DNA from: Rhodospirillales bacterium
GTDB taxonomy: Bacteria > Pseudomonadota > Alphaproteobacteria > Rhodospirillales > WMHbin7
NCBI GenBank assembly: GCA_016214125.1
Contig: JACRPC010000012.1
Location: 124,001-188,000, forward strand
Direction: 5' to 3'
Length of the DNA: 64,000 bases
In this document: piece by piece, positions 1 to 64,000 of the stretch
Layout: each line of letters starts with the position of its first letter
Position numbering within the stretch: position 1 is the first letter of the stretch
The notes under the pieces: model-generated
The model's input: only the letters and a program-made list of their open reading frames with translations
What the model was told of the DNA's origin: nothing
The model's database searches: none
Translations under genes and position numbers: made by a program

Positions 1-1
1 G

Positions 2-2161
2 GCGCCCGGCTGTCACATCTTCGCCATCATGATGAAGGACCCCCAGCGCCGGATCGAGGCCGTCACCCAGTTCGGCGGCGAGGGCATGCCCTGGATCGGG
101 CTGGCGCCCTACACCGCCCGGCCGCACATCGTCCAGAACATCGGCGACGGTTCGCTGTTCCATGCCAGCTATCTCAACATCCGTTACGCCATCTCGCAGG
201 GCGTTTCGATGACCTTCAAGATTCTCTACAACGGCGCCATCGCCAACACCGGCGGCCAGCCGCCGGTCTCGGCCAAGACCGTTCCCGAGCTGGCCGGCTT
301 GTTGGCGATCGAGGGCGCGGTCCGCATCGCCATCGTCACCCGCGAGCCCCAACGCTACCGCGGCGATACCCTGCCCGCCGGCACCGAGATCCGTGATCCC
401 GACGGTCTGGTCGATCTCCTGAAGGATTTCGAGCAGACCAAGGGCGTCACCGTCGCCATTCTGGACGGCATGTGCGCCAACGAGCGCCGCCGCCAGCAAA
501 AGCGCGGCAAACGCCCGCCCACCACCCAATTCACCCTGATCAACGAAGAGGTCTGCGAAAATTGCGGCCAGTGCGGCGACAAGGCGAATTGCATGTCGTT
601 GCAGAAGGTGGACACCGCGCTGGGTCCCAAGACCTTCATCCACCAATCCTCGTGCAACCAGGATCAAAGTTGCGTCGCCGCCGATTGCCCCTCCTTCCTC
701 ACCGTCGAGACGGCGCCCGGCCAGGGGCCGCGCAAGCCCAAGCCGCCCACCCTCGACATGGCCTTGCCGGCGCCGGCGCCGGCGGCCTTGGACCGGCCCT
801 ACCATGTCTACATCCCCGGCGTCGGCGGCACCGGCGTGGTCACCGTCAACGCCATCCTGGCCCAGGCGGCGATGCTCGACGGCCTAGCGGTGATCGGCTT
901 CGATCAGATGGGTGCCAGCCAGAAATGGGGAACCGTGCTGTCCAGCCTCATCCTTTCCCGCCAGCCCCTGGCCGCCAGCAACAAGGTGGGGCTGGGCAAG
1001 GCCGATCTTTATCTGGTGCTCGATCCGGTGGCCGGCTCGGACGCGCTCAATCTCGATCGCTGCACGCCGGGCAAGACGGTTGCCATCGTCAACACCGACA
1101 TCCTGCCCACCGCCGAGATGGTGCGCGACGTTCACCTGGCGGTGCCGAGCCAGGGCATGCTGGCGGCGATCGACGCCGCCTCCGATCCGGCCCGCAACCG
1201 CCGGCTCGACGCCAGGCGGATCGCCGAAGCGCTGCTGGGCGATTACATGATGACCAACATGGTGGCGGTGGGCGCCGTCATTCAGACCGGCCTGTTGCCG
1301 ATCTCGCCCGCCAGCCTCGAGGCGGCAATCGGCATCAACGGCGTCCAGGTCGAAGCCAATCTGGCGGCCTTTCGGGCCGGACGCTTGAGCCAGTCCGATC
1401 CGAAGCGTCTGGCCCAGATGGTGCCGGCGCAGGCGCCGACCTTGGCCGACCGCTTTGCCCATCTCGCGCAAACCCGCAGCCCGGCCCGCCAGGCGGCGCT
1501 GGAACGCCTGACCGCCCGCCTGGGCGAGACCGACGCCGAAACGCGCGATCTGTTCCTTAAGCTGGCCGAGGATTTGATCGACTATCAGAACGAGGCCTAC
1601 GCCGCCCGTTTTTCCGAACGGGTGGCGATGGCCAATCGCCAGGAGCGTCAGACGCTGGGCAGCGCCGCCAACGGCCGGCTGACCCGGGCCGCCATACGCG
1701 GCCTGCACAAGCTGATGGCCTATAAGGACGAGTACGAGGTGGCGCGCCTGATGGTCCAGCCGGTCTTCCAGGAACGAATGCAGGCCCTGTTTGCGCCGGG
1801 CGCCAAATTCTCTTATCGCTTCCAGCCGCCCGCTTTGCGCCATTTCGGCTTGAAAAAGAAGCTCGCCCTTGGCTTGGGCTTCACGCCGATTCTGAAAGGG
1901 CTGGCTGGATTACGCGGCCTGCGCGGCGGCGCGCTCGATCCGTTCGCGCGCAATCCGGCAAGGCGGGAGGAACGCCGCCTGATCGGCTGGTACGAGGGAC
2001 TGGCCGAATTGGCGCTGAGCCGGCTTTCGCCGGCCAACGCCAAGACGGTCGAGGCCGTGCTCGAACTCCCCGCCGACATCCGGGGCTATGAGGAGATGAA
2101 GCTCGCCTCGGCCCAGGCGGCGCGCGCCAAGGCGGCCGCCTTGTTGGCCGAGATCGGTTAG
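2..2161 (+). CDS. Indolepyruvate ferredoxin oxidoreductase, fused large form, 3' part (start lies before the window)
   Basis: The reading frame is open from base 2 with no start codon, so the 719 visible residues are the C-terminal part of a protein whose family is usually about 1150-1190 residues. The enzyme oxidatively decarboxylates aryl pyruvates such as indolepyruvate to aryl-acetyl-CoA with ferredoxin as acceptor. Visible in order: the end of the TPP-binding region (about 1-170); a cysteine cluster (CENCGQCGDKANC, then CNQDQSC) that fits an iron-sulfur cluster; the gamma-type domain starting YIPGVGGTGVV; and a long C-terminal domain typical of the fused form. It converges on rhlE with only 3 bases between stop codons. 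Family assignment is firm; the exact 2-oxoacid substrate is inferred. Confidence 0.93.
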   Translation, partial: APGCHIFAIMMKDPQRRIEAVTQFGGEGMPWIGLAPYTARPHIVQNIGDGSLFHASYLNIRYAISQGVSMTFKILYNGAIANTGGQPPVSAKTVPELAGLLAIEGAVRIAIVTREPQRYRGDTLPAGTEIRDPDGLVDLLKDFEQTKGVTVAILDGMCANERRRQQKRGKRPPTTQFTLINEEVCENCGQCGDKANCMSLQKVDTALGPKTFIHQSSCNQDQSCVAADCPSFLTVETAPGQGPRKPKPPTLDMALPAPAPAALDRPYHVYIPGVGGTGVVTVNAILAQAAMLDGLAVIGFDQMGASQKWGTVLSSLILSRQPLAASNKVGLGKADLYLVLDPVAGSDALNLDRCTPGKTVAIVNTDILPTAEMVRDVHLAVPSQGMLAAIDAASDPARNRRLDARRIAEALLGDYMMTNMVAVGAVIQTGLLPISPASLEAAIGINGVQVEANLAAFRAGRLSQSDPKRLAQMVPAQAPTLADRFAHLAQTRSPARQAALERLTARLGETDAETRDLFLKLAEDLIDYQNEAYAARFSERVAMANRQERQTLGSAANGRLTRAAIRGLHKLMAYKDEYEVARLMVQPVFQERMQALFAPGAKFSYRFQPPALRHFGLKKKLALGLGFTPILKGLAGLRGLRGGALDPFARNPARREERRLIGWYEGLAELALSRLSPANAKTVEAVLELPADIRGYEEMKLASAQAARAKAAALLAEIG

Positions 2162-2164
2162 AGC

Positions 2165-3460
<1,296 letters not shown>

Positions 3461-3498
3461 TCTGGTTCTTTCGATGATGATGAGGTGTGCGTGCCGGA

Positions 3499-3774
3499 TC
3501 AGCGATGGCGGCGCGGCGGAGGACGGCGCGCGGGTGTCACCACGCTTTCCTTGGCTTCCTTGTGCCGGAAGTTGATGCGCCCCTTGGTGAGATCGTAGGG
3601 CGTCATCTCGACCGTGACCCGGTCGCCGGCCAGGATGCGGATGCGGTTTTTCTTCATCCGACCCGACACATAGCACAGGATGTCGATTCCGTTCTCCATC
3701 GTCACCCGAAACCGGGTATCGGGGAGAACTTCCTTAACAATCCCGTCCATTTCAATAACGTCTTCTTTCGCCAC
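3499..3774 (-). CDS. infA: Translation initiation factor IF-1, extended paralogue
   Basis: A 91-residue protein starting at a GTG preceded by an AGAAGGA-like ribosome site. Residues 1-70 are a clear IF-1 OB fold ([19 protein letters not shown], then [15 protein letters not shown], then [14 protein letters not shown]). IF-1 is normally about 72 residues; here about 19 extra residues rich in Arg, Pro and Ala follow (ending RRPPPRRHR). IF-1 binds the 30S A site during initiation. The extension and the adjacent DEAD-box helicase suggest a second, condition-specific IF-1 rather than the only copy, but the rest of the genome is not visible. Confidence 0.93.
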
Positions 3775-4014
3775 TTACTGCGGTCCTTCTCTCGCGCGGC
3801 CGAGGCAACCCGCCTCCGGGAAACCCGTCGCGGGACACAGGAAAAGCTCTTGTGCGTTCGTGGCGGATTTGTCGTCGCAAGCCTGGACACGCGATGGGCC
3901 GACTTGCAGCTTGGTGCCATCGGTCGCTTGGACCCATGGCCTTCCAGCGCCGTGGTTGTCTCACATGCGGATGGGAAAAGCAACGCAAATCGTTCGTAGG
4001 CTTCTGTTTAGGCT
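3775..4014. other. Gene-free leader region upstream of infA
   Basis: No coding frame here reads like a protein on either strand. On the minus strand this would be the promoter and 5' leader of infA-rhlE. I could not pick a convincing -35/-10 pair, and there is no obvious intrinsic terminator. It borders the two repeat copies described separately. Confidence 0.4.
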
Positions 4015-4087
4015 GCCCTCAATCGCCGGGCGCTCGCTCCGCTCGCTGGGCTTTCGCGCCACGAGGCGCGCGGGCGCGGTCGCGCCC
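4015..4087 (+). repeat. Dispersed GC-rich intergenic repeat, copy 1
   Basis: Begins CCCTCAATCGCC and contains a self-complementary GCGCTCGCTCCGCTCGCTGG segment followed by TTTCGCGCCACGAGGCGCG. The same order of blocks recurs at 4138-4171 (shorter), at 22017-22090 in inverse orientation and at 46911-46977. It holds short hairpins such as GCGCC-ACGA-GGCGC and has no coding potential. It is probably a lineage-specific REP-like element; its function is unknown. Confidence 0.65.
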
Positions 4088-4137
4088 GAAAGGGATTCAT
4101 GGGTTGATATCGTTGGCGTTATATAGCCCTCAGGCGG

Positions 4138-4171
4138 CCCTCAATCGCCAAGCGCTCGCTCCGCTCGCTGG
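4138..4171 (+). repeat. Dispersed GC-rich intergenic repeat, copy 2 (short)
   Basis: A 34-base partial copy of the repeat at 4015, identical except for two bases (CCAAG instead of CCGGG). It ends 3 bases before the stop codon of pckG, so it sits directly at the 3' end of that gene and could form part of its mRNA 3' end. Confidence 0.6.
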
Positions 4172-4174
4172 AAA

Positions 4175-6001
4175 TCAGCGCGGCATCTTCCAGACCGCCG
4201 GGCCGCGTTCCAGCCGTGCCGCCAGCAATTGGCGCTGCAATTCCAGCTCCTTGGGCAGGCGGGCGCCGAACTGGGCGAAATGGGCGACCTGCTCTTGGGT
4301 CTCGGCCAGGCCGGCGTCGCGGTCGATCTCCATCAGGCGGCGGAAGGTCTCTTCGCTGAAATCGAGCCCGCGCCAATTGAGATCGTGATGGCGCGGCATG
4401 TAGCCGAACGGGCTTTCCACCGCATGGCCGCGGCCGCGCGCCCGCTCGACGATCCAGGCCAGCACCCGCATGTTCTCGCCATAGCCCGGCCAGATGAAGC
4501 GGCCATGCTCGTCCTTGCGGAACCAGTTGACGCGGAAGATGGAAGGCGCGTTCGCCACCTTGCGGCCGAAATCGAGCCAATGGCCCCAGTAATCGGCCAT
4601 GTTGTAGCCGCAGAAGGGCAGCATCGCCATCGGGTCGCGGCGGATCGCCGCCTGGCCGATGGCGGCCGCCGTCGCCTCGGAGCCCATGGTGGCGGCCAGA
4701 TAGACGCCGTGCGACCAATCGAAGGCCTGATAGACCAAGGGGAAGGTCTTGGAGAGCCGGCCGCCGAAGATGAAGGCCGAGATCGGCACGCCCTGCGGGT
4801 CTTCCCAGGCGGGATCGAGGCTGGGGCATTCCTTGGCCGGCACGGTGAAGCGGGCGTTGGGATGCGCCCCCTTGTTCACGCTTTCCGGCGTCCAATCCTG
4901 GCCACGCCAATCGACGGCGTGGGCGGGCGGATCGCCATCCATGCCCTCCCACCAGACGTCGCCGTCGTCGGTAAGCGCCACGTTGGTGAACAGGCCGTTG
5001 CGATCGAGCATCCTCATCGCGTTCGGATTGGTGCTCATCGAGGTGCCGGGCGCGACGCCGAAATAGCCGGCCTCGGGATTGATGGCGTGCAGGCGGCCAT
5101 CCTTGCCGGGCTTGATCCAGGCGATGTCGTCGCCCACCGTCCACAGCTTCCAGCCGTCGAAGCCCTTGGGCGGGATCATCATGGCGAAATTGGTCTTGCC
5201 GCAGGCCGAGGGGAAGGCGGCGGCGACGTAGGTTTTCTCGCCGGCCGGATTCTCGACCCCCAGGATCAGCATGTGCTCGGCCAGCCAGCCTTCGTCTCTG
5301 GCCATCGCCGAGGCGATGCGCAACGCAAAGCATTTCTTGCCGAGCAGAGCGTTGCCGCCATAACCCGACCCGTAGGACCAGATCGCCCGCTCCTCGGGGA
5401 AATGGACGATGTATTTGGTTTCGTTGCAGGGCCAGGCGACATCCTTCTGGCCCGGCGCCAGCGGCGCGCCCACCGAATGCAGGCAGGGCACGAAAGGCCC
5501 GTCATGCAGGCGATCGAGCACCTTCTGGCCCATGCGGGTCATGATGCGCATGTTGACCACCGCGTAGGGGCTGTCGGTGAGCTGGACGCCGATATGGGCA
5601 ATGGGCGAGCCCAAAGGCCCCATGCTGAAGGGCACCACATAGAGCGTGCGGCCCTTCATCGCGCCGGCGAATAGCTTTTTCAGCGTCGCCTTCATTTCGG
5701 CCGGATCGGCCCAGTTGTTGGTGGGGCCGGCTTCGTCCTTGGATTTCGAGCAGATGAAGGTGCGGTCCTCGACCCGGGCGACGTCGGAGGCGTGCGAGCG
5801 CGCCAGAAAGCAATGCGGCCGCTTCTTGTCGTCGAGCGGAATCAGCGTGCCGGCGGCCACCATCTCGCGGCACAGGCGGTCGTATTCCTCCTGCGAGCCG
5901 TCGCACCAATAAATGCGCTCGGGCTGGCAGAGTTTGACGACCTCATCGATCCAGGCGAGAAGGGCGGCGTTGTTGGTCTTTTTGGCGGCGACGGCGGACA
6001 T
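4175..6001 (-). CDS. pckG: Phosphoenolpyruvate carboxykinase (GTP)
   Basis: A 608-residue protein matching the GTP-dependent class in length and sequence. It interconverts oxaloacetate plus GTP with PEP, CO2 and GDP. Visible: the N-terminal substrate region with TNNWADP, the [13 protein letters not shown] segment, and the kinase P-loop with the class-specific cysteine (FPSACGKTN, 263-271). I prefer the ATG at 6001 (MSAVAAKK) because AGGGAG lies about 10 bases upstream; the ATG at 6010 would leave almost no spacing. It lies 94 bases downstream of the phosphonate operon on the same strand and makes PEP, the substrate of the PEP mutase encoded there. Co-transcription is possible but unproven. 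Confidence 0.96.
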
Positions 6002-6095
6002 TCCGGACATTCTCCCTGGTGAAAAAGGCGGCATCCCGATTTCATCCGCAGCCTAATGGAAGACGAACGAGGATGCAAAGCCGGCGGTTGGGCCC

Positions 6096-6959
6096 CTATA
6101 GGGCGTCGATAACCGCGCTTTCATTGACTTCGGCCAAGCCCTTAATGATCGCCCGTTCGAACAGCGCCAGCGCGGCGGCCGAGACCGGCATCGGCTGACC
6201 CAGGGCCTTGGCCAGGGCCAGGCCATAGGCCGCATCCTTGGCCCGCCAGCGGGTGGCGAAATAGACATCGTCATGGCGGCCCTGGGCCATGCGCCCGACC
6301 ATGGTTTTCACTAAGGGCGAGGCGAGCGCGCCGCTTGAAAGCGCCTGGGCGGCGAGATCGAGATCGAGCCCGGCCTTGGCGGCCAGCCGCATGCCCTCGG
6401 CGAGGGCGGCCAATTGCGCCGCCCCCATCAGATTGGCGACCAGCTTGTAGGCGGTGCCGGTGCCGATGGGTCCGAAATGCAGGATGCGGGCGATATAGGC
6501 GGAGAGCACCGTCTGGGCGGCGGCGATGGTCTCGGACTCGCCCCCGGCCAGAAGCGTCAGGCGGCGTTCGGCGGCGCCGTCGGGCCCGCCGGTCACCGGG
6601 CCATCGAGATAGCGCCAACCGCGACGCTGGGCCAAGGTCGCCAGCTCCTTGACCCAGGCTTGCGAAAGCGTCGAACTTTCGACCGCGATGGCGCCCGGTT
6701 TGGGCGCAACCGAGAGCGCGCCCTCGGGCCCCAGCCAGACGGATTTCGACGCGGCATCGTCGCCGACGATGGCGATCACCAGATCGGCATCCTGGGCCGC
6801 CTGGGCCGGCGTGGCGGCCCAATGCGCGCCGGCCTCAAGCAGCGGCCGGGCGCGCGCCGACGTGCGGTTGTAGACGGTCAGGCGATGGCCGGCCCCAAGA
6901 AGATTGCGGGCCATCGGCAGGCCCATGGCGCCCAGCCCCAGGAATCCGACCGTCGCCAT
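6096..6959 (-). CDS. NAD(P)-dependent beta-hydroxyacid dehydrogenase (3-hydroxyisobutyrate dehydrogenase family)
   Basis: A 287-residue protein with an N-terminal Rossmann motif (GFLGLGAMGLPMA), an NRT loop at 31-33 that suggests NADPH preference, the substrate-binding DGPVTGG at 119-125 and the catalytic lysine in GTAYKLVAN (K172). Members reduce small semialdehydes or oxidise beta-hydroxyacids. It has a strong AAGGGGGG ribosome site and starts 25 bases after the radical SAM gene, as the last gene of the phosphonate operon. In that setting it could reduce phosphonoacetaldehyde or a derived semialdehyde. That role is inferred from position only; a valine- or glyoxylate-pathway role is the alternative. 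Confidence 0.88.
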   Translation of the reverse strand: MATVGFLGLGAMGLPMARNLLGAGHRLTVYNRTSARARPLLEAGAHWAATPAQAAQDADLVIAIVGDDAASKSVWLGPEGALSVAPKPGAIAVESSTLSQAWVKELATLAQRRGWRYLDGPVTGGPDGAAERRLTLLAGGESETIAAAQTVLSAYIARILHFGPIGTGTAYKLVANLMGAAQLAALAEGMRLAAKAGLDLDLAAQALSSGALASPLVKTMVGRMAQGRHDDVYFATRWRAKDAAYGLALAKALGQPMPVSAAALALFERAIIKGLAEVNESAVIDAL

Positions 6960-6984
6960 GGCGCCCCCCTTCCCGCCTGCCCTC

Positions 6985-8472
6985 TCAGCTCATGAACTGG
7001 CGGACATAACGCTCGGCGAATTGGCGGTAGAGCGCGTTGCCTTCGGGTGTGTCGGCCTCGGCCTTCTCGATGTCCGGCCAGTCTTCCTTGGGGAACTTGA
7101 CGTAAAGCGGGAAGGTGCGGTGCAGCCCGACCAGCTCCTTGTAGCGAAGCTGCGGCATGTCCATCGAGGGGCCGAGGCGGTAATCGTTGGCGATCGCGTC
7201 GTCCTTGATGAAGCCTTCCAGCTCGCAGACCCGCCTGAGCGTGCAGCCCTTGTAGGGGCTGAAATAGCTGACCATCACGCCATGCGCCTGGATCTTGCGG
7301 TTAAGCTCGATGGTCTCGAAAATCATCTCGCGGGTTTCGCCGGGGAAGCCGATGATGTTGTTGGCGCTGACCCGGATGCCGGTTTCCTTGAGCAGCTCGA
7401 AGGCGCGCAGGATGGTCTTGTCCTCGATGTTGCGGCCCAAGACGTTCTTGCGCAGCCCCAAATTGCCGCTTTCCAGCCCGACGCTGATGCCCTCGCAGCC
7501 GATCTGGCGCAACAGGCCGGTCTTGTCCTCGTTGATCGATTCGGGGCGGGCCTCGACCCAGAAGGGCAGCTTGATCTTGTCTTGATAAAGCTGGCCGAAG
7601 CGCTCGATGCGGGCCCGGGTGGTGGTGAGGAAACTTTCCGCCACCAGATAGACATAGGCCAGATCGAACGCCGCCTTCTTCTCGGCCATCTCGTCGACCA
7701 GGCGATCGACATCTTGCTCGCGGTAATAGCCGCCATGCTTGTCGTAAAGCTCGCCGAAGCCGGAATTGATGCAGAAGGTGCAGGTGTAGGGGCAGCCGCG
7801 ATTCATCTCGAAGGTGCCGGTGACCGAGATCTTGCCGCCCATCGGCTTCCAGAAGCGGCGCCGGTCGTAGACCGACCAGTCCTGATAGGGCAATTGGCTC
7901 ATGGCGATCGGCGGTCGCACCGGATTCACGTAGAGCTTGCCGTCCTTCTTGACCCAGAGATTGGCGATGGCGGTGATGTCGCCGCCGGCGCGCAGCGTGC
8001 GGCAAAGCTCGACCAGCGCCTCCTCGCCTTCGCCGACGCAGACCATATCGACCGCCGGCTCCTTGATGACGATCTCGGGCGCGAAGGTGGCGTAGGGACC
8101 ACCAGCGATGGTGGGAATGCCGCTGTCCCGAATGGCCTGCAAGAGGCGTACGCCCAGGGGATGCGTCACTTCGATCGAGGACAGCCCGATCAGATGGGGT
8201 TTCCACTCGGCAACCTGGCGGGCGAAATCCTCGACGACGTCGGTTTCTTCCGGAATGATGCCAAGATCCTTGAAATCGGTCTTCTTGACCTGCAAGGCGC
8301 TGGCCCGAGCCTCGTCGCCGGTGATCTCGGCGGTGCGGTAGAAGGTGGTGTCGAACAGCTTGACCTCGATCCCCTCCTTCTTCAGGCAGGCGGCGAGCAT
8401 GCCGATGCCCGCCGTGATCAGCGTGTCCAGCATGGTGTTGCAATTCACCAGCAATACCTTGAATTCCCTCAT
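6985..8472 (-). CDS. B12-binding-domain radical SAM protein
   Basis: A 495-residue protein. Residues about 1-160 form a cobalamin-binding-type Rossmann domain (MREFKVLLVN, then GLSSIEVTHPLG, then TIAGGPYATFAPEI). The canonical DxHxxG is not evident; FDTTFYR sits where it would be expected. The radical SAM cluster motif is C227-PYT-C231-TF-C234, followed by a typical TIM-barrel region (GISVGLESG, ANNIIGFPGET). Such enzymes methylate or rearrange unreactive carbons; Fom3 and PhpK in phosphonate pathways belong to this superfamily. The start overlaps the preceding stop (ATGA), so translation is coupled. It probably modifies a phosphonate intermediate or the molecule receiving it; the reaction is unknown. 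Confidence 0.9.
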   Translation of the reverse strand: MREFKVLLVNCNTMLDTLITAGIGMLAACLKKEGIEVKLFDTTFYRTAEITGDEARASALQVKKTDFKDLGIIPEETDVVEDFARQVAEWKPHLIGLSSIEVTHPLGVRLLQAIRDSGIPTIAGGPYATFAPEIVIKEPAVDMVCVGEGEEALVELCRTLRAGGDITAIANLWVKKDGKLYVNPVRPPIAMSQLPYQDWSVYDRRRFWKPMGGKISVTGTFEMNRGCPYTCTFCINSGFGELYDKHGGYYREQDVDRLVDEMAEKKAAFDLAYVYLVAESFLTTTRARIERFGQLYQDKIKLPFWVEARPESINEDKTGLLRQIGCEGISVGLESGNLGLRKNVLGRNIEDKTILRAFELLKETGIRVSANNIIGFPGETREMIFETIELNRKIQAHGVMVSYFSPYKGCTLRRVCELEGFIKDDAIANDYRLGPSMDMPQLRYKELVGLHRTFPLYVKFPKEDWPDIEKAEADTPEGNALYRQFAERYVRQFMS

Positions 8473-9323
8473 GGCTCGGCTCCCATGTTGCTCGTTAACG
8501 GTGCGACCAGGCCGGCGATCCATTCGTAGCCGGCCAAAATGTCGCGGCTCAGTGTTGCGATCGGATATTCGTAAATGATCTCCGCCCCGGGGCTTCTCTT
8601 TAGCACCAAGGCCAGGCTCTTTGGAACATCGATCCAGCCTTCCTCGGGCGATTGCGAGGGGTGTAAGGGCACATGGCCGTGGACGCGGTTGTGGGCGTCG
8701 TCCTTGGTGTTCCACAGGTGAAGCGAGCGGGTGCGCGGGGCCAGCGCCGCCAGATCGGTGAAATAATCGCGGCCGCGCTTTTGCGCTCCCAAAAAAGTGT
8801 GGCCGATGTCGATGCAGACCCCCAAGTCCGGATGGGGGTCGAGCCGTTCGACGAAGCGGTGGGGATCGTTAAAGCCGTCGGAATAGGCGGCGAACTCGAG
8901 ATCGAGCGCCACCCCGAACCGCCGGCTGGCCTGGGCCATGCGCGCCATCGCCTCGATCGCCAGGGCTTCGGCCTTGGCCGGATCGCGGCTGTCGGTGCCG
9001 CCATAGGTGAGATGGCAGACGGCGCGCCCGGCGCCGTGCCGGGCCGCCAGCTCCAGCGTGTGATCGAGCAGCCGGAAGGACAGCGCGCGCCGTTCGGCAT
9101 CTTCGCACAAGAAGAAACAGGTGATCCCCGACCAGGGGAACCAATCGGGACGGATCACCGGCACATGGAAAGACAGGCGTTCCCGGCCCTCGGCGGCCAG
9201 GCTGGCGCGCAGGGTTTCAAGCTCGGCGAAACGCTCGGGGGCAAAGTCGAACAGCTCGACGCAACCCAGGCCGCGATGGACCAGGCTTTCCGCTTGGGCC
9301 CGGGCGACGGTGCTAGATTCCAT
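8469..9323 (-). CDS. Sugar phosphate isomerase/epimerase-like TIM-barrel protein (AP endonuclease 2 family)
   Basis: A 284-residue protein of the xylose isomerase-like TIM-barrel superfamily. Putative metal ligands occur in the expected order: the Glu of DLEFAAYSDG, the Asp and His of CIDIGHTFLG, the His of LHLWNTKDD and the Glu of IIYEYP. A GAGGAGGG ribosome site precedes the ATG. It overlaps the molybdopterin oxidoreductase gene by 11 bases and the radical SAM gene by 4, placing it firmly inside the phosphonate operon. Family members isomerise or epimerise sugars and hydroxy-acids, or hydrolyse; the substrate here is not known. Confidence 0.82.
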   Translation of the reverse strand: MESSTVARAQAESLVHRGLGCVELFDFAPERFAELETLRASLAAEGRERLSFHVPVIRPDWFPWSGITCFFLCEDAERRALSFRLLDHTLELAARHGAGRAVCHLTYGGTDSRDPAKAEALAIEAMARMAQASRRFGVALDLEFAAYSDGFNDPHRFVERLDPHPDLGVCIDIGHTFLGAQKRGRDYFTDLAALAPRTRSLHLWNTKDDAHNRVHGHVPLHPSQSPEEGWIDVPKSLALVLKRSPGAEIIYEYPIATLSRDILAGYEWIAGLVAPLTSNMGAEP

Positions 9324-11424
9324 CGGCCCTCCTCACCTCGACCAGATTGCTATTGAAGGCAGACCCGCCGCCCAGATCGGCGACGAAATCGGGCGTCGTC
9401 ATGTTGGCGTTGCCGCCGCAGGGGTAATGGCGGCTCCACCATTGGCCGGGCGCCACCGCCACGCCGGGCTTAACCCGCGCCTCGACCACCGCCCAGACCT
9501 CGAACCGGCCGCGATCGTTGAACACCGTCACCCGATCGCCGTTTGCGACACCGCGCCGCGCGGCATCGTCGGGATGAAGATAAAGAGTGGGCCGGATTTC
9601 CTCGGCGGTCAGTCCCGCCTCGCCCGCATAATTGGAATTGAGGAAGGAATGGCCCGAAGGCGTCACGAGGGCCAGCGGATAGCGGGCGAAGCGATCGGGC
9701 GAGCCTTCCTCGCTTTCCTTGGGCGGAAGGTATTCGGGCGCGGCCAGCGTCGCATCGGCAAAGCGAAGGCGTAGGTCCTCGGGCAAGGCGCGGTCGGGAC
9801 CAAAGCGCCGGTCGGTGGTCTCGGCCGCCACCGGCGCCCAGCCCTGGGCGTCCAAACGGGCGCGATCGAGCCCCCGGATCGCCGGATGATCGGCCGCCAG
9901 CAATTCCCGGATCAAGGCGTCGTCATCCTGGGCGAAGCACGCCTCGCCAAAGCCCAGCGCCTGGGCCAGATCGCCGAAAAGCTGGCGGTTGGAACGCGCT
10001 TCGCCCGGGGGCGCCACGATCCTTTGGCTGCGGTAAAGCGCCGGCACGAAGTAGGAGAAGAACAGATCGGCCTGCTCGAAGGCGCTGGTGGCCGGCAAAA
10101 CGATGTCGGCCAAGCGCGCCGTATCGGTAAGGAAAAGATCGTGGACGACGGTAAACAAATCCTCGCGTCCCAAGCCGGCGCGAAGGGCGGACTGGTTGTA
10201 GAGCACCGAGGCCGGATTGCCCTGGGCGACGAACAGGCTGCGGATCGGAAAACCCGTGCCGTTCAGCATGTGGGCGAGATGGATCATGTTGTAGCCAGCC
10301 GCCGGGGTCGGGCGCAATTCCTCGCCCTCCAGCTCGTGCCAATCGTGGGGGAAGATGGTGCTGGTGGGGAAATAGACGCCGCCGCCCGCAAAGCGCAGCG
10401 CGCCGGTCAGGCCAGGCAGGCAGGCGATGCTGCGTAAGGTAAGTCCGCCATTCGAATGGCGCTGGCAACCGGGACCGACGCTGATGAAGCTGTGCCGATG
10501 TTCGCCATAGAGGCGGGCGAAGGCTTCGATTTCGGCCACCGTAAGGCCGGTCAGCCCGGCGACGCGCTGGGGTGGGTAATCGGCAAGGCGGCGGGCCAAT
10601 TCCTCGAAACCCATTGTGGCGCGGGCGACGAAATCGGCGTCGTGGCGCCCATCGCGCACCAGCGCATGCATCACGCCCAGCGCCAAGGCGGCGTCGCTGC
10701 CCGGCTTGGGTTGCAGCACCAGATCGGCCCCTTCGGCGCCACGGATGCGGACCGGATTGACTACCACTAGCTTGGCGCCCCGGGCGCGCGCCTCTTTGAG
10801 GGTGGGCAGTTGATGGATGTTGGTGGCGGCCGGATTGACGCCCCACAGCACGACCAGCGAACAGCCGCCGATGGCGGTGGGATCAGGACTGATCGAACCG
10901 CCCATGGTTTGGCGATAGCCGGTTCGCCCCGCCCTTGTGCAGATGGTGCGGATCATCTGCAAACTGCCCAGCCGGTTGAAGAAGCGCTTGGGCGCGATGT
11001 GGCCCTGCACCAGACCCTCGGTGCCCGAGCCGAAGAAGGGGAGGATGGCGTAAGGCCCGTCCGTCGCAAGGATGGCTTGCCAGCGCTGGGCGATGGTGGC
11101 GATCGCCTCCGCCCAGCCGATCGGGCGGAATTCGCCGCTCCCCTTCGGCCCGCCCCGGAGAAGCGGGCGGCGCAGTCTTTCGGGGCCGTTCAGGCGGGCC
11201 GGCAGTTCGGCGATCTTGCGGCAGATGAAACCCTGCGTCACCGGATGATCGGGATCGCCGGCCAGCGCGATCAGCCGCCCCTCGGCCACACAGGCCCGCA
11301 GGCGGCAGCGATCAGCGCAATCGTGCGGGCAGACGGCGGACCGCCAATCGGGCGCCGCATCAACCGATCGCTCGCTGCGTTTGGCCGCTTGGCCCATACG
11401 CGTTTCCATTCTCCCTTCGGCCAT
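9313..11424 (-). CDS. Molybdopterin-dependent oxidoreductase, stand-alone catalytic subunit
   Basis: A 703-residue member of the DMSO reductase/anaerobic dehydrogenase family. The N-terminal [4Fe-4S] ligands are C32-x3-C36-x3-C40-x27-C68 (CPHDCADRC, then GFICRK). The molybdopterin domains and the C-terminal barrel (VTPSGHSFLNS, DRVTVFNDRGRFEVWA) are complete. There is no Tat signal, so it should be cytoplasmic. No iron-sulfur or membrane partner subunit is encoded nearby, so its electron partner is unknown. It sits between phosphonopyruvate decarboxylase (15-base gap) and the TIM-barrel gene (11-base overlap). METRM at 11409 is an alternative start with an AAGGGAG site close upstream. The substrate is unknown. 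Confidence 0.9.
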   Translation of the reverse strand: MAEGRMETRMGQAAKRSERSVDAAPDWRSAVCPHDCADRCRLRACVAEGRLIALAGDPDHPVTQGFICRKIAELPARLNGPERLRRPLLRGGPKGSGEFRPIGWAEAIATIAQRWQAILATDGPYAILPFFGSGTEGLVQGHIAPKRFFNRLGSLQMIRTICTRAGRTGYRQTMGGSISPDPTAIGGCSLVVLWGVNPAATNIHQLPTLKEARARGAKLVVVNPVRIRGAEGADLVLQPKPGSDAALALGVMHALVRDGRHDADFVARATMGFEELARRLADYPPQRVAGLTGLTVAEIEAFARLYGEHRHSFISVGPGCQRHSNGGLTLRSIACLPGLTGALRFAGGGVYFPTSTIFPHDWHELEGEELRPTPAAGYNMIHLAHMLNGTGFPIRSLFVAQGNPASVLYNQSALRAGLGREDLFTVVHDLFLTDTARLADIVLPATSAFEQADLFFSYFVPALYRSQRIVAPPGEARSNRQLFGDLAQALGFGEACFAQDDDALIRELLAADHPAIRGLDRARLDAQGWAPVAAETTDRRFGPDRALPEDLRLRFADATLAAPEYLPPKESEEGSPDRFARYPLALVTPSGHSFLNSNYAGEAGLTAEEIRPTLYLHPDDAARRGVANGDRVTVFNDRGRFEVWAVVEARVKPGVAVAPGQWWSRHYPCGGNANMTTPDFVADLGGGSAFNSNLVEVRRADGI

Positions 11425-11439
11425 CCTGGCGAGGCCCCT

Positions 11440-12576
11440 TTACCCCGCCAGAAAAGCTTGAAATCGCCGGGCCACGTCCTGGGGCTTGATCTTGGGCCGG
11501 CCAACCTTGTCCAGCCCGCCCGGCGCCAAGCGAACATGCAGCAGGCAGGGCCCCGGCTGGGCCAGCGCCGCCAGGAAAGCCTGGACGAAGCCCTCCAGAC
11601 TGTCGAGACCGATCCCTTGCGCGTAGCCGCAGGCGACCGCGACGCGGGCGAAATCGACCCCGGCCGACACCGTGGCCTGGCCGCCGGTGGAATCATGGAC
11701 GCCGTTGTCGAGCACGATATGGATCAGATTGGCCGGATGCTGCCAGCCGATGGTCGCCATGTTGCCCATCTTCATTAGCGCCGCGCCGTCGCCATCGAGC
11801 ACGATCACGGGGCGCGTGGCGTTGAGCGCCACGCCCAGCCCCATGGCGCTGGCCCCACCCATCGACCCCACCTGATAGAGCTGCTGCGGCCGATCGGCCA
11901 GGGTGTAAAGCTCGCGCCCACACAGCCCGGTGGTGGCGACGATGGCGGCGGCATCGGGCACATGCGCCAAGAGCGCGTTCAGGATATCGACCCGCCGGGG
12001 CCGCGCCCCGCCTTGGCACCCATCGGTCCAGCGACCCGGGCTGGGGGGCTTGGCCGGCGCTTTATCGAGCGGCGAATCCGCGACCGCCCCTTTGGCCATC
12101 ACCAGCACGAAAGGTCGCTGGCTTGCGCCCATCATCGCCACCGCCTGATCGAGGGTGGGGCCGATGGCGGCGTCGGTATCGGGAAAATTGGCCCAGGGCA
12201 GGCGCAGAGTTTCGATCAGCTCGTGGGTGATCTCGCCCATCAGTTCGTGCTGGGGCTCGTCGGCCAGACCGGGCTGGCCGCGCCAGGTGGTGATCAGAAG
12301 CGTCGGAATACGGAACGGATCGTTCAAGGAGGTGAGCGGATTGACCGTGTTGCCCAGCCCGGAATTCTGGCAGAGCACCACCGGCATCCGCCCGGCCAGC
12401 CAGGCGCCGGCGGCGATCGCCACCGCCTCGCCCTCGCTGGCGGCCCCGACATAGCGAAGCCGGGGATCGGAAATCACCCGGTTGATGAGCGGCGTGAGAA
12501 AGGAACAGGGCACGCCGGTGAAGAAATCGAATCCCCGCCTTTGGAGCGCGCCCAGAAAGGCGCCGGCCTCGATCAT
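11440..12576 (-). CDS. ppd: Phosphonopyruvate decarboxylase
   Basis: A 378-residue TPP enzyme. The N-terminal pyrimidine-binding domain begins GVPCSFLTPLIN and contains the Glu of GAASEGEAVAIA. The C-terminal domain carries the TPP/metal motif GDGAALMKMGNMA followed by LDNGVHDSTGGQ, characteristic of this family. It decarboxylates phosphonopyruvate to phosphonoacetaldehyde, the irreversible step that pulls the unfavourable PEP mutase reaction forward. A GAGGGG ribosome site precedes the ATG, which begins 7 bases after the pepM stop. The pairing with PEP mutase makes the phosphonate assignment secure. Confidence 0.96.
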   Translation of the reverse strand: MIEAGAFLGALQRRGFDFFTGVPCSFLTPLINRVISDPRLRYVGAASEGEAVAIAAGAWLAGRMPVVLCQNSGLGNTVNPLTSLNDPFRIPTLLITTWRGQPGLADEPQHELMGEITHELIETLRLPWANFPDTDAAIGPTLDQAVAMMGASQRPFVLVMAKGAVADSPLDKAPAKPPSPGRWTDGCQGGARPRRVDILNALLAHVPDAAAIVATTGLCGRELYTLADRPQQLYQVGSMGGASAMGLGVALNATRPVIVLDGDGAALMKMGNMATIGWQHPANLIHIVLDNGVHDSTGGQATVSAGVDFARVAVACGYAQGIGLDSLEGFVQAFLAALAQPGPCLLHVRLAPGGLDKVGRPKIKPQDVARRFQAFLAG

Positions 12577-12583
12577 CGGCCCC

Positions 12584-14212
12584 TCACAGCATGTTGCGCA
12601 GGTTGGCGAGATCGAAGGCGTCGTTGACGTTGCACCAGTTGCCGCCGATGTATTTCACCCGCACTTCGGTGCCGCCGGCCACCAGACGGTTGAACAAATC
12701 GGGCATCGAGGCCTGGTCGAGCGTGCCTTCGGCCCGCATGCGCTGCAATTCCGCCTTGGCTTTTTCCGAACCCTTGGGGGTGAAGGCGGCGACGCCGATC
12801 CATTCGCCATGCGCCTGATCGGGTGCCAGGGTGCCGATCGCCGCCAGGGCGGTGGCGCCTTCATGGAAGGGGTCGGTCGAATAGGGCTTGGTGCAGCGGC
12901 ACAGATCGCGCGAGTTGGCGGCCCGGCCCGGACCGCGCGCCAAGGTCCAATCGACGGCGAGGGCGACCTCGGCCTCGGTGTCGAGCAGAATCTGGGCCAC
13001 GAAATCGCGGAAATAGACATCGCCGTAGGAGACCAGACAGGTCCCTTCCAGCAGATCGGCCGCTTTCGCCAGCGAGGCCAATTCGCCGGTGCTGTCCCAG
13101 GCCGGGTTGGTGACCAGCTTGATGCCCGAGACCTTGATGGTCTCGGCCTTGTAGCCGCCGACCACGGCGATCCGGCTTATGCCGGCGTTGTTGAGCGCCG
13201 CCACCTGGCGGTCCAGTAGCGGCCGGCCGCGAATGTCGAGCATGCATTTGGGCTTTTCGCGGGTCAGCTCTTCCAGGCTCTTGCCGCGCGAGGCGGCCAG
13301 CACGATGGCGCCGGCATCGTGGCGCTTGCCGGGCAGATAGCGCTTCTCGGCCTCGGCGATCTCGTGGTCGCCGGTGATCTCGAAGACGTCGTTTAAGGGC
13401 GTCACGTTGCCCTCGACGTTGATCAGGCTTTGCTCTTCGAAGATGCGGCGCGAGGTTTCCCGCATCGCCTGCATGGCGCTGCGCAGATTGTGGTTGGCCC
13501 AGATGATGGTCGAGATGCCGGCCTGGCGGAAATGCTCGGTCGGCGTGGCGTAGTATTTGGTGGGCACGATCACCAGGGGCGCCCGGTTCGCCCATTCCTT
13601 GGCGAAGGTGAGGATTTCATCGGCGCTCGACTTCTTGGAATGGATGAGGATGCCGTCGGCGCCGGCTTGGCGATAGGCCTCGGCGCGCTTCAAAGCCTCG
13701 GCCATGCCGTGGCCGGCGATCAGCGCTTCGACTCGGGCGATGATGCAGAAATCGGCATCGGTCTGGCTGTCCTTGCCGGCCTTGATCTTGCCGGCGAACT
13801 CGGCGATCTCGGCCAAGGGCTGCTTGTTCTCGATGAAGGAATTGGTTTTGGGAAAGACCTTGTCCTCGATGCAGACGGCGGCGATGCCGCGCTGGATCAG
13901 CTTGGTCACCAGGCGGCGGAAATTGTTGAAATCGCCATAGCCAGTGTCGCCGTCGAGCAAGATCGGAATCGAGGTCGATTCGGCCATGAACTCGACCACC
14001 TCCAGGACCTGGGTCCAGGAGGCCTCGTTGCGGTCGCGCACCCCCAATGCGGTCGAGATCGACAGCCCGGACCCCCAAATGCCCTCGAAGCCGGCCTTTT
14101 CGACGATGCGGGCCGACAGGCCGTCATGCGCCTCCATCAGGAAGGCGAGTTCCTTGCGCAGCAGAAGATCGCGGAACTTGCGCGTCTTGGAAACCGAAGG
14201 GTTGTGATTCAT
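12584..14212 (-). CDS. pepM: Phosphoenolpyruvate mutase fused to a nucleotidyltransferase domain
   Basis: A 542-residue fusion. Residues about 11-285 are PEP mutase with the diagnostic [10 protein letters not shown] motif (116-125) and the metal-site region [10 protein letters not shown] (85-94). It converts PEP to phosphonopyruvate and makes the C-P bond. Residues about 301-542 form a nucleotidyltransferase domain ([41 protein letters not shown]) like the PntC cytidylyltransferases that activate 2-aminoethylphosphonate as the CMP derivative. The usual LAAGxGxRL signature reads LAASRGKSL here. I chose the ATG; a TTG one codon earlier is unlikely. First gene of the operon. Confidence 0.95.
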
Positions 14213-14248
14213 CAATAGGTGTCCGCCGCCGACCGTTGCAGATTTTGT

Positions 14249-14277
14249 AACATTTCGGACCCATGGGGTGGTGTCAA
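14249..14277 (-). promoter_or_regulatory. Possible promoter of the phosphonate operon
   Basis: On the minus strand a consensus -35 TTGACA (14272-14277) is followed after 17 bases by AATGTT (14249-14254), a weak -10. This puts transcription start about 30 bases before the pepM ATG. The -10 match is poor, so an activator may be needed. No operator palindrome was recognised. Confidence 0.4.
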
Positions 14278-14342
14278 GAAATTAGCGCCCCGATCGGCTC
14301 CAAACCGTGGCCCGGACCACGATTCTTCCCCCAAACGGCGCA

Positions 14343-14372
14343 TTTACAGGCCGGGCGCAAGGGCGCTATATA
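14343..14372 (+). promoter_or_regulatory. Probable promoter of the methylmalonyl-CoA mutase gene
   Basis: TTTACA (14343-14348) and TATATA (14367-14372) are separated by 18 bases, giving a leader of about 35 bases before the ATG at 14415. The intergenic region of about 200 bases separates this promoter from the divergent phosphonate operon promoter. Confidence 0.45.
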
Positions 14373-14414
14373 ACCCCGATGCGGCCGTGCGACCGGGCCG
14401 CCGGAGGATGGACC

Positions 14415-16565
<2,151 letters not shown>

Positions 16566-16578
16566 ACCGGCATCCCCC

Positions 16579-18465
16579 GTGGACCCGCGCCTGCACGAGG
16601 CCTGGTTCCACTACGCCGCCGGCCTGGCGAACGAGGGCTTCGCCCACCTCCATGGCGGACGCCCGGGCGAGGCCGCCAAGGCGTTCGCCGCCGCCGCCAA
16701 GGCCGATCCGGCCAGCCTCGCCGCCTGGGCGGGGCTTTACGAATCGCGCATGGCCGAGGGCGATCTTGCCGGCGCCAAGGAGTCCTTCCTCCTGCTCAAG
16801 GGCATGGCCGGCGACCACGCGGTCGAACGGGCCCGCATGGGTCAGGTGCTGTTCGAGCGCGGTCTTAACCGCGCCGCGATCGCGTTGTGGCGGGAAGCCG
16901 CCAAGGACGAGGCCCACGCCGTTCCGGCGCTGGTCAACATCGCGGTGGCCTGCCAGCGTCTTGGCGCGGAGGACGAGGCCGCCCAGGCCGCGCAAGAAGC
17001 CCTGGTGCGCCATCCCCGCCAGGCGACCGCGCATCGGATTTTGGGGCAACACGCCTTCGCCGCCCGCGATCTCGATGCCGCGCTTGCCCATTGGCGGGCC
17101 GTCGATCCGCCCGACGCCCAGGTGCTGGCCCATCTCGGCCAAACGCACATGCTGCTGGGCGACATGGAGGCCGCGCTTAAGGACTTCCAGGCGGCGGCGC
17201 GCCTGGCGCCCCATTACGCCTCGAGCGCCCTGATGGCGATGCATTACTGCGCCTCGGTCACGCCGGACGCCATCGCCCAAGCCCATTTCGCCTGGGGCCG
17301 CCAATTCCCCGACCGCCCGCGCCCGCCCTTGCGCGCCCTTAGGCCGGACGAGCCGCTGCGGGTGGGGTTCATCTCCGCCGATTTCCGTCATCACGCCACC
17401 GGGATTTTCCTGCCGCCCCTGTTGGCGGCGCGCGAGAGGGCGCTCTGGCAGGCCCATCTCTATTCCAACACCCTGCAGGCCGATGGTTTCACCGAGCGCT
17501 TCCGCACCTTGGCGGATTCCTGGACCAACATCCGCCCGCTCGACGACGCGCAGGCGGCGGCGCGCATCCAAGCCGACGCGATCGACATCCTGATCGATCT
17601 CAACGGCCATTCCGCCGGCAACCGGCTGGGCCTGTTCGCCTTACGCCCGGCGCCGATCCAAATCACTTTCATGGATTACGTCGGCACCACCGGCCTTGCC
17701 GCCATGGATTTCCTGCTGCACGACGCCATCCAGGCCCCGCCCGCCGAAGACCACCGCTTCACCGAGCGGGTGCTGCGCTTTCCCGGCGACACGCTGTGCT
17801 TCGAACCGCCCGCCTACGCGCCCAACGTGGCGCCGCCGCCCTTTCTGGGCAACGGCCACCTCACCTTCGGCGCCTTCAACGCCCTGGCCAAGATGAGCGA
17901 CAAGACGGTGGCGCTGTGGAGCCGCATTCTCGCCCAAGCGCCCAGGACGCGAATGGTGCTGGCGGCGCCCTCGCTCAAATACAAGGCGGCGCAGGAACGC
18001 TATCGATCCCTGTTCGTCGGCCACGGCATCGATGCCGATCGGCTCACCCTGTTGGGCGAGACCGATCATGCGAACCAATTGGCGCGCCACCGTCTGATCG
18101 ACGTCATGCTCGACACCACGCCCTATTCCGGCGGACTCTCGACCTGTGAATCCTTGTGGATGGGCGTGCCGGTCATCACCCATTTGGGTGATCGCATCGC
18201 GTCGCGTCACGCCGCCTCGCATCAAATCCATTGCGGGCTGGCGGAATTTGTCGGTGAAAGCGAACAAGCCTATATCGATTGCGCGCTAGAATTTATTGCC
18301 GACCCGAGTCGGTTGGCGTCCTTGCGCGCGACGCTGCGCGATCGGGTGGCCGCCTCGCCCCTTATCGACAACGCGCGCTATGCCTCGGAATTCTTTCAAA
18401 TTCTAAGAAAATGCCAATCAAGGTTTTCAGATGAGAATCTTCCCCCAGATGACGAATTTTGTTGA
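16579..18465 (+). CDS. TPR-containing O-GlcNAc transferase-like (GT41) glycosyltransferase
   Basis: A 628-residue protein starting at a GTG 13 bases after the mutase stop. Residues about 1-230 are Ala-rich helical TPR-like repeats (for example AWAGLYESRMAEGDLAGAKE). From about residue 255 there is a SPINDLY/OGT-type catalytic region (GFISADFRHHATGIFL, DILIDLNGHSAGNRLG, PIQITFMDYVGTTG, DVMLDTTPYSGGLSTCESLW, VPVITHLGDRIASRHAAS). Bacterial members glycosylate proteins, for example flagellins or adhesins, using UDP- or CMP-sugars. The acceptor is unknown and the physical link to the mutase is probably not functional. Confidence 0.85.
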   Translation: MDPRLHEAWFHYAAGLANEGFAHLHGGRPGEAAKAFAAAAKADPASLAAWAGLYESRMAEGDLAGAKESFLLLKGMAGDHAVERARMGQVLFERGLNRAAIALWREAAKDEAHAVPALVNIAVACQRLGAEDEAAQAAQEALVRHPRQATAHRILGQHAFAARDLDAALAHWRAVDPPDAQVLAHLGQTHMLLGDMEAALKDFQAAARLAPHYASSALMAMHYCASVTPDAIAQAHFAWGRQFPDRPRPPLRALRPDEPLRVGFISADFRHHATGIFLPPLLAARERALWQAHLYSNTLQADGFTERFRTLADSWTNIRPLDDAQAAARIQADAIDILIDLNGHSAGNRLGLFALRPAPIQITFMDYVGTTGLAAMDFLLHDAIQAPPAEDHRFTERVLRFPGDTLCFEPPAYAPNVAPPPFLGNGHLTFGAFNALAKMSDKTVALWSRILAQAPRTRMVLAAPSLKYKAAQERYRSLFVGHGIDADRLTLLGETDHANQLARHRLIDVMLDTTPYSGGLSTCESLWMGVPVITHLGDRIASRHAASHQIHCGLAEFVGESEQAYIDCALEFIADPSRLASLRATLRDRVAASPLIDNARYASEFFQILRKCQSRFSDENLPPDDEFC

Positions 18466-18533
18466 ACGAATCCCCAAAAGGGCGCAAGAATATCCCCAGT
18501 GGGGTGGTTTCTATACGGACAGACTAGGGAAAC

Positions 18534-18851
18534 ATGTTTTTTATCAAAGCATTAGGCTGGGTGCTGATCGGCACCGCTCTTCTCATGGCCTCGGGCGAGG
18601 CAATTGCCGCTTTGGGAACCGGTACCCATGATTACATTGCGGCGGCCGATTTGTGGGCCCTGTTCCTGGGCTCGTTGCCCGATTTCGGCGAGGCGGCTTT
18701 TGGCCTGTCCTGGGACAATGTCTGGATGACCCTGTTGGGCTGGCCCGCTTGGGCGATCTTCGCCCCCCTGGGCGGCATGCTGCTCTTGGCCGTTCATCTG
18801 CGTCCGCGCCGCAAGCGCATGTTCGCCGGGCGCAATCAGCGCTACGCGTAA
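18534..18851 (+). CDS. Small membrane protein of unknown function
   Basis: A 105-residue protein with two hydrophobic segments: residues about 4-26 (ALGWVLIGTALLMASGEAIA) and about 66-88 (LLGWPAWAIFAPLGGMLLLAV). It ends in a very basic tail (HLRPRRKRMFAGRNQRYA), so the C-terminus should be cytoplasmic. The acidic stretch between the segments would face the periplasm. An AGGGAAAC ribosome site precedes the ATG, and a strong intrinsic terminator follows. I do not recognise the family. Confidence 0.7.
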   Translation: MFFIKALGWVLIGTALLMASGEAIAALGTGTHDYIAAADLWALFLGSLPDFGEAAFGLSWDNVWMTLLGWPAWAIFAPLGGMLLLAVHLRPRRKRMFAGRNQRYA

Positions 18852-18894
18852 TTCAATTTAGCCTCAGTCGCCGGCGCCAGCGCGCCGGACAGGG

Positions 18895-18921
18895 AAAAGG
18901 CCGGGTCGTTCCGGCCTTTTT
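18895..18921 (+). terminator. Intrinsic terminator after the small membrane protein
   Basis: A perfect stem AAAAGGCCGG / CCGGCCTTTT around a six-base loop (GTCGTT), followed by a T-run. It lies 43 bases after the stop codon at 18851. Confidence 0.85.
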
Positions 18922-19000
18922 GCATTTGGGGTCGAGTGCCCGGTTGACCGGACGCCGCACACGTCAAGAGCCGGCACGAACGTCCGTGGGAAACCCGCTT

Positions 19001-19087
19001 GGTTTCACCACCCAGACACCAAGGCCCTAAGACGTTCAAGGCTCGGCCAGAGACCTTGGCATCTTTGTGTCTTGGTGGTTCGCAACC
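19001..19087. repeat. Imperfect inverted repeat with CACCAAGACACCAAGG-type arms
   Basis: The left arm at 19001-19024 (ACCACCCAGACACCAAGG) is roughly the inverse complement of the right arm at 19054-19087 (CCTTGGC, then GTGTCTTGGTGGTT). The two arms would pair into a long imperfect hairpin with about 29 bases between them. The motif resembles repeats often seen in intergenic regions of unrelated bacteria. It lies between the terminator at 18895 and the 3' end of lepA. No coding potential. Confidence 0.55.
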
Positions 19088-19141
19088 GCAACCGTTCGGA
19101 TCGTCACGGCGGAAGGCGTGAGGCCGGCACAAAGCCCGCCG

Positions 19142-20944
19142 CTAATCCCCGCCCATCTTGAGCGCGGCCAGGAAGGCCGATTGCGGGATCTCGACCTTGC
19201 CGAACTGGCGCATCCGCTTCTTGCCCTCTTTTTGCTTGTCGAGCAGCTTGCGTTTGCGCGAGACGTCGCCGCCATAGCATTTGGCAAGCACGTCCTTCCT
19301 GAGCGCCGAGATGGTCTCGCGCGCCACGATCCGCCCGCCGATCGCGGCCTGGATGGCGATCTGGAACATCTGGCGCGGGATCAGTTCCTTGAGCTTGGCG
19401 CAGATGGCGCGGCCGCGCGCTTCCGCGACGCCGCGGTGGCAGATGAAGGCGAGCGCGTCGACCGGCTCGGTGTTGACCAGGATCGAAACCCGGATGAGAT
19501 CGCTTTCGGCGTAGGATTCGATTTCGTAATCGAAGCTGGCGTAGCCGCGCGACACCGATTTCAGCCGGTCGTAGAAATCGAAGACGATCTCGTTCAGGGG
19601 CAGGCGGTAGACCACCAGGGCGCGCTTGCCGGCGTAGGTGAGATTGACTTGTTGGCCGCGCCGCTCGGTGCACAGCGCCAGGATCGAGCCCAGATAGTCG
19701 TCGGGCACCAGGATGGTGGCCTTGATCCAGGGCTCCTCGATCTTGGCGATGCGCGCCGGATCGGGCATGTCGACCGGATTGTGCAGCTCCTGCACCTCGC
19801 CGTTGGTGAGGTGGACCTTGTAGACCACGCTGGGCGCCGTGGTGATGAGGTCGAGATCGAATTCGCGCTCGAGGCGCTCCTGGATGATTTCCAGATGGAG
19901 CAATCCCAAAAAGCCGCAGCGGAAGCCGAAGCCCAGGGCCGCCGAGGTCTCGGGCTGGTAGACGAAACTGGCGTCGTTGAGCCGAAGCTTGGAAAGCGAA
20001 TCGCGCAGCCTTTCGTAATCGGCGGCGTCGATGGGAAAGAGGCCGCAGAACACCACCGGCACGCTGGGCTTGAAGCCGGGCAGCGGATCGGCGGCCGGGC
20101 GGCGGTCGTCGGTGATGGTGTCGCCCACTTCGCAATCGGCCACCGCCTTGATCGAGGCGGTGACGAAGCCCACTTCGCCCGGCCCCAATTCGGCCAGGGT
20201 CTGCATTTTGGGGGTGAAGCAGCCGACCTGGTCGATGTCGTAAACGGCACCGGTGGCCATCATGCGGATGCGCTGGCCGCGCTTCAGGCGGCCATCGACC
20301 ACCCGCACCAGGGTGATGACCCCCAAATAGGAATCGTACCAGGAATCGACCAGGAGCGCCTTCAGGGGCGCCTCGGCGTCGCCCTTGGGCGGCGGCAGGC
20401 GGACGATCAGCGCTTCCAGGAGTTCGTCGATGCCGATGCCGGTCTTGGCCGAGATCGGCACCGCGCCCGAGGCATCGAGGCCGATCACCTCTTCGATCTG
20501 TTCCTTGACCCGTTCGGGCTCGGCGGCGGGCAGGTCGATCTTGTTCAGGACCGGCACGATCTCGTGGTTGTTGTCGAGCGCCTGGTAGACGTTGGCCAGG
20601 GTCTGCGCCTCAACACCCTGGCTGGCGTCGACCACCAGGATCGAGCCCTCGCAGGCGGCCAAGGACCGGCTCACCTCGTAGGCGAAATCGACATGGCCGG
20701 GGGTGTCCATCAGATTGAGCTGATAGGTCCGGCCGTCCTTGGCGGTGTAGGCCAGCCGCACCGTCTGCGCCTTGATGGTGATGCCGCGCTCGCGCTCGAT
20801 ATCCATGGAATCGAGCATCTGCTCGCGCATCTCGCGCGCCTCGACGGCGCCGCAGCGCTGAATCAGTCGATCAGCCAGGGTCGATTTCCCGTGGTCGATG
20901 TGGGCGATGATGGCGAAGTTGCGAATGCGCGAAAGGTCGGTCAT
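19142..20944 (-). CDS. lepA: Elongation factor 4, ribosome back-translocating GTPase
   Basis: A 600-residue translational GTPase of typical LepA length. G1 is AHIDHGKST (15-23); the G2 region is [15 protein letters not shown]3 is DTPGHVDF; G4 is NKIDLP. The LepA-specific C-terminal region ([20 protein letters not shown]) is intact. It acts on stalled or mis-translocated ribosomes and in 30S biogenesis. It is transcribed divergently from nudC with about 98 bases between starts. No signal peptidase gene follows it, unlike the lepA-lepB arrangement of enterobacteria. Confidence 0.97.
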
Positions 20945-21042
20945 CGGTCGATTGGGTCTCCGGAATCGGGCCGCACCATAGGGCGAAGACGGGCCGGGCG
21001 CAACGGTTGCGATGGGGGCTTGGGTTATGCCAGTCTCTGGGC

Positions 21043-21972
21043 ATGAATCTCGGACTCGTCACCCAGGACATCGTCTACAGCGGCTCCGGCCTCGAGCGCG
21101 CCGCCGCCTTGCGCCGCGACGGCGCCCGCCTGGCCGCCCTGGCCGGCGACGAAACGGCCCGCCTGATCCCCATGTGGCGGGGCAAGAATCTGGTGGCGAT
21201 CGAGGGCGGCCCGCGCGCCATTCTCCTGCCGGCCGCCGCGCTGCGCGAGGCGATGGCGGCGGCCAACGAGACCAGCTTTCTCGGTCTGTTCGACGGCGCC
21301 CCGCTGTTCGCCAGCGACATCACCAATCTGTCCGAGGGCCGCCAGCCTCCGGCGCTGGGCGAAGGCACCCAATTCGTCAATCTGCGCGAGGTGGGGCCCA
21401 ATCTGGCGTCCCGCGAGGCCTCGCTCCTCGCCTATGCGCGCGGCCTGTTGCACTGGCATTCGCAACACCGCTTCTGCCCGGCCTGCGGCCAACCCACCCA
21501 ATCCGAGGAAGGCGGCCACGTGCGCCGCTGCTCGGACAAGAGCTGCAACACCTTGCATTTCCCGCGCACCGATCCGGCGGTGATCATGCTGGTCCATGAC
21601 GGCGAACGCTGCCTGTTGGCCCGCCAGCCGCGCTTTCCGGCCGGCATGTATTCGACCCTGGCCGGCTTCGTCGAGCCGGGCGAAACCTTGGAAGAGGCGG
21701 TGATCCGCGAGGTGGCCGAGGAGGCCGGCATTCCGGTGGTCGAGGTCCGCTACGCCGGCTCGCAGCCCTGGCCCTTCCCGGCCTCGCTGATGCTGGGCTT
21801 CTACGCCCGGGCCACGGCGAGCGCCATCACGCTCGATCCGCACGAGCTGGAAGACGCCCGCTGGCTCAGCCGCACCGAATTGCGCGACAGCGAAAGACTG
21901 GGCATCCATCTGCCCAGGGGCGATTCCATCGCCCGGCGGCTGGTGGAAGGCTGGCTCAACGCGCGGATTTAG
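21043..21972 (+). CDS. nudC: NAD(+) diphosphatase / NAD-capped RNA decapping Nudix hydrolase
   Basis: A 309-residue protein with the full NudC layout: an N-terminal domain; a four-cysteine zinc site (C145, C148, C163, C168); the Nudix box at 208-230 ([13 protein letters not shown], then REVAEEAG); and the NudC-specific SQPWPFP motif starting at S240. NudC cleaves NADH to NMNH and AMP and removes NAD caps from RNA. I took the ATG giving [10 protein letters not shown]; an upstream GTG-type extension of 12 codons adds nothing recognisable. It is followed by a strong hairpin. Confidence 0.95.
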
Positions 21973-21979
21973 ACAAAGA

Positions 21980-22013
21980 CCACCCCGCGATGATACGCCT
22001 CATCGCGGGGTGG
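21980..22013 (+). terminator. Strong hairpin after nudC (atypical terminator)
   Basis: A perfect 14-base stem (CCACCCCGCGATGA / TCATCGCGGGGTGG) with a six-base loop starts 7 bases after the nudC stop. No T-run follows, so it is either an atypical terminator or an RNA 3'-end stabiliser. It merges into repeat copy 3. Confidence 0.6.
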
Positions 22014-22016
22014 ATC

Positions 22017-22112
22017 GGCCGCAAGGCGGCCACGCGCCGAAGGGCGCGGGAGCCAAGGGAGCCGGAGGGCGACTGCCGGCGATTGAGGGGCGTTGATCGG
22101 CAACGATCAACG
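22017..22112 (-). repeat. Dispersed GC-rich intergenic repeat, copy 3 (inverse orientation) with flanking palindrome
   Basis: Read on the minus strand it begins CCCTCAATCGCCGGC and contains CGCCCTCCGGCTCCCTTGG and a GCGCC-CTTC-GGCGC hairpin, matching the copies at 4015 and 46911 block for block. Its outer flank, 22091-22112, is the palindrome CGTTGATCG-GCAA-CGATCAACG. The same palindrome, apart from its loop, flanks the copy at 46.9 kb. Confidence 0.65.
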
Positions 22113-22139
22113 CCAAAAAATAACAACGGGGAGAGCGAC

Positions 22140-22598
22140 GTGACCGAAGATACCAAACCCTTCATCGTCACCCGTCGCGTCGATTGGGGCGATTGCGATC
22201 CGGCCGGCATCATCTACACGCCCCGGGTCTTCGATTTCGCCTACGAATCGCTGGGCATCTGGTACCGCGACTGGATGGGGGTGAGCTGGTGGCAGGCCAA
22301 GGGCAAATCCGATTACGGCTCGCCCACCGTGCATGCCGAATGCCACTATTTCCGCCCGCTCGAACCCGACGACCACGCCTTTCTCGAAATTCGCATCGCC
22401 GCCCTGGGCCGCAGTTCGACCACCTACCAGGTGATCGCCCGCAACAAGGACGGCCAGAGCTGCTTCGTGGTTTCCTTCACCGCCTGCTACACCAATTTCG
22501 TCCAGATGCGTTCGGCGGAGATTCCCCAGGCTTGGCGGGCCAGGATGGAAACCTATCACGCCGCCTGGCCGGCCCTGCCGATCGAGGAGGTTCGCTGA
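22140..22598 (+). CDS. Acyl-CoA thioesterase, 4-hydroxybenzoyl-CoA thioesterase (hot-dog) family
   Basis: A 152-residue hot-dog protein with the catalytic region RVDWGDCDPAGIIYTPR (Asp at about 20). It starts at a GTG with GGGGAGAG upstream. This family hydrolyses aryl- or short-chain acyl-CoA. The stop overlaps the start of the following acyl-CoA ligase by one base (TGATG), so a thioesterase and a ligase with opposite activities on an acyl-CoA are translated together. That suggests a shared aromatic or fatty acyl substrate; the identity is inferred only. Confidence 0.85.
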   Translation: MTEDTKPFIVTRRVDWGDCDPAGIIYTPRVFDFAYESLGIWYRDWMGVSWWQAKGKSDYGSPTVHAECHYFRPLEPDDHAFLEIRIAALGRSSTTYQVIARNKDGQSCFVVSFTACYTNFVQMRSAEIPQAWRARMETYHAAWPALPIEEVR

Positions 22599-24136
22599 TG
22601 TTGACCCTGTCGTCGCTCTTCGACTCCACGGTGCGGCGCTTTCCCAACCGTCCGGCGCTCCATATCGGCACCGAAACGCTCACCTGGCGCGATTACGCGG
22701 CGCGCACCGCCCGCACCGCCACCCGGCTCAAGGAGGCCGGCATCGGACCGGGCAAGCGCTTCGCCGTGCTGGGGCGCAATTCGCCCCATCAGGCCCTGCT
22801 CTTCCAGGCCAGCTACCGGCTGGGTTCGACCGTGGTGCCGATCAATTTCCGCCTGGCGGCGCCCGAGATCGCCTACATCCTCAAGGACAGCGAAAGCGAT
22901 CTGCTGCTCTATGAGGGCGTCTTCCAAGAGCTGCTCGACCAGCCGCCGGTGGCCGAATGGCGGGCGGTGGGCGGGCGGATGCAAAGCTGGTCGGAATTCG
23001 AGACCGGCATCGCCGGCGCCGCGCAAACCCCGATCGCCGAGATTGGCGAGGAATCGCCCGCCTTCCTGCTCTACACCGGCGGCACCACCGGGCGGGCCAA
23101 GGGCGTGGTGCTGACCCACCGCAACCTTGCCACCAACGCCCTGCAACTGTCCGAGGCCAAGCGCGAGGGCCCCGATCATTGCTATTTGCACATGGCGCCG
23201 ATGTTCCACGCCGCCGAGCTTTACAGCAATTTCATGCTGGTAAGCGGCGCGGCCAGCCGTTACCTCGAGATGGCCGATCCGAAGATCATTCTTGAATTGA
23301 TCGACGCCAAGGCGATCAGCGCCACCATGCTGCCGCCGGTGATGCTGATCAAAATGCTGCAGCTGATCGAGGCCGACCCCAAGGCCTACGACCTTCGCAG
23401 CCTGCGCTATCTTTTGTACGGCTCGGCGCCGACGCCCGAGAAATGGGTGCGCCGGGCGTTGGAGGTGTTCGCCCACACCCGAATCTGGCACGGCTATGGG
23501 CTGACCGAGACCTCGCCGATCCTAAACACCATCGAGCATGACCGCGCCTGGCTGGCACAAGGCCATCCGAGGGCCGAGCGGCTTAATTCGGTCGGCCCGC
23601 CGCTGATCGGCACCGAGGTCCGCATCGTGGGTGATTCCGGCCAGGAGCTGGCGGTCGGCCAGGTGGGCGAGATCGTGGTGCGCGGGCCGCAGGTCAGCGC
23701 CGGCTATTACAAGCTGCCCAAGGAAACCGCCGCCGCCTTTCGAAACGGCTGGTTCCACACCGGCGATGTCGGCAAGGTCGACGATGAAGGCTTCCTCACC
23801 CTGCTCGACCGCAAGAAGGACATGGTGATCACCGGCGGCGAGAACGTCTACACCACCGAGGTGGAGACGGTGCTGGCCCAGCATCCCGATCTTCAGGACG
23901 TGGCGGTGATCGGTGTGCCCGACGAGCTGTTCGGCGAGGCCCTGGTGGCGGTGCTGGTCGCCAAGCCGGGCGCCCGGCCCACCACCGAGGCAGTGCTGGC
24001 CCATTGCCGGGCCCAGATCGGCGGCTACAAGATTCCTAGGCGGGTCGAGTGGCTGGACGAATTGCCGCGCAGCGCGGTGGGCAAGATCCGCAAGGACGAA
24101 TTGCGCCGGGTTTTCAAAGGCGAGCGGACGGGGTGA
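22598..24136 (+). CDS. AMP-forming acyl-CoA ligase
   Basis: A 512-residue ANL-superfamily enzyme. Visible: the phosphate-binding loop YTGGTTGRAKGV (about residue 160), the adenine-site region YGLTETSP, the hinge region LDRKKDMVITGGENVYTTEV and the C-terminal catalytic lysine in LPRSAVGKIRKDELR. It activates a carboxylic acid via the acyl-AMP to the CoA ester. A GAGGAGG ribosome site lies inside the thioesterase coding end. The GGENVYTTEVE hinge form is common in fatty-acid and aromatic acid ligases; the substrate cannot be read from sequence. Confidence 0.9.
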   Translation: MLTLSSLFDSTVRRFPNRPALHIGTETLTWRDYAARTARTATRLKEAGIGPGKRFAVLGRNSPHQALLFQASYRLGSTVVPINFRLAAPEIAYILKDSESDLLLYEGVFQELLDQPPVAEWRAVGGRMQSWSEFETGIAGAAQTPIAEIGEESPAFLLYTGGTTGRAKGVVLTHRNLATNALQLSEAKREGPDHCYLHMAPMFHAAELYSNFMLVSGAASRYLEMADPKIILELIDAKAISATMLPPVMLIKMLQLIEADPKAYDLRSLRYLLYGSAPTPEKWVRRALEVFAHTRIWHGYGLTETSPILNTIEHDRAWLAQGHPRAERLNSVGPPLIGTEVRIVGDSGQELAVGQVGEIVVRGPQVSAGYYKLPKETAAAFRNGWFHTGDVGKVDDEGFLTLLDRKKDMVITGGENVYTTEVETVLAQHPDLQDVAVIGVPDELFGEALVAVLVAKPGARPTTEAVLAHCRAQIGGYKIPRRVEWLDELPRSAVGKIRKDELRRVFKGERTG

Positions 24137-24305
24137 GAAGGGCAAACGGGCGGCCGATGCGGGACCAATCCGCCAAGGCCCGGGCCTCCTCTTAACCTTC
24201 CGCGCCCCCCCCAAACTTGCCAGATTCCGACTTTCCGGCGGCTTTCCCGCCAGGGCCGCCGGCCGCCCCGCCATCCCTATCTTAGGAAATTTATGCCAAA
24301 AGTCC
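24137..24305. other. Gene-free stretch between the acyl-CoA ligase gene and the cspA promoter
   Basis: No frame reads like a protein. There is no T-tailed hairpin clear enough to call as the terminator of the acyl-CoA ligase gene. GC falls sharply near 24280, where the cspA promoter and leader begin. Confidence 0.4.
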
Positions 24306-24334
24306 TTGCATCCGGGCCGTGAACACTTTATCTG
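24306..24334 (+). promoter_or_regulatory. Possible cspA promoter with a long 5' leader
   Basis: TTGCAT (24306-24311) and TATCTG (24329-24334) are 17 bases apart, placing transcription start near 24341 and giving a leader of about 124 bases. Long structured leaders are typical of cold-shock genes. The leader contains two related segments, ATGCGTCGCA and ATGCGCCGCA, that could pair alternatively. The hexamers are only moderate matches. Confidence 0.35.
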
Positions 24335-24464
24335 GACAGGGTCACTCTACTTCGGATTGCCGATTCGTTGCGTTCTTGAACCCTACGATCGCCGTCTTTC
24401 CAGGTAAAGATTGATGCGTCGCAGACCTTTATGCGCCGCAACCCCGCAATTCTGGAGTACAAGA

Positions 24465-24674
24465 ATGGCTATCGGCACTGTGAAATGGTTTAACGCCACT
24501 AAGGGCTTCGGCTTCATTCAACCCGAAAACGGCGGACCGGACGTCTTCGTCCACATCTCCGCCGTCGAGCGCGCCGGCATGCGGCAGCTTAATGAAGGCC
24601 AGAAGATTTCCTACGAAGAGCAGCGCGATCCGAAGCGCGGCAAGACTTCGGCGGAAAACCTGAAGGCGGTTTGA
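24465..24674 (+). CDS. cspA: Cold-shock protein, CspA family
   Basis: A 69-residue single OB-fold protein of normal length. RNP1 is KGFGFI and RNP2 is VFVHIS; it begins [10 protein letters not shown]. These proteins melt RNA secondary structure and act as RNA chaperones, often but not always cold-induced. A GGAG site lies 7 bases before the ATG. It has its own intrinsic terminator and stands alone. Confidence 0.96.
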
Positions 24675-24689
24675 CCGTTTCGATTCGAC

Positions 24690-24717
24690 AAATCGGGGAC
24701 CCGCGGTCCCCGATTTT
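24690..24717 (+). terminator. Intrinsic terminator of cspA
   Basis: The stem AAATCGGGGACC / GGTCCCCGATTT around a three-base loop, followed by T residues, 16 bases after the stop codon. A textbook terminator. Confidence 0.9.
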
Positions 24718-24868
24718 GCGATTTTGGCCTTCGCCCCTTTAGCCGAGCCGAAACGCCGGCCCAAGGCCCGAACGCTGCCTCTGACTCTAGCGAACTGAGA
24801 TCCGGCCTGGTAAGGTCGCGCTTTGTTGCGACTCCTCGCCCCGCGCCCGCCGGGAAAATAGCGCCTCC

Positions 24869-25714
24869 CTACACCCCGTAGCGCGCCAGGCTGCGTTCGA
24901 CCTGCCCGACATAGCCGCCGCCGAACAGGCGGACATGGACCAAGAGCGGATAGAGATTGTAAAGGTCGCGCCGTTCCTCGAAAAAGCCCTCGGCGATCGG
25001 GCGATGGCGGCCATATTCGCCAAAGAACGCTTGGCCCATGGTGTGGAACAAGGTGGCGAAGGCCAGTTCGATTTCGGGATCGGCGTAATAGATCGCCGGA
25101 TCGACGAAACCCAGGATGCGGCCCTTTTTCGCCAGCACATTGCCGGCCCACAGATCGCCATGAATAAGGGCGGGCGCCGCCGGCCGGGCGATCCAGCGCG
25201 CAAGCCTTCCGGCCAGGCGCTCGATCCGGCGCAGGAGGGGCGCGTCGATCACCCCTTCCTCGCGGGCGGCCTCGGCCATCGCCAGAAGACGGCGCTGGGC
25301 GAAGAACTCGATCCAGGATTCCAAAGGCCCATTCGGTTGGGCAAGGCCGCCGATCAGCGTGTCGCGCTCGAGCCCATAGAGGGGCCGGGTATGCGCGTGC
25401 AGGGCGGCGATCAGGCGGGCGGCGTGGATTTCGGCCGCGTCGTCGAGCCCGTCGCCGGCCGCGATATGCTCGATCAGCAACAGATCGGGCTCGGCCAGCA
25501 GCACCTTCGGCACCGGCACTTTGCCGGCCAGTTGCTCCAGCATCCAGCCTTCGATGGCAAGGCCTTGCCCGCCCAGCTTGGCCACCACACGCCGCCCATC
25601 GGCCAGATCGAGCGCCCGCACCTGGGCGATCGAGCCGCCGGAAAGCGGATGCGTGGCGGCGATCCGGGCGCCCAGCGCCCGTTCAGCCCGCGCTTGCCAA
25701 TCGGCTTTGGACAT
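24869..25714 (-). CDS. Fructosamine kinase family protein (protein-deglycation kinase)
   Basis: A 281-residue aminoglycoside-phosphotransferase-fold kinase of the fructosamine-3-kinase family. The catalytic loop is HGDLWAGN (185-192) and the metal-binding segment is FVDPAIYYADPE (203-214). Bacterial members phosphorylate ribulosamines or erythrulosamines on glycated proteins or amines, which then decompose to release the free amine. Its start overlaps the phosphatase gene by 32 bases, a strongly coupled arrangement. The sugar specificity is not readable from sequence. Confidence 0.88.
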   Translation of the reverse strand: MSKADWQARAERALGARIAATHPLSGGSIAQVRALDLADGRRVVAKLGGQGLAIEGWMLEQLAGKVPVPKVLLAEPDLLLIEHIAAGDGLDDAAEIHAARLIAALHAHTRPLYGLERDTLIGGLAQPNGPLESWIEFFAQRRLLAMAEAAREEGVIDAPLLRRIERLAGRLARWIARPAAPALIHGDLWAGNVLAKKGRILGFVDPAIYYADPEIELAFATLFHTMGQAFFGEYGRHRPIAEGFFEERRDLYNLYPLLVHVRLFGGGYVGQVERSLARYGV

Positions 25715-26165
25715 GGATGAGAATGGCCCGGGCGCCGGTTTCGATCAGGTCGAACACATGCTCGAAGCCGTCGGGGCCGCCGTAATAGGGATCGGGAACG
25801 TCCTGGACGCTGGCGTCGGGCACGAAATCGAGAAACAGGTGGATGTCGGCCGCCGAGCCTTTGGGTTTCGCCCGTTCGAGATGGCGCTGATGCTCGCGGG
25901 TCATCGCCAGGATCAGATCGAAGCGCCGGAAATCGGCCGCCACGACGGCGCGGGCGCGCTGGTCGGACAGATCGACGCCGCGCCGAAGCGCCTCCTCCTG
26001 GGTGCGCGGATCGGGCGGCTCGCCCTGGTGATAGCCATGGGTGCCGGCCGAATCGATGCCGACCTGCCCCGCCAGCCCGGCCGCCTCGACCAGCTTGCGG
26101 AACACGCCCTCGGCGGTGGGCGAGCGGCAGATGTTGCCGCTGCAGACGAACAGAACCTGATACAC
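25683..26165 (-). CDS. Low-molecular-weight protein tyrosine phosphatase family protein
   Basis: A 160-residue protein with the P-loop C8-SGNIC-R14 near the N-terminus and the general-acid aspartate in VPDPYYGG. The start is a GTG (MYQVLFVCSG); the open frame upstream has no family resemblance. These enzymes remove phosphate from tyrosine or from small phosphosugars. Its 32-base overlap with the fructosamine-kinase gene matches the known association of these families in bacteria, in which the phosphatase was proposed to act on the phosphorylated sugar that forms the glycation adduct. Confidence 0.9.
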   Translation of the reverse strand: MYQVLFVCSGNICRSPTAEGVFRKLVEAAGLAGQVGIDSAGTHGYHQGEPPDPRTQEEALRRGVDLSDQRARAVVAADFRRFDLILAMTREHQRHLERAKPKGSAADIHLFLDFVPDASVQDVPDPYYGGPDGFEHVFDLIETGARAILIHVQSRLASAG

Positions 26166-26229
26166 GGGATACCTTTTCCAAGGAGGGGGCTTGGGATTAT
26201 CCTGGTCGGCGACGAAAGGGGCAAGGCGT

Positions 26230-26961
26230 ATGAAAACCGGCAAGCGGATCGTCATTCTCACCGGAGCGGGAATTTCCAAGGAATCGGGGCTGGACACCTT
26301 CCGCGACGCCGACGGGCTGTGGTCGAAGGTGCGGATCGAGGATGTCGCCACCCCCGAGGCCTTCGCCCGCGACCCGGTCAAGGTGCATGAATTCTACAAC
26401 CAGCGCCGCCGCCAGATGGTGGGCGGCAACATTCGCCCCAACGCCGCCCATCGGGCGCTGGCGCGGCTGGAAGAGGAAGGCGCCCAACAGGCGATCGAGG
26501 TGCTGCTGGTCACCCAGAACATCGACGATCTGCACGAAAAGGCCGGCAGCCGCAATCTTCTGCACATGCATGGCGAGATGAAAAAGGCCCGCTGCGAGGC
26601 CTGCGACCACGTTACCGCGTGGGAGGCCGATCTTACCCGGGAAACCCTTTGCCCCGGCTGCGCCCGGCCGGGCGGCATGCGGCCGCATGTGGTGTGGTTC
26701 GGCGAGATGCCGCTTTACATGGACGCGATCATGCAGGCGCTTGAGCGCTGCGATTTGTTCCTGTCGATCGGCACTTCGGGCAATGTCTATCCCGCCGCCG
26801 GCTTCGTGCGTCAGGTGCGGCGCGCCGGCCGCGCCCATACGGTGGAGCTGAATCTGGAACCTTCGGAAGGGGTGGAGCTGTTCGCCGAAACCATTCACGG
26901 CCCCGCCAGCCGCATCGTGCCCGATTATGTGGCGCGGATTTTGGGGGAGAAAATGATATGA
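26230..26961 (+). CDS. cobB: NAD-dependent protein deacylase, sirtuin family
   Basis: A 243-residue class III-like sirtuin. NAD-binding GAGIS (12-16), TQNID (95-99), catalytic H114, zinc cysteines C122, C125, C141 and C144, and the Y56-x2-R59 pair (EFYNQRR) that gives desuccinylase/demalonylase ability in this class. It removes acyl groups from lysines, for example in acyl-CoA synthetases. It is divergent from the phosphatase gene with 64 bases between, and its last codons overlap the start of the AT-rich membrane-protein gene (ATGA). Confidence 0.95.
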   Translation: MKTGKRIVILTGAGISKESGLDTFRDADGLWSKVRIEDVATPEAFARDPVKVHEFYNQRRRQMVGGNIRPNAAHRALARLEEEGAQQAIEVLLVTQNIDDLHEKAGSRNLLHMHGEMKKARCEACDHVTAWEADLTRETLCPGCARPGGMRPHVVWFGEMPLYMDAIMQALERCDLFLSIGTSGNVYPAAGFVRQVRRAGRAHTVELNLEPSEGVELFAETIHGPASRIVPDYVARILGEKMI

Positions 26962-27725
26962 CAGACAACAAGCCAACTTTCGGCCAAATTGCCGGTGCCG
27001 TCCCTGTTATTATTGTTATGCTTTCTGTTATCCATGAAATTGGGTACTTCATCCCATTTCCTTCAAACATATTAAGCATCGCAAGCATTAATGACTTTAT
27101 TGTTGTGTCAATTCACTGGCTTCCGTGGGGAATAACCATGTTTTTTATTGGGTGGGTTATTCATTTTTTTCTCATGAGAATTGAAGGATTTAAAACAGAT
27201 GACGAACTAATTGACAGCTCTTCTTTTCCAAAGCTTATAAAAATTTTTCGGCGGTCGAATGACATTGCATTGCCTGCTATAATAATTATATCTGGTATTG
27301 TAGAGTTTGCTTTCTTAACAATGGCGGAATGGAAAATTATTGGGGCTGCATCTACAGTTACATGGGCAATAGTTTTATTTTATTTTGCAAATCATGAGAA
27401 CTCGCCAATTAGAAAAAGGCTAACGTTTCTTGGCTTATTACTTATCCCATCTTTTTCTATCATTGCTTTTTTCCTTGGACTAGAGGACGGATACAATACT
27501 CTGATGCGTGGAGGAAAAAATAAAATTATAGTTGATGACAATGCCGAAGCATATATTTTAAGAAGCTTTGAACGCGGAATGCTAATATATAATAAAGATC
27601 ATAGCTATATAGATCTTATATCTTGGGATAAGACGGTTATTTTTAGCCAAATCGTAACCACTCCACCTAACGTAGCAAAAATTTGTTATTTATTTGGAAA
27701 AAACTGTCCAGAAATACTAAAGTAG
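26958..27725 (+). CDS. AT-rich membrane protein of unknown function
   Basis: A 255-residue protein whose DNA is strikingly AT-rich beside neighbours of high GC, with codons such as ATA, TTA, AAA and ATT that are almost absent elsewhere in the window. At least four hydrophobic segments are visible: about 12-33 (AVPVIIVMLSVIHEIGYF), 46-73, 103-137 and 153-172. A soluble C-terminal part of about 75 residues follows (NKIIVDDNAEAYILRSFERG). The start overlaps the cobB stop by 4 bases. I do not recognise the family. Base composition indicates recent horizontal gain. It could be a stress or defence effector, but nothing seen proves this. Confidence 0.75.
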   Translation: MTDNKPTFGQIAGAVPVIIVMLSVIHEIGYFIPFPSNILSIASINDFIVVSIHWLPWGITMFFIGWVIHFFLMRIEGFKTDDELIDSSSFPKLIKIFRRSNDIALPAIIIISGIVEFAFLTMAEWKIIGAASTVTWAIVLFYFANHENSPIRKRLTFLGLLLIPSFSIIAFFLGLEDGYNTLMRGGKNKIIVDDNAEAYILRSFERGMLIYNKDHSYIDLISWDKTVIFSQIVTTPPNVAKICYLFGKNCPEILK

Positions 27726-27778
27726 ATCGTTAATATTCAATTTTCTGGTTTCCACGCAATGCCTTCTTGGAATGAACA

Positions 27779-28186
27779 TCAGTTTTCGTTTCGCTTCGGC
27801 ACGACGAAATCCTCAAGCGGGCGACCCAGAGCCTGGGCCAAGCGCGCCATCGCCGCCAGACTGCCCGGCTTCTTGCCAGTCTCGATCTCGCTCAAATAGG
27901 TGGCGCTGAGGCCGGCCCGAGCAGCCAGGGCGCGGGCGCCAAGGCCGCGATGAAGCCGCCAGACGCGCACCGGGCTCTCGCCCCCGATCAGGCGCTCGAC
28001 CAAGGCGATCGGCAGGTGATCGGCCCGCGCCTTGGCCTTGCCCAGCTTGCGCTCGTGGCGCTGGGCGCCCCGGAGGGTGGCGCGGTCCTCGGCATCTTCC
28101 AGGCGCTCGATCAGGGTCGGGTAATCGGCGCGCGACAGGGTAACGGTGTCGGCGGTGCGGGAAATGGGCATGATCCTTCGATGCAT
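27779..28186 (-). CDS. XRE-type helix-turn-helix regulator, antitoxin-like
   Basis: A 135-residue protein. The N-terminal part (TVTLSRADYPTLIERLEDAED) resembles antitoxins. The C-terminal 75-130 region is a Cro/XRE HTH (RALAARAGLSATYLSEIETG, then KKPGSLAAMARLAQALG). An AAGGGAG site precedes the ATG. It follows the membrane glycosyltransferase gene by 9 bases. No partner toxin is adjacent, so it is either a solitary regulator or the orphan of a toxin-antitoxin pair. Its targets are unknown. Confidence 0.82.
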   Translation of the reverse strand: MHRRIMPISRTADTVTLSRADYPTLIERLEDAEDRATLRGAQRHERKLGKAKARADHLPIALVERLIGGESPVRVWRLHRGLGARALAARAGLSATYLSEIETGKKPGSLAAMARLAQALGRPLEDFVVPKRNEN

Positions 28187-28195
28187 GATTCTCCC

Positions 28196-29836
28196 TTACC
28201 GCCCCAGCCTTTGTCGAGCCTGGGCGCGGATGGGTGCCGGCACCTGGCTTTCCGGTAGGGCCAAGAGGCGGGCGGAATAGGCCTTGGCCTCGTCGGCAAG
28301 ACCCAATCGCTCGGCGGCGAAGGCGCCGTTGGCCAAGGGCTCGACCGCATCGGGCGCCACCGCCAAGGCCTGGCGGTAATGTTCGCGCGCCGCCTGGAAA
28401 CGCCCCTGCGCCAGGGCGTTGTTGCCCAATCCGGTCTGGGCGATCGATTTGTCGGGATGCTCGACCGCCAAGATCAGATAGGCGGCGATGCTTTCCTGGG
28501 CGCGGCCGGCCTGGCCGGCATGAACGCCGATCGCTTCCAAAAAGGCCAGGCGATCTTGGGGCAGGCGGGCCTTCTCGGCCCCCTCCCGCCACGCCGCCAG
28601 GGCGGCGTCGAGCCGCCTTTCGCGCCGATGATGCTGGGCCAGCCCGCTGTAACCGGAACCGCAGGCCGGATCGGTGCGGATCACCTTGGCGAAGAAAGCG
28701 CCGTCATTCTGCCAATCGGCGGCAAAGACATGGCTGGCAAAAAGCCCCAGCGGCAGAAGCGCCGCCAGCCCGGCCAGCAACGCCGGCCGCGCCTTGGGAA
28801 ACGACACCAGCAACGCGGGCGCCAGCAACGCCAGCCCGACCGAAGGCAGATAGAGATTGCGCAGCGCGAACACGCCCTTTTCGTGAAAGGCGCCCAGGAG
28901 CGGCGGCGCCAGGAAGAGGAAAAACCCAAGCACCGGCAAGCGGGTGGCGGGCGCCCACCAAGCCGAGCCCGCCAGCCCAAGCAGGACGACGAGGCCTAGG
29001 CCGCGCTCGGCCCAGCCGGCCGGCTGGGGTGGCATCGAGAAATAGAAGGGCGCGCCATCGGGCAGCAGGGCATAGCGCAACGACAACGCCGCGAAATCGC
29101 CCAGCCGCAGGAAGCCGTCGGCGGATAGGGCGAGGCGCGGCCCCTCGCCCGCCAGGGCCCAATGGCGCAGGCCGAGATAGACAAGCAGGACGAGAAGGAA
29201 AAGCGCCAGCCGACGCCAGGGGATGGCCTCGCCCCGCATCCAGGCCAGCAGCGCCAGGACAACCGGCAACAGCGCCGCCGTTTCCTTGACCAGAAGCGCG
29301 GCGGCAAAGGCGGCCAGCGCCCAGCCCAGCCGTTGCGCAAGCCAGGCCAGCAAGGCCAGAAGGACGAACAGGGTGAGCAAGGGATCGGTGGCGCCGGAAA
29401 TCCAGGCCACCGATTCCGCCTTGGCCGGATGGAAGGCAAACAGCCCTGCCGCCAGCCCCCAAAAAAGCGGATCGGCCTTGGGCCACAGGCGGCGCGCCAG
29501 CATCCAAACCAGCGCCGCATTGACGCCGTGCAGCAGGAGCGCCGCCAGATGAAAGGCCAAAGGCGCCGGGCCGAACAGCGTCTTCAGCAGCAGGTTCCAG
29601 ACGACATAGAGCGGGCGGTAGAATTGGCGGTCGGCCGTTTCCAGCCCGCTTGAGGCCCAGACTCCCTGGGCAAAGGCCTTGGGCAGGTTGGCAAGGGAAT
29701 CGAGGAACGGGTTGGCGGCGATCTGCGGCCAGTCGTCGGACACCCAATGGCCGGCCAGCGACGCCCCGTAGGCGAGAAGCAATCCCGCCGCCAGGATCAG
29801 TCCCTGCACCTTGGCGTCGCGCAACCGATCTTGCAT
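28196..29836 (-). CDS. Multi-spanning membrane protein with C-terminal TPRs (GT-C / TMTC-like)
   Basis: A 546-residue protein. The N-terminal two thirds carry about ten hydrophobic helices, with an acidic pair in the first external loop (WVSDDWPQI, D34-D35) typical of GT-C glycosyltransferases that use lipid-linked sugars. Residues about 400-546 are TPR repeats (AIAAYLILAVEHPDKSIAQ, AREHYRQALAVAPDAVEPLA). This arrangement resembles eukaryotic TMTC and bacterial PMT-like O-mannosyltransferases. The acceptor is unknown. It is transcribed with the HTH gene and divergently from the small DUF1674 gene. Confidence 0.75.
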   Translation of the reverse strand: MQDRLRDAKVQGLILAAGLLLAYGASLAGHWVSDDWPQIAANPFLDSLANLPKAFAQGVWASSGLETADRQFYRPLYVVWNLLLKTLFGPAPLAFHLAALLLHGVNAALVWMLARRLWPKADPLFWGLAAGLFAFHPAKAESVAWISGATDPLLTLFVLLALLAWLAQRLGWALAAFAAALLVKETAALLPVVLALLAWMRGEAIPWRRLALFLLVLLVYLGLRHWALAGEGPRLALSADGFLRLGDFAALSLRYALLPDGAPFYFSMPPQPAGWAERGLGLVVLLGLAGSAWWAPATRLPVLGFFLFLAPPLLGAFHEKGVFALRNLYLPSVGLALLAPALLVSFPKARPALLAGLAALLPLGLFASHVFAADWQNDGAFFAKVIRTDPACGSGYSGLAQHHRRERRLDAALAAWREGAEKARLPQDRLAFLEAIGVHAGQAGRAQESIAAYLILAVEHPDKSIAQTGLGNNALAQGRFQAAREHYRQALAVAPDAVEPLANGAFAAERLGLADEAKAYSARLLALPESQVPAPIRAQARQRLGR

Positions 29837-29877
29837 CCGCCTATCCTAGCTTTGGCGAATGGATTAGTCTTGGGTCG

Positions 29878-30030
29878 ATGAGCGACGACAAAAAGACCAC
29901 CGCGCCGGCCAAGGTGGAGCCCGAGCCGGCCAAACCCGCCCCGCCCGCCAAGGAGATCGGCGGCCCCGCCGGTCCTGAACCCACCCGCTATGGCGATTGG
30001 GAAAAAGCCGGCCGCTGCACGGATTTTTAG
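29878..30030 (+). CDS. DUF1674 protein, succinate dehydrogenase assembly factor 4 homologue
   Basis: A 50-residue protein with a Lys/Pro/Ala-rich N-terminus and the family signature GPEPTRYGDWEKAGRCTDF at the C-terminus. Homologues (SdhAF4/Sdh8) bind flavinylated SdhA and shield it during succinate dehydrogenase assembly. The stop codon overlaps the folK stop on the other strand (shared bases 30028-30029), so the two genes are directly convergent. Confidence 0.85.
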   Translation: MSDDKKTTAPAKVEPEPAKPAPPAKEIGGPAGPEPTRYGDWEKAGRCTDF

Positions 30031-30509
30031 ACCACCCTCGTTCCCTGCCCCGGGAGCAGGCGGGCGATGAGGTCGGCGATGGCGTCGCCGCTGGCCGGAT
30101 GGCGCCAGTGGGGCGCGATCTCGACCAGGGGCAAGAGCACGAAGGCCCTGGCCCCCATGCGCGGATGGGGCAGCACCGGATCGGCCGCTTGCACCCGGCC
30201 GTGGTAATCCAACAGATCGAGATCGAGCGGGCGCGCCGCGTTGGGCTCGCCCCGCACCCGGCCGAATTCGCGTTCGAGGGCGTGCAGGAGCGCCAGCAAT
30301 TCGGGCGGCGCCAAGGTGGTTTCCACGAGGGCGACGGCGTTCAAATAATCGGGCTGATCGGATGGCGGCCAGGCGGGGCTGCGGTAGGCGCGCGACACCC
30401 GCAACACCCGCACCCCTCTCGCCGCCAGCGCCGCCAAGGCGGCGCGGAAGGTTTCGGCGGGCGGCCCCGCCGGGCTCGGCAGATTGGCGCCAAGCCCGAT
30501 CAGGATCAC
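30027..30509 (-). CDS. folK: 2-amino-4-hydroxy-6-hydroxymethyldihydropteridine pyrophosphokinase
   Basis: A 160-residue HPPK of folate synthesis, transferring pyrophosphate from ATP to the pterin. Visible: GLGANLPSP at the N-terminus, YRSPAWPPSDQPDYLNAV, EREFGRVRGEPNAARPLDLDLL and PHPRMGARAFVLLPL. The GTG start shares bases with the phaC stop (GTGA). The longer open frame upstream lies inside phaC and is not HPPK-like. Coupling a folate gene to PHA synthase is probably chance of gene packing rather than pathway logic. Confidence 0.93.
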   Translation of the reverse strand: MILIGLGANLPSPAGPPAETFRAALAALAARGVRVLRVSRAYRSPAWPPSDQPDYLNAVALVETTLAPPELLALLHALEREFGRVRGEPNAARPLDLDLLDYHGRVQAADPVLPHPRMGARAFVLLPLVEIAPHWRHPASGDAIADLIARLLPGQGTRVV

Positions 30510-32305
30510 ACGATGCGGACCTTGACGTAGGAGCCGGGCGTATCCTCGATCGCCTTCAGCTTGCCCGCGCCGGGCTGGCGCGCCTTGACGCGCTTGTTGT
30601 CGATCTTCTCGATCCAGGCCTGCCAATCGGGCCACCAGGAGCCTTCCTTCTGGGTGGCGCTGGCCAACCAGGCGTCGGCGCTTTCGGGCAGGCTCTTGCC
30701 CGAACCAACCCAATGCGGATATTTGCCGGGCGGCGGGTTGACGACGCCGGCAATGTGTCCCGAACCCGAAAGGACGAAGCGTACCGGGCCGGCGTAAAGC
30801 TGGGTGGCGGCGTAAGCCGATTTCCAGGGCGCGATGTGGTCCTCGCGCGTCGCCAGGATGTAGATGGGCGTCTTGATGGTGCCGAGATCGATCGGCACGC
30901 CGCCCACCTCGATGCCGCCCGGGTCCTTCAAATTGTTGAGCTGGTACATGTTGCGCAGATAGAAGCTGTGCATCGCCGCCGGCATACGGGTGGAATCGGA
31001 ATTCCAGTAGAGCAGGTCGAAGGGAAACGGCTCCTTGCCCAGGAGATAATTGTTGATGACGAACGACCAGATGAGATCGTTGGCGCGCAGCATGTTGAAG
31101 GTGGTCGCCATCTCGCTGCCTTCGAGATAGCCGCGCTTGTTCATCTTCTCCTCGAGCGAGAGCAACTGCTCCTCGTCGATGAACACCTCAAGCTCGCCCG
31201 CCTCGGCGAAATCGACCATGGTGGCGAAGAAGGTGGCCGAAGCGATGCGGTCGTCCTTCTTGGCGGCCATGTAGGCCAGGGTGGTGGCCAACAGCGTGCC
31301 GCCCAGGCAGTAGCCAGCAACGTTGACCTTGTCCTGGCCGGTCGCGATCTTGATGGCGTTCAAGGCCGCCAAGGGGCCTTCGAACATGTAATCGGAGAAG
31401 GTCTTGCCGGCCAGCTTCTCGTCGGGATTGACCCAGGAGATCACGAACACCGTGTGGCCCTGTTCGGTCAGCCATTTGATGAGCGAGTTCTTGGGCCTCA
31501 GATCCAGGATGTAATATTTGTTGATCCAGGGCGGAATGATCAGCACCGGGCGCTCGAGCACCGTTTCGGTGGTGGGCGCGTATTGGAGAAGCTGGATCAG
31601 ATCGTTCTGATAGACCACCTTGCCCGGCGTCACCGCGATGTTCTCGCCCACCTTGAAGGCGTCGAGATCGGTCATCTTGATGGCGAGCTTGCCCTTGCCC
31701 CGCTCGAGATCGCCCAACAGATTGTTCAAGCCCTTGAGCAGATTCTCGCCGCCCGATTCGACGGTGGCGCGCAAGACCTGCGGGTTGGTCATGACGAAAT
31801 TCGAAGGCGCCATCGCATCGACGAATTGGCGGGTGTAGAAATCGACCTTCTTGGCGGTCTTCTCGTCCAGGCCCTCGACCTGGCCGACCACGCTTTGCAC
31901 CGTGCGCGCCGTGAGCAGGTAGGATTGCTTGACGAAATCGAAGACCTCGTTGGTCTGCCAGGCTTCGTCCTTGAAACGGTTGTCGGAGGGTTCGGGCGAA
32001 ACCACCGGCTCGGACTGTTCGCCCAGCATGCGCCGGGCGGTGTTCTGCCACAGCTTCATGTAATCGGACCACAGGCTCACCTGCGCCTCGACCAGCTTCG
32101 AGGGATCGGCCATCAGACGGCCCATCATCTCGACGAAAGCCTGGCCGACATTCATGGGATCGGCCATGCCAAGCTGCGGCTGGCTGGTCTGACGGGCCAG
32201 GAAATCGCTCATCAGCCTTTGGCTGCGCTCGGCGATGTTGGCGACCGCCTGGGTCAATTCCGCCGGATCGGGCAGTTTGATGTCAGCTTCCCGTTGCTCG
32301 CTCAT
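30506..32305 (-). CDS. phaC: Polyhydroxyalkanoate synthase, class I
   Basis: A 599-residue synthase polymerising 3-hydroxyacyl-CoA on PHA granules. The catalytic cysteine is C333 in the lipase-like box GYCLGG. The other triad members lie in ATREDHIAPW (Asp) and SGSGHIAGVVN (His). The length and N-terminal domain fit class I, the single-subunit, short-chain type. No phaA/phaB genes are adjacent; the phasin gene is 12 kb away in this window. It is divergent from an OmpA-like lipoprotein gene. Confidence 0.97.
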   Translation of the reverse strand: MSEQREADIKLPDPAELTQAVANIAERSQRLMSDFLARQTSQPQLGMADPMNVGQAFVEMMGRLMADPSKLVEAQVSLWSDYMKLWQNTARRMLGEQSEPVVSPEPSDNRFKDEAWQTNEVFDFVKQSYLLTARTVQSVVGQVEGLDEKTAKKVDFYTRQFVDAMAPSNFVMTNPQVLRATVESGGENLLKGLNNLLGDLERGKGKLAIKMTDLDAFKVGENIAVTPGKVVYQNDLIQLLQYAPTTETVLERPVLIIPPWINKYYILDLRPKNSLIKWLTEQGHTVFVISWVNPDEKLAGKTFSDYMFEGPLAALNAIKIATGQDKVNVAGYCLGGTLLATTLAYMAAKKDDRIASATFFATMVDFAEAGELEVFIDEEQLLSLEEKMNKRGYLEGSEMATTFNMLRANDLIWSFVINNYLLGKEPFPFDLLYWNSDSTRMPAAMHSFYLRNMYQLNNLKDPGGIEVGGVPIDLGTIKTPIYILATREDHIAPWKSAYAATQLYAGPVRFVLSGSGHIAGVVNPPPGKYPHWVGSGKSLPESADAWLASATQKEGSWWPDWQAWIEKIDNKRVKARQPGAGKLKAIEDTPGSYVKVRIV

Positions 32306-32463
32306 GGTCCAAACCTTATGATTCCCGGGTTAGGCCCTCGCCGCATGCTGGCGCTGGGCTTTCTCGACGAGGCTCTATATACTTCGTCGGTCGCGCCGTC
32401 GAGAGCTAGAATTCCTCCGAACGGCGCGATTTGGATTCGGGCATCACGAAGCGGTAGGCGACC

Positions 32464-33585
32464 ATGGGCCTCTTGAGGATAAAAATTAAGCAAATTCAAA
32501 GCATTGCTCGATTTGGCGGGCGGGTGGCGTTGGTCGGGCTCCTGGCCGGCGGGCTGGGCGCCTGCTCGGTTCCGGACGCCGCCAACCCGGTCGAATGGTA
32601 CAAATCGAGCCGCGATTGGGTGGTCGGCAAGGACGAAAGCCCGGAAACCAAGGCCAAGAAAGCCGAATCGGACGCCAAATCCCGGGCCGGAGCCAACGAG
32701 CCCTTCCCCGACGTCAAGACCGTGCCCGACCGGCCGGTGGTAACCCCGGAAAAGCAACGGGAAATGGCGGCACGCGGCCTGGTCGGCGATCGCGCCAACG
32801 CCCGCTATGCCGACGAGGCGGTAAGGCGCGACACCGGCACCGGCGCACCGCCCCCGCCCCGCCCGCTCGCCGAAGCGCCGCCGGTGCCCGCCGCCCCGCC
32901 GCAAGTGCCGGTGGCCAGCGCGCCCCTTGCCCCCAGCCAGCCGCCGACCACCGTCCAGCCGGCCCAGCCGGGCCTGCGCCTGGTGCAGCCGGCGCAAAGC
33001 GGCGAAACGGCCGATCAGGTTTTCCGCCGCCGCCTGGCGGAATCGGGCGCCCGCACCATCGCCCCCGAACTGGCCAACCAGGCCCTGGCCGCCGGCCAAC
33101 CTCAATCCGGCCAAGTGGTCTTGCGCCCGCCGCCGGGCGTGACGCCGATCGCCGCCGCCCAACCAATGCCCGCCGCTCAGCCGGCGCTGGCCGTCGGCGG
33201 ACGGAGCGGTCTGGTCGCGCCGCGCACCGGCGCCGCCCAGCCCTTCGCAACGCTGAATTTCGATGTCGGCTCGACCGCCATCGGAGCCGAAGGGATGGCG
33301 CTGATCCGCCAGGCCGCCGACGCCGCCAAGGCCGGCCATCGCGTGGTCGTGGTCGGCCATGCGTCGAGCCGCACCCGCGATCTCGATCCCACCCAGCACC
33401 AGATGGTCAATTTCGAGATATCGGCCGCCCGCGCCGACGCGGTGGCCCGCGAACTGCGCCGCATGGGGGTGACCGCCGACCGTCTGGTGGTCGCCGCCAA
33501 GTCGGACAGCGAACCCCTGACGAGCGAGGAGATGCCCTCGCAGGAGGCCATCAACCGCCGCGCCGAAATCTATCTCGAACGCTGA
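32464..33585 (+). CDS. OmpA-family lipoprotein with a long Pro/Ala-rich linker
   Basis: A 373-residue protein with a lipoprotein signal (LLAGGLGAC lipobox, Cys at about 37). A low-complexity Pro/Ala/Gln-rich region runs from about 120 to 265. The C-terminal OmpA/Pal-like peptidoglycan-binding domain begins about 275 (LNFDVGSTAIGAEG, VVVGHASSR, SAARADAVARELRRMG, INRRAEIYL). It probably tethers the outer membrane to the cell wall across a flexible linker. The 158-base region before it is shared with phaC and holds both promoters, which I could not assign confidently. Confidence 0.85.
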   Translation: MGLLRIKIKQIQSIARFGGRVALVGLLAGGLGACSVPDAANPVEWYKSSRDWVVGKDESPETKAKKAESDAKSRAGANEPFPDVKTVPDRPVVTPEKQREMAARGLVGDRANARYADEAVRRDTGTGAPPPPRPLAEAPPVPAAPPQVPVASAPLAPSQPPTTVQPAQPGLRLVQPAQSGETADQVFRRRLAESGARTIAPELANQALAAGQPQSGQVVLRPPPGVTPIAAAQPMPAAQPALAVGGRSGLVAPRTGAAQPFATLNFDVGSTAIGAEGMALIRQAADAAKAGHRVVVVGHASSRTRDLDPTQHQMVNFEISAARADAVARELRRMGVTADRLVVAAKSDSEPLTSEEMPSQEAINRRAEIYLER

Positions 33586-33614
33586 TCGTCTGACCTTCTA
33601 CTCTCCGAGGCTCC

Positions 33615-34838
33615 ATGGACCAGGAATTCCACCGCATCAAACGCCTGCCCCCTTACGTATTCGCGGAAGTCAACGCCATGAAGGCCCGCGCCCGCGCCCA
33701 GGGCGAGGACATCATCGATTTCGGCATGGGCAATCCCGACCAGCCGACCCCGCCGCACATCGTCGAGAAACTGGTCGAGGCGGCCCGCAATCCCAAGGCG
33801 CACCGCTACAGCATGTCGCGCGGCATTCCCGGTCTGCGCAAGGCCCTGGCCAGCTATTACCAGCGCCGCTTCAACGTCGAGCTTGATCCGGAGAGCGAGG
33901 TCATCGTCACCCTGGGCTCGAAGGAGGGCTTGGCCAATCTCGCCTCGGCCATCACCAGTCCGGGCGACGTGGTGCTGGTGCCCAACCCCAGCTATCCGAT
34001 CCATCCCTACGGCTTCATCATCGCCGGTGGCGTCTGCCGCTACATTCCGGCAGCGCCCGACCAGGAACTGCTGAAGGCGATCGAGCGCGGCGTTCATCAC
34101 AGCGTGCCCAAGCCGGTGGCGCTGGTGCTCAACTACCCCTCGAACCCGACCGCCTTCATCGCCGATCGCGATTTCTATGCTCAGGTGGTCGATTTCTGCC
34201 GCTTCCACGGCATCTACATCCTCTCCGATCTCGCCTACGCCGAAATCTATTTCGACGGCAACCCGCCGCCTTCGATCCTGGAAGTGCCGGGCGCCCGCGA
34301 GATCGCGGTCGAGTTCACCTCGATGAGCAAGACCTACAACATGCCGGGCTGGCGCATGGGCTTCGCCGCCGGCAACAAGCGCCTGATCGGCGCACTGACC
34401 CGCATCAAATCCTATCTCGATTACGGCGCCTTCACGCCGATCCAGGTGGCGGCGGCGGCGGCCTTGAACGGGCCGCAGGACTGCGTCGAGGAAATCCGCC
34501 AGATGTACAAGCAGCGCCGCGACGTGCTGATCGAGGGCCTGGACGCCGCCGGCTGGCCGGTGCCCAGCCCCGCCGCCACCATGTTCGCCTGGGCGCCCAT
34601 TCCGGCTCCCTTTGCCCATCTGGGCTCGATCGAGTTCTCCAAGCTTCTTCTGCGCGAGGCCAAGGTGGCGGTGGCGCCGGGTCTGGGCTTCGGCGAGCAT
34701 GGCGACGCCTTCGTGCGCATCGGCCTGGTCGAGAACGTCCATCGCACCCGCCAGGCGCTGCGCTCGATCAAGGCCTTCCTCGGCTCCTACGACAAGGCGC
34801 TGGAAGCCTCGGAAAAGCAGCGGGCGGCCGCCCGATGA
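33615..34838 (+). CDS. PLP-dependent class I/II aminotransferase (AlaC / LL-DAP aminotransferase-like)
   Basis: A 407-residue fold-type I aminotransferase. The PLP lysine is K239 in SMSKTYNMPGWRMGF. The N-terminus (FHRIKRLPPYVFAEVNAMKA) is typical of the alphaproteobacterial group next to hom. Likely substrates are alanine, glutamate and related 2-oxo acids. It overlaps hom by 4 bases (ATGA), suggesting a role in aspartate-family amino acid supply. It is unlikely to serve the phosphonate operon 20 kb away, although aminotransfer to phosphonoacetaldehyde is not excluded by sequence. Confidence 0.9.
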   Translation: MDQEFHRIKRLPPYVFAEVNAMKARARAQGEDIIDFGMGNPDQPTPPHIVEKLVEAARNPKAHRYSMSRGIPGLRKALASYYQRRFNVELDPESEVIVTLGSKEGLANLASAITSPGDVVLVPNPSYPIHPYGFIIAGGVCRYIPAAPDQELLKAIERGVHHSVPKPVALVLNYPSNPTAFIADRDFYAQVVDFCRFHGIYILSDLAYAEIYFDGNPPPSILEVPGAREIAVEFTSMSKTYNMPGWRMGFAAGNKRLIGALTRIKSYLDYGAFTPIQVAAAAALNGPQDCVEEIRQMYKQRRDVLIEGLDAAGWPVPSPAATMFAWAPIPAPFAHLGSIEFSKLLLREAKVAVAPGLGFGEHGDAFVRIGLVENVHRTRQALRSIKAFLGSYDKALEASEKQRAAAR

Positions 34839-36127
34839 GCCAAGCTTTGAAGGTTGCCCTCGCCGGCCTGGGCACGGTGGGCGGCGGCACGGCCGCGTTG
34901 CTGGCCGAGCAGGCCGAACTTTTGGCGCTGCGCGCCGGCCGGCCGATCGAGCTGGTGGCGGCGGCCAATCTGGAGAAGCCCAAGGACGTACCGCTGGGCA
35001 AAGCCGCCTTCTTCACCGACGCCCGCCAGATGGTGGCCGAAACGTCCTTCGACGTGCTGGTGGAACTGATCGGCGGCGCCCAGGGCATCGCGCTCGACAT
35101 CGCCAAGGCGGCTTTGGCCAAGGGCCGCTCGGTCGTCACCGCCAACAAGGCGATGATCGCCCATCACGGCGTCGAATTGGCGGCACTGGCGGAAGCGAAC
35201 GGCGCCACCTTGGCCTTCGAAGCTTCGGTGGGCGGCGGCATTCCGATCATCAAAACGCTGCGCGAGGGCTTGGCCGGCAACCGCATCCGTTCGGTGATGG
35301 GAATCCTGAACGGCACCTGCAACTACATCCTCACCACCATGCGCGCCAGCGGCCGCGATTTCGCCGACGTTCTGGCCGAGGCGCAGAAGCTGGGCTATGC
35401 CGAGGCCGATCCCGGCTTCGACATCGACGGCATCGACACCGCCCACAAGCTGGCGATCCTGGCCAGCTTGGCCTTCGCCACCCCGGTCGCGATCGACAAG
35501 GTGGCCTGCGAGGGCATTCGCCACGTTTCCGCCCTCGACATCCAATATGCCGACGAGCTGGGCTACCGCATCAAGCTTCTGGGCGTGGCGCGCCAGACCG
35601 GGCAAGGCATCGAGCAACGGGTCTATCCGGCGATGGTGCCGCTCTCCTTCCCCTTGGCCCATGTCGACGGCGTCTTCAACGCCATCGTCACCGAGGGCGA
35701 TTTCGTCGGCCGCTCGGTCTTGGAAGGCCGCGGCGCCGGCGCCCGCCCCACCGCCTCGGCCGTGGTCGCCGATCTGGTCGATCTGGCGCGCGGCCGTTCG
35801 GTGCCCGCCTTTGGCGTGCCGGTGACGGCGCTCAAGACCCAGCCGGCGGCACCCAACGAGGCCCATGCCAGCGCCTATTACATCCGCCTGATGGTCAAGG
35901 ACCAGCCCGGCGTCTTCGCCGATATCGCCGCCGCGCTGCGCGACGAGAAGGTTTCAATGGAGCAGATCATCCAGCGCGGCCGCTCGCCCGGCGCCACCGT
36001 GCCGGTGGTGATGACCGTGCACGAAACCGTCGAGGCGGCGATGCTGCGGGCGCTGGCCCGCATCGGCAAACTTGCCGCCCTGGCCGAGCCGCCCCGGCTG
36101 ATCCGCATCGAGGCGCCCACCGCCTAA
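34835..36127 (+). CDS. hom: Homoserine dehydrogenase
   Basis: A 430-residue enzyme reducing aspartate semialdehyde to homoserine for threonine and methionine. The N-terminal NAD(P) motif is ALAGLGTVGGGTAAL. The catalytic region includes ANKAMIAHHG, EASVGGGIPII, GILNGTCNYI and DPGFDIDGIDTAHK. A C-terminal ACT domain (from about 345: YYIRLMVKDQPGVFADI) is the usual site of threonine feedback. The start overlaps the aminotransferase stop; glpX follows after 27 bases. Confidence 0.97.
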   Translation: MSQALKVALAGLGTVGGGTAALLAEQAELLALRAGRPIELVAAANLEKPKDVPLGKAAFFTDARQMVAETSFDVLVELIGGAQGIALDIAKAALAKGRSVVTANKAMIAHHGVELAALAEANGATLAFEASVGGGIPIIKTLREGLAGNRIRSVMGILNGTCNYILTTMRASGRDFADVLAEAQKLGYAEADPGFDIDGIDTAHKLAILASLAFATPVAIDKVACEGIRHVSALDIQYADELGYRIKLLGVARQTGQGIEQRVYPAMVPLSFPLAHVDGVFNAIVTEGDFVGRSVLEGRGAGARPTASAVVADLVDLARGRSVPAFGVPVTALKTQPAAPNEAHASAYYIRLMVKDQPGVFADIAAALRDEKVSMEQIIQRGRSPGATVPVVMTVHETVEAAMLRALARIGKLAALAEPPRLIRIEAPTA

Positions 36128-36154
36128 CGCCTGACGCGACGAACGGAGCCCACC

Positions 36155-37147
36155 ATGCCCGATTCCCGCCCACCGATGGATCGCAACCTGGCCCTGGAGG
36201 CGGTGCGCGTCACCGAGGCCGCCGCGCTGGCCTCTTCGCGCTTCATGGGTCGTGGCGACGAGGAGGCCGCCGATCAGGCCGCCATGCAGGCCATGCACGA
36301 CGCCCTTCAGGGGCTGTTGATCGACGGAACGGTGGTGATCGGCGAAGGCCAGGAGGGCGAGGTGCCGATGCTGTTCGCCGGCGAGCGGGTCGGCGCCGGA
36401 AAAGGCCCCGAGATCGACATCGCGCTCGACGCCCTGGAAGGCACCACCATCACCGCCAAGGGCGGCAACCATGCGGTGGCGGTGATGGCCTTCACCGGCA
36501 AGGGCGGTTTCCTGGCCGTGCCCGACATCTACATGGAAAAGATCGCCGTCGGCCCCGGCCTGCCCGCCGATGTGGTCGATCTCAATGCGCCGGCGGCCGA
36601 GAATCTCGCCAATCTCGCCAAGGCCAAGGGCGAGGAGATCGAAGACCTGTTGGTCTGCATTCTCGATCGGCCCCGCCACGAAGAGCTGATCGCCCAGGTG
36701 CGCGAGACCGGCGCCCGCATCACCCTGATTTCCGATGGCGACGTCTCGGGCGTCATCGCCACCGCGCTGCCCGACAGCGGCATCGACATCTATATGGGCT
36801 CGGGCGGCGCGCCGGAAGGCGTGCTGGCCGCCGCGGCGCTGGTTTGCGCCGGCGGCCAGATGCAGGGCAAGCTGATTTTCCGGGGCGAGGCCGAGAAGGA
36901 ACGGGCAAGGCGCGCCGGACTGGCCGCCGTCACCGACCGGCTCCATCTGGCCGATCTGGTCAAGGGCGACGTGATGTTCGCCGCCACCGGGGTCACCGAC
37001 GGCGCTATCCTGAGCGGCGTACGCCGCTCGCACGGCACCGCCGTCACCCATTCGCTGGTGATGCGGGCCCGCTCGGGCACCATCCGCTTCCTCGAATCCC
37101 ATCACAGCCATCTCTTCAAGGCCGACATCGCGCCTGGCAAGCGATGA
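36155..37147 (+). CDS. glpX: Fructose-1,6-bisphosphatase, class II
   Basis: A 330-residue GlpX-type phosphatase. Metal and substrate motifs include VVIGEGQEGEVPML, DIALDALEGTT, LISDGDVSGVIA and YMGSGGAPEGVLAAAAL. It catalyses the gluconeogenic (or Calvin-cycle) step to fructose 6-phosphate. A GGAG site lies before the ATG. Its stop overlaps the recJ start (ATGA). With pckG elsewhere in the window, the organism clearly maintains gluconeogenesis from C4 acids. Confidence 0.96.
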   Translation: MPDSRPPMDRNLALEAVRVTEAAALASSRFMGRGDEEAADQAAMQAMHDALQGLLIDGTVVIGEGQEGEVPMLFAGERVGAGKGPEIDIALDALEGTTITAKGGNHAVAVMAFTGKGGFLAVPDIYMEKIAVGPGLPADVVDLNAPAAENLANLAKAKGEEIEDLLVCILDRPRHEELIAQVRETGARITLISDGDVSGVIATALPDSGIDIYMGSGGAPEGVLAAAALVCAGGQMQGKLIFRGEAEKERARRAGLAAVTDRLHLADLVKGDVMFAATGVTDGAILSGVRRSHGTAVTHSLVMRARSGTIRFLESHHSHLFKADIAPGKR

Positions 37148-38910
37148 ATCCGGTTCTGCTTGGCGTCGAACGCTCGATCACTGGCCGACGCTGGCAAAGA
37201 CGGCCGGGCGACGAGCGGGCGGCCTTGGCGATTTCCCAGCGCCTGGGCCTGCCCGAGCTGGTCGGCCGCGTGCTGGCCGGGCGCCGCGTGGGGATCGACG
37301 AGGCCGAGGCCTTTCTCAATCCCACGCTGCGCGGCTTTCTACCCGATCCTTCGACCCTGCGCGATCTCGATCTGGCCGCCGAGCGTCTGGCCGGGGCGGT
37401 GATGGGCGGCGAGAAGATCGCGCTGTTCGGCGACTACGATGTCGACGGCGCCACCTCGAGCGCGCTCTTGGCCCGTTTTCTGGGCGCGGCGGGCGCGCGC
37501 ACCCGCCTCTATATTCCCGATCGGCGCACCGAGGGCTATGGCCCCAACGCGCCCGCCCTCTTGAAGCTGAAGGCCGAGGGCGCCGGACTGGTGATCGCCG
37601 TCGATTGCGGCACCACCGCCTTCGAGCCGATCGCAACCGCCGCCCAGGCCGGGCTCGACATCATCGTCGTCGATCACCACGAGGCCGAGCCCGCCCTGCC
37701 CAAAGCCTTCGCCATCGTCAACCCCAACCGGCTCGACCAGGAGCCGGGGCTGGGCCATCTGGCCGCCGTCGGTGTCGCCTTTCTGCTGGCGATCGGCACC
37801 AACCGGGCGCTGCGTCAGGCCGGCTGGTATCAGCAAGGCCGAACCGAACCCGATCTGATGGCCTGGCTCGATCTGGTGGCGCTGGGCACGGTGTGCGACG
37901 TGGTGCCGCTCACCGGCCTCAACCGCGCCCTGGTCAGCCAGGGCTTGAAGGTGATGGCCAGGCGCGCCAACGCCGGGCTGGCGGCGCTCGCCGACGTGGC
38001 CGGGATGACCGAGCGCCCCGGCGCCTTCCATGCCGGCTACATTTTGGGCCCGCGCGTCAACGCCGGCGGAAGGCTGGGCGGCGCCGATCTGGGCGCCCGG
38101 CTGCTCGCCACCGACGATCCCGAGGAAGCCAAGGCGATCGCCCGCCAGCTCGACGGCTTCAACCGCCAGCGCCAGGAGGTGGAGGCTGCCGTGCTCTACG
38201 AGGCGATCGAGCAGGTCGAGCGCGACGCCCAACCCGACGATGCGGTGCTGATCGCCGCCGGCCAAGGCTGGCATCCGGGCGTGGTCGGCATCGTCGCCGG
38301 ACGCTTGAAGGAGCGCTACGCCCGCCCGGCCCTGGTGATCGGCATCGAGGAGGGCGTGGGCAAGGGCTCGGGCCGCTCGGTGGCCGGAATCGATCTGGGC
38401 TCGGCGATCATCGCGGCGCGCCAGGCCGGCATTCTCGACAAGGGCGGCGGCCACGCCATGGCGGCCGGCTTCACCCTTCGAGCCGAGCGCCTGCCCGATT
38501 TGCGCCAGTTCCTCAAGGACCGGCTGGCCGATCAGGCCGACACCGGCCTGGTGCCGGTGCTCGATTTGGACGGCGTGCTTGAGGTCGGAGGCGCGTCGCT
38601 CGACCTGATCGAGACCATCGAGCGCTGTGGCCCCTTCGGCGCCGGCAATGACGAACCGCGCTTCGCCCTTTCGGGCGCCCAGATCGGCAAGGCCGATCTG
38701 GTGGGATCGGGCCATGTGCGCTGCCAGTTGGTGGGATCGAGCGGCGCGCGCCTGAAGGCCATCGCCTTCCGGGTGGCCGATTCCGATCTGGGCTTGGCGC
38801 TCTTGAATTCGGCCGGCGCGCCCCTGCATCTGGCCGGCACGCTCAGGGCCGATCACTGGCAGGGCCGCAAGACCGTGCAATTCGTCATCGACGATGCCGG
38901 GCGGGTGTAG
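37144..38910 (+). CDS. recJ: Single-stranded-DNA-specific 5'-3' exonuclease RecJ
   Basis: A 588-residue DHH-family nuclease. Catalytic motifs are FGDYDVDGATS (D97 to G102 region), the DHH at 177-179 (VVDHHEA) and GGGHAMAAGF toward the C-terminal DHHA1 domain, followed by the OB-fold region ending TVQFVIDDAGR. It degrades single-stranded DNA in recombination and mismatch repair. The ATG overlaps the glpX stop. The very long open frame running through hom and glpX into recJ is an artefact of GC-rich DNA. Confidence 0.96.
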   Translation: MNPVLLGVERSITGRRWQRRPGDERAALAISQRLGLPELVGRVLAGRRVGIDEAEAFLNPTLRGFLPDPSTLRDLDLAAERLAGAVMGGEKIALFGDYDVDGATSSALLARFLGAAGARTRLYIPDRRTEGYGPNAPALLKLKAEGAGLVIAVDCGTTAFEPIATAAQAGLDIIVVDHHEAEPALPKAFAIVNPNRLDQEPGLGHLAAVGVAFLLAIGTNRALRQAGWYQQGRTEPDLMAWLDLVALGTVCDVVPLTGLNRALVSQGLKVMARRANAGLAALADVAGMTERPGAFHAGYILGPRVNAGGRLGGADLGARLLATDDPEEAKAIARQLDGFNRQRQEVEAAVLYEAIEQVERDAQPDDAVLIAAGQGWHPGVVGIVAGRLKERYARPALVIGIEEGVGKGSGRSVAGIDLGSAIIAARQAGILDKGGGHAMAAGFTLRAERLPDLRQFLKDRLADQADTGLVPVLDLDGVLEVGGASLDLIETIERCGPFGAGNDEPRFALSGAQIGKADLVGSGHVRCQLVGSSGARLKAIAFRVADSDLGLALLNSAGAPLHLAGTLRADHWQGRKTVQFVIDDAGRV

Positions 38911-38924
38911 GTTTTCCTCTTTCC

Positions 38925-39404
38925 CTATTTCGCATCCGCAAAGGCTTGGCGCATCTGAGCCAGCGTCGGCGCGTCGAGCTTTTTGGGAATCAGCACGTTC
39001 GTCTCCCGCCCCCTGGCGGTGATCGCGGAGGCCGGGATGCCCTTGGCGATCAGATACGCGCCGATGGCTTGATCGCGCTTGGCGCCGAGGGCCAATTTTT
39101 CGGCCGGCTTTGGCGCCTCGACATCGTCGGCAAAGGCGACGATCTCGATCCGGATGGTCGGGTGGCGGGCGAGGATCGCCGCCTGGCGATCGAGCGTCGC
39201 CCTGGTCTCGGGGCTCAATTCCGCCGAATGGGATGCGAAGAACACCGTCTGCTCGGCGACGGGGATCGGATTGCGATAAGAGCAGGGAAGGGAAAAATCG
39301 ATGCCGTGCTTGGCCGATGGGGCCGAGCAATCCGTTGCCTGAACGGGCCGCATGGCGCCGACGGCAAGAAGAACGGCCAAGGCTAGGACGAGGCGGATTT
39401 TCAT
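38925..39404 (-). CDS. Exported OmpA-like domain protein
   Basis: A 159-residue protein with a signal peptide (MKIRLVLALAVLLAVGAMRPVQA, cleavage after QA) and an OmpA/MotB-like domain (TVFFASHSAELSPETRATLD, IEIVAFADD, GAKRDQAIGAYLIAKGIPAS). It lacks a lipobox, so it should be a soluble periplasmic or wall-associated protein. It converges on recJ with a 14-base gap. Its particular function is unknown. Confidence 0.8.
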   Translation of the reverse strand: MKIRLVLALAVLLAVGAMRPVQATDCSAPSAKHGIDFSLPCSYRNPIPVAEQTVFFASHSAELSPETRATLDRQAAILARHPTIRIEIVAFADDVEAPKPAEKLALGAKRDQAIGAYLIAKGIPASAITARGRETNVLIPKKLDAPTLAQMRQAFADAK

Positions 39405-39562
39405 GGCGCCGATTCCGATCCGGGACCCCACGCCGCCAATGCTACCCTTGCGGGAAAGAGCGATCAAGGGCGGCGACGGGCGCCGGCGCCTCCCCGCCCA
39501 GCTTGCCCGAATTCGCCGATTGGCAAAATATGCTAACGATCGCTTCGCGGGGAGAATTCGCC

Positions 39563-39868
39563 ATGCCGACGCGCAACGTCGTGCTCACCCTTCAACAGGC
39601 TGCCCTGGTCAAACGGCTGGTGTCGAGCGGCCGCTATCAGAACGCCAGCGAGGTTCTGCGCGAAGGCTTGCGGCTGATCGAAAGCCGCGACGCCGACGAG
39701 CGCGCCCATCGGGAGGCGTTGCGCAAGGCCGTCCAACTGGGAATTGACGACATCGAAGCCGGGCGCTCGCGGACCTTCGACAGTCCGGCCGAACTGCGCC
39801 GCCATCTGAAGAATCGGGCCGAGGGCGCGATCGCCAAGGGCCTCGCCACCCCAAGGGCCAAGCGTTGA
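39563..39868 (+). CDS. parD: ParD-family (CC2985-type) antitoxin
   Basis: A 101-residue ribbon-helix-helix antitoxin. The N-terminal RHH region is MPTRNVVLTLQQAALVKRLV with SGRYQNASEVLREGLRLIE, which is typical of the family; the C-terminal part wraps the toxin. It is about 20 residues longer than the shortest members. A GGGGAGA site precedes the ATG. Its stop overlaps the toxin start. The pair normally represses its own promoter. Confidence 0.9.
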   Translation: MPTRNVVLTLQQAALVKRLVSSGRYQNASEVLREGLRLIESRDADERAHREALRKAVQLGIDDIEAGRSRTFDSPAELRRHLKNRAEGAIAKGLATPRAKR

Positions 39869-40221
39869 CCGAACGGCGGGAGCGCTGGTCGGTCGTATTG
39901 GCCGCCGCCGCCGAAGCCGATTTCACCCAAATTCTCGAATGGACGGCGGCGCGCTTCGGCGCCAAGCAGGCCGAGGCTTACGGCGAAACCTTGATGGCCG
40001 CCATCGCCGCCCTGACCGAGAGTCCAGGCCAGGCCGGCACCAAGACGCGCGACGACCTTGGCCGTGGCGTTCGCGCGCTTCCTGCCGCCCGCCGGGGCCG
40101 CAAGGCGCGACACCTCATCCTGTTCCGCGTCAAATCGGGGGCGGGCGCGAAGGCGATCGAGGTCTTGCGCATCCTGCATGATTCCCGCCATGTCGCGCCG
40201 GATGCCGCCAAACGAAGCTGA
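39865..40221 (+). CDS. parE: ParE/RelE-superfamily toxin
   Basis: A 118-residue toxin starting at a TTG that overlaps the antitoxin stop. Family features are AEADFTQILEWTAARFGAKQ, the central DDLGRGVRALP segment and the C-terminal HLILFRVKSGAGAKAIEVLRILHDSRHV. ParE toxins poison DNA gyrase. The weak TTG start and overlap keep toxin synthesis coupled to and below antitoxin synthesis. Confidence 0.9.
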   Translation: MTERRERWSVVLAAAAEADFTQILEWTAARFGAKQAEAYGETLMAAIAALTESPGQAGTKTRDDLGRGVRALPAARRGRKARHLILFRVKSGAGAKAIEVLRILHDSRHVAPDAAKRS

Positions 40222-40228
40222 ACGCCCC

Positions 40229-41386
40229 CTACCCCAGGAAATCGCTGTTCGCTTCGCCCAAGGCCGGGGCTTCGGCCTCGTCGGGGCCAAGAAACTCGGG
40301 CGCCAGGGGCAGCGGTATGGCCGGAATGAAGCGGCCGTCTTGGCCCGCCTTGCGCGTGGCGAACAAGGGCGCGAAGGCCGGCGATGTCACCGCCTCTTCC
40401 AAGGTCGCCACCAGGGCAACGCAGGCATCCTGGCCTTCGAAGGCCTTGAGCCAATCGGCGGCGCTGCGCGTCGCGATCAAGGCGGCGATGCCCTTCTTGG
40501 TCGCTTCGGGATCGCGGGAATCGTTGCGCAGTTCCTCGGGCAGGCCGATCACCTGGCAGAACACCTTCCAGAAACGCTCTTCCAGAGGCGCGGCGGTGAG
40601 ATGGCGGCCATCCTTGGTGCGCCAGATCTGATAGCGGGGCGAACCGCCGACCAGCATCGCGCTTCCGCCTCGTGGCCAGGAATCGCCGGCAAAGCCCTGC
40701 GCCAGTACCCAGTAGGCGAAGGGATAAAGACAATCGGCCATGGCGAGATCGACACGCGTGCCCTTGCCGGTGCGGGCGCGGGCCAAAAGCGCCATCAGCA
40801 CGTTGATCACCGCCGGATAGGCGCCGCCGCCGACATCGGCGGCCAGAATGGGCGGTAGGGTGGGCGTGCCATTGGCGTCGGCCGAAAGATCGAGAATGCC
40901 GGCCCTGGCCAGATAGTTCATGTCATGGCCGGCGACGTCGGCCAGCGGCCCTTTCGAGGAAAAGCCCGAGATCGAGCAATAGATAAGGCCCGGATTGATC
41001 GCCTTCACCGCCTCCCAGCCCAGCCCCAGCCGATCCATGACGCCGGGACGGAATTGTTCGATCAGCACGTCGGCCGCCTTCAAGAGCGGCTTCAGGCGCG
41101 CGACGGCGCCCTGCGCCTTCAAATCGATCTCGAGGCTGCGCTTGCCCCGATTGAGGAGCGCGAAATTGGCGGCGTTCTTTCCCAGCATCGGCGCGTAGGC
41201 GCGCATTTCGTCGCCGCCCGGCCGCTCGACCCTGAGCACCTCGGCGCCCGCCTCGGCCAGCATCAGGCTGGCCAAGGGGCCGGGCAGCAGGGTGGAGAAA
41301 TCGAGCACCCGCACGCCGGCCAGCGGCCGCGCATCATCAGGCGCCACCTGGGCCGGCTTGGCCCAGGGATGATCGGCCTTGGCCAT
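40229..41386 (-). CDS. Family III CoA transferase / alpha-methylacyl-CoA racemase-like protein
   Basis: A 385-residue CaiB/BaiF-family protein. The N-terminus carries LAGVRVLDFSTLLPGPLASL; a GHDMNYLARAG segment resembles the catalytic Asp region of 2-methylacyl-CoA racemases, and PILAADVGGGAYPA follows. The racemase subgroup inverts the alpha-methyl centre so that beta-oxidation can proceed. The start shares one base with the acyl-CoA dehydrogenase stop (TGATG). With the ligase and dehydrogenase upstream, it probably acts in degradation of a branched or cyclic carboxylic acid. Confidence 0.88.
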   Translation of the reverse strand: MAKADHPWAKPAQVAPDDARPLAGVRVLDFSTLLPGPLASLMLAEAGAEVLRVERPGGDEMRAYAPMLGKNAANFALLNRGKRSLEIDLKAQGAVARLKPLLKAADVLIEQFRPGVMDRLGLGWEAVKAINPGLIYCSISGFSSKGPLADVAGHDMNYLARAGILDLSADANGTPTLPPILAADVGGGAYPAVINVLMALLARARTGKGTRVDLAMADCLYPFAYWVLAQGFAGDSWPRGGSAMLVGGSPRYQIWRTKDGRHLTAAPLEERFWKVFCQVIGLPEELRNDSRDPEATKKGIAALIATRSAADWLKAFEGQDACVALVATLEEAVTSPAFAPLFATRKAGQDGRFIPAIPLPLAPEFLGPDEAEAPALGEANSDFLG

Positions 41387-42525
41387 CACGCCCCCCTGGC
41401 CAGTTCGCGGGCGATGACCAGATGCTGGATGTCGTTGGTGCCCTCGTAGATGCGCGACACCCGGACATCGCGGTACATCCGTTCGACCGGAAAATCGGCC
41501 AGATAGCCGTAGCCGCCCAAGGTCTGGATGGCGTCGGAGCAGACCTGTTCGGCCATGTCGGTCGCCACCAGCTTGGCCATGCAGCATTCCTTCAAGCAGG
41601 GTTGGCCGGCGTCGCGCAACGCCGCCGCGTGGTGGGTAAGCTGGCGGGCGCTTTCGATGCGGGTTGCCATCGAGGCCAGGCGAAACGACACCGCCTGGTG
41701 CTCGAAGATCGGCTTGCCGAAGGCAACGCGCTCTTTCGAATAGGCGAAGGCGGCGTCAAAGGCCGCCTGGGCGACCCCGATCGCCAAAGCGGCGACGCCG
41801 ATCCGACCGCCTTCCAGATTGCCGAGCGCGATTTTCAAGCCTTCGCCCTCCTCGCCCAGCCGCATCGATTCGTCGATCTCGAGATCGTCGAGCACGATCT
41901 GGCAGGTGTCGGACGAGCGCAGCCCCATCTTGTCCTCGCGCTTCGCCACCACCCAGCCCTTGGCGTCGGTGGGGGCAAGAAAGGCCGAAATGCCGTGCTT
42001 GCCGGCCTTGGGATCGGTGACCGCGAAGATCAGCGCGATCTGGGCGTTGGCGCCGGTGGTGATGAACTGCTTGGTGCCCGACAGCACGTAGCGCGAGCCC
42101 TTCTTGCGCGCCCGTGCCGTCATCGAGGCGTTGTCGGAACCGCCCTGCGGCTCGGTGAGCGCAAAGGCCGAGAGCATGGTGCCCTTGGCCATCGGAATCA
42201 GATAGCGGCGCTTCAGTTCCTCGCTGCCATGCTTGAAGACCGGCATGCAGCCCACCGTGTTGTGGCCGCTCATGATGGTGGCGCAGGTGGCGTCGCCATA
42301 GCCGATTTCCTCCAAGGCCAGCGCCACCGCCAGATAATCGGCGCCGGCGCCGCCCCATTCGGTGGGGATCGACATGCCAAGGAAGCCCAAGGCCCCCATC
42401 TCGGCCAGTTCCTCCTTGGGGAAACGGGCCTCGCGATCGCGGGCCGCCGCGCCCGGCATCAGCCGTTCGCGGGCGAACTGGCGGGTGGTGTCGCGAATCA
42501 GGCGGTGGTCTTCGTCGAGCAACAT
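41386..42525 (-). CDS. Acyl-CoA dehydrogenase
   Basis: A 379-residue FAD enzyme of normal length. Conserved segments include FALTEPQGGSDNASM, GTKQFITTGANAQ, ERVAFGKPIFEHQAVSFRLA and the C-terminal catalytic glutamate region RIYEGTNDIQHLVIAREL. It oxidises an acyl-CoA to the enoyl-CoA and passes electrons to ETF. AAGGGA precedes the ATG, and the gene is the middle one of a three-gene ligase/dehydrogenase/racemase operon. Confidence 0.95.
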   Translation of the reverse strand: MLLDEDHRLIRDTTRQFARERLMPGAAARDREARFPKEELAEMGALGFLGMSIPTEWGGAGADYLAVALALEEIGYGDATCATIMSGHNTVGCMPVFKHGSEELKRRYLIPMAKGTMLSAFALTEPQGGSDNASMTARARKKGSRYVLSGTKQFITTGANAQIALIFAVTDPKAGKHGISAFLAPTDAKGWVVAKREDKMGLRSSDTCQIVLDDLEIDESMRLGEEGEGLKIALGNLEGGRIGVAALAIGVAQAAFDAAFAYSKERVAFGKPIFEHQAVSFRLASMATRIESARQLTHHAAALRDAGQPCLKECCMAKLVATDMAEQVCSDAIQTLGGYGYLADFPVERMYRDVRVSRIYEGTNDIQHLVIARELARGA

Positions 42526-42543
42526 CGAAGCGTCCCTTTCGGT

Positions 42544-44187
42544 CTAGGCGCCAAAGGCGCGGGCGGTTTCACGGAGCTTGAATTTCTGGATCTTGCCCGA
42601 AGGCGTGCGCGGCATCTCGGCCACGATCTCCAACCGCTCGGGAAAATAATTCTTCGTCATCCCTTGCTCGGCCAAGAAGCGGCCAAGACTGTCCAGGGTG
42701 GGAACCGGGGCGCCAGGCTTCACGGTGACGAACGCGCAGGCGCGCTCGCCCAGGCGCGGATCGGGCATCGCCACCAGCGCCGCATCCTGGATGGCAGGAT
42801 GGCGGTAGAGCAGGCTTTCCACCTCGATCACCGGAATGTTCTCGCCGCCCCTTATGATGATGTCCTTGGTGCGGCCGGTGATGCGGATGTAGCCGTCGGC
42901 ATCCATGCGCGCACGGTCGCCGGTGTCGAACCAGCCCTGCTCGTCCATCCCGTATAGCTCGGGGCGCTTCAAATAGCCCACGAAATTGCTGGCGCCGCGC
43001 ACCTTGAGATCGCCCTCGCTGTCGGGCGGGCAGGGCTTGCCATCGGGATCGAGCACGATGAGTTCCATTCCCGGCACCGCGTTGCCGTCGGTGCCGAAGA
43101 TCTTGGCCTCGGGATCGCCGGGGCTGGTGATGGTGACGGCGCCGTTTTCGGTCATGCCCCAGGCGGAAACCAGGGTGCAGCGAAGGCGCGCCACCGCCCG
43201 CTTGGCCAGGGCCTCGGGGATGGGCGCACCGCCGCAAACGAACATGCGCAGCGAGGAAAGATCGATGCGTTCGGGACGATCGAGATTGGCCAGATCGGCC
43301 AGGAAGGGGGTGGAGGCCATGGTGAAGGCGCAGGCCTCGTCGGCGATGCGCCTTGCCGCCACCTCGCCCGACCAGGCATCGAGAAGGACCAATTTGGTCT
43401 TGAGCCGGATCGCCATCATCACGCCATAGATGAAGCCGGTCTGGTGCGCCAGGGGCGAGGCCATCAGGATGGAATCGCGGCTGGTGAGGCCCAGCCTTGC
43501 GATGTAGGGGATGAGATTGCCGAAGATCGTGTTGGCGGTGTGCATGACGCCCTTCGATTCCCCGGTGGTGCCCGAGGTGTAGAGAATCTGCATCACCTCG
43601 TTGGCGCCCTGGCGGCGGGCCGCGAACAGCGCCTTGGCATCGACCTCGTCCTCCCAGCGCCGAGCGGCGAAGGATTCGAACGACGAGTCGCCCGCGCCCC
43701 CCACCACCAGCACATGCTTCAAGGCCGGCACTTTGTCGCGGATGCCGGCCACCATCTGCGGATAATCGAAATCGCGGAAGCGATGGGGCAGCACCAGCAC
43801 CTTGGCCTCGGCCAACCCCAGCATGTGGACGAGTTCGCGTTCGCGGAAGATCGGCATCAGGGGATTGGTGATGGCGCCGATGCGCAGGCAAGCCAGATGG
43901 AGCGCTGCGAACTGCCACCAATTGGGAAGCTGGAAAGACACCACCTGGCCCTTCTCCACCCCCAGGGCCGCCAGCCCGGCGCCCAGCCGCTCGGACAGTT
44001 TTTTCAATTGGCGATAGGAAAGCGTGGTGGCTTGGCCGGTGCTGCTGTTCCAATCGGTGAGCGCCACCTGGTCGGGCACTTCGCTTGCGGCGTCGTCGAG
44101 ATCGTCGAGCAGCGTGCGGCTGCCCCAGAAGCCCGCGCGGGTCATGGCGGCGATCCGTTCACCCGGCAAGACGAGCTTCAAATCCAT
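42544..44187 (-). CDS. AMP-forming acyl-CoA ligase (cyclohexanecarboxylate/short-chain type)
   Basis: A 547-residue ANL enzyme. The phosphate loop is YTSGTTGESKGV; SAWGMTENG, the hinge ITGRTKDIIIRGGENIP and the C-terminal PRTPSGKIQKFKLRE are intact. The N-terminus (MDLKLVLPGERIAAM) resembles alicyclic-acid ligases, but substrate assignment is uncertain. It is the first gene of its operon, starts at the ATG after a clear promoter, and is separated from the phasin gene by a terminator. Confidence 0.92.
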   Translation of the reverse strand: MDLKLVLPGERIAAMTRAGFWGSRTLLDDLDDAASEVPDQVALTDWNSSTGQATTLSYRQLKKLSERLGAGLAALGVEKGQVVSFQLPNWWQFAALHLACLRIGAITNPLMPIFRERELVHMLGLAEAKVLVLPHRFRDFDYPQMVAGIRDKVPALKHVLVVGGAGDSSFESFAARRWEDEVDAKALFAARRQGANEVMQILYTSGTTGESKGVMHTANTIFGNLIPYIARLGLTSRDSILMASPLAHQTGFIYGVMMAIRLKTKLVLLDAWSGEVAARRIADEACAFTMASTPFLADLANLDRPERIDLSSLRMFVCGGAPIPEALAKRAVARLRCTLVSAWGMTENGAVTITSPGDPEAKIFGTDGNAVPGMELIVLDPDGKPCPPDSEGDLKVRGASNFVGYLKRPELYGMDEQGWFDTGDRARMDADGYIRITGRTKDIIIRGGENIPVIEVESLLYRHPAIQDAALVAMPDPRLGERACAFVTVKPGAPVPTLDSLGRFLAEQGMTKNYFPERLEIVAEMPRTPSGKIQKFKLRETARAFGA

Positions 44188-44221
44188 CGCGGGCCTTCCC
44201 CCAGCTTTGCGGCGGAGGGCC

Positions 44222-44249
44222 ATTGTGAATGACTGTTCAGTCTTGTCAA
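44222..44249 (-). promoter_or_regulatory. Promoter with an embedded palindromic operator, acyl-CoA operon
   Basis: On the minus strand a consensus -35 TTGACA (44244-44249) is followed after 16 bases by CACAAT (44222-44227). Exactly between them lies the palindrome GACTGAACAGTC (44231-44242). An operator in the spacer blocks polymerase when bound and is typical of TetR-family acyl-CoA sensors. The regulator gene is not in the window. Confidence 0.6.
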
Positions 44250-44318
44250 CAAGGAGGAGAAAAGCCCCAACCGCCAAAGATGGGATCGGTTGAAGGGGCG
44301 ATAAATGGCGGGTGCCAA

Positions 44319-44349
44319 CAAAAAGCCCGGCGGGTTGCCCCGCCGGGCT
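44319..44349 (-). terminator. Intrinsic terminator of the phasin gene
   Basis: On the minus strand the stem AGCCCGGCGGG / CCCGCCGGGCT with a short loop is followed by TTTTTG. It lies 24 bases after the phaP stop and insulates phaP from the downstream acyl-CoA ligase promoter. Confidence 0.88.
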
Positions 44350-44373
44350 GATCGTTACCGAAGGCGCCCGAAC

Positions 44374-44904
44374 TTAGGCGGCGATCGGGGTCATGATCTT
44401 CGCCATGGCGACGGTGACGCGCTCGTTGAGCGGCTCCACCGCCTGCTCGGCCAGCTTGAAGTTGACTTCGCTGATGCGACCGGCCTCGGCCACCACCTTG
44501 TCGAAGCCGGTCTTCACCAGGCTCGACTGCAGGTCGACCAATTCCTTGACGCTCTTCACGGTCATCATCGCCTTCGAAGCGGCCATGCCCTCTTCGAGAA
44601 CTTCCTGGGTCAGGCCCATGACGACCTTCGAGGTCTCCTGCCAGCCCTTGGCCAGGATGGTGCCCGAACGCACCCAGGCGTCGAGATTCTCCTTGCCGAA
44701 GGACAGCACGTCCTCATAGCCCTTGAAGGCGGCGCTGCCGGCCTTCACATAGGCCTCGACATTTTCCTTGGTCATGGCGACGGCCTTCTCGTAGCCCTTG
44801 TTGGCCACTTCGGCGCTGGTCTTCACCACCTGCTCGATGGCTTCCTTGCCGACGGCCACGGCGGCGTCGATCGGCTTCTCGGCGGTCTTGGCTTTGGTGC
44901 TCAT
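44374..44904 (-). CDS. phaP: Phasin family protein (PHA granule-associated)
   Basis: A 176-residue, almost wholly helical Ala/Glu/Lys-rich protein with the phasin pattern (EVANKGYEKAVAMTKENVEA, GYEDVLSFGKENLDAWVRSG). Phasins coat PHA granules and control their size and number. An AAGGAG ribosome site precedes the ATG. It has its own promoter, a PhaR-like operator at the transcription start and its own terminator, so it is an independently regulated single gene. Confidence 0.92.
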   Translation of the reverse strand: MSTKAKTAEKPIDAAVAVGKEAIEQVVKTSAEVANKGYEKAVAMTKENVEAYVKAGSAAFKGYEDVLSFGKENLDAWVRSGTILAKGWQETSKVVMGLTQEVLEEGMAASKAMMTVKSVKELVDLQSSLVKTGFDKVVAEAGRISEVNFKLAEQAVEPLNERVTVAMAKIMTPIAA

Positions 44905-44987
44905 AAGGTCTCTCCTTCTCGAGATCGTCGGGTTTCCGGTTGAACCGAAACCCACCCCGATCCGTGGTCTCGGTCGTCAAATGTAAA

Positions 44988-45002
44988 TGCTGCAATGCAG
45001 CA
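44988..45002 (-). promoter_or_regulatory. Probable PhaR operator of phaP
   Basis: A perfect 15-base palindrome around a central base, TGCTGCATTGCAGCA on the minus strand, containing CTGC-N3-GCAG, the type of site described for PhaR in Paracoccus and Rhodobacter. It lies just downstream of the predicted transcription start, where binding would block phaP until PHA titrates PhaR away. Confidence 0.65.
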
Positions 45003-45010
45003 ACGCCCTC

Positions 45011-45039
45011 TATATGAGGGAGGAGCACCGGACTGTCAA
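45011..45039 (-). promoter_or_regulatory. phaP promoter
   Basis: The -35 TTGACA (45034-45039) and -10 CATATA (45011-45016) have ideal 17-base spacing. Transcription would start near 45004, giving a leader of about 100 bases before the phaP ATG at 44904. Confidence 0.65.
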
Positions 45040-45080
45040 GGGGATTTTTTGTGCACTGCAATATATCTGTAATAATATAA

Positions 45081-45764
45081 TTAAAACAATCTGCTAACTC
45101 CAACAAGGCCGTTGTCTCCGACCTTCAGATTGAAGGTGGAATTGCCGCTCTTATACTGATTTTGCGGCGCATATACCCCAACCGAATCGCGGGGCGGATT
45201 GACCCGAACCCCGCTGTTGTCCATGGCGAAAAGCAGCTTATCGAAGACCAGCGCGGAAAATTCAGGCGAGGGGTAGTGCCAGGCGTGGAAATCGACCCGA
45301 CCCTCGCGGCAGCCCACCGCCATCCACCAGAAGCTTTCCGACGGCAGTTCCAGCCCTTTGGGGGCGCCCTTGCCGAAGCCGCCGGCTTCCAGCCCAGCCA
45401 AAACGCGGTTGAAAGTGGCGTCGTCGAGGAAGACGCGGCTGGTCACTGGCCGCCAGGGCTTGAGCAAATCGTCGAGCGTGACGCCCTCGGCCAGATTGCC
45501 GGTCTTGGAAACCTGGATGCTGAGAACATGGCCGTCCTTGGGGCCACGACGAAGCTCGTAGATGCGGACCTGCTCGGAATAAAGCGCGTTGTAGGTGATC
45601 CGGTAGCGCTCGTAATCGGGCGTGCCGCAACGCTCGCGGATGTCGTCGCCGTTCAGCATCGAGAAATGGCTGAAATGGCCGACCACCGGATCGTCGCCGC
45701 CGCCGCGATAGGCGCAACCGACCAGCAGGCCCAGGACCAAGATCAAGGAAGACAATCGGAGCAT
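45081..45764 (-). CDS. Lipoprotein of unknown function
   Basis: A 227-residue protein with a lipoprotein signal (LRLSSLILVLGLLVGC, Cys at about 17). The mature part has no recognised domain; it contains DPVVGHFSHFSMLNGDDIRE and a Trp-rich stretch (ESFWWMAVGCREG) and ends VGDNGLVGVSRLF. The C-terminal codons run into an AT-rich stretch (45050-45090) unlike the rest of the gene. It is divergent from ctaA with 76 bases between starts. The function is unknown. Confidence 0.75.
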   Translation of the reverse strand: MLRLSSLILVLGLLVGCAYRGGGDDPVVGHFSHFSMLNGDDIRERCGTPDYERYRITYNALYSEQVRIYELRRGPKDGHVLSIQVSKTGNLAEGVTLDDLLKPWRPVTSRVFLDDATFNRVLAGLEAGGFGKGAPKGLELPSESFWWMAVGCREGRVDFHAWHYPSPEFSALVFDKLLFAMDNSGVRVNPPRDSVGVYAPQNQYKSGNSTFNLKVGDNGLVGVSRLF

Positions 45765-45840
45765 GACGCATTCTAGCACATCGGGCCTTGCCCATTGCCA
45801 GCCGCCTTTGCATGATGTGCCGCCTTTTCCGGAGAACCCG

Positions 45841-46893
45841 ATGCCCCCAACCGCCTTCCATCCCAACCGCCCGGTCGCTCTGTGGCTGCTCGCCATGGCG
45901 GCGATGGTGTTCGTCATGGTGGTGCTGGGCGGCTTGACGCGGCTTACCCATTCCGGCCTGTCGATGGTGGAATGGCAGCCCTTGATCGGCGCGCTGCCGC
46001 CCCTAAGCGAGGCCGAGTGGGCCATCTTCTTCGAGAAGTACAAGCAATTCCCCGAATACCAGAAGCTCAACGCCCACATGACCTTGGCCGAATTCAAGGG
46101 CATCTTCTGGCTGGAATATTTCCATCGCCTGTGGGGCCGTGCGATGGGACTGGTGTTTCTCCTGCCCTTTCTCTGGTTCCTGTTCAAAGGGCGGATCGAT
46201 CGGGCGCTGGCGCCGCGCGTCGCGCTGATCTTCGTGCTGGGCGGGCTGCAAGGCGTGCTCGGCTGGTTCATGGTGAAAAGCGGCCTGATTGATCGCCCCG
46301 ACGTCAGCCAATACCGGCTCACCGCCCATCTGGGCGCCGCCTTCCTGATCCAGGCGGCGCTGATCTGGGTGGCGCTATCGCTGCTTTACCCGCGCACCGT
46401 CTTCACCCATCCCGAGCGCGCCCTTGCCTTGCGCCGCTGGCTGATCGGGTTGCTGGCGCTGGTCTCGCTCACCATCGTGGCCGGCGGCTTCGTCGCTGGC
46501 ACCGACGCCGGCTTCAAATTCAACACCTTCCCGCTGATGGACGGCAAGCTGGTGCCCACCCATTTTCTCTTTCCCGAAAGCCCCTGGTACGTGAATCTGT
46601 TCGAGGACGAGGCGACCATTCAATTCAACCACCGAGTCCTGGCGATCGTCACGGTGATCGTCGCCTTCGTCGCCTGGATGAAAAGCCGCTCGGCCGCCCT
46701 GCCCGCCCGCGCCCATCGGGCCTGCGACGCGCTGGGGTTGATGGCGCTCGTCCAGGTGGGGCTGGGCATCGCCACCCTGCTTCTGATCGTGCCGGTCTGG
46801 CTGGGCTCGCTCCATCAGGCGGGTGCGGTGGTGCTGTTCACCCTGGCCCTGTGGGCGCTTCACGAACTGAGGCCTTATCCCAATCTGCGTTGA
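45841..46893 (+). CDS. ctaA: Haem A synthase (COX15/CtaA)
   Basis: A 350-residue inner-membrane protein with eight hydrophobic helices in two similar halves. Haem-ligand histidines sit in EYFHRLWGR, LTAHLGAAFL, FNHRVLAIV and LHQAGAVVL. It converts haem O to haem A for aa3-type cytochrome oxidase, so the organism should have such an oxidase. A GGAG site precedes the ATG. Its TGA stop lies inside the palindrome that starts repeat copy 4. Confidence 0.96.
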   Translation: MPPTAFHPNRPVALWLLAMAAMVFVMVVLGGLTRLTHSGLSMVEWQPLIGALPPLSEAEWAIFFEKYKQFPEYQKLNAHMTLAEFKGIFWLEYFHRLWGRAMGLVFLLPFLWFLFKGRIDRALAPRVALIFVLGGLQGVLGWFMVKSGLIDRPDVSQYRLTAHLGAAFLIQAALIWVALSLLYPRTVFTHPERALALRRWLIGLLALVSLTIVAGGFVAGTDAGFKFNTFPLMDGKLVPTHFLFPESPWYVNLFEDEATIQFNHRVLAIVTVIVAFVAWMKSRSAALPARAHRACDALGLMALVQVGLGIATLLLIVPVWLGSLHQAGAVVLFTLALWALHELRPYPNLR

Positions 46894-46977
46894 TCGTAAC
46901 CGATCAACGCGCCCTCAAGCGGCCCAAGCGCTCGCCTCCGGCTCGCTTGGCTTTCGCGCCACAAGGCGCGCGGCCCC
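46888..46977 (+). repeat. Dispersed GC-rich intergenic repeat, copy 4 with flanking palindrome
   Basis: The palindrome CGTTGATCG-TAAC-CGATCAACG (46888-46909) overlaps the ctaA stop codon. It is followed by the repeat core at 46911-46977 (CCCTCAAGCGGCCCAAGCGC, then CTCCGGCTCGCTTGGC, then TTTCGCGCCACAAGGCGCG). Blocks match copies 1 and 3 in order. Confidence 0.65.
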
Positions 46978-47000
46978 AAGCGCGATCGATGGCGCGGCCG

Positions 47001-47037
47001 ACCAAGATGCCATGAGTCACGCTCATCGCATCTTGGT
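47001..47037. terminator. Hairpin between convergent ctaA and thpR
   Basis: ACCAAGATGC at 47001-47010 pairs with GCATCTTGGT at 47028-47037, extended inward by ATGAG/CTCAT across one C-C mismatch, with a five-base loop. There is no T-run on either strand. It probably serves as a shared 3' boundary for the two convergent genes. Confidence 0.55.
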
Positions 47038-47038
47038 A

Positions 47039-47578
47039 TTACCCCGCCAACGGGTAACGCGCCAGCGCGGTATAGTGGGCACCGGCACGGCCGAGCACGC
47101 TTTCGAAGAGCACGACATCGCCGATGGCGATCGGCCCCAGGCGAAAAAGGCCGTTGCCCGACAGATACTCGGCCAGCCGGCCAGTCGGCGCGTCCTTGAG
47201 ACGGGCCAGCGTGACGTGCGGGGTGAATTTGCGGCCCTCGGGCGCCAGGCCGGCGCGGACCATCGCCGCCTCGACCCGGCCTTGCAGAAGAACGAGCGCT
47301 TCGCACGCCTCCACCCCCACCCACAGCGAACGCGGTTTGCGCCCGCCGGCCCCGAACACATTGACGCCGGTCAGGGTGACGTCGAAGGCCGGCGCGCGCA
47401 GGCGGCCCAATTCGACGTCAAGCGCCCGCGCCGTCTCGTCGTCGGTTTCGCCGATGAAGGCCAAAGTGAGATGCAAATTCTCGGGCTCGACCCAGCGCGC
47501 GCCGGGCAGGCCCGCACAGAGCAGCGCCAGACACTGGCGCAGCTCGGGCGGAAAATCGATCCCGACGAAGAGGCGCAT
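47039..47578 (-). CDS. thpR: RNA 2',3'-cyclic phosphodiesterase (2H family)
   Basis: A 179-residue 2H phosphoesterase with the two HxTx motifs: H36-LTL (EPENLHLTLAF) and H121-VTL (FTPHVTLAR). It opens 2',3'-cyclic phosphates on RNA ends. It is the third gene of an operon with an arylesterase and a FIST protein; its start shares one base with the FIST stop (TGATG). Confidence 0.93.
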   Translation of the reverse strand: MRLFVGIDFPPELRQCLALLCAGLPGARWVEPENLHLTLAFIGETDDETARALDVELGRLRAPAFDVTLTGVNVFGAGGRKPRSLWVGVEACEALVLLQGRVEAAMVRAGLAPEGRKFTPHVTLARLKDAPTGRLAEYLSGNGLFRLGPIAIGDVVLFESVLGRAGAHYTALARYPLAG

Positions 47579-48705
47579 CAAAGGAACAGCGCCAAGGCGC
47601 CGGTCTGGGCGTGGATGCGATGGCGCCAGATTTCGCCCCCGGCCAGAAAGCCGATCAAGGGCACCTCGCCCAACTGCTCGCGCACCAGAGCCAGCTCGGC
47701 CCCGTTTTGGCCGAACATGGCGCCGCCTCGGGCGACGCAGGAGACGAAAATCGCCGCCTTGGGCGCCTGACCCTGGGCGCGCTGCTTGAGATCGGCGAGC
47801 ATCCGGCTTAGATCCTCGCGGGCGAAATCGGGATCGCGCCGCAAGAACATGATCCGCTCGCCGGCGGTGGGCTCGGCGCCGATGGTGATCCAGCCGCGCA
47901 CCGGATCGATGGCGGAAATCACCCGCACCACCCGCTCGCCGGTATCGGACCCCGCCACCGGCAGGCCGACCTGGACGTCGCCCGGCACCGGCGGCAGTTC
48001 GCCCAGCAGATCGCGCAGCACCGAAGCCGCCGGGCGGCCGTCGAGCCGAACCAGCACGTTGTCCATGCATTCGGTGATTTCGTGGTAAGGCCCGAGCGAG
48101 CGGCAGCCTTGCGCCAGGCCGACCGTGATCGGCACTTTGGCCGACACCAGCAGGCCCGAGGCCGCCGCCGAAACCGGCTTGTGCGCCACCTGCAAGGGCA
48201 GGGCCTGGCCCTTGGGCGCGGCGATGTGCGCCATCAGGCCGCCCATGACGAAGCCGTCGATGGCGGTGGCCAGGCCGTTGACCAGCGCCGGCAGGCGCGG
48301 ATGGCGGGAATCGGCGTGCAGAAGCCCGAAGCTTGGCCGGTTGCCCGCCGACAGCCAGGGCCCGGCGGCCTGGCGAAGCCCGGTCAGGTCCTTGCCGTTC
48401 GAGGTGAAGATGCGGAACAGCGCCGGCTCGATCGCCAGCGTCATCGCCGCCAGCGCCGGCTGGCCCCGATATTCGGTTCCGCCGGCCATGACGCCCAGCC
48501 CGACGCCGCCCACCCAATGCTCGATCTTGGTGGTCTCGCGCAAGAAGGTGAGCACGCTGGGCAGGTCCTTGGCCAGTTCGGGCGTCAGATAGACGAGGCC
48601 CAGCGAATGCCCGGCGCTGGCGCCGCCCAGCGTGTCGACGCAGGCCTTGACCATCGGGCCCCAGCTCTTGCCCTTGACGTGCGCCAGGCGGACGAAGGCG
48701 CTCAT
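47578..48705 (-). CDS. FIST-domain sensory protein
   Basis: A 375-residue protein made of a FIST N domain (about 20-200, including HWVGGVGLGVMAGGTEYRG and FGLLHADSRH) and a FIST C domain (about 215-360, including YHEITECMDNVLV and PLIGFLAGGEIW). FIST domains are thought to bind small ligands such as amino acids and usually accompany signalling proteins. Here there is no attached output domain and no kinase nearby. It overlaps both neighbours (ATGA with the arylesterase stop, TGATG with thpR). Confidence 0.85.
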   Translation of the reverse strand: MSAFVRLAHVKGKSWGPMVKACVDTLGGASAGHSLGLVYLTPELAKDLPSVLTFLRETTKIEHWVGGVGLGVMAGGTEYRGQPALAAMTLAIEPALFRIFTSNGKDLTGLRQAAGPWLSAGNRPSFGLLHADSRHPRLPALVNGLATAIDGFVMGGLMAHIAAPKGQALPLQVAHKPVSAAASGLLVSAKVPITVGLAQGCRSLGPYHEITECMDNVLVRLDGRPAASVLRDLLGELPPVPGDVQVGLPVAGSDTGERVVRVISAIDPVRGWITIGAEPTAGERIMFLRRDPDFAREDLSRMLADLKQRAQGQAPKAAIFVSCVARGGAMFGQNGAELALVREQLGEVPLIGFLAGGEIWRHRIHAQTGALALFL

Positions 48706-49364
48706 CCCTTGAGCCCATCGATCAGGCGGCGCACCTTGGGCAGGATGCCCTCGACGATGCGCTCGACGCCCAGGGCGGTGGGATGCAGCCCGTCGCCCTG
48801 ATTGAGATCGGGCCGGGCGGCCACGCCCTCCAGAAAGAAGGGATAGAGATCGACCTTGTGCTTGTCGGCCAGCCGGGGATAGACGGCGTTGAATTCGCCG
48901 GCGAAGGGGCCCAGATTGGGCGGCGCCTTCATCCCGGCCAAGAGCACCCGCACGCCCTGGCTCTTCAAGCGCCCGATGATGGCGTCGAGATTGGCAAAGG
49001 TCTGGGCCGGATCGAGGCCACGCAGCATGTCGTTGGCGCCCAATTCGACGATCGCCGCCTGCGGCCGCTCGGCCAGGGCCCAATCGAGCCTTGCCAATCC
49101 GCCCGCCGAAGTGTCGCCGGACACGCCGGCATTGATGACCGTCACCTGATGTCCCTTGGCCTTCAAGGCCGCTTCCAGCTTGACCGGAAAGGCCGCGCTG
49201 GCCGGCAGATTGTAACCGGCGGTCAGGCTGTCGCCCAAGGCCAGAATTTTCAGAGATTCCGCCGCCCGGGCGGCGCCGTCCGAGAAGGCGTTGACAAGCA
49301 TTGCCGCCAGCCCAAATGCGGGTAGGATCAGCTTGCTTCGCCGCCTGCCCCAGGAAAGATTCAT
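48702..49364 (-). CDS. tesA: Arylesterase/lysophospholipase, SGNH hydrolase (TesA family)
   Basis: A 220-residue secreted hydrolase. The signal peptide (n-region RRRSK, then LILPAFGLAAMLV, cleavage near AARAA) needs the ATG at 49364, which has AAGGAG at good spacing. SGNH motifs: GDSLTAG (S46), GVSGDTS, GANDM and DGLHPT. Periplasmic TesA hydrolyses acyl esters and acyl-CoA thioesters. Its start codon overlaps the start codon of the divergent ABC transporter gene by two bases. Confidence 0.94.
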   Translation of the reverse strand: MNLSWGRRRSKLILPAFGLAAMLVNAFSDGAARAAESLKILALGDSLTAGYNLPASAAFPVKLEAALKAKGHQVTVINAGVSGDTSAGGLARLDWALAERPQAAIVELGANDMLRGLDPAQTFANLDAIIGRLKSQGVRVLLAGMKAPPNLGPFAGEFNAVYPRLADKHKVDLYPFFLEGVAARPDLNQGDGLHPTALGVERIVEGILPKVRRLIDGLKG

Positions 49365-50061
49365 GAACCGCTCCTTCATCGACGCCGGCCCCGCCATCGC
49401 GCTTGCCGACATCCATCTTAGGCTGCCCAGCCCGGCCGGCGAGGTCAATATCCTGCGCGGCATCGATTTGATCGTGACCGCCGGCGAGGCGCTGGGGGTG
49501 GTCGGCCCCTCGGGTTCGGGCAAATCGACCCTGATGATGGTGATGGCCGGACTGGAACGCCCGACCGAGGGCCGCGTCCAGGTCTTGGGCCGCGATCTGG
49601 GAACGATGGACGAGGACCAACTGGCCCTGTTCCGACGCGATTCCATCGGCATCGTCTTTCAATCCTTCCATCTGGTGCCGACCATGACCGCCCAGGAGAA
49701 CGTCGCCATTCCCCTGGAGCTGGCCGGCCAGCCCGACGCCTTCGCCCGCGCCCAGGACCTCTTGGATCAGGTGGGGCTGGCGCAGCGGCGCGTCCACTAC
49801 CCGTCGCAGCTTTCTGGCGGCGAACAGCAGCGCGTCGCGCTCGCCCGCGCCTTCGCCGCCCGCCCCCGCCTGTTGCTGGCCGACGAGCCCACCGGCAATC
49901 TCGACGGCGCCACCGGCCAGGCGGTGATCGATCTGCTTTTCGATCTGCACGACCGCCAGGGCACCACCCTGGTGCTGATCACCCATGACCGCGCCGTCGC
50001 CTCGCGTTGCGGCCGGACCGTGCAGTTGAAGGATGGCCGCATCGAAGGAGAAGGCCCATGA
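49363..50061 (+). CDS. ybbA: ABC transporter ATP-binding protein (YbbA/LolD-like)
   Basis: A 232-residue ATPase with Walker A GPSGSGKST (48-56), the signature LSGGEQQR, Walker B LLLADEPTGNLD and the switch histidine in LITHDR. It belongs to the group that works with FtsX-fold permeases in extraction of lipoproteins or other envelope substrates. AGGAAAG precedes the ATG. The conserved pairing with tesA and with the large permease at 50774 supports the YbbA assignment. Confidence 0.92.
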   Translation: MNRSFIDAGPAIALADIHLRLPSPAGEVNILRGIDLIVTAGEALGVVGPSGSGKSTLMMVMAGLERPTEGRVQVLGRDLGTMDEDQLALFRRDSIGIVFQSFHLVPTMTAQENVAIPLELAGQPDAFARAQDLLDQVGLAQRRVHYPSQLSGGEQQRVALARAFAARPRLLLADEPTGNLDGATGQAVIDLLFDLHDRQGTTLVLITHDRAVASRCGRTVQLKDGRIEGEGP

Positions 50062-50777
50062 CCGCCAAGCCGGACAAGGAGAAGAAAACCCCCTTCGATG
50101 CCGAGCGGGCGCCGCGCTACGACAGCACGATCCAGGCCGTCATGCCGGGATACCAGTCCTTGCACGCGCTGGTGAAATTCCTGCTGGCCGATTGTCTGGG
50201 CGATGAGGCGCATCTCTTGATCGCCGGGGTCGGCACCGGGCTGGAAATCGAAATTCTGGGAAACGCCAATCCGGGCTGGCGCTTCACCGGCTTCGATCCG
50301 TCCGAAGGTATGATCGACCAGGCCAAGGCGCGGATGGACCGCACCGGCCTGGCCGAGCGCGCCCGGCTGGTGGTGGGCGCGATCGACGATCTCGACCCCG
50401 CCCCCGCCTTCGACGCCGCCACGCTGCTTCTGGTCATGCATTTCCTGCCCGACAACGGCGCCAAGCTGGCGATGCTGAAAGGCATCGCCCAGCGCCTGAA
50501 GCCGGGGGCGCCCCTGGTGCTGGCCGATCTGCACGGCGCATCGGATACCGCCCGCCACGCCAGGCTGATGAAGGTCTGGCGGCATTGGCAATTGGCCCAT
50601 GGGCTTGACCCCGAAGACGTCGAGAAGGGCTTCCGCTTCATCGCCAAGAACGTCCATTTCGTGCCGGAAACCCGCCTGTTCGCGCTGTTGCACGAAGCGG
50701 GCTTCACCGGCATCGAGCATTTTCATCAAGCCTTCCTGGCCGGCGGCTGGCTGGCCTTCCGCCACGGGCGATCATGA
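50058..50777 (+). CDS. Class I SAM-dependent methyltransferase
   Basis: A 239-residue protein with the SAM motif LIAGVGTGLEIE and post-motifs FTGFDPSEGMIDQAK and LLLVMHFLPDNG. It overlaps the ATPase gene before it and the permease gene after it, each by four bases (ATGA), so it is locked into the transporter operon. The substrate is unknown. Its insertion between the two transporter subunits is not part of the familiar tesA-ybbA-ybbP arrangement. Confidence 0.88.
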   Translation: MTAKPDKEKKTPFDAERAPRYDSTIQAVMPGYQSLHALVKFLLADCLGDEAHLLIAGVGTGLEIEILGNANPGWRFTGFDPSEGMIDQAKARMDRTGLAERARLVVGAIDDLDPAPAFDAATLLLVMHFLPDNGAKLAMLKGIAQRLKPGAPLVLADLHGASDTARHARLMKVWRHWQLAHGLDPEDVEKGFRFIAKNVHFVPETRLFALLHEAGFTGIEHFHQAFLAGGWLAFRHGRS

Positions 50778-53293
50778 GACTGGCCTTCACCTACGCGAAG
50801 CGGGAATGGCGGGCCGGCACCCGCGGCTTCCGCATCTTCCTGGCCTGTCTGGCGATCGGCGTCGCCGCCATTGCCGGCGCCGGCTCGCTCTCCAAGGCGG
50901 TGCGGGCCGGGCTTGATGCCGACGCCCGCCAGCTACTGGGCGGCGACGCCAGCCTAGCCCTCTCGCATCGCCCGGCCAGCGCCAAGCAACTGGCCGCCCT
51001 GCGCGAGCAGGGTGCGGTTTCCGAGACCATCGAGATGCGGGCGATGGCGATCGCCCCCGATGGCAAGCGTTCGCTGGTCGAGATGAAGGGCATCGACCGG
51101 TTCTACCCGCTGTTCGGCCAGCTTGTCTTGGAGCCGCCGATGGGCGGCGATCTCCTGGCCTTCAAGGATGGCGCCTGGGGCGCCGCCGTCGATGCCAATC
51201 TCTTGGCCCGGCTAGGACTGGCGCTGGGCGGACGGGTGAAGGTGGGCGACATCCAGGTCGAGCTGCGCGCCATCGTGCAGCGCGAGCCCGATCGCATCGC
51301 CTCGCCCTTCGTGCTGGGGCCGCGCCTGCTGATCGATCTGGCCGCGGTGGGCGAAACCGGCCTGGTGCAGCCGGGCAGCCTGATCCGCTATCTCTACCGG
51401 CTGGCGCTTAATCCCGGCGTCGAGCCGACCGGCTGGGCCGGGGAACTGGAACGCCGCTTTCCCGATGCCGGCTGGCGCATCCAATTGCCCGACGAGGCGG
51501 CGCCCGGTTTCAAGCGCTTCCTGGGCAACATGACCCTGTTCCTCACCTTGGTCGGGCTGACCGCGCTGTTGGTGGGCGGGGTCGGCGTCGCCAACGCGGT
51601 CGCCAGCCATATCGAGGGCCGCATCCGCACCATCGCCATGCTGAAATGCCTGGGCGCGCCGGGACGCCTGATCTTTTCCGTTTACGCCATCCAGATTCTG
51701 GGGCTGGCGGCGATGGGCATCGCCATCGGCCTTCTGGCCAGCCTCGCCATACCGCCGATCGGCGCCGCCTTGTTGGGCGAGGACTTGCCGACCAAGGCAC
51801 GGCTGGGCCTTTATCCCGGCGCGCTCGCCTTGGCCGCCTTGTTCGGCCTGTTGATCGCGCTCGTCTTCGGGCTCTGGCCCTTGGCGCGCGCCCGCGACAT
51901 TCCCCCGGCCGCGCTGTTGCGCGACCTTGTCCAGAAGGGCCGCCGTTGGCCGCGCTGGCCCTATCTGACCGCGCTTGGCCTGGCGGCGATCGGGCTGGGC
52001 TGGCTAACCATCGCCACCGCCGCCGATCGCTATCTGGCGAGCTGGTTCGTCGGCGTGGCGGCCATCTCGCTTGCCCTGTTCCGACTGATGGCCTGGGGGC
52101 TTTCGCGCTTTTCCCGCCGAGCCGCCGCGTGGCTGGCGACGCGCCCTGGCCATCCGGCGCTGCGCCAGGCGCTGGCCAATCTGCACCGGCCGGGCACGCC
52201 GGCCGCCAGCGTGGTGGTGTCGCTGGGCCTTGGGTTGGCGGTGCTGGTGACACTGGCCCAGATCGAAGGCAACATGCGCCGCCAATTGGAGCAGCGCCTG
52301 CCCGAGGAGGCGCCTGCCTTCTTCTTCATCGACATCCAGGCCGATCAAGCCGAGGGCTTTCGCCAGACCGCCGAGACGGCCGGCGCCACCGAGGTCAAGA
52401 TGTCGGCCACCGTGCGCGGCCGGCTGGTGGCCTTGAAAGGTCAGCCGGTAGAAAAGGCGCGCATCGCGCCGGGCGCCCAATGGGCGATCCAGGGCGATCG
52501 CGCCTTCACCGCCCAAGCGCGTCCGCCCGAGGATTCCCGCATCGTCGCCGGAACCTGGTGGAAAGCCGATTACGCCGGTCCGCCTTTGGTGTCGATCGAC
52601 GCCAATCTCGCCAAAGGCATGGGGCTGCAGGTGGGCGATTCCCTCACCGTCAACATTCTGGGTCGGCTGATCGAGGCCCGCATCGCCTCGCTGCGCGAGA
52701 TCGATTGGGGTTCGGTGACGATGAATTTCGCCTTCGTCTTCACGCCCGCCACGGTGGCCGGCGCGCCGCACACCTATCTGGCCACCGCCAAGGCCCCGCC
52801 CGCCCTGGAAGACGACATCGAGCGCGCGGTGACCGACCGCTTCGCCAATGTCTCGGCCATTCGGGTGCGCCAAGCGATCGACAGCGTCAAGGACGTCTTG
52901 AAGGCCTCGGGCGCCGCCTTGGGTCTGACCGCCACCATCACCATCGCCGCCGGCGGGCTGGTGCTGGCCGGCGCGGTGGCGGCCGGCCATCGCCGACGCG
53001 TCTACGAGGCGGTGGTGCTTAAGGTGCTGGGCGCCACAAGGCGCGATCTGATGCTGGCCCATCTGGTCGAGTTCGGGCTGATCGGCATCGCCACCGGGAT
53101 TCTGGCCGGGGTGATCGGCACGCTCGCCGCCTGGGGTATCCTGGAAGGGCTGATGCGGATGGAATGGGTCTTCCGCCCGCTCGCCACCATCACCACCGTG
53201 GTCTTTTGCATCCTGGCGACGCTGGCCGCCGGCTTTGCCGCCACCTGGCGCGCCCTTTCCGCCAAGGCGGCGCCGTATCTGAGGAACGAATAG
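50774..53293 (+). CDS. FtsX-fold ABC transporter permease (YbbP-like)
   Basis: An 839-residue permease. An N-terminal helix (FRIFLACLAIGVAAIAGAGSL) is followed by a large periplasmic domain, then a first FtsX-like helix group (from about 258: LFLTLVGLTALLVGGVGVANAV), a second periplasmic domain, and a second FtsX group near the C-terminus (LGLTATITIAAGGLVLAGAVAAG to FCILATLAAGF). The double FtsX layout matches YbbP. With YbbA it forms an envelope export or lipid-handling transporter of poorly defined substrate. Confidence 0.92.
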   Translation: MRLAFTYAKREWRAGTRGFRIFLACLAIGVAAIAGAGSLSKAVRAGLDADARQLLGGDASLALSHRPASAKQLAALREQGAVSETIEMRAMAIAPDGKRSLVEMKGIDRFYPLFGQLVLEPPMGGDLLAFKDGAWGAAVDANLLARLGLALGGRVKVGDIQVELRAIVQREPDRIASPFVLGPRLLIDLAAVGETGLVQPGSLIRYLYRLALNPGVEPTGWAGELERRFPDAGWRIQLPDEAAPGFKRFLGNMTLFLTLVGLTALLVGGVGVANAVASHIEGRIRTIAMLKCLGAPGRLIFSVYAIQILGLAAMGIAIGLLASLAIPPIGAALLGEDLPTKARLGLYPGALALAALFGLLIALVFGLWPLARARDIPPAALLRDLVQKGRRWPRWPYLTALGLAAIGLGWLTIATAADRYLASWFVGVAAISLALFRLMAWGLSRFSRRAAAWLATRPGHPALRQALANLHRPGTPAASVVVSLGLGLAVLVTLAQIEGNMRRQLEQRLPEEAPAFFFIDIQADQAEGFRQTAETAGATEVKMSATVRGRLVALKGQPVEKARIAPGAQWAIQGDRAFTAQARPPEDSRIVAGTWWKADYAGPPLVSIDANLAKGMGLQVGDSLTVNILGRLIEARIASLREIDWGSVTMNFAFVFTPATVAGAPHTYLATAKAPPALEDDIERAVTDRFANVSAIRVRQAIDSVKDVLKASGAALGLTATITIAAGGLVLAGAVAAGHRRRVYEAVVLKVLGATRRDLMLAHLVEFGLIGIATGILAGVIGTLAAWGILEGLMRMEWVFRPLATITTVVFCILATLAAGFAATWRALSAKAAPYLRNE

Positions 53294-53312
53294 GCCGGTC
53301 GAGGCAACCCGA

Positions 53313-56300
53313 CTAGCGCTCGTCGCCCTCGGGCGAACCACAACCGCCGCCGCCGGGAGTCTCGATAACGAAAACGTCGCCCGGATTCATGGCAACGATC
53401 GCGGTGCCGGCCAGTCTTTCGACCGTGCCGTCGGCCCGCTCGACCCGGTTGATGCCCAGCGCGCCGGGCCCCCCGCCATCGAGACCGAAAGGCGGCACCC
53501 GACGATGGCCCGACAAGATCGCCGCCGTCATGGCGCGGCGGAACCGAATGCGGCGCACCACCCCATCGCCGCCCGGCCAGCGTCCGGTGCCGCCCGAGCC
53601 CCGCCGAATGGCGAAGCCGTCGAGCACCACCGGAAACCGCCACTCCAGGACCTCGGGATCGGTGAGGCGCGAGTTGGTCATGTGGGTCTGCACCGCGTGC
53701 TGGCCGGCGAAGCCCGGCCCGGCCCCGGCGCCGCCGCAGATGGTCTCGTAATATTGGTGACGGTCGTCGCCGAAGGTGAAGTTGTTCATGGTGCCCTGGG
53801 CGCCGGCCAGCATGCCGAGCGCCCCGTAAAGCGCGTCGGTCACGCATTGCGACGTTTCGACATTGCCGGCCACCACCGCCGCCGGCGGGCGCGGATTGAG
53901 CAGCGAGCCTTCGGGAATGACGATCTCGAGCGGCTTCAGACAACCGGCGTTGAGCGGAATGTCGTCGTCGACCAGGGTGCGAAAGACGTAGAGCACCGCC
54001 GCCTTGGTGACCGCGGTCGGGGCGTTGAAGTTGGTCGGCGACTGGGCCGAGGTGCCGGTGAAATCGATGCGGGCCCGCCGGGCGGCGCGATCGACGCGCA
54101 CCGCCACCCGGATCGTTTCGCCGCCATCCATGGCGTAGGTGAAGCTTCCGTCGGAAAGGCGGTCGATAACCCGGCGCACCGATTCCTCGGCGTTGTCCTG
54201 GACATGGCGCATATAGGCCTCGACGACCTCAAGGCCGAAATGCGCGACCAAGCGCCGAAGCTCGCGCACCCCCATGGCGTTGGCGGCGATCTGCGCCTTG
54301 AGATCGGCGATGTTCTGCAAAATGTTGCGGGCCGGATAGGGACCGCCGGCCAACAGGGCGCGCAGCTCGGCCTCGCAAAAGCGGCCCCGCTCGACCAGCG
54401 TGAAATCGTCGATCAGCACCCCCTCTTCGTCGACGGTGCGCGAGGCGGGCGGCATCGAGCCGGGGGTCAGGCCGCCGATGTCGGCATGATGGCCGCGCGC
54501 CCCGACAAAAAACAGCGGCGACCCGCCGCCATCGTCGGCGAACACCGGGGTGATGACGGTGACGTCGGGCAAGTGGGTGCCGCCATTGTAGGGGGCGTTG
54601 AGGGCGTAGACATCGCCCGGCGCCATGGCGCCGGCGCGCTGGCGGATCACCGTCTGAACGCTCTCGCCCATCGAGCCCAGATGGACCGGGATGTGCGGCG
54701 CGTTGGCAACCAGTTGACCGTCGCGGTCGAAGATGGCGCAACTGAAATCGAGCCGCTCCTTGATGTTGACCGACGAGGCGGTGTTGACCAGCGTGGCGCC
54801 CATCTGTTCGGCGACCGACATGAACAGATTGTTGAAAATCTCCAGCATGATCGGATCGGCCGCGGTGCCGATCGCCGATCGGCGGGGCGGCTGTGCGACC
54901 CGGCGCAGAACCAACGAGCCGTCGGCGATCGTCGTCGCCCGCCAGCCCGGCTCGACCACCGTGGTCGCGTTGGTCTCGGCGATGATGGCCGGGCCATCGA
55001 CGGCGGAATCCCGCGCTAGGCGATGGCGCGCGAACACCGGCGCCTGATGCCAGACGCCACCGGTGTAGAGCCGCACCGAAGTCTCGGGCGCCGGTGCATC
55101 GGCCGCCATCCCCTCGGGCGTCAGCGGCAGCCGATCGGCCAGCCCTTCGCCGGCCCCGATGGCCTCGACCGAGGCCGCTTCGGCGACCAGGCCGCGCTCG
55201 GGCATGGCGAAGCCGAAACGCTGGCGGTGGGCGGCGGCAAAGCTCTCGGCCATTGCCGCCGGCGTGCCGTGGGGCACCGGCAGCGCCGTGTCGGTGCCGG
55301 CATAACGCACATGAATCCGCCGCTCCAGCACGACCGCTTTGGCCGGCACGCCTTGGGCGATCACCGCCTGGCGCGCCTCGAAGTCCAGCTCGGCCAGTCG
55401 CGCCTCAAGAACGGCCGGCAGTTCATCGTCGAAAGGCTGCTCGACGGTCCGCTCGCGCAGCGCCCGCACATCGGCCAACCCCATGCCGTAGGCCGAGAGC
55501 AGGCCGGCAAAGGGATGGATAAGCACTGTCGTCATGCCCAGCGCGTCGGCCACCAGGCAAGCGTGCTGACCCCCGGCACCGCCGAAGCAGTTGAGCGCGT
55601 ATTCGGTGACGTCGTGGCCGCGCTGCACCGAAATCTGTTTGATCGCGTTGGCCATGTTCTCGACGGCGACACGCAGGAAACCCTCGGCTACCGCTTCGGG
55701 CGACCGGACCTCGTCGGTAGCGGCGGCGATTTCGCCAGCCAGCGCCGCAAAGCGGGCGCGCACCGCGGCGCCGTCGAGCGGCTGGTCGCCGCCCGGACCG
55801 AAGACGCGGGGAAAGAAATCGGGCTGGATCTTGCCGACCAGGAGGTTGCAGTCGGTCACCGTCAGCGGCCCGCCGCGCCGATAGGCGGTGGGTCCGGGAT
55901 TGGCGCCCGCCGAGTCGGGGCCGACCCGGAAGCGCGCGCCATCGAAATGCAGGATCGAGCCGCCGCCCGCCGCCACCGTGTGGATGCGCATCATCGGCGC
56001 CCGCAGCCGCACCCCGGCGATTTGGGTTTCGAAAGCGCGTTCGTAGGCGCCGTCGAAATGCGCCACGTCGGTCGAGGTTCCGCCCATGTCAAAGCCGATC
56101 ACCTTGGCGAATCCAGCCGCCTGGGCGGTGCGCGCCATGCCAACCACGCCGCCGGCCGGGCCGGACAGGATGGAATCCTTCCCTTGAAATCGCCCGGCAT
56201 CGGTGAGGCCGCCATTCGACTGCATGAACATCAGCCGCACTCCGCCAAGCTCGCCGGCGACGCGATCGACATAACGGCGCAGGATCGGCGACAGATAGGC

Positions 56301-56933
56301 ATCGACCACCGTGGTGTCGCCGCGCGACACCAGTTTCATCAGCGGACTGACCTGGTGAGACACCGAGATCTGGGTAAAGCCCTGCCGGCCTGCCAACTCT
56401 GCCACCCGGCGCTCGTGATCGGGATAGCGGTAGCCATGCATGAACAGAATCGCCACGGCGCGGATGCCGGCGGCGAAGGCTTCGGCCAGGCCGGCGGCGG
56501 CTTCGGCCTCGTCGAGCGCCTCCAATTCCTCGCCATCGGCGGCCATGCGCCCGCCGACCTCGATCACCCGTTCGTGCAACAGCTCGGGCAACCGGATGCA
56601 CCGCTCGAACAGGCGCGGCCGGTTCTGGTAGCCGATGCGCAGCGCATCGGCGAAGCCCCGGTTGGTGACCAGCAGCACCCGATCGCCTTTGCGTTCGAGA
56701 AGCGCGTTGGTGGCCACCGTGGTGCCCATCTTGACCGCCACCACCGCGCTGCCCGGAATGGGCTCGGCGGCGCCCAGACCCAACAAATCGCGGATGCCCT
56801 GCAAGGCAGCATCGGAATAGCGCTCGGGATTTTCCGACAATAGCTTGAGGGTGACCAGGCCGCCATCGGGCCGCCGCCCCACCAGATCGGTGAAGGTGCC
56901 GCCGCGATCGATCCAGAATTGCCAGCCGCTCAT
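53313..56933 (-). CDS. Fused hydantoinase/5-oxoprolinase (HyuA-HyuB)
   Basis: A 1206-residue protein of full length for the fused family. The N-terminal HyuA half has the ATP-binding motifs FWIDRGGTFTDLV and GFDMGGTSTDVAHFDG. The C-terminal HyuB half begins about residue 690 (PIMLEIFNNLFMSVAEQMGA) and ends with a glycine-rich PGGGGCGSP. Such enzymes hydrolyse 5-oxoproline or hydantoins with ATP. I chose the ATG giving MSGWQFWIDRGG, where homology begins. It is convergent with the permease gene (19-base gap). Substrate choice between oxoproline and hydantoin is not resolvable by eye. Confidence 0.93.
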   Translation of the reverse strand: MSGWQFWIDRGGTFTDLVGRRPDGGLVTLKLLSENPERYSDAALQGIRDLLGLGAAEPIPGSAVVAVKMGTTVATNALLERKGDRVLLVTNRGFADALRIGYQNRPRLFERCIRLPELLHERVIEVGGRMAADGEELEALDEAEAAAGLAEAFAAGIRAVAILFMHGYRYPDHERRVAELAGRQGFTQISVSHQVSPLMKLVSRGDTTVVDAYLSPILRRYVDRVAGELGGVRLMFMQSNGGLTDAGRFQGKDSILSGPAGGVVGMARTAQAAGFAKVIGFDMGGTSTDVAHFDGAYERAFETQIAGVRLRAPMMRIHTVAAGGGSILHFDGARFRVGPDSAGANPGPTAYRRGGPLTVTDCNLLVGKIQPDFFPRVFGPGGDQPLDGAAVRARFAALAGEIAAATDEVRSPEAVAEGFLRVAVENMANAIKQISVQRGHDVTEYALNCFGGAGGQHACLVADALGMTTVLIHPFAGLLSAYGMGLADVRALRERTVEQPFDDELPAVLEARLAELDFEARQAVIAQGVPAKAVVLERRIHVRYAGTDTALPVPHGTPAAMAESFAAAHRQRFGFAMPERGLVAEAASVEAIGAGEGLADRLPLTPEGMAADAPAPETSVRLYTGGVWHQAPVFARHRLARDSAVDGPAIIAETNATTVVEPGWRATTIADGSLVLRRVAQPPRRSAIGTAADPIMLEIFNNLFMSVAEQMGATLVNTASSVNIKERLDFSCAIFDRDGQLVANAPHIPVHLGSMGESVQTVIRQRAGAMAPGDVYALNAPYNGGTHLPDVTVITPVFADDGGGSPLFFVGARGHHADIGGLTPGSMPPASRTVDEEGVLIDDFTLVERGRFCEAELRALLAGGPYPARNILQNIADLKAQIAANAMGVRELRRLVAHFGLEVVEAYMRHVQDNAEESVRRVIDRLSDGSFTYAMDGGETIRVAVRVDRAARRARIDFTGTSAQSPTNFNAPTAVTKAAVLYVFRTLVDDDIPLNAGCLKPLEIVIPEGSLLNPRPPAAVVAGNVETSQCVTDALYGALGMLAGAQGTMNNFTFGDDRHQYYETICGGAGAGPGFAGQHAVQTHMTNSRLTDPEVLEWRFPVVLDGFAIRRGSGGTGRWPGGDGVVRRIRFRRAMTAAILSGHRRVPPFGLDGGGPGALGINRVERADGTVERLAGTAIVAMNPGDVFVIETPGGGGCGSPEGDER

Positions 56934-57278
56934 GCGCCTTTGCCAATAAGACGGGGGAAGTTTACACGCCAATTTCGCCTTCGCAATCGCCAGCCTCCGC
57001 GAAGGGCTTTGGCGGAAAGGCGGCCGGCGCCGCCCAAGGATCGTCCATTTTGCGTCTCGGCATCGGGTAAGCATGGCCGAATTACGTCGGGCAGTCTGTC
57101 CTACAAATCAGAACGCCTTCAAATGGGTGGCATCTGGCTTTGTGTTCGCCCGATTGCAGATGCCGAACGCTGCACAAATGCTTGGAGCGGAAATTCGGCC
57201 ATTAAACCGGACATTCATTAGCAAAGTGGCCAGCCCCAATGCCTTTATTGCGGATAAGGCCATGCCCATCAGAGCCCC
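56934..57278. other. Gene-poor stretch, lower GC than surroundings
   Basis: No convincing gene. A 69-codon frame from the ATG at 57073 and opposing frames exist but show no family features or ribosome site. GC is lower than in neighbouring genes from about 57090 to 57250. Together with the gene fragment that follows, it looks like the remains of acquired or decayed DNA. Confidence 0.4.
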
Positions 57279-57600
57279 CTGACCAACGACCGTCGCCTGA
57301 TCCTCATCAATCTCGAACAGGCTTACGACGCCTGGATTGAAGGCAAACGCGCCCGAGCCGCACTTCCCAACATCCTTCGCTGGAAGACCCTTCACGGACG
57401 AGACTATCTTTACCGGTTTGCCGATAAGGCCGGCAACGCCACGAGCCTTGGGCCGTGTTCGCCAAAGACCGAGGTCAAGGACGCCTATGACCGCGACAAG
57501 CGCGCCTTGCTCGATCGCCAAGCTACGATCCTAACCCGGCTCGATCAGACCGGAAGGCTCTATCGCGCGCTGCGCCGGCCAAGGCTTCCCCGCCCGCTTT
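57279..57600 (+). pseudogene. Fragment resembling the N-terminus of a nucleotidyltransferase-type hypothetical protein
   Basis: In frame with 57279 the translation reads sensibly (LINLEQAYDAWIEGKRA, ILRWKTLHGRDYLYRFADK, AGNATSLGPCSPKTE) and resembles the N-terminal part of a widespread nucleotidyltransferase-like family of well over 300 residues. A TAA at 57255-57257 lies upstream in the same frame. No ATG, GTG or TTG occurs before the body, and the frame runs into the 3' end of the cyclase gene and stops at 57704. It lacks both its start and most of its length, so it is a decayed remnant. The family recognition is from memory and moderate. Confidence 0.5.
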
Positions 57601-57622
57601 GTAACGGTGCCCGAAGATTTCC

Positions 57623-59686
57623 CTATTTGGAGGCCAGGGAGACCATTCCATCCCAATCGGGCCCCGGTTCGGCTTCCATGTTCTGCAGGCAGCGTTGGAG
57701 ATAGATCAGCGCCGGTCGGTCGGTGGGGCGGAGTTGGATGACCTCGGCGAAGGCCTTGCTGGCTTGGCTCCACCGACGCTCGCGGTAGTCATCGACGCCT
57801 TCCTGGAACAGCCGGGCGACCCGCCCGATCCCTGGCGTTTCTCCGTCCAAGAGGTGATCCAGGATCTCATAGACCGTAACGGCCTGGGTCTTGCCTTGGA
57901 CACGAACCCGGTCGATCTCGCGGGCCAATCGCTTATCCCGGAGGGCCTGGTAGGTATCGCTGGTGACCAGGATCTGGGTTCCGTAATGCTTATTGGCGGA
58001 CTCCAGGCGAGAGGCCAGGTTCACCATGTCGCCGACCACCGTGTAATCCATCCGCTTCGGTGACCCGATATAGCCCGCCACGGCCCGGCCCGTGTTCAGG
58101 CCGATGCCGATGCTGATAGCACGGTGGCCCGCCTGGCTCCGTCGCCGGTTTAGGTCGCGAAGGGCCCGCAACATGGCGACCGCCGATGACACCGCCTCGT
58201 CGGCGTCAAGGGGAGAGGCGATGGGAGCGCCGAAGATCGCCATGATGGCGTCGCCGATGAACTTGTCGAGGGTGCCGCCATGTTCGAAGATCACCTCCAC
58301 CATCTCGGTGAAATACTCGTTGAGCATCGCCACCGTATCGCCGGGTGACAGCGCCTCCGTCAGCGAGGTGAATCGGCGCATGTCGGAGAAGAGGACGGTG
58401 ACCTCCTGCTCCTTGCCGCCCAGAATGGACTCGTCCGCTTCGAGAAGGCTGTCCAGCACCTTGTCGGACATGAAGCGGGACATGGTGTTCTTGATGCGCT
58501 TCTCGCGCGTGATGTCCTCAAGCACCAACATGCTGCCGATGGGCCTTTCGTCGATGCCGATCAGTGCGATGGCCGAGAGGTTGACCGAGGTGCCGCTCCC
58601 GTCGGCCATCCGGATTTCCCGGTCGAACATGGCCTCGGAGCGCCCGCCCTTCTGGACGCTCTCCAGGAGATCGAGGACCCAGGCGTTCTCGGCGCCCAGG
58701 ACCTCCGATACGGGAAAGGACAGCAAATCCCCGCCGTCCCGCTTCAGGATGCGCAGGGCGGCTTCATTGGCCTTGGTGACCTTGCCGGCGCCATCCAGGG
58801 TGACGACACCGTTGCTGAGGCTCCTGAGGACGCTCTCGTTGAAGTTCTTGACCCCGAGAACCTCCTCGAAGAGCTGGGCGTTGCGTAGCGCGCCGGCCGC
58901 CATGGAGCCGAGGGTCGAGGCTTCCAGGAGATCGCTGGCATGGTAACCGGCGTCGACCCGCGTGGTCGCCAGGACGAGGGCGCCGGAACAGCGATCGCGC
59001 GCCATCAGCGGAACCATCAGGACGGCGAAGATATCCGGCACCTCGTTCCGCCAGCGGGAATCGGACGGAAGGTCATTGATGATCTCGCCCTTTCCGTGGG
59101 CGACGACGTCCTGGAAAAGGGCGGACTCAGTGATGGCAGAGAGTTTCGGCGCTTTTTCCGCCCTGAAGGCGGCCAGTGGCAGGAATCCGCCGCCTTCGGA
59201 TCGCACCAGGACTAGGCCGGTATTCTCCGGATCGGCCTCGTCCTGGAATTCGGCGAGAAGGGCCTCGGCCACCGCCGGGGCTTCCAGGGAGCGGTTCAAG
59301 GCCAAGGCCGCCCGGTGTAGGAGTGATATCTCGCGGTATTGCTGGAGGGTCTCGGCCGAGACCGCCCGGCGCGCAGCCTCGGCATCGACGATGGCCTGCA
59401 GTGACCGGGCAATGAAGCGGGCCAGCGTATCGACGCCCGCGGCGTCGCCTTCCTTCGCGGCGACAACCACCTCTCCCGCCGTCGCGCCGTTGACCGTAAG
59501 GGGAAAGCGCGCGCCGCCGTCTCCAAGTTCGGCCAGCCGCCGCCCGGCATCGCCGGCTCCAGCGGCGGCAACCGGCTTGCCGCCCTCCAGCACGGCGAGC
59601 AAGACCGCTTCAGGGAAGCTGGCCACCGCCTCGGCCAGGTAGTCGCCCAGGAAGCGCGGCTTCAGGAGGCGGCGCAACTCGGTCAT
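57623..59686 (-). CDS. Adenylate/guanylate cyclase with GAF and PAS sensory domains
   Basis: A 687-residue soluble protein. The N-terminal 120 residues are Ala-rich without clear domain; then a GAF-like domain (about 125-270), a PAS-like domain (about 285-405), and a class III cyclase domain (about 425-605). The cyclase has the metal aspartates in VLFSDMRRFTSL and DKFIGDAIMAIFG and the region DYTVVGDMVNLASRLESA. A short TPR-like tail follows. It should make cAMP (or cGMP) in response to an internal ligand. Last gene of the signalling operon, 6 bases after the response regulator. Confidence 0.93.
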   Translation of the reverse strand: MTELRRLLKPRFLGDYLAEAVASFPEAVLLAVLEGGKPVAAAGAGDAGRRLAELGDGGARFPLTVNGATAGEVVVAAKEGDAAGVDTLARFIARSLQAIVDAEAARRAVSAETLQQYREISLLHRAALALNRSLEAPAVAEALLAEFQDEADPENTGLVLVRSEGGGFLPLAAFRAEKAPKLSAITESALFQDVVAHGKGEIINDLPSDSRWRNEVPDIFAVLMVPLMARDRCSGALVLATTRVDAGYHASDLLEASTLGSMAAGALRNAQLFEEVLGVKNFNESVLRSLSNGVVTLDGAGKVTKANEAALRILKRDGGDLLSFPVSEVLGAENAWVLDLLESVQKGGRSEAMFDREIRMADGSGTSVNLSAIALIGIDERPIGSMLVLEDITREKRIKNTMSRFMSDKVLDSLLEADESILGGKEQEVTVLFSDMRRFTSLTEALSPGDTVAMLNEYFTEMVEVIFEHGGTLDKFIGDAIMAIFGAPIASPLDADEAVSSAVAMLRALRDLNRRRSQAGHRAISIGIGLNTGRAVAGYIGSPKRMDYTVVGDMVNLASRLESANKHYGTQILVTSDTYQALRDKRLAREIDRVRVQGKTQAVTVYEILDHLLDGETPGIGRVARLFQEGVDDYRERRWSQASKAFAEVIQLRPTDRPALIYLQRCLQNMEAEPGPDWDGMVSLASK

Positions 59687-59692
59687 GACTGC

Positions 59693-60076
59693 CTATTCCA
59701 GCCCGAGGATACCCTTGGCCAGCCCGAGCAGTTCGTCGGGATCGAAAGGTTTGGTCATGTACCGGTGGGCCCCGGCCTCGATTCCAACCTGCCGGTCCAC
59801 TTCCTGCCCCTTGGCGGTCAGGAGGACGATGATGGTGCCCGCCAGGTCGGGTTCCTCTTTGACCTTGCGGCAAACGGCGTAGCCGTTCATCAGGGGCATC
59901 ATGACGTCCAGGAAGACCAGGGCGGGTTTCTCGCTCCGGATGGTGGCCAGGCCCTCCTCGCCGTTGGTGGCCGAGAGGATCTCGAAGCCGTGTTCGTCCT
60001 CCAGATATTCGAGCGTCTGTTCGATGAGGGAGCGGATATGCGGCTCGTCATCGACGATGAGGATTTTCTTGTTCAT
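59693..60076 (-). CDS. Single-domain response regulator
   Basis: A 127-residue receiver domain with the acidic pair D9-D10, phospho-acceptor D57 (VFLDVMMP), switch T87 (LLTAKG) and K109 (MTKPFDPDEL). No output domain. It should receive phosphate from one or both histidine kinases encoded just upstream and pass the signal by protein contact, possibly to the cyclase encoded 6 bases downstream. The start follows the kinase stop by 3 bases. Confidence 0.94.
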   Translation of the reverse strand: MNKKILIVDDEPHIRSLIEQTLEYLEDEHGFEILSATNGEEGLATIRSEKPALVFLDVMMPLMNGYAVCRKVKEEPDLAGTIIVLLTAKGQEVDRQVGIEAGAHRYMTKPFDPDELLGLAKGILGLE

Positions 60077-60079
60077 TGC

Positions 60080-62158
60080 CTATCCAGTTCCTTTCGTTTT
60101 CGCCGGAATGACGAACGAGAAGGTGCTTCCCTTTCCCACCTCGCTCTCCACCCAAATCCGGCCGCCGTAGTGCTCGACGATTTCCTTGCAGATGGCTAGG
60201 CCAAGCCCCGTCCCTTTGGGCTTGTCGACCAGGGTATCGTCCCGCACGACCTGATGAAATTTGTCGAAGATTCTTTCCTGCTCCATGGCCGGGATGCCCG
60301 GCCCGGAATCGCGCACGTCGACCCGAAGCAGGCCGTCGGCCTGGCGCCAGGCCCTCAGCTCCACCTCGCCTTCCTCCGTGAACTTGGCGGCGTTGCTGAG
60401 CAGGTTGGCGATCACCTGGGTCAGGCGGTCCGGATCGGCCGCGGTCTCGGGGAGCCCTTCCTCGATCGCAACCGTGAAGGAAACGCGCGGACTGGCGGAA
60501 AACACTGCCTCGACGGCCCGGGCGGCCTTTTGGACGAGGTCCCCGAACCGGAAGGTTTCCTCGTTCCAGGCGACCCTTCCGGACTCGATCTTTGCGATGT
60601 CAAGCACGTCATCGATGAGACGGGTCAGGCGATCGCTTTCGGCCAGGATGATTCCCAGGTTTTCCTGAACCCTGGACGCGGTCTTTTCCGCCTTGGCGTC
60701 GCCTTGGGCCCGTGGCGCGAAGACCTTTTCGAAGTCCTTGGCGATCAGCTTCGCGAAACCCCGAACCGAAGTGAGCGGCGTCCGCAATTCGTGTGACACC
60801 GAGGACAGGAAGCCGGACTTCATGCGATCCAGTTCCTTGAGTTCCTCGTTGGCCTTCTCCAGATCGTGCGTCCGTTCCTTCACCTTGATATCGAGTACGT
60901 CGATGTTCTCGCGCAGTTGCTCGACCATGGAGTCGAAGGCCGCCGACAGAACGCCGATCTCGTCGTCTCGCTGGATGCCGCTGACCGCCGAAAGGTCGCC
61001 GTTGCGGACCCGTCGCGCGGTATCCGAAAGCCTCCGGATGGGTGCCGTGAGCTTGCCCACGAACACGTATCCCAGCAGGGTCGCTAGGACGAGAACGACC
61101 GCGGTGATCGCCAGGATGCGGTTGCCCAGGACATCGGCGCCCCGCTGGAGTTCCTCGGTATAGACCGATGAAGCCAAGTACCAGCCGAAGCCCTTGAAAT
61201 GCCGGACCCAGGAAATCTTGTCATAACTGTAGTTTCCTGGATCGGACGGTTTGTCCCATTTGTAGACGAGGCCATCGCCGGTATCCGCGACGGCGACCAG
61301 GTCCCGGACCAAGGGGTGCCCGGTGGTCGGATTTTCGAGGCCCGCGACATTCTTGCCCTCGATGTTCGGATTCGGGTGGATGAACATGTTCATCCCGGAA
61401 TCGAAGATGTACACATATCCAGTCTTGGAAATCCTGATCTCGCGAAGGGATGTTCGCAGTCGCTCGATGGCCTCCATCTTCTTTTCCACCACCTCGGCGT
61501 CAATGTCGTCCATATAAACGCCGGTGCCGATGACCCACCCCAACTGCGGGAAATCCATGAAATAGGCGAGCTTTTCACTCGGATCGGATGCCCCTAGGCG
61601 ACTCCACCAGTAGGTACGGTAACCCTCCCCTGATCGGCGGGCGATTTCGACCATGGGCGGAATGAGGAGCTCTCCGCGCCCATCGCGGAGTTGCGAATTG
61701 TCGGTGCCGTTCACCTTGGGGTCGGGATGAGCGATGGAGAACGAGTCGTAATCCACCACCCAGATGTAGTCGTCCTTGCCGAAGCGGAGGGAGCGCAGGC
61801 GCTCGGCAACCCTGGCCGTCGCCTGATCCCTGGTCAGAGCCCCTTTGTCGACCTCGGCGAAGACCGACCGGATATAACTGGCGGCAATGGAAACCACATT
61901 CTTGAGTTCCCGCTTCCGCGCATCGATCGCGCCTTTCCGGTAGTCTTCCAGATCGGCATGGATCCGGTTCGCAAGTTCATAGACGTTGTCGAGAATGGTC
62001 CGGCCGGCCGTCTGTTCCTGGTCGTAGATGGTCTTCTTAATCAGGGGCACCGAAAGGAAATAGATTGCCGCCCCGAAAATGGCCACGATGACCACCTGAA
62101 GGGCAAACAGGCGGAGGAACAACTTCGACCGAAGCATGGTTGGAGGATTGCCGGTCAC
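60080..62158 (-). CDS. Membrane histidine kinase with Cache sensor and HAMP domain
   Basis: A 692-residue kinase. TM1 is about 18-38 (LFALQVVIVAIFGAAIYFL). A large periplasmic Cache-type sensor follows (DDYIWVVDYDSFSIAHPDP, GYVYIFDSGMNMFIHPNP); TM2 lies near residue 350, then HAMP, a coiled coil, HisKA with H456 (SVSHELRTPL) and HATPase (GTGLGLAICKEIVEHYGG). I chose the GTG at 62158, which has AAGGAG at good spacing and overlaps the previous stop (GTGA), over the ATG at 62137. Cache domains bind small organic ligands outside the cytoplasmic membrane. Confidence 0.92.
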   Translation of the reverse strand: MTGNPPTMLRSKLFLRLFALQVVIVAIFGAAIYFLSVPLIKKTIYDQEQTAGRTILDNVYELANRIHADLEDYRKGAIDARKRELKNVVSIAASYIRSVFAEVDKGALTRDQATARVAERLRSLRFGKDDYIWVVDYDSFSIAHPDPKVNGTDNSQLRDGRGELLIPPMVEIARRSGEGYRTYWWSRLGASDPSEKLAYFMDFPQLGWVIGTGVYMDDIDAEVVEKKMEAIERLRTSLREIRISKTGYVYIFDSGMNMFIHPNPNIEGKNVAGLENPTTGHPLVRDLVAVADTGDGLVYKWDKPSDPGNYSYDKISWVRHFKGFGWYLASSVYTEELQRGADVLGNRILAITAVVLVLATLLGYVFVGKLTAPIRRLSDTARRVRNGDLSAVSGIQRDDEIGVLSAAFDSMVEQLRENIDVLDIKVKERTHDLEKANEELKELDRMKSGFLSSVSHELRTPLTSVRGFAKLIAKDFEKVFAPRAQGDAKAEKTASRVQENLGIILAESDRLTRLIDDVLDIAKIESGRVAWNEETFRFGDLVQKAARAVEAVFSASPRVSFTVAIEEGLPETAADPDRLTQVIANLLSNAAKFTEEGEVELRAWRQADGLLRVDVRDSGPGIPAMEQERIFDKFHQVVRDDTLVDKPKGTGLGLAICKEIVEHYGGRIWVESEVGKGSTFSFVIPAKTKGTG

Positions 62159-64000
62159 GGCACGTCTCCTTCCGTCGGCAGGATGAGAATCTGCAAGGCG
62201 GCCGTGGCCTTGAGAAACGGTTCGTCGATGTCCGGCAACAATTCGGCGGGCACGACGATCAGGCCCTGGAACCCGTCGCGGATGCGCTCCATCAGCTCGA
62301 AGCGCGAGCAGGCGATCACGTCTCCGGTGGCGATCACCGGGGGAATCTCCCGCCGCGCCGATTTTCTGGGATCGCACAGGACCAGGCAGGGGGTCGCCGC
62401 TATCCCGACCGATGCAGGCAGCCGATCGGCCCAGGACTTCCGGGCACCAAGCAACAGGCGCATGCCGTCAAGCAGGATCCTCTCGTCGATGGGCTTGCCC
62501 AGGGCAATATTGCCCCCGGCCGTCTCGTATCCGGGGACCGCGGAAAGCACGATGACGGGAATCCGGCCTAGTTCGGGATCCTTGCGCAGCCGGGTGATGG
62601 CGGTGCGCCCGTCCATTACCGGCATGGCCAGATCCATGGTGATCAGGTCCGGCCGAACCTGGGTGGCCGCCTCGATGGCTTGCCGCCCATCGTTAGCGGT
62701 GACGACGGCATAGCCGTTCTCCTGAAGTAGCTGGGCCAGGTAGGTCCGGACAGGCGCTTCGTCGTCCACCACCAGGATGACGGCCCTTTCCGCCCCGATG
62801 GCCTTCGGTGCTCCGGGGCCGGCCGGGCCGGTGGCGATTCCGACGGCCTCCAGCGCAACCGCGGTTTCGAACGGGGGCAGGGTCAGGATGAAACGGCTGC
62901 CCACGCCGGGTTGGGACTCGGCCCAGATCCGTCCCCCGTAATGGGTGACAATCTCACGACAGATGGACAGCCCGAGGCCCGTCCCCTGGGGCTTGTCCAC
63001 CAGGGTATCGTCGTTGGTGAGCTGGCGGAATTTGTCGAAGATGGCCTCCGCCTTGTCCGGATCGAACCCCACTCCGGTGTCGCGGACACAGGTCCGGATT
63101 CTTCCGTCCTCGTCGCGCAACACTTCCACCGCCACCTCGCCCTCCTCGGTGAACTTGGCCGCGTTGTTGAGGAGATTGACGATGACCTGCACCATGCGGT
63201 CGTAGTCGGCGTTTACGACGAGAGGTTCATCCGGCGCCTCGACCCGCAGACCGACCCGCGGCTTGGCCTCGAACTGGCCCCGCACCGCGTTGACCGCCTG
63301 GCGGACGGCATCCTGAAGAGCAAAGGTCCTGTCATTCCATTCGATGCGGCCGGACTCGATCTTTGCCAGATCGAGCACGTTGTTGATCAGCCGGGTCAGC
63401 CGATCGGCCTCCACCAGGATGATGGAGAGGTTCTCCAGGATGCGGGCGGACTTCTTGTGGAGCTTCGAAGCTTCGGGCACCGCGAAGCTGCGTTCGAACT
63501 CGCGATAGATGAGCTGCGCAAACCCCCGGATCGAGGTCAACGGAGTCCGCAGTTCATGCGACACCGAGGACAGAAGGTCGGACTTCATCTTGTCCAGTTC
63601 CTTGAGGTGCCGATTGGCCCTCTCCACCTCCTCCTTGGCCCGGCGCTGGCGCTCCTCGGCATCCTTGAGGGGCGTGATGTCCATCGCAACGCTCAGGTAG
63701 CCGGTGACATGGCCTTCCGTGTCCTCGATGGGGGTAACGGAGAGATTGATCGGGATCAGGCGTCCGTCCTTGCCCAGGTATGTGCTTTCGAAGGTTCCCG
63801 ACTGGGCCAGCACCGCGAAATAATGGGCCAGCGTGATCTCTCCGCCGTTATCCCGCACCAGCCAGTCGTGCAACTGCGCCGGCGGATGGAGGTCCAAGGG
63901 GGTCCGCCGACCCACGATCTCGCGCGCGGCATGGCCGAGCATCCGCTCGGCGCCCCGGTTGAACAGCAGGATGGTCCCGTTCCGGTCCGCGGCGATGATC
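62155..64000 (-). CDS. PAS-domain hybrid histidine kinase with receiver domain, 5' end outside the window
   Basis: The frame stays open to the window edge; 614 residues are visible. Order: part of a PAS domain, a full PAS/PAC unit (FESTYLGKDGRLIPINLSV), HisKA (SVSHELRTPLTSIRGFAQL), HATPase (GTGLGLSICREIVTHYGG), a receiver domain (VDDEAPVRTYLAQLL, DLITMDLAMP) and a C-terminal tail of about 110 residues ending PTEGDVP without known domain. The tail contains a second partial receiver-like pattern (LVLCDPRKSARREIPPVIA). The kinase core is closely similar to that of the next gene, indicating duplication. Confidence 0.9.
   Translation of the reverse strand, partial: IIAADRNGTILLFNRGAERMLGHAAREIVGRRTPLDLHPPAQLHDWLVRDNGGEITLAHYFAVLAQSGTFESTYLGKDGRLIPINLSVTPIEDTEGHVTGYLSVAMDITPLKDAEERQRRAKEEVERANRHLKELDKMKSDLLSSVSHELRTPLTSIRGFAQLIYREFERSFAVPEASKLHKKSARILENLSIILVEADRLTRLINNVLDLAKIESGRIEWNDRTFALQDAVRQAVNAVRGQFEAKPRVGLRVEAPDEPLVVNADYDRMVQVIVNLLNNAAKFTEEGEVAVEVLRDEDGRIRTCVRDTGVGFDPDKAEAIFDKFRQLTNDDTLVDKPQGTGLGLSICREIVTHYGGRIWAESQPGVGSRFILTLPPFETAVALEAVGIATGPAGPGAPKAIGAERAVILVVDDEAPVRTYLAQLLQENGYAVVTANDGRQAIEAATQVRPDLITMDLAMPVMDGRTAITRLRKDPELGRIPVIVLSAVPGYETAGGNIALGKPIDERILLDGMRLLLGARKSWADRLPASVGIAATPCLVLCDPRKSARREIPPVIATGDVIACSRFELMERIRDGFQGLIVVPAELLPDIDEPFLKATAALQILILPTEGDVP

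Follow-up and report, generated by a model that had tools for sequence, protein, structure and literature searches.

A four-gene module encoding a molybdoenzyme, a TIM-barrel protein, a predicted B12-type radical SAM protein and a dehydrogenase follows the genes for PEP mutase (PepM) and phosphonopyruvate decarboxylase (Ppd) in a Rhodospirillales bacterium, and it is likely that this module works in a phosphonate pathway. As regards pathway and role, we lean slightly towards an operon that feeds an AEP-type phosphonate pathway ending in a membrane lipid, possibly hopanoid-linked, with the module as a tailoring step. According to the accessible part of PMC6697681, the majority of bacterial PEP mutases are believed to function in making phosphonates of the cell surface, by routes whose later steps are poorly known. 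A compact, highly conserved module tied to such a pathway offers a defined gene set for study. The module was found in carriers of hopanoid genes from Alpha- and Gammaproteobacteria and Planctomycetota, and it would connect research on phosphonates with that on hopanoids. It is apparently undescribed: our literature search, covering few subscription papers, found no description of the four genes.

ORF inspection of the window, the whole 64,000-nt stretch of DNA analysed, found all six genes on the minus strand between 6096 and 14212, and a codon-usage gene caller picked each of them as coding. They encode PEP mutase with a C-terminal MobA-like nucleotidyltransferase domain (12584..14212), Ppd (11440..12576), a single-subunit molybdopterin oxidoreductase of the DMSO-reductase family (9313..11424), a xylose-isomerase-like TIM barrel (8469..9323), a B12-binding-domain radical SAM protein (6985..8472) and a beta-hydroxyacid dehydrogenase (6096..6959). 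The layout given in the initial annotation, in which neighbouring genes lie 7, 15 or 25 bases apart or overlap by 11 or 4 bases, was confirmed in coordinates and spacing; the gene caller favours a molybdoenzyme start at 11397, with which the 15-base gap would become 42. We infer co-transcription of the six genes from their spacing only, because a consensus scan of 5900-14450 for promoters and terminators gave it no support: no sigma-70-like promoter was found there, and terminator-like sites numbered 7 vs 6.6 in shuffles.

The claimed capacity to make C-P bonds is borne out by two proteins that exceed curated equivalog cut-offs, PEP mutase (NCBIfam PEP_mutase, 393.8 bits vs 319.55) and Ppd (TIGR03297, 423.7 bits vs 312.5). 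The PEP mutase motif EDKXXXXXNS is present in the window protein as [10 protein letters not shown], and the fused C-terminal domain matches NTP_transf_3 (51.9 bits, Pfam cut-off 27). This fusion is not unusual: NTP_transf_3 fusions account for 32.9% of the 1485 PEP mutases in a published inventory, as far as its available text goes (PMC6697681). Pnt pathways, in the part of the same source that is accessible (PMC6697681), likewise have PepM fused to a MobA-like/PntC-type NTP transferase, Ppd and AEP transaminase. In the window genome the transaminase is encoded elsewhere (G000:C40:171720-172784; TIGR02326, 469.3 bits vs cut-off 400.8; TIGR03301, 467.9 vs 360.8). The window differs from the Pnt pathways in that none of those found has the four-gene module, and in that its fused domain carries a variant motif, LAASRG, with a second, canonical NTP transferase elsewhere in the genome.

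Carriers of the module comprised 25 genomes, 19 proteobacterial and 6 from Planctomycetota, with duplicates counted once (G004/G150, G015/G151, G017/G154, G066/G153, G121/G155, G152/G265, G157/G172 and G158/G328 were merged). At several high-GC loci (e.g. L073, L077) the codon-usage gene caller gave wrong readings; the neighbourhoods were redone by tblastn. All four accessory genes are contiguous in 13 of the 19 proteobacterial carriers, so the initial proposal that they belong together stands, and the possibility that they occur together only in the window was rejected. In Planctomycetota the TIM barrel and radical SAM genes are also paired; in the cluster there, the first gene (L109:3449-4354) had neither an NCBIfam match at E <= 1e-8 nor a Pfam match at E <= 0.001. 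The module occurs in 12/317 genomes of the window's order. A fixed six-gene pathway of conserved order was not upheld: pepM-ppd lies beside the module only in the window and, divergently across a 267-bp gap, in L020/L184, and the other proteobacterial carriers with both have module and pepM apart. Among 398 genomes drawn from the phylum, the only match to query P0005 at E <= 1e-150 was that of the window itself.

Co-occurrence and physical linkage both tie the module to phosphonate genes. PEP mutase exceeded its cut-off in 17/19 proteobacterial carriers, and within the window's order it was present in 10/12 module genomes vs 67/305 others (Fisher p = 1.9e-5, kinship ignored). Ppd was detected at E <= 1e-30 in 23/25 carriers, with 15/25 over the cut-off. 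Physical links to phosphonate-type genes were observed in seven of the 25 carriers: the window, L020/L184, G240 and four Planctomycetota. In G240, the radical SAM gene has genes for AEP transaminase and NTP transferase as neighbours on its own strand, with PEP mutase at a distance of 7.7 kb. In the four Planctomycetota the module adjoins genes for Ppd, a transaminase, an NTP transferase and/or a CDP-alcohol phosphotransferase. These three kinds of link are scattered over the tree of the radical SAM protein. The suggestion that the accessory genes take part in phosphonate metabolism therefore survives on co-occurrence and linkage, whereas adjacency to pepM-ppd proved nearly unique; pepM is found away from the module in most proteobacterial carriers. 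No PEP mutase exceeded the cut-off in the module carriers G066 and G328, the latter with a weak Ppd match, and none was detected in any of the six Planctomycetota carriers. Since 67 PepM genomes of the window's order are without the module, it cannot be a general requirement for phosphonates. By eye, the surroundings of the G240 module look like a glycan cluster, not a lipid one.

Among the matches listed, none of the accessory proteins exceeded the cut-off of a curated NCBIfam family with a known reaction. The molybdoenzyme is over the Pfam cut-offs of Molybdopterin, Molydop_binding and Molybdop_Fe4S4; its nearest solved relatives are FdhF, formate dehydrogenase H and acetylene hydratase, and the Cys of its TIC motif is invariant in 21 aligned rows. 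The TIM barrel belongs to the AP_endonuc_2 superfamily (Pfam, 70.9 bits, cut-off 31.1), and its AF2 model (pLDDT 94.5) has a sugar-epimerase-like fold (Z up to 19.7). Its invariant residues include E143, D172, H202 and E252, a metal-type site, as well as H53, H104 and H175; the sole NCBIfam match among those listed, the CbiR cobamide phosphodiesterase NF041277, stayed below its cut-off (33 bits vs 105). The product of 6985..8472 (Radical_SAM, 67.4 bits, cut-off 29.5; B12-binding, 58.4, cut-off 32.1) is predicted to be a B12-type radical SAM enzyme with putative cobalamin use. It carries the CxxxCxxC motif as CPYTCTFC, shows a mean column identity of 75% in an alignment of 23 rows, and its model (pLDDT 75) resembles the folds of both the diol dehydratase AprD4 and the methylase MgmA (Z 22.9 and 24.2), favouring neither activity over the other. 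AprD4, which works without cobalamin, is also the top-ranking solved structure in the sequence comparison (E 2.3e-12); however, the window protein scores 62.6 bits against the AprD4 equivalog cut-off of 500, and the module proteins form a separate clade in the tree. The dehydrogenase, over the Pfam cut-offs of NAD_binding_2 and NAD_binding_11, is by sequence a superfamily member only, of the tartronate-semialdehyde-reductase/HIBADH type, as it scored below both equivalogs among the matches listed (169.7 vs 340.75 and 154.9 vs 291.6 bits, respectively).

The genes around pepM point to a lipid. At least 11 of the 17 carriers with PepM have CDP-alcohol phosphotransferase genes beside pepM-ppd, and at least 8 of the 17 have hpnA, hpnH or hpnN near pepM within the stretch fetched; these counts are lower bounds because the stretches round pepM differ in length, from 4.5 to 18 kb. 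Decoration of a lipid is thus the better of the products guessed at initially. In the window genome, two CDP-alcohol phosphotransferase genes (G000:C24:429-1619; Pfam, 53.4 and 58.7 bits, cut-off 22) share one contig with one NTP transferase and encode candidate head-group attachment enzymes with putative use of a CMP-phosphonate. PEP mutase lies near hopanoid genes in 5 of the 6 non-alpha proteobacterial carriers and close to HpnH in at least 24 of the 77 PepM genomes of the order. Likewise, a 2021 report on Acetobacteraceae linked pepM with hopanoid genes and read this as a terpene-phosphonate; unlike the situation there, pepM and hopanoid genes are on different contigs in the window genome, and the accessible part of the report does not mention the module (PMC8776678). 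We found no literature tying bacteriohopanepolyols to phosphono groups in a search covering few subscription papers.

In the pathway we propose, PEP mutase forms phosphonopyruvate and Ppd phosphonoacetaldehyde, which their scores over curated family cut-offs support, and 2-aminoethylphosphonate transaminase would act as a further member. AEP may then be activated as CMP-AEP and moved to a lipid alcohol. The probable role of the module is to tailor a membrane lipid or surface molecule that bears a phosphonate, and this tailoring, of the phosphonate head group or the receiving polyol, is probably oxygen-independent. As a tentative chemistry, one that we hold to be possible but on the unlikely side, the radical SAM protein and TIM barrel would take a polyol or a sugar-like compound as substrate, by AprD4-like diol chemistry or B12-dependent methylation in the former and as a metal-dependent isomerase or hydrolase in the latter; the molybdoenzyme would catalyse a redox reaction or a hydration, and in carriers that have the dehydrogenase this enzyme would reduce a carbonyl. 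It is a speculative and rather improbable extension that the module performs a new oxygen-independent tailoring of phosphono-hopanoids, with the Planctomycetota head group made by a novel C-P-forming enzyme, or replaced by a non-phosphonate analogue, on the same assembly line. To our knowledge, natural C-P bonds all start at PEP mutase, and the PEP-mutase-free version in Planctomycetota would directly test this rule.

Alternatively, the module could act on the side chain of a hopanoid or other polyol lipid, for example by epimerising or deoxygenating it, with the phosphonate added by ordinary enzymes and the acceptor as the shared link. HpnH occurs in 22/25 carriers, hpnI, hpnJ and hpnK adjoin the Planctomycetota cluster in G166, in each of the six Planctomycetota the radical SAM gene is followed by one for an HpnL-like flippase, and the TIM fold is sugar-epimerase-like. 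We nevertheless regard this as rather unlikely: the module-HpnH association is weak within the order (10/12 vs 171/305, p = 0.05, kinship ignored), the proteobacterial module loci themselves contain no hpnA, hpnH or hpnN, and the G240 module has AEP transaminase, not hopanoid genes, as its neighbour. Two narrower ideas were dropped. A general missing step of bacteriohopanetetrol synthesis does not fit the distribution (HpnH 181/317 vs module 12/317 genomes of the order), and the idea that the module anaerobically replaces the PhyH-type oxygenase beside pepM does not fit G004 and G017, which have both.

An unrelated oxygen-independent role, such as quinone or sugar-acid metabolism, would make the phosphonate neighbourhood partly a matter of chance or shared lifestyle. 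In L028-L030 the module is followed by ubiU and ubiV, which in L031 are found nearby on the opposite strand, 36% paralogs of the radical SAM protein occur in glycan clusters, and the six Planctomycetota lack a detected PEP mutase. However, ubiU or ubiV is near the module in just 4/25 carriers, and the three kinds of physical link across the radical SAM tree, together with the co-occurrence with PEP mutase, make this role quite unlikely.

A soluble product made by a fosfomycin-like route, in which a CMP-activated phosphonate would undergo B12 radical SAM methylation and TIM-barrel hydrolysis, is very unlikely. Fosfomycin synthesis by Fom1-Fom3 shares a PepM-nucleotidyltransferase fusion, Ppd and a B12-type radical SAM protein with the window, the logic parallels Fom1, Fom2 and Fom3, and the CbiR match would suit a hydrolytic TIM barrel. 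Among the 25 of 33 families listed, no Fom3 model appeared, which carries little weight either way. The window has an extra molybdoenzyme and TIM barrel. In Fom1, moreover, PEP mutase is fused to an N-terminal cytidylyltransferase domain, according to the available text of PMC6697681, whereas the window domain is C-terminal, MobA-like and of the NTP_transf_3 family. The AEP transaminase and CDP-alcohol phosphotransferases encoded in the window genome point instead to AEP lipids.

The initial annotation had placed six genes on the minus strand at 6096-14212, and all six were present there and were also chosen by a codon-usage gene caller. PEP mutase and phosphonopyruvate decarboxylase (Ppd) were confirmed at 393.8 bits (cut-off 319.55) and 423.7 bits (cut-off 312.5), respectively. 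Pfam identified the domain fused to PEP mutase as a MobA-like nucleotidyltransferase (NTP transferase). The four accessory genes (6096-11424, the module) encoded a molybdopterin oxidoreductase carrying an Fe4S4 and a dinucleotide-binding domain, a xylose-isomerase-like TIM barrel, a protein with B12-binding and radical SAM domains, and a dehydrogenase with both NAD-binding domains typical of beta-hydroxyacid dehydrogenases. No listed NCBIfam family gave any of these four a score above its curated cut-off (the lists comprised the best 25 of 26 families for the molybdoenzyme and, for the radical SAM protein, the best 25 of 33), so family membership does not give their reactions.

Used as a query against genome contigs, the radical SAM protein matched 22 loci, 21 at 63-76% identity in Alphaproteobacteria, Gammaproteobacteria and Planctomycetota, and one at 32%. 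A genome search of the order Rhodospirillales brought the number of distinct carriers to 25, the window's genome among them. Of these, 12 belong to the order, L024 is a further alphaproteobacterium, six (L027-L031, L038) are classed under Gammaproteobacteria or Proteobacteria, and the remaining six are Planctomycetota. Orthologues (≥68% identity) occurred in 12 of the 317 genomes of the order, with 16 more matching only at ≤38%, and in a sample of 398 genomes from the phylum no genome but the window's carried the protein. The proposal that the accessory genes belong together was borne out, since they were contiguous in the order molybdoenzyme-TIM-radical SAM-dehydrogenase in 13/19 proteobacterial carriers, a count that takes in L020 and L023, whose contigs stop inside the dehydrogenase gene. 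At the module locus the dehydrogenase was missing in two carriers (L024, G240) and the molybdoenzyme in one (G328); in three the module was split (G011, G017, G039). Mean column identity of the radical SAM alignment (23 rows) was 75%, and the module's radical SAM proteins grouped with full support in a single clade, separate from paralogs at 36% identity, in a tree with long branches flagged. The module is rare yet strongly conserved.

A fixed six-gene operon, as first annotated, did not hold: apart from the window, pepM-ppd adjoined the module in just one genome (L020/L184), where the two were divergent across a 267-bp gap. The claimed phosphonate link of the four genes thus lost its six-gene adjacency, but co-occurrence with PEP mutase and gene neighbours in G240 and Planctomycetota spoke for it. 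PEP mutase exceeded the cut-off in 77/317 genomes of the order, being found in 10/12 module genomes versus 67/305 others (p = 1.9e-5, Fisher, related genomes being counted though not independent). It was found in 17/19 proteobacterial carriers (those of the order, L027-L031, L038 and L024), and was absent over cut-off from G066 and G328. Ppd matches at E ≤ 1e-30 occurred in 23/25 carriers, 15 of them over cut-off. Module copies physically linked to phosphonate genes fell in separate regions of the radical SAM tree. These results indicate that the module probably works in a phosphonate pathway.

In G240, the genes for the molybdoenzyme (only 33-35% identity), TIM, radical SAM, a 2-aminoethylphosphonate (AEP) transaminase over cut-off and an NTP transferase followed one another in this order on a single strand. 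Its PEP mutase, 7.7 kb from the module, was unfused (open frame 360 aa; L182, L195), and a split Ppd pair lay ~43 kb away. By eye, the surroundings of this pepM looked like a polysaccharide gene region.

The Planctomycetota cluster ran from a gene without family match (L109:3449-4354) through Ppd alpha, Ppd beta, AEP-transaminase, NTP-transferase and CDP-alcohol phosphotransferase to molybdoenzyme, isocitrate dehydrogenase, TIM, radical SAM and, directly after the latter, an HpnL-like flippase. In G166 it was intact on a single contig, and in G164, G165 and G168 its fragments were distributed over several contigs; transaminase and NTP-transferase were fused in G164, G165 and G166 and separate in G168. 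The HpnL-like gene came after radical SAM in all six Planctomycetota, and the TIM gene preceded it in all five genomes whose contig extends that far, with no dehydrogenase there. The molybdoenzyme shared the radical SAM contig in L034 and L036, and lay on a separate contig beside phosphonate-type genes in G164 and G165. As an important result to the contrary, no PEP mutase was found in the six genomes by TIGR02320 at E ≤ 0.001, and the broader PF13714 at E ≤ 0.1 gave a single 13-bit match, below cut-off, in G165. In L034, the Ppd halves matched phosphonopyruvate decarboxylase and sulfopyruvate decarboxylase with similar scores, while the transaminase fell just below the PhnW-AepZ cut-off (359.2 vs 360.8). 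Given these scores and the PEP mutase result, Planctomycetota would have either another phosphonopyruvate source or the same assembly line serving a different head group.

The window's genome encoded an AEP transaminase over cut-offs, a stand-alone NTP transferase together with two CDP-alcohol phosphotransferases on another contig, and the hopanoid proteins squalene-hopene cyclase and HpnH. Within the examined stretch around pepM-ppd, the 17 PepM-bearing carriers had genes for CDP-alcohol phosphotransferase (11), hpnA, hpnH or hpnN (8) and AEP transaminase (7, or 8 counting G240), as well as stand-alone NTP transferase, HpnL-like and PhyH-oxygenase genes. A PhyH protein from the non-carrier G002 was related to methylphosphonate hydroxylase (107.7 bits, cut-off 500). 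The fused NTP domain (12584-13320, minus strand) and other PepM fusions had the variant motif LAASRG in 18/20 rows and IAASRG or VAATRG in the remaining two, and stand-alone copies had LAAGxGxRL in the 15 rows where the pattern was found, some rows being duplicates of one genome. The fused domain may differ in nucleotide and substrate; the presence of two activating domains and of phosphotransferases in pairs would point to either two activated head groups or a two-step process.

HpnH was present in 22/25 carriers and, across the order, in 72/77 PepM genomes versus 109/240 others (p = 1.4e-15), with at least 24 PepM-HpnH pairs <12 kb apart. pepM-ppd lay in or beside hopanoid clusters (hpnA, hpnH, hpnN) at L071-L074, L076, L079, L080, L084, L192 and L193, the genomes being Rhodospirillales-like in many cases and gammaproteobacterial in some. 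PepM near hopanoid genes was known before: passages of PMC8776678 report it in Acetobacteraceae, interpreted as an undiscovered terpene-phosphonate. PepM-NTP fusions and Ppd are likewise ordinary in passages of PMC6697681. The four-gene module had no description in the portions of open-licence literature covered, within which it appears as a previously undescribed, putative tailoring module of a surface-phosphonate pathway.

The TIM barrel model (pLDDT 94.5, high confidence) matched structures at Z 16.5-19.7 among the best 50 entries, ketose 3-epimerases and relatives on top; TTHB071 gave Z 17.9 at 25% identity. Its invariant residues (Glu, Asp, His, Glu, with additional His) are compatible with a metal site such as that of an isomerase or a phosphodiesterase. 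CbiR was its sole NCBIfam match, yet far under cut-off. The radical SAM protein shared its fold with MgmA (Z 24.2, rmsd 3.6 over 371) and AprD4 (Z 22.9, rmsd 3.9 over 404), the latter also being its top sequence match among solved structures (E 2.3e-12). Because its ~36% paralogs (L196-L203) sit in glycan clusters containing, at different loci, NeuB (L197), HpaI-type aldolase (L198), AP_endonuc_2 protein (L202) or cytidylyltransferase (L203), possibly a route to unusual acidic sugars, polyol or sugar-like substrates are favoured. Among solved structures, the molybdoenzyme was closest to formate dehydrogenases and acetylene hydratase; one Cys, placed where a metal ligand is likely, was invariant in 21 rows, and no partner subunit was found within the operon. 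Since these enzyme types can function without oxygen, the module is proposed to tailor, independently of oxygen, either the phosphonate head group or its polyol acceptor; that it belongs to the pathway is likely, whereas the chemistry is a guess.

Action on the hopanoid side chain, for which HpnH in 22/25 carriers speaks, is less likely. Slightly less likely again is an oxygen-independent role unrelated to phosphonates, with the PEP mutase co-occurrence speaking against it. For it speak ubiU and ubiV, genes of oxygen-independent ubiquinone synthesis, found directly after the module in L028-L030 and near it, upstream, in L031 (by NCBIfam for L030, tblastn for L028, L029 and L031). The dehydrogenase and ubiU genes of L030 share a 4-base overlap. 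A fosfomycin-like pathway is very improbable.

Downstream of the operon, 94 bases away on the same strand, a gene (4175-6001, minus strand) resembled a GTP-type PEP carboxykinase by eye; by gene calling, it did not adjoin the block at another locus, L018. Its product would supply PEP, the substrate of PEP mutase.
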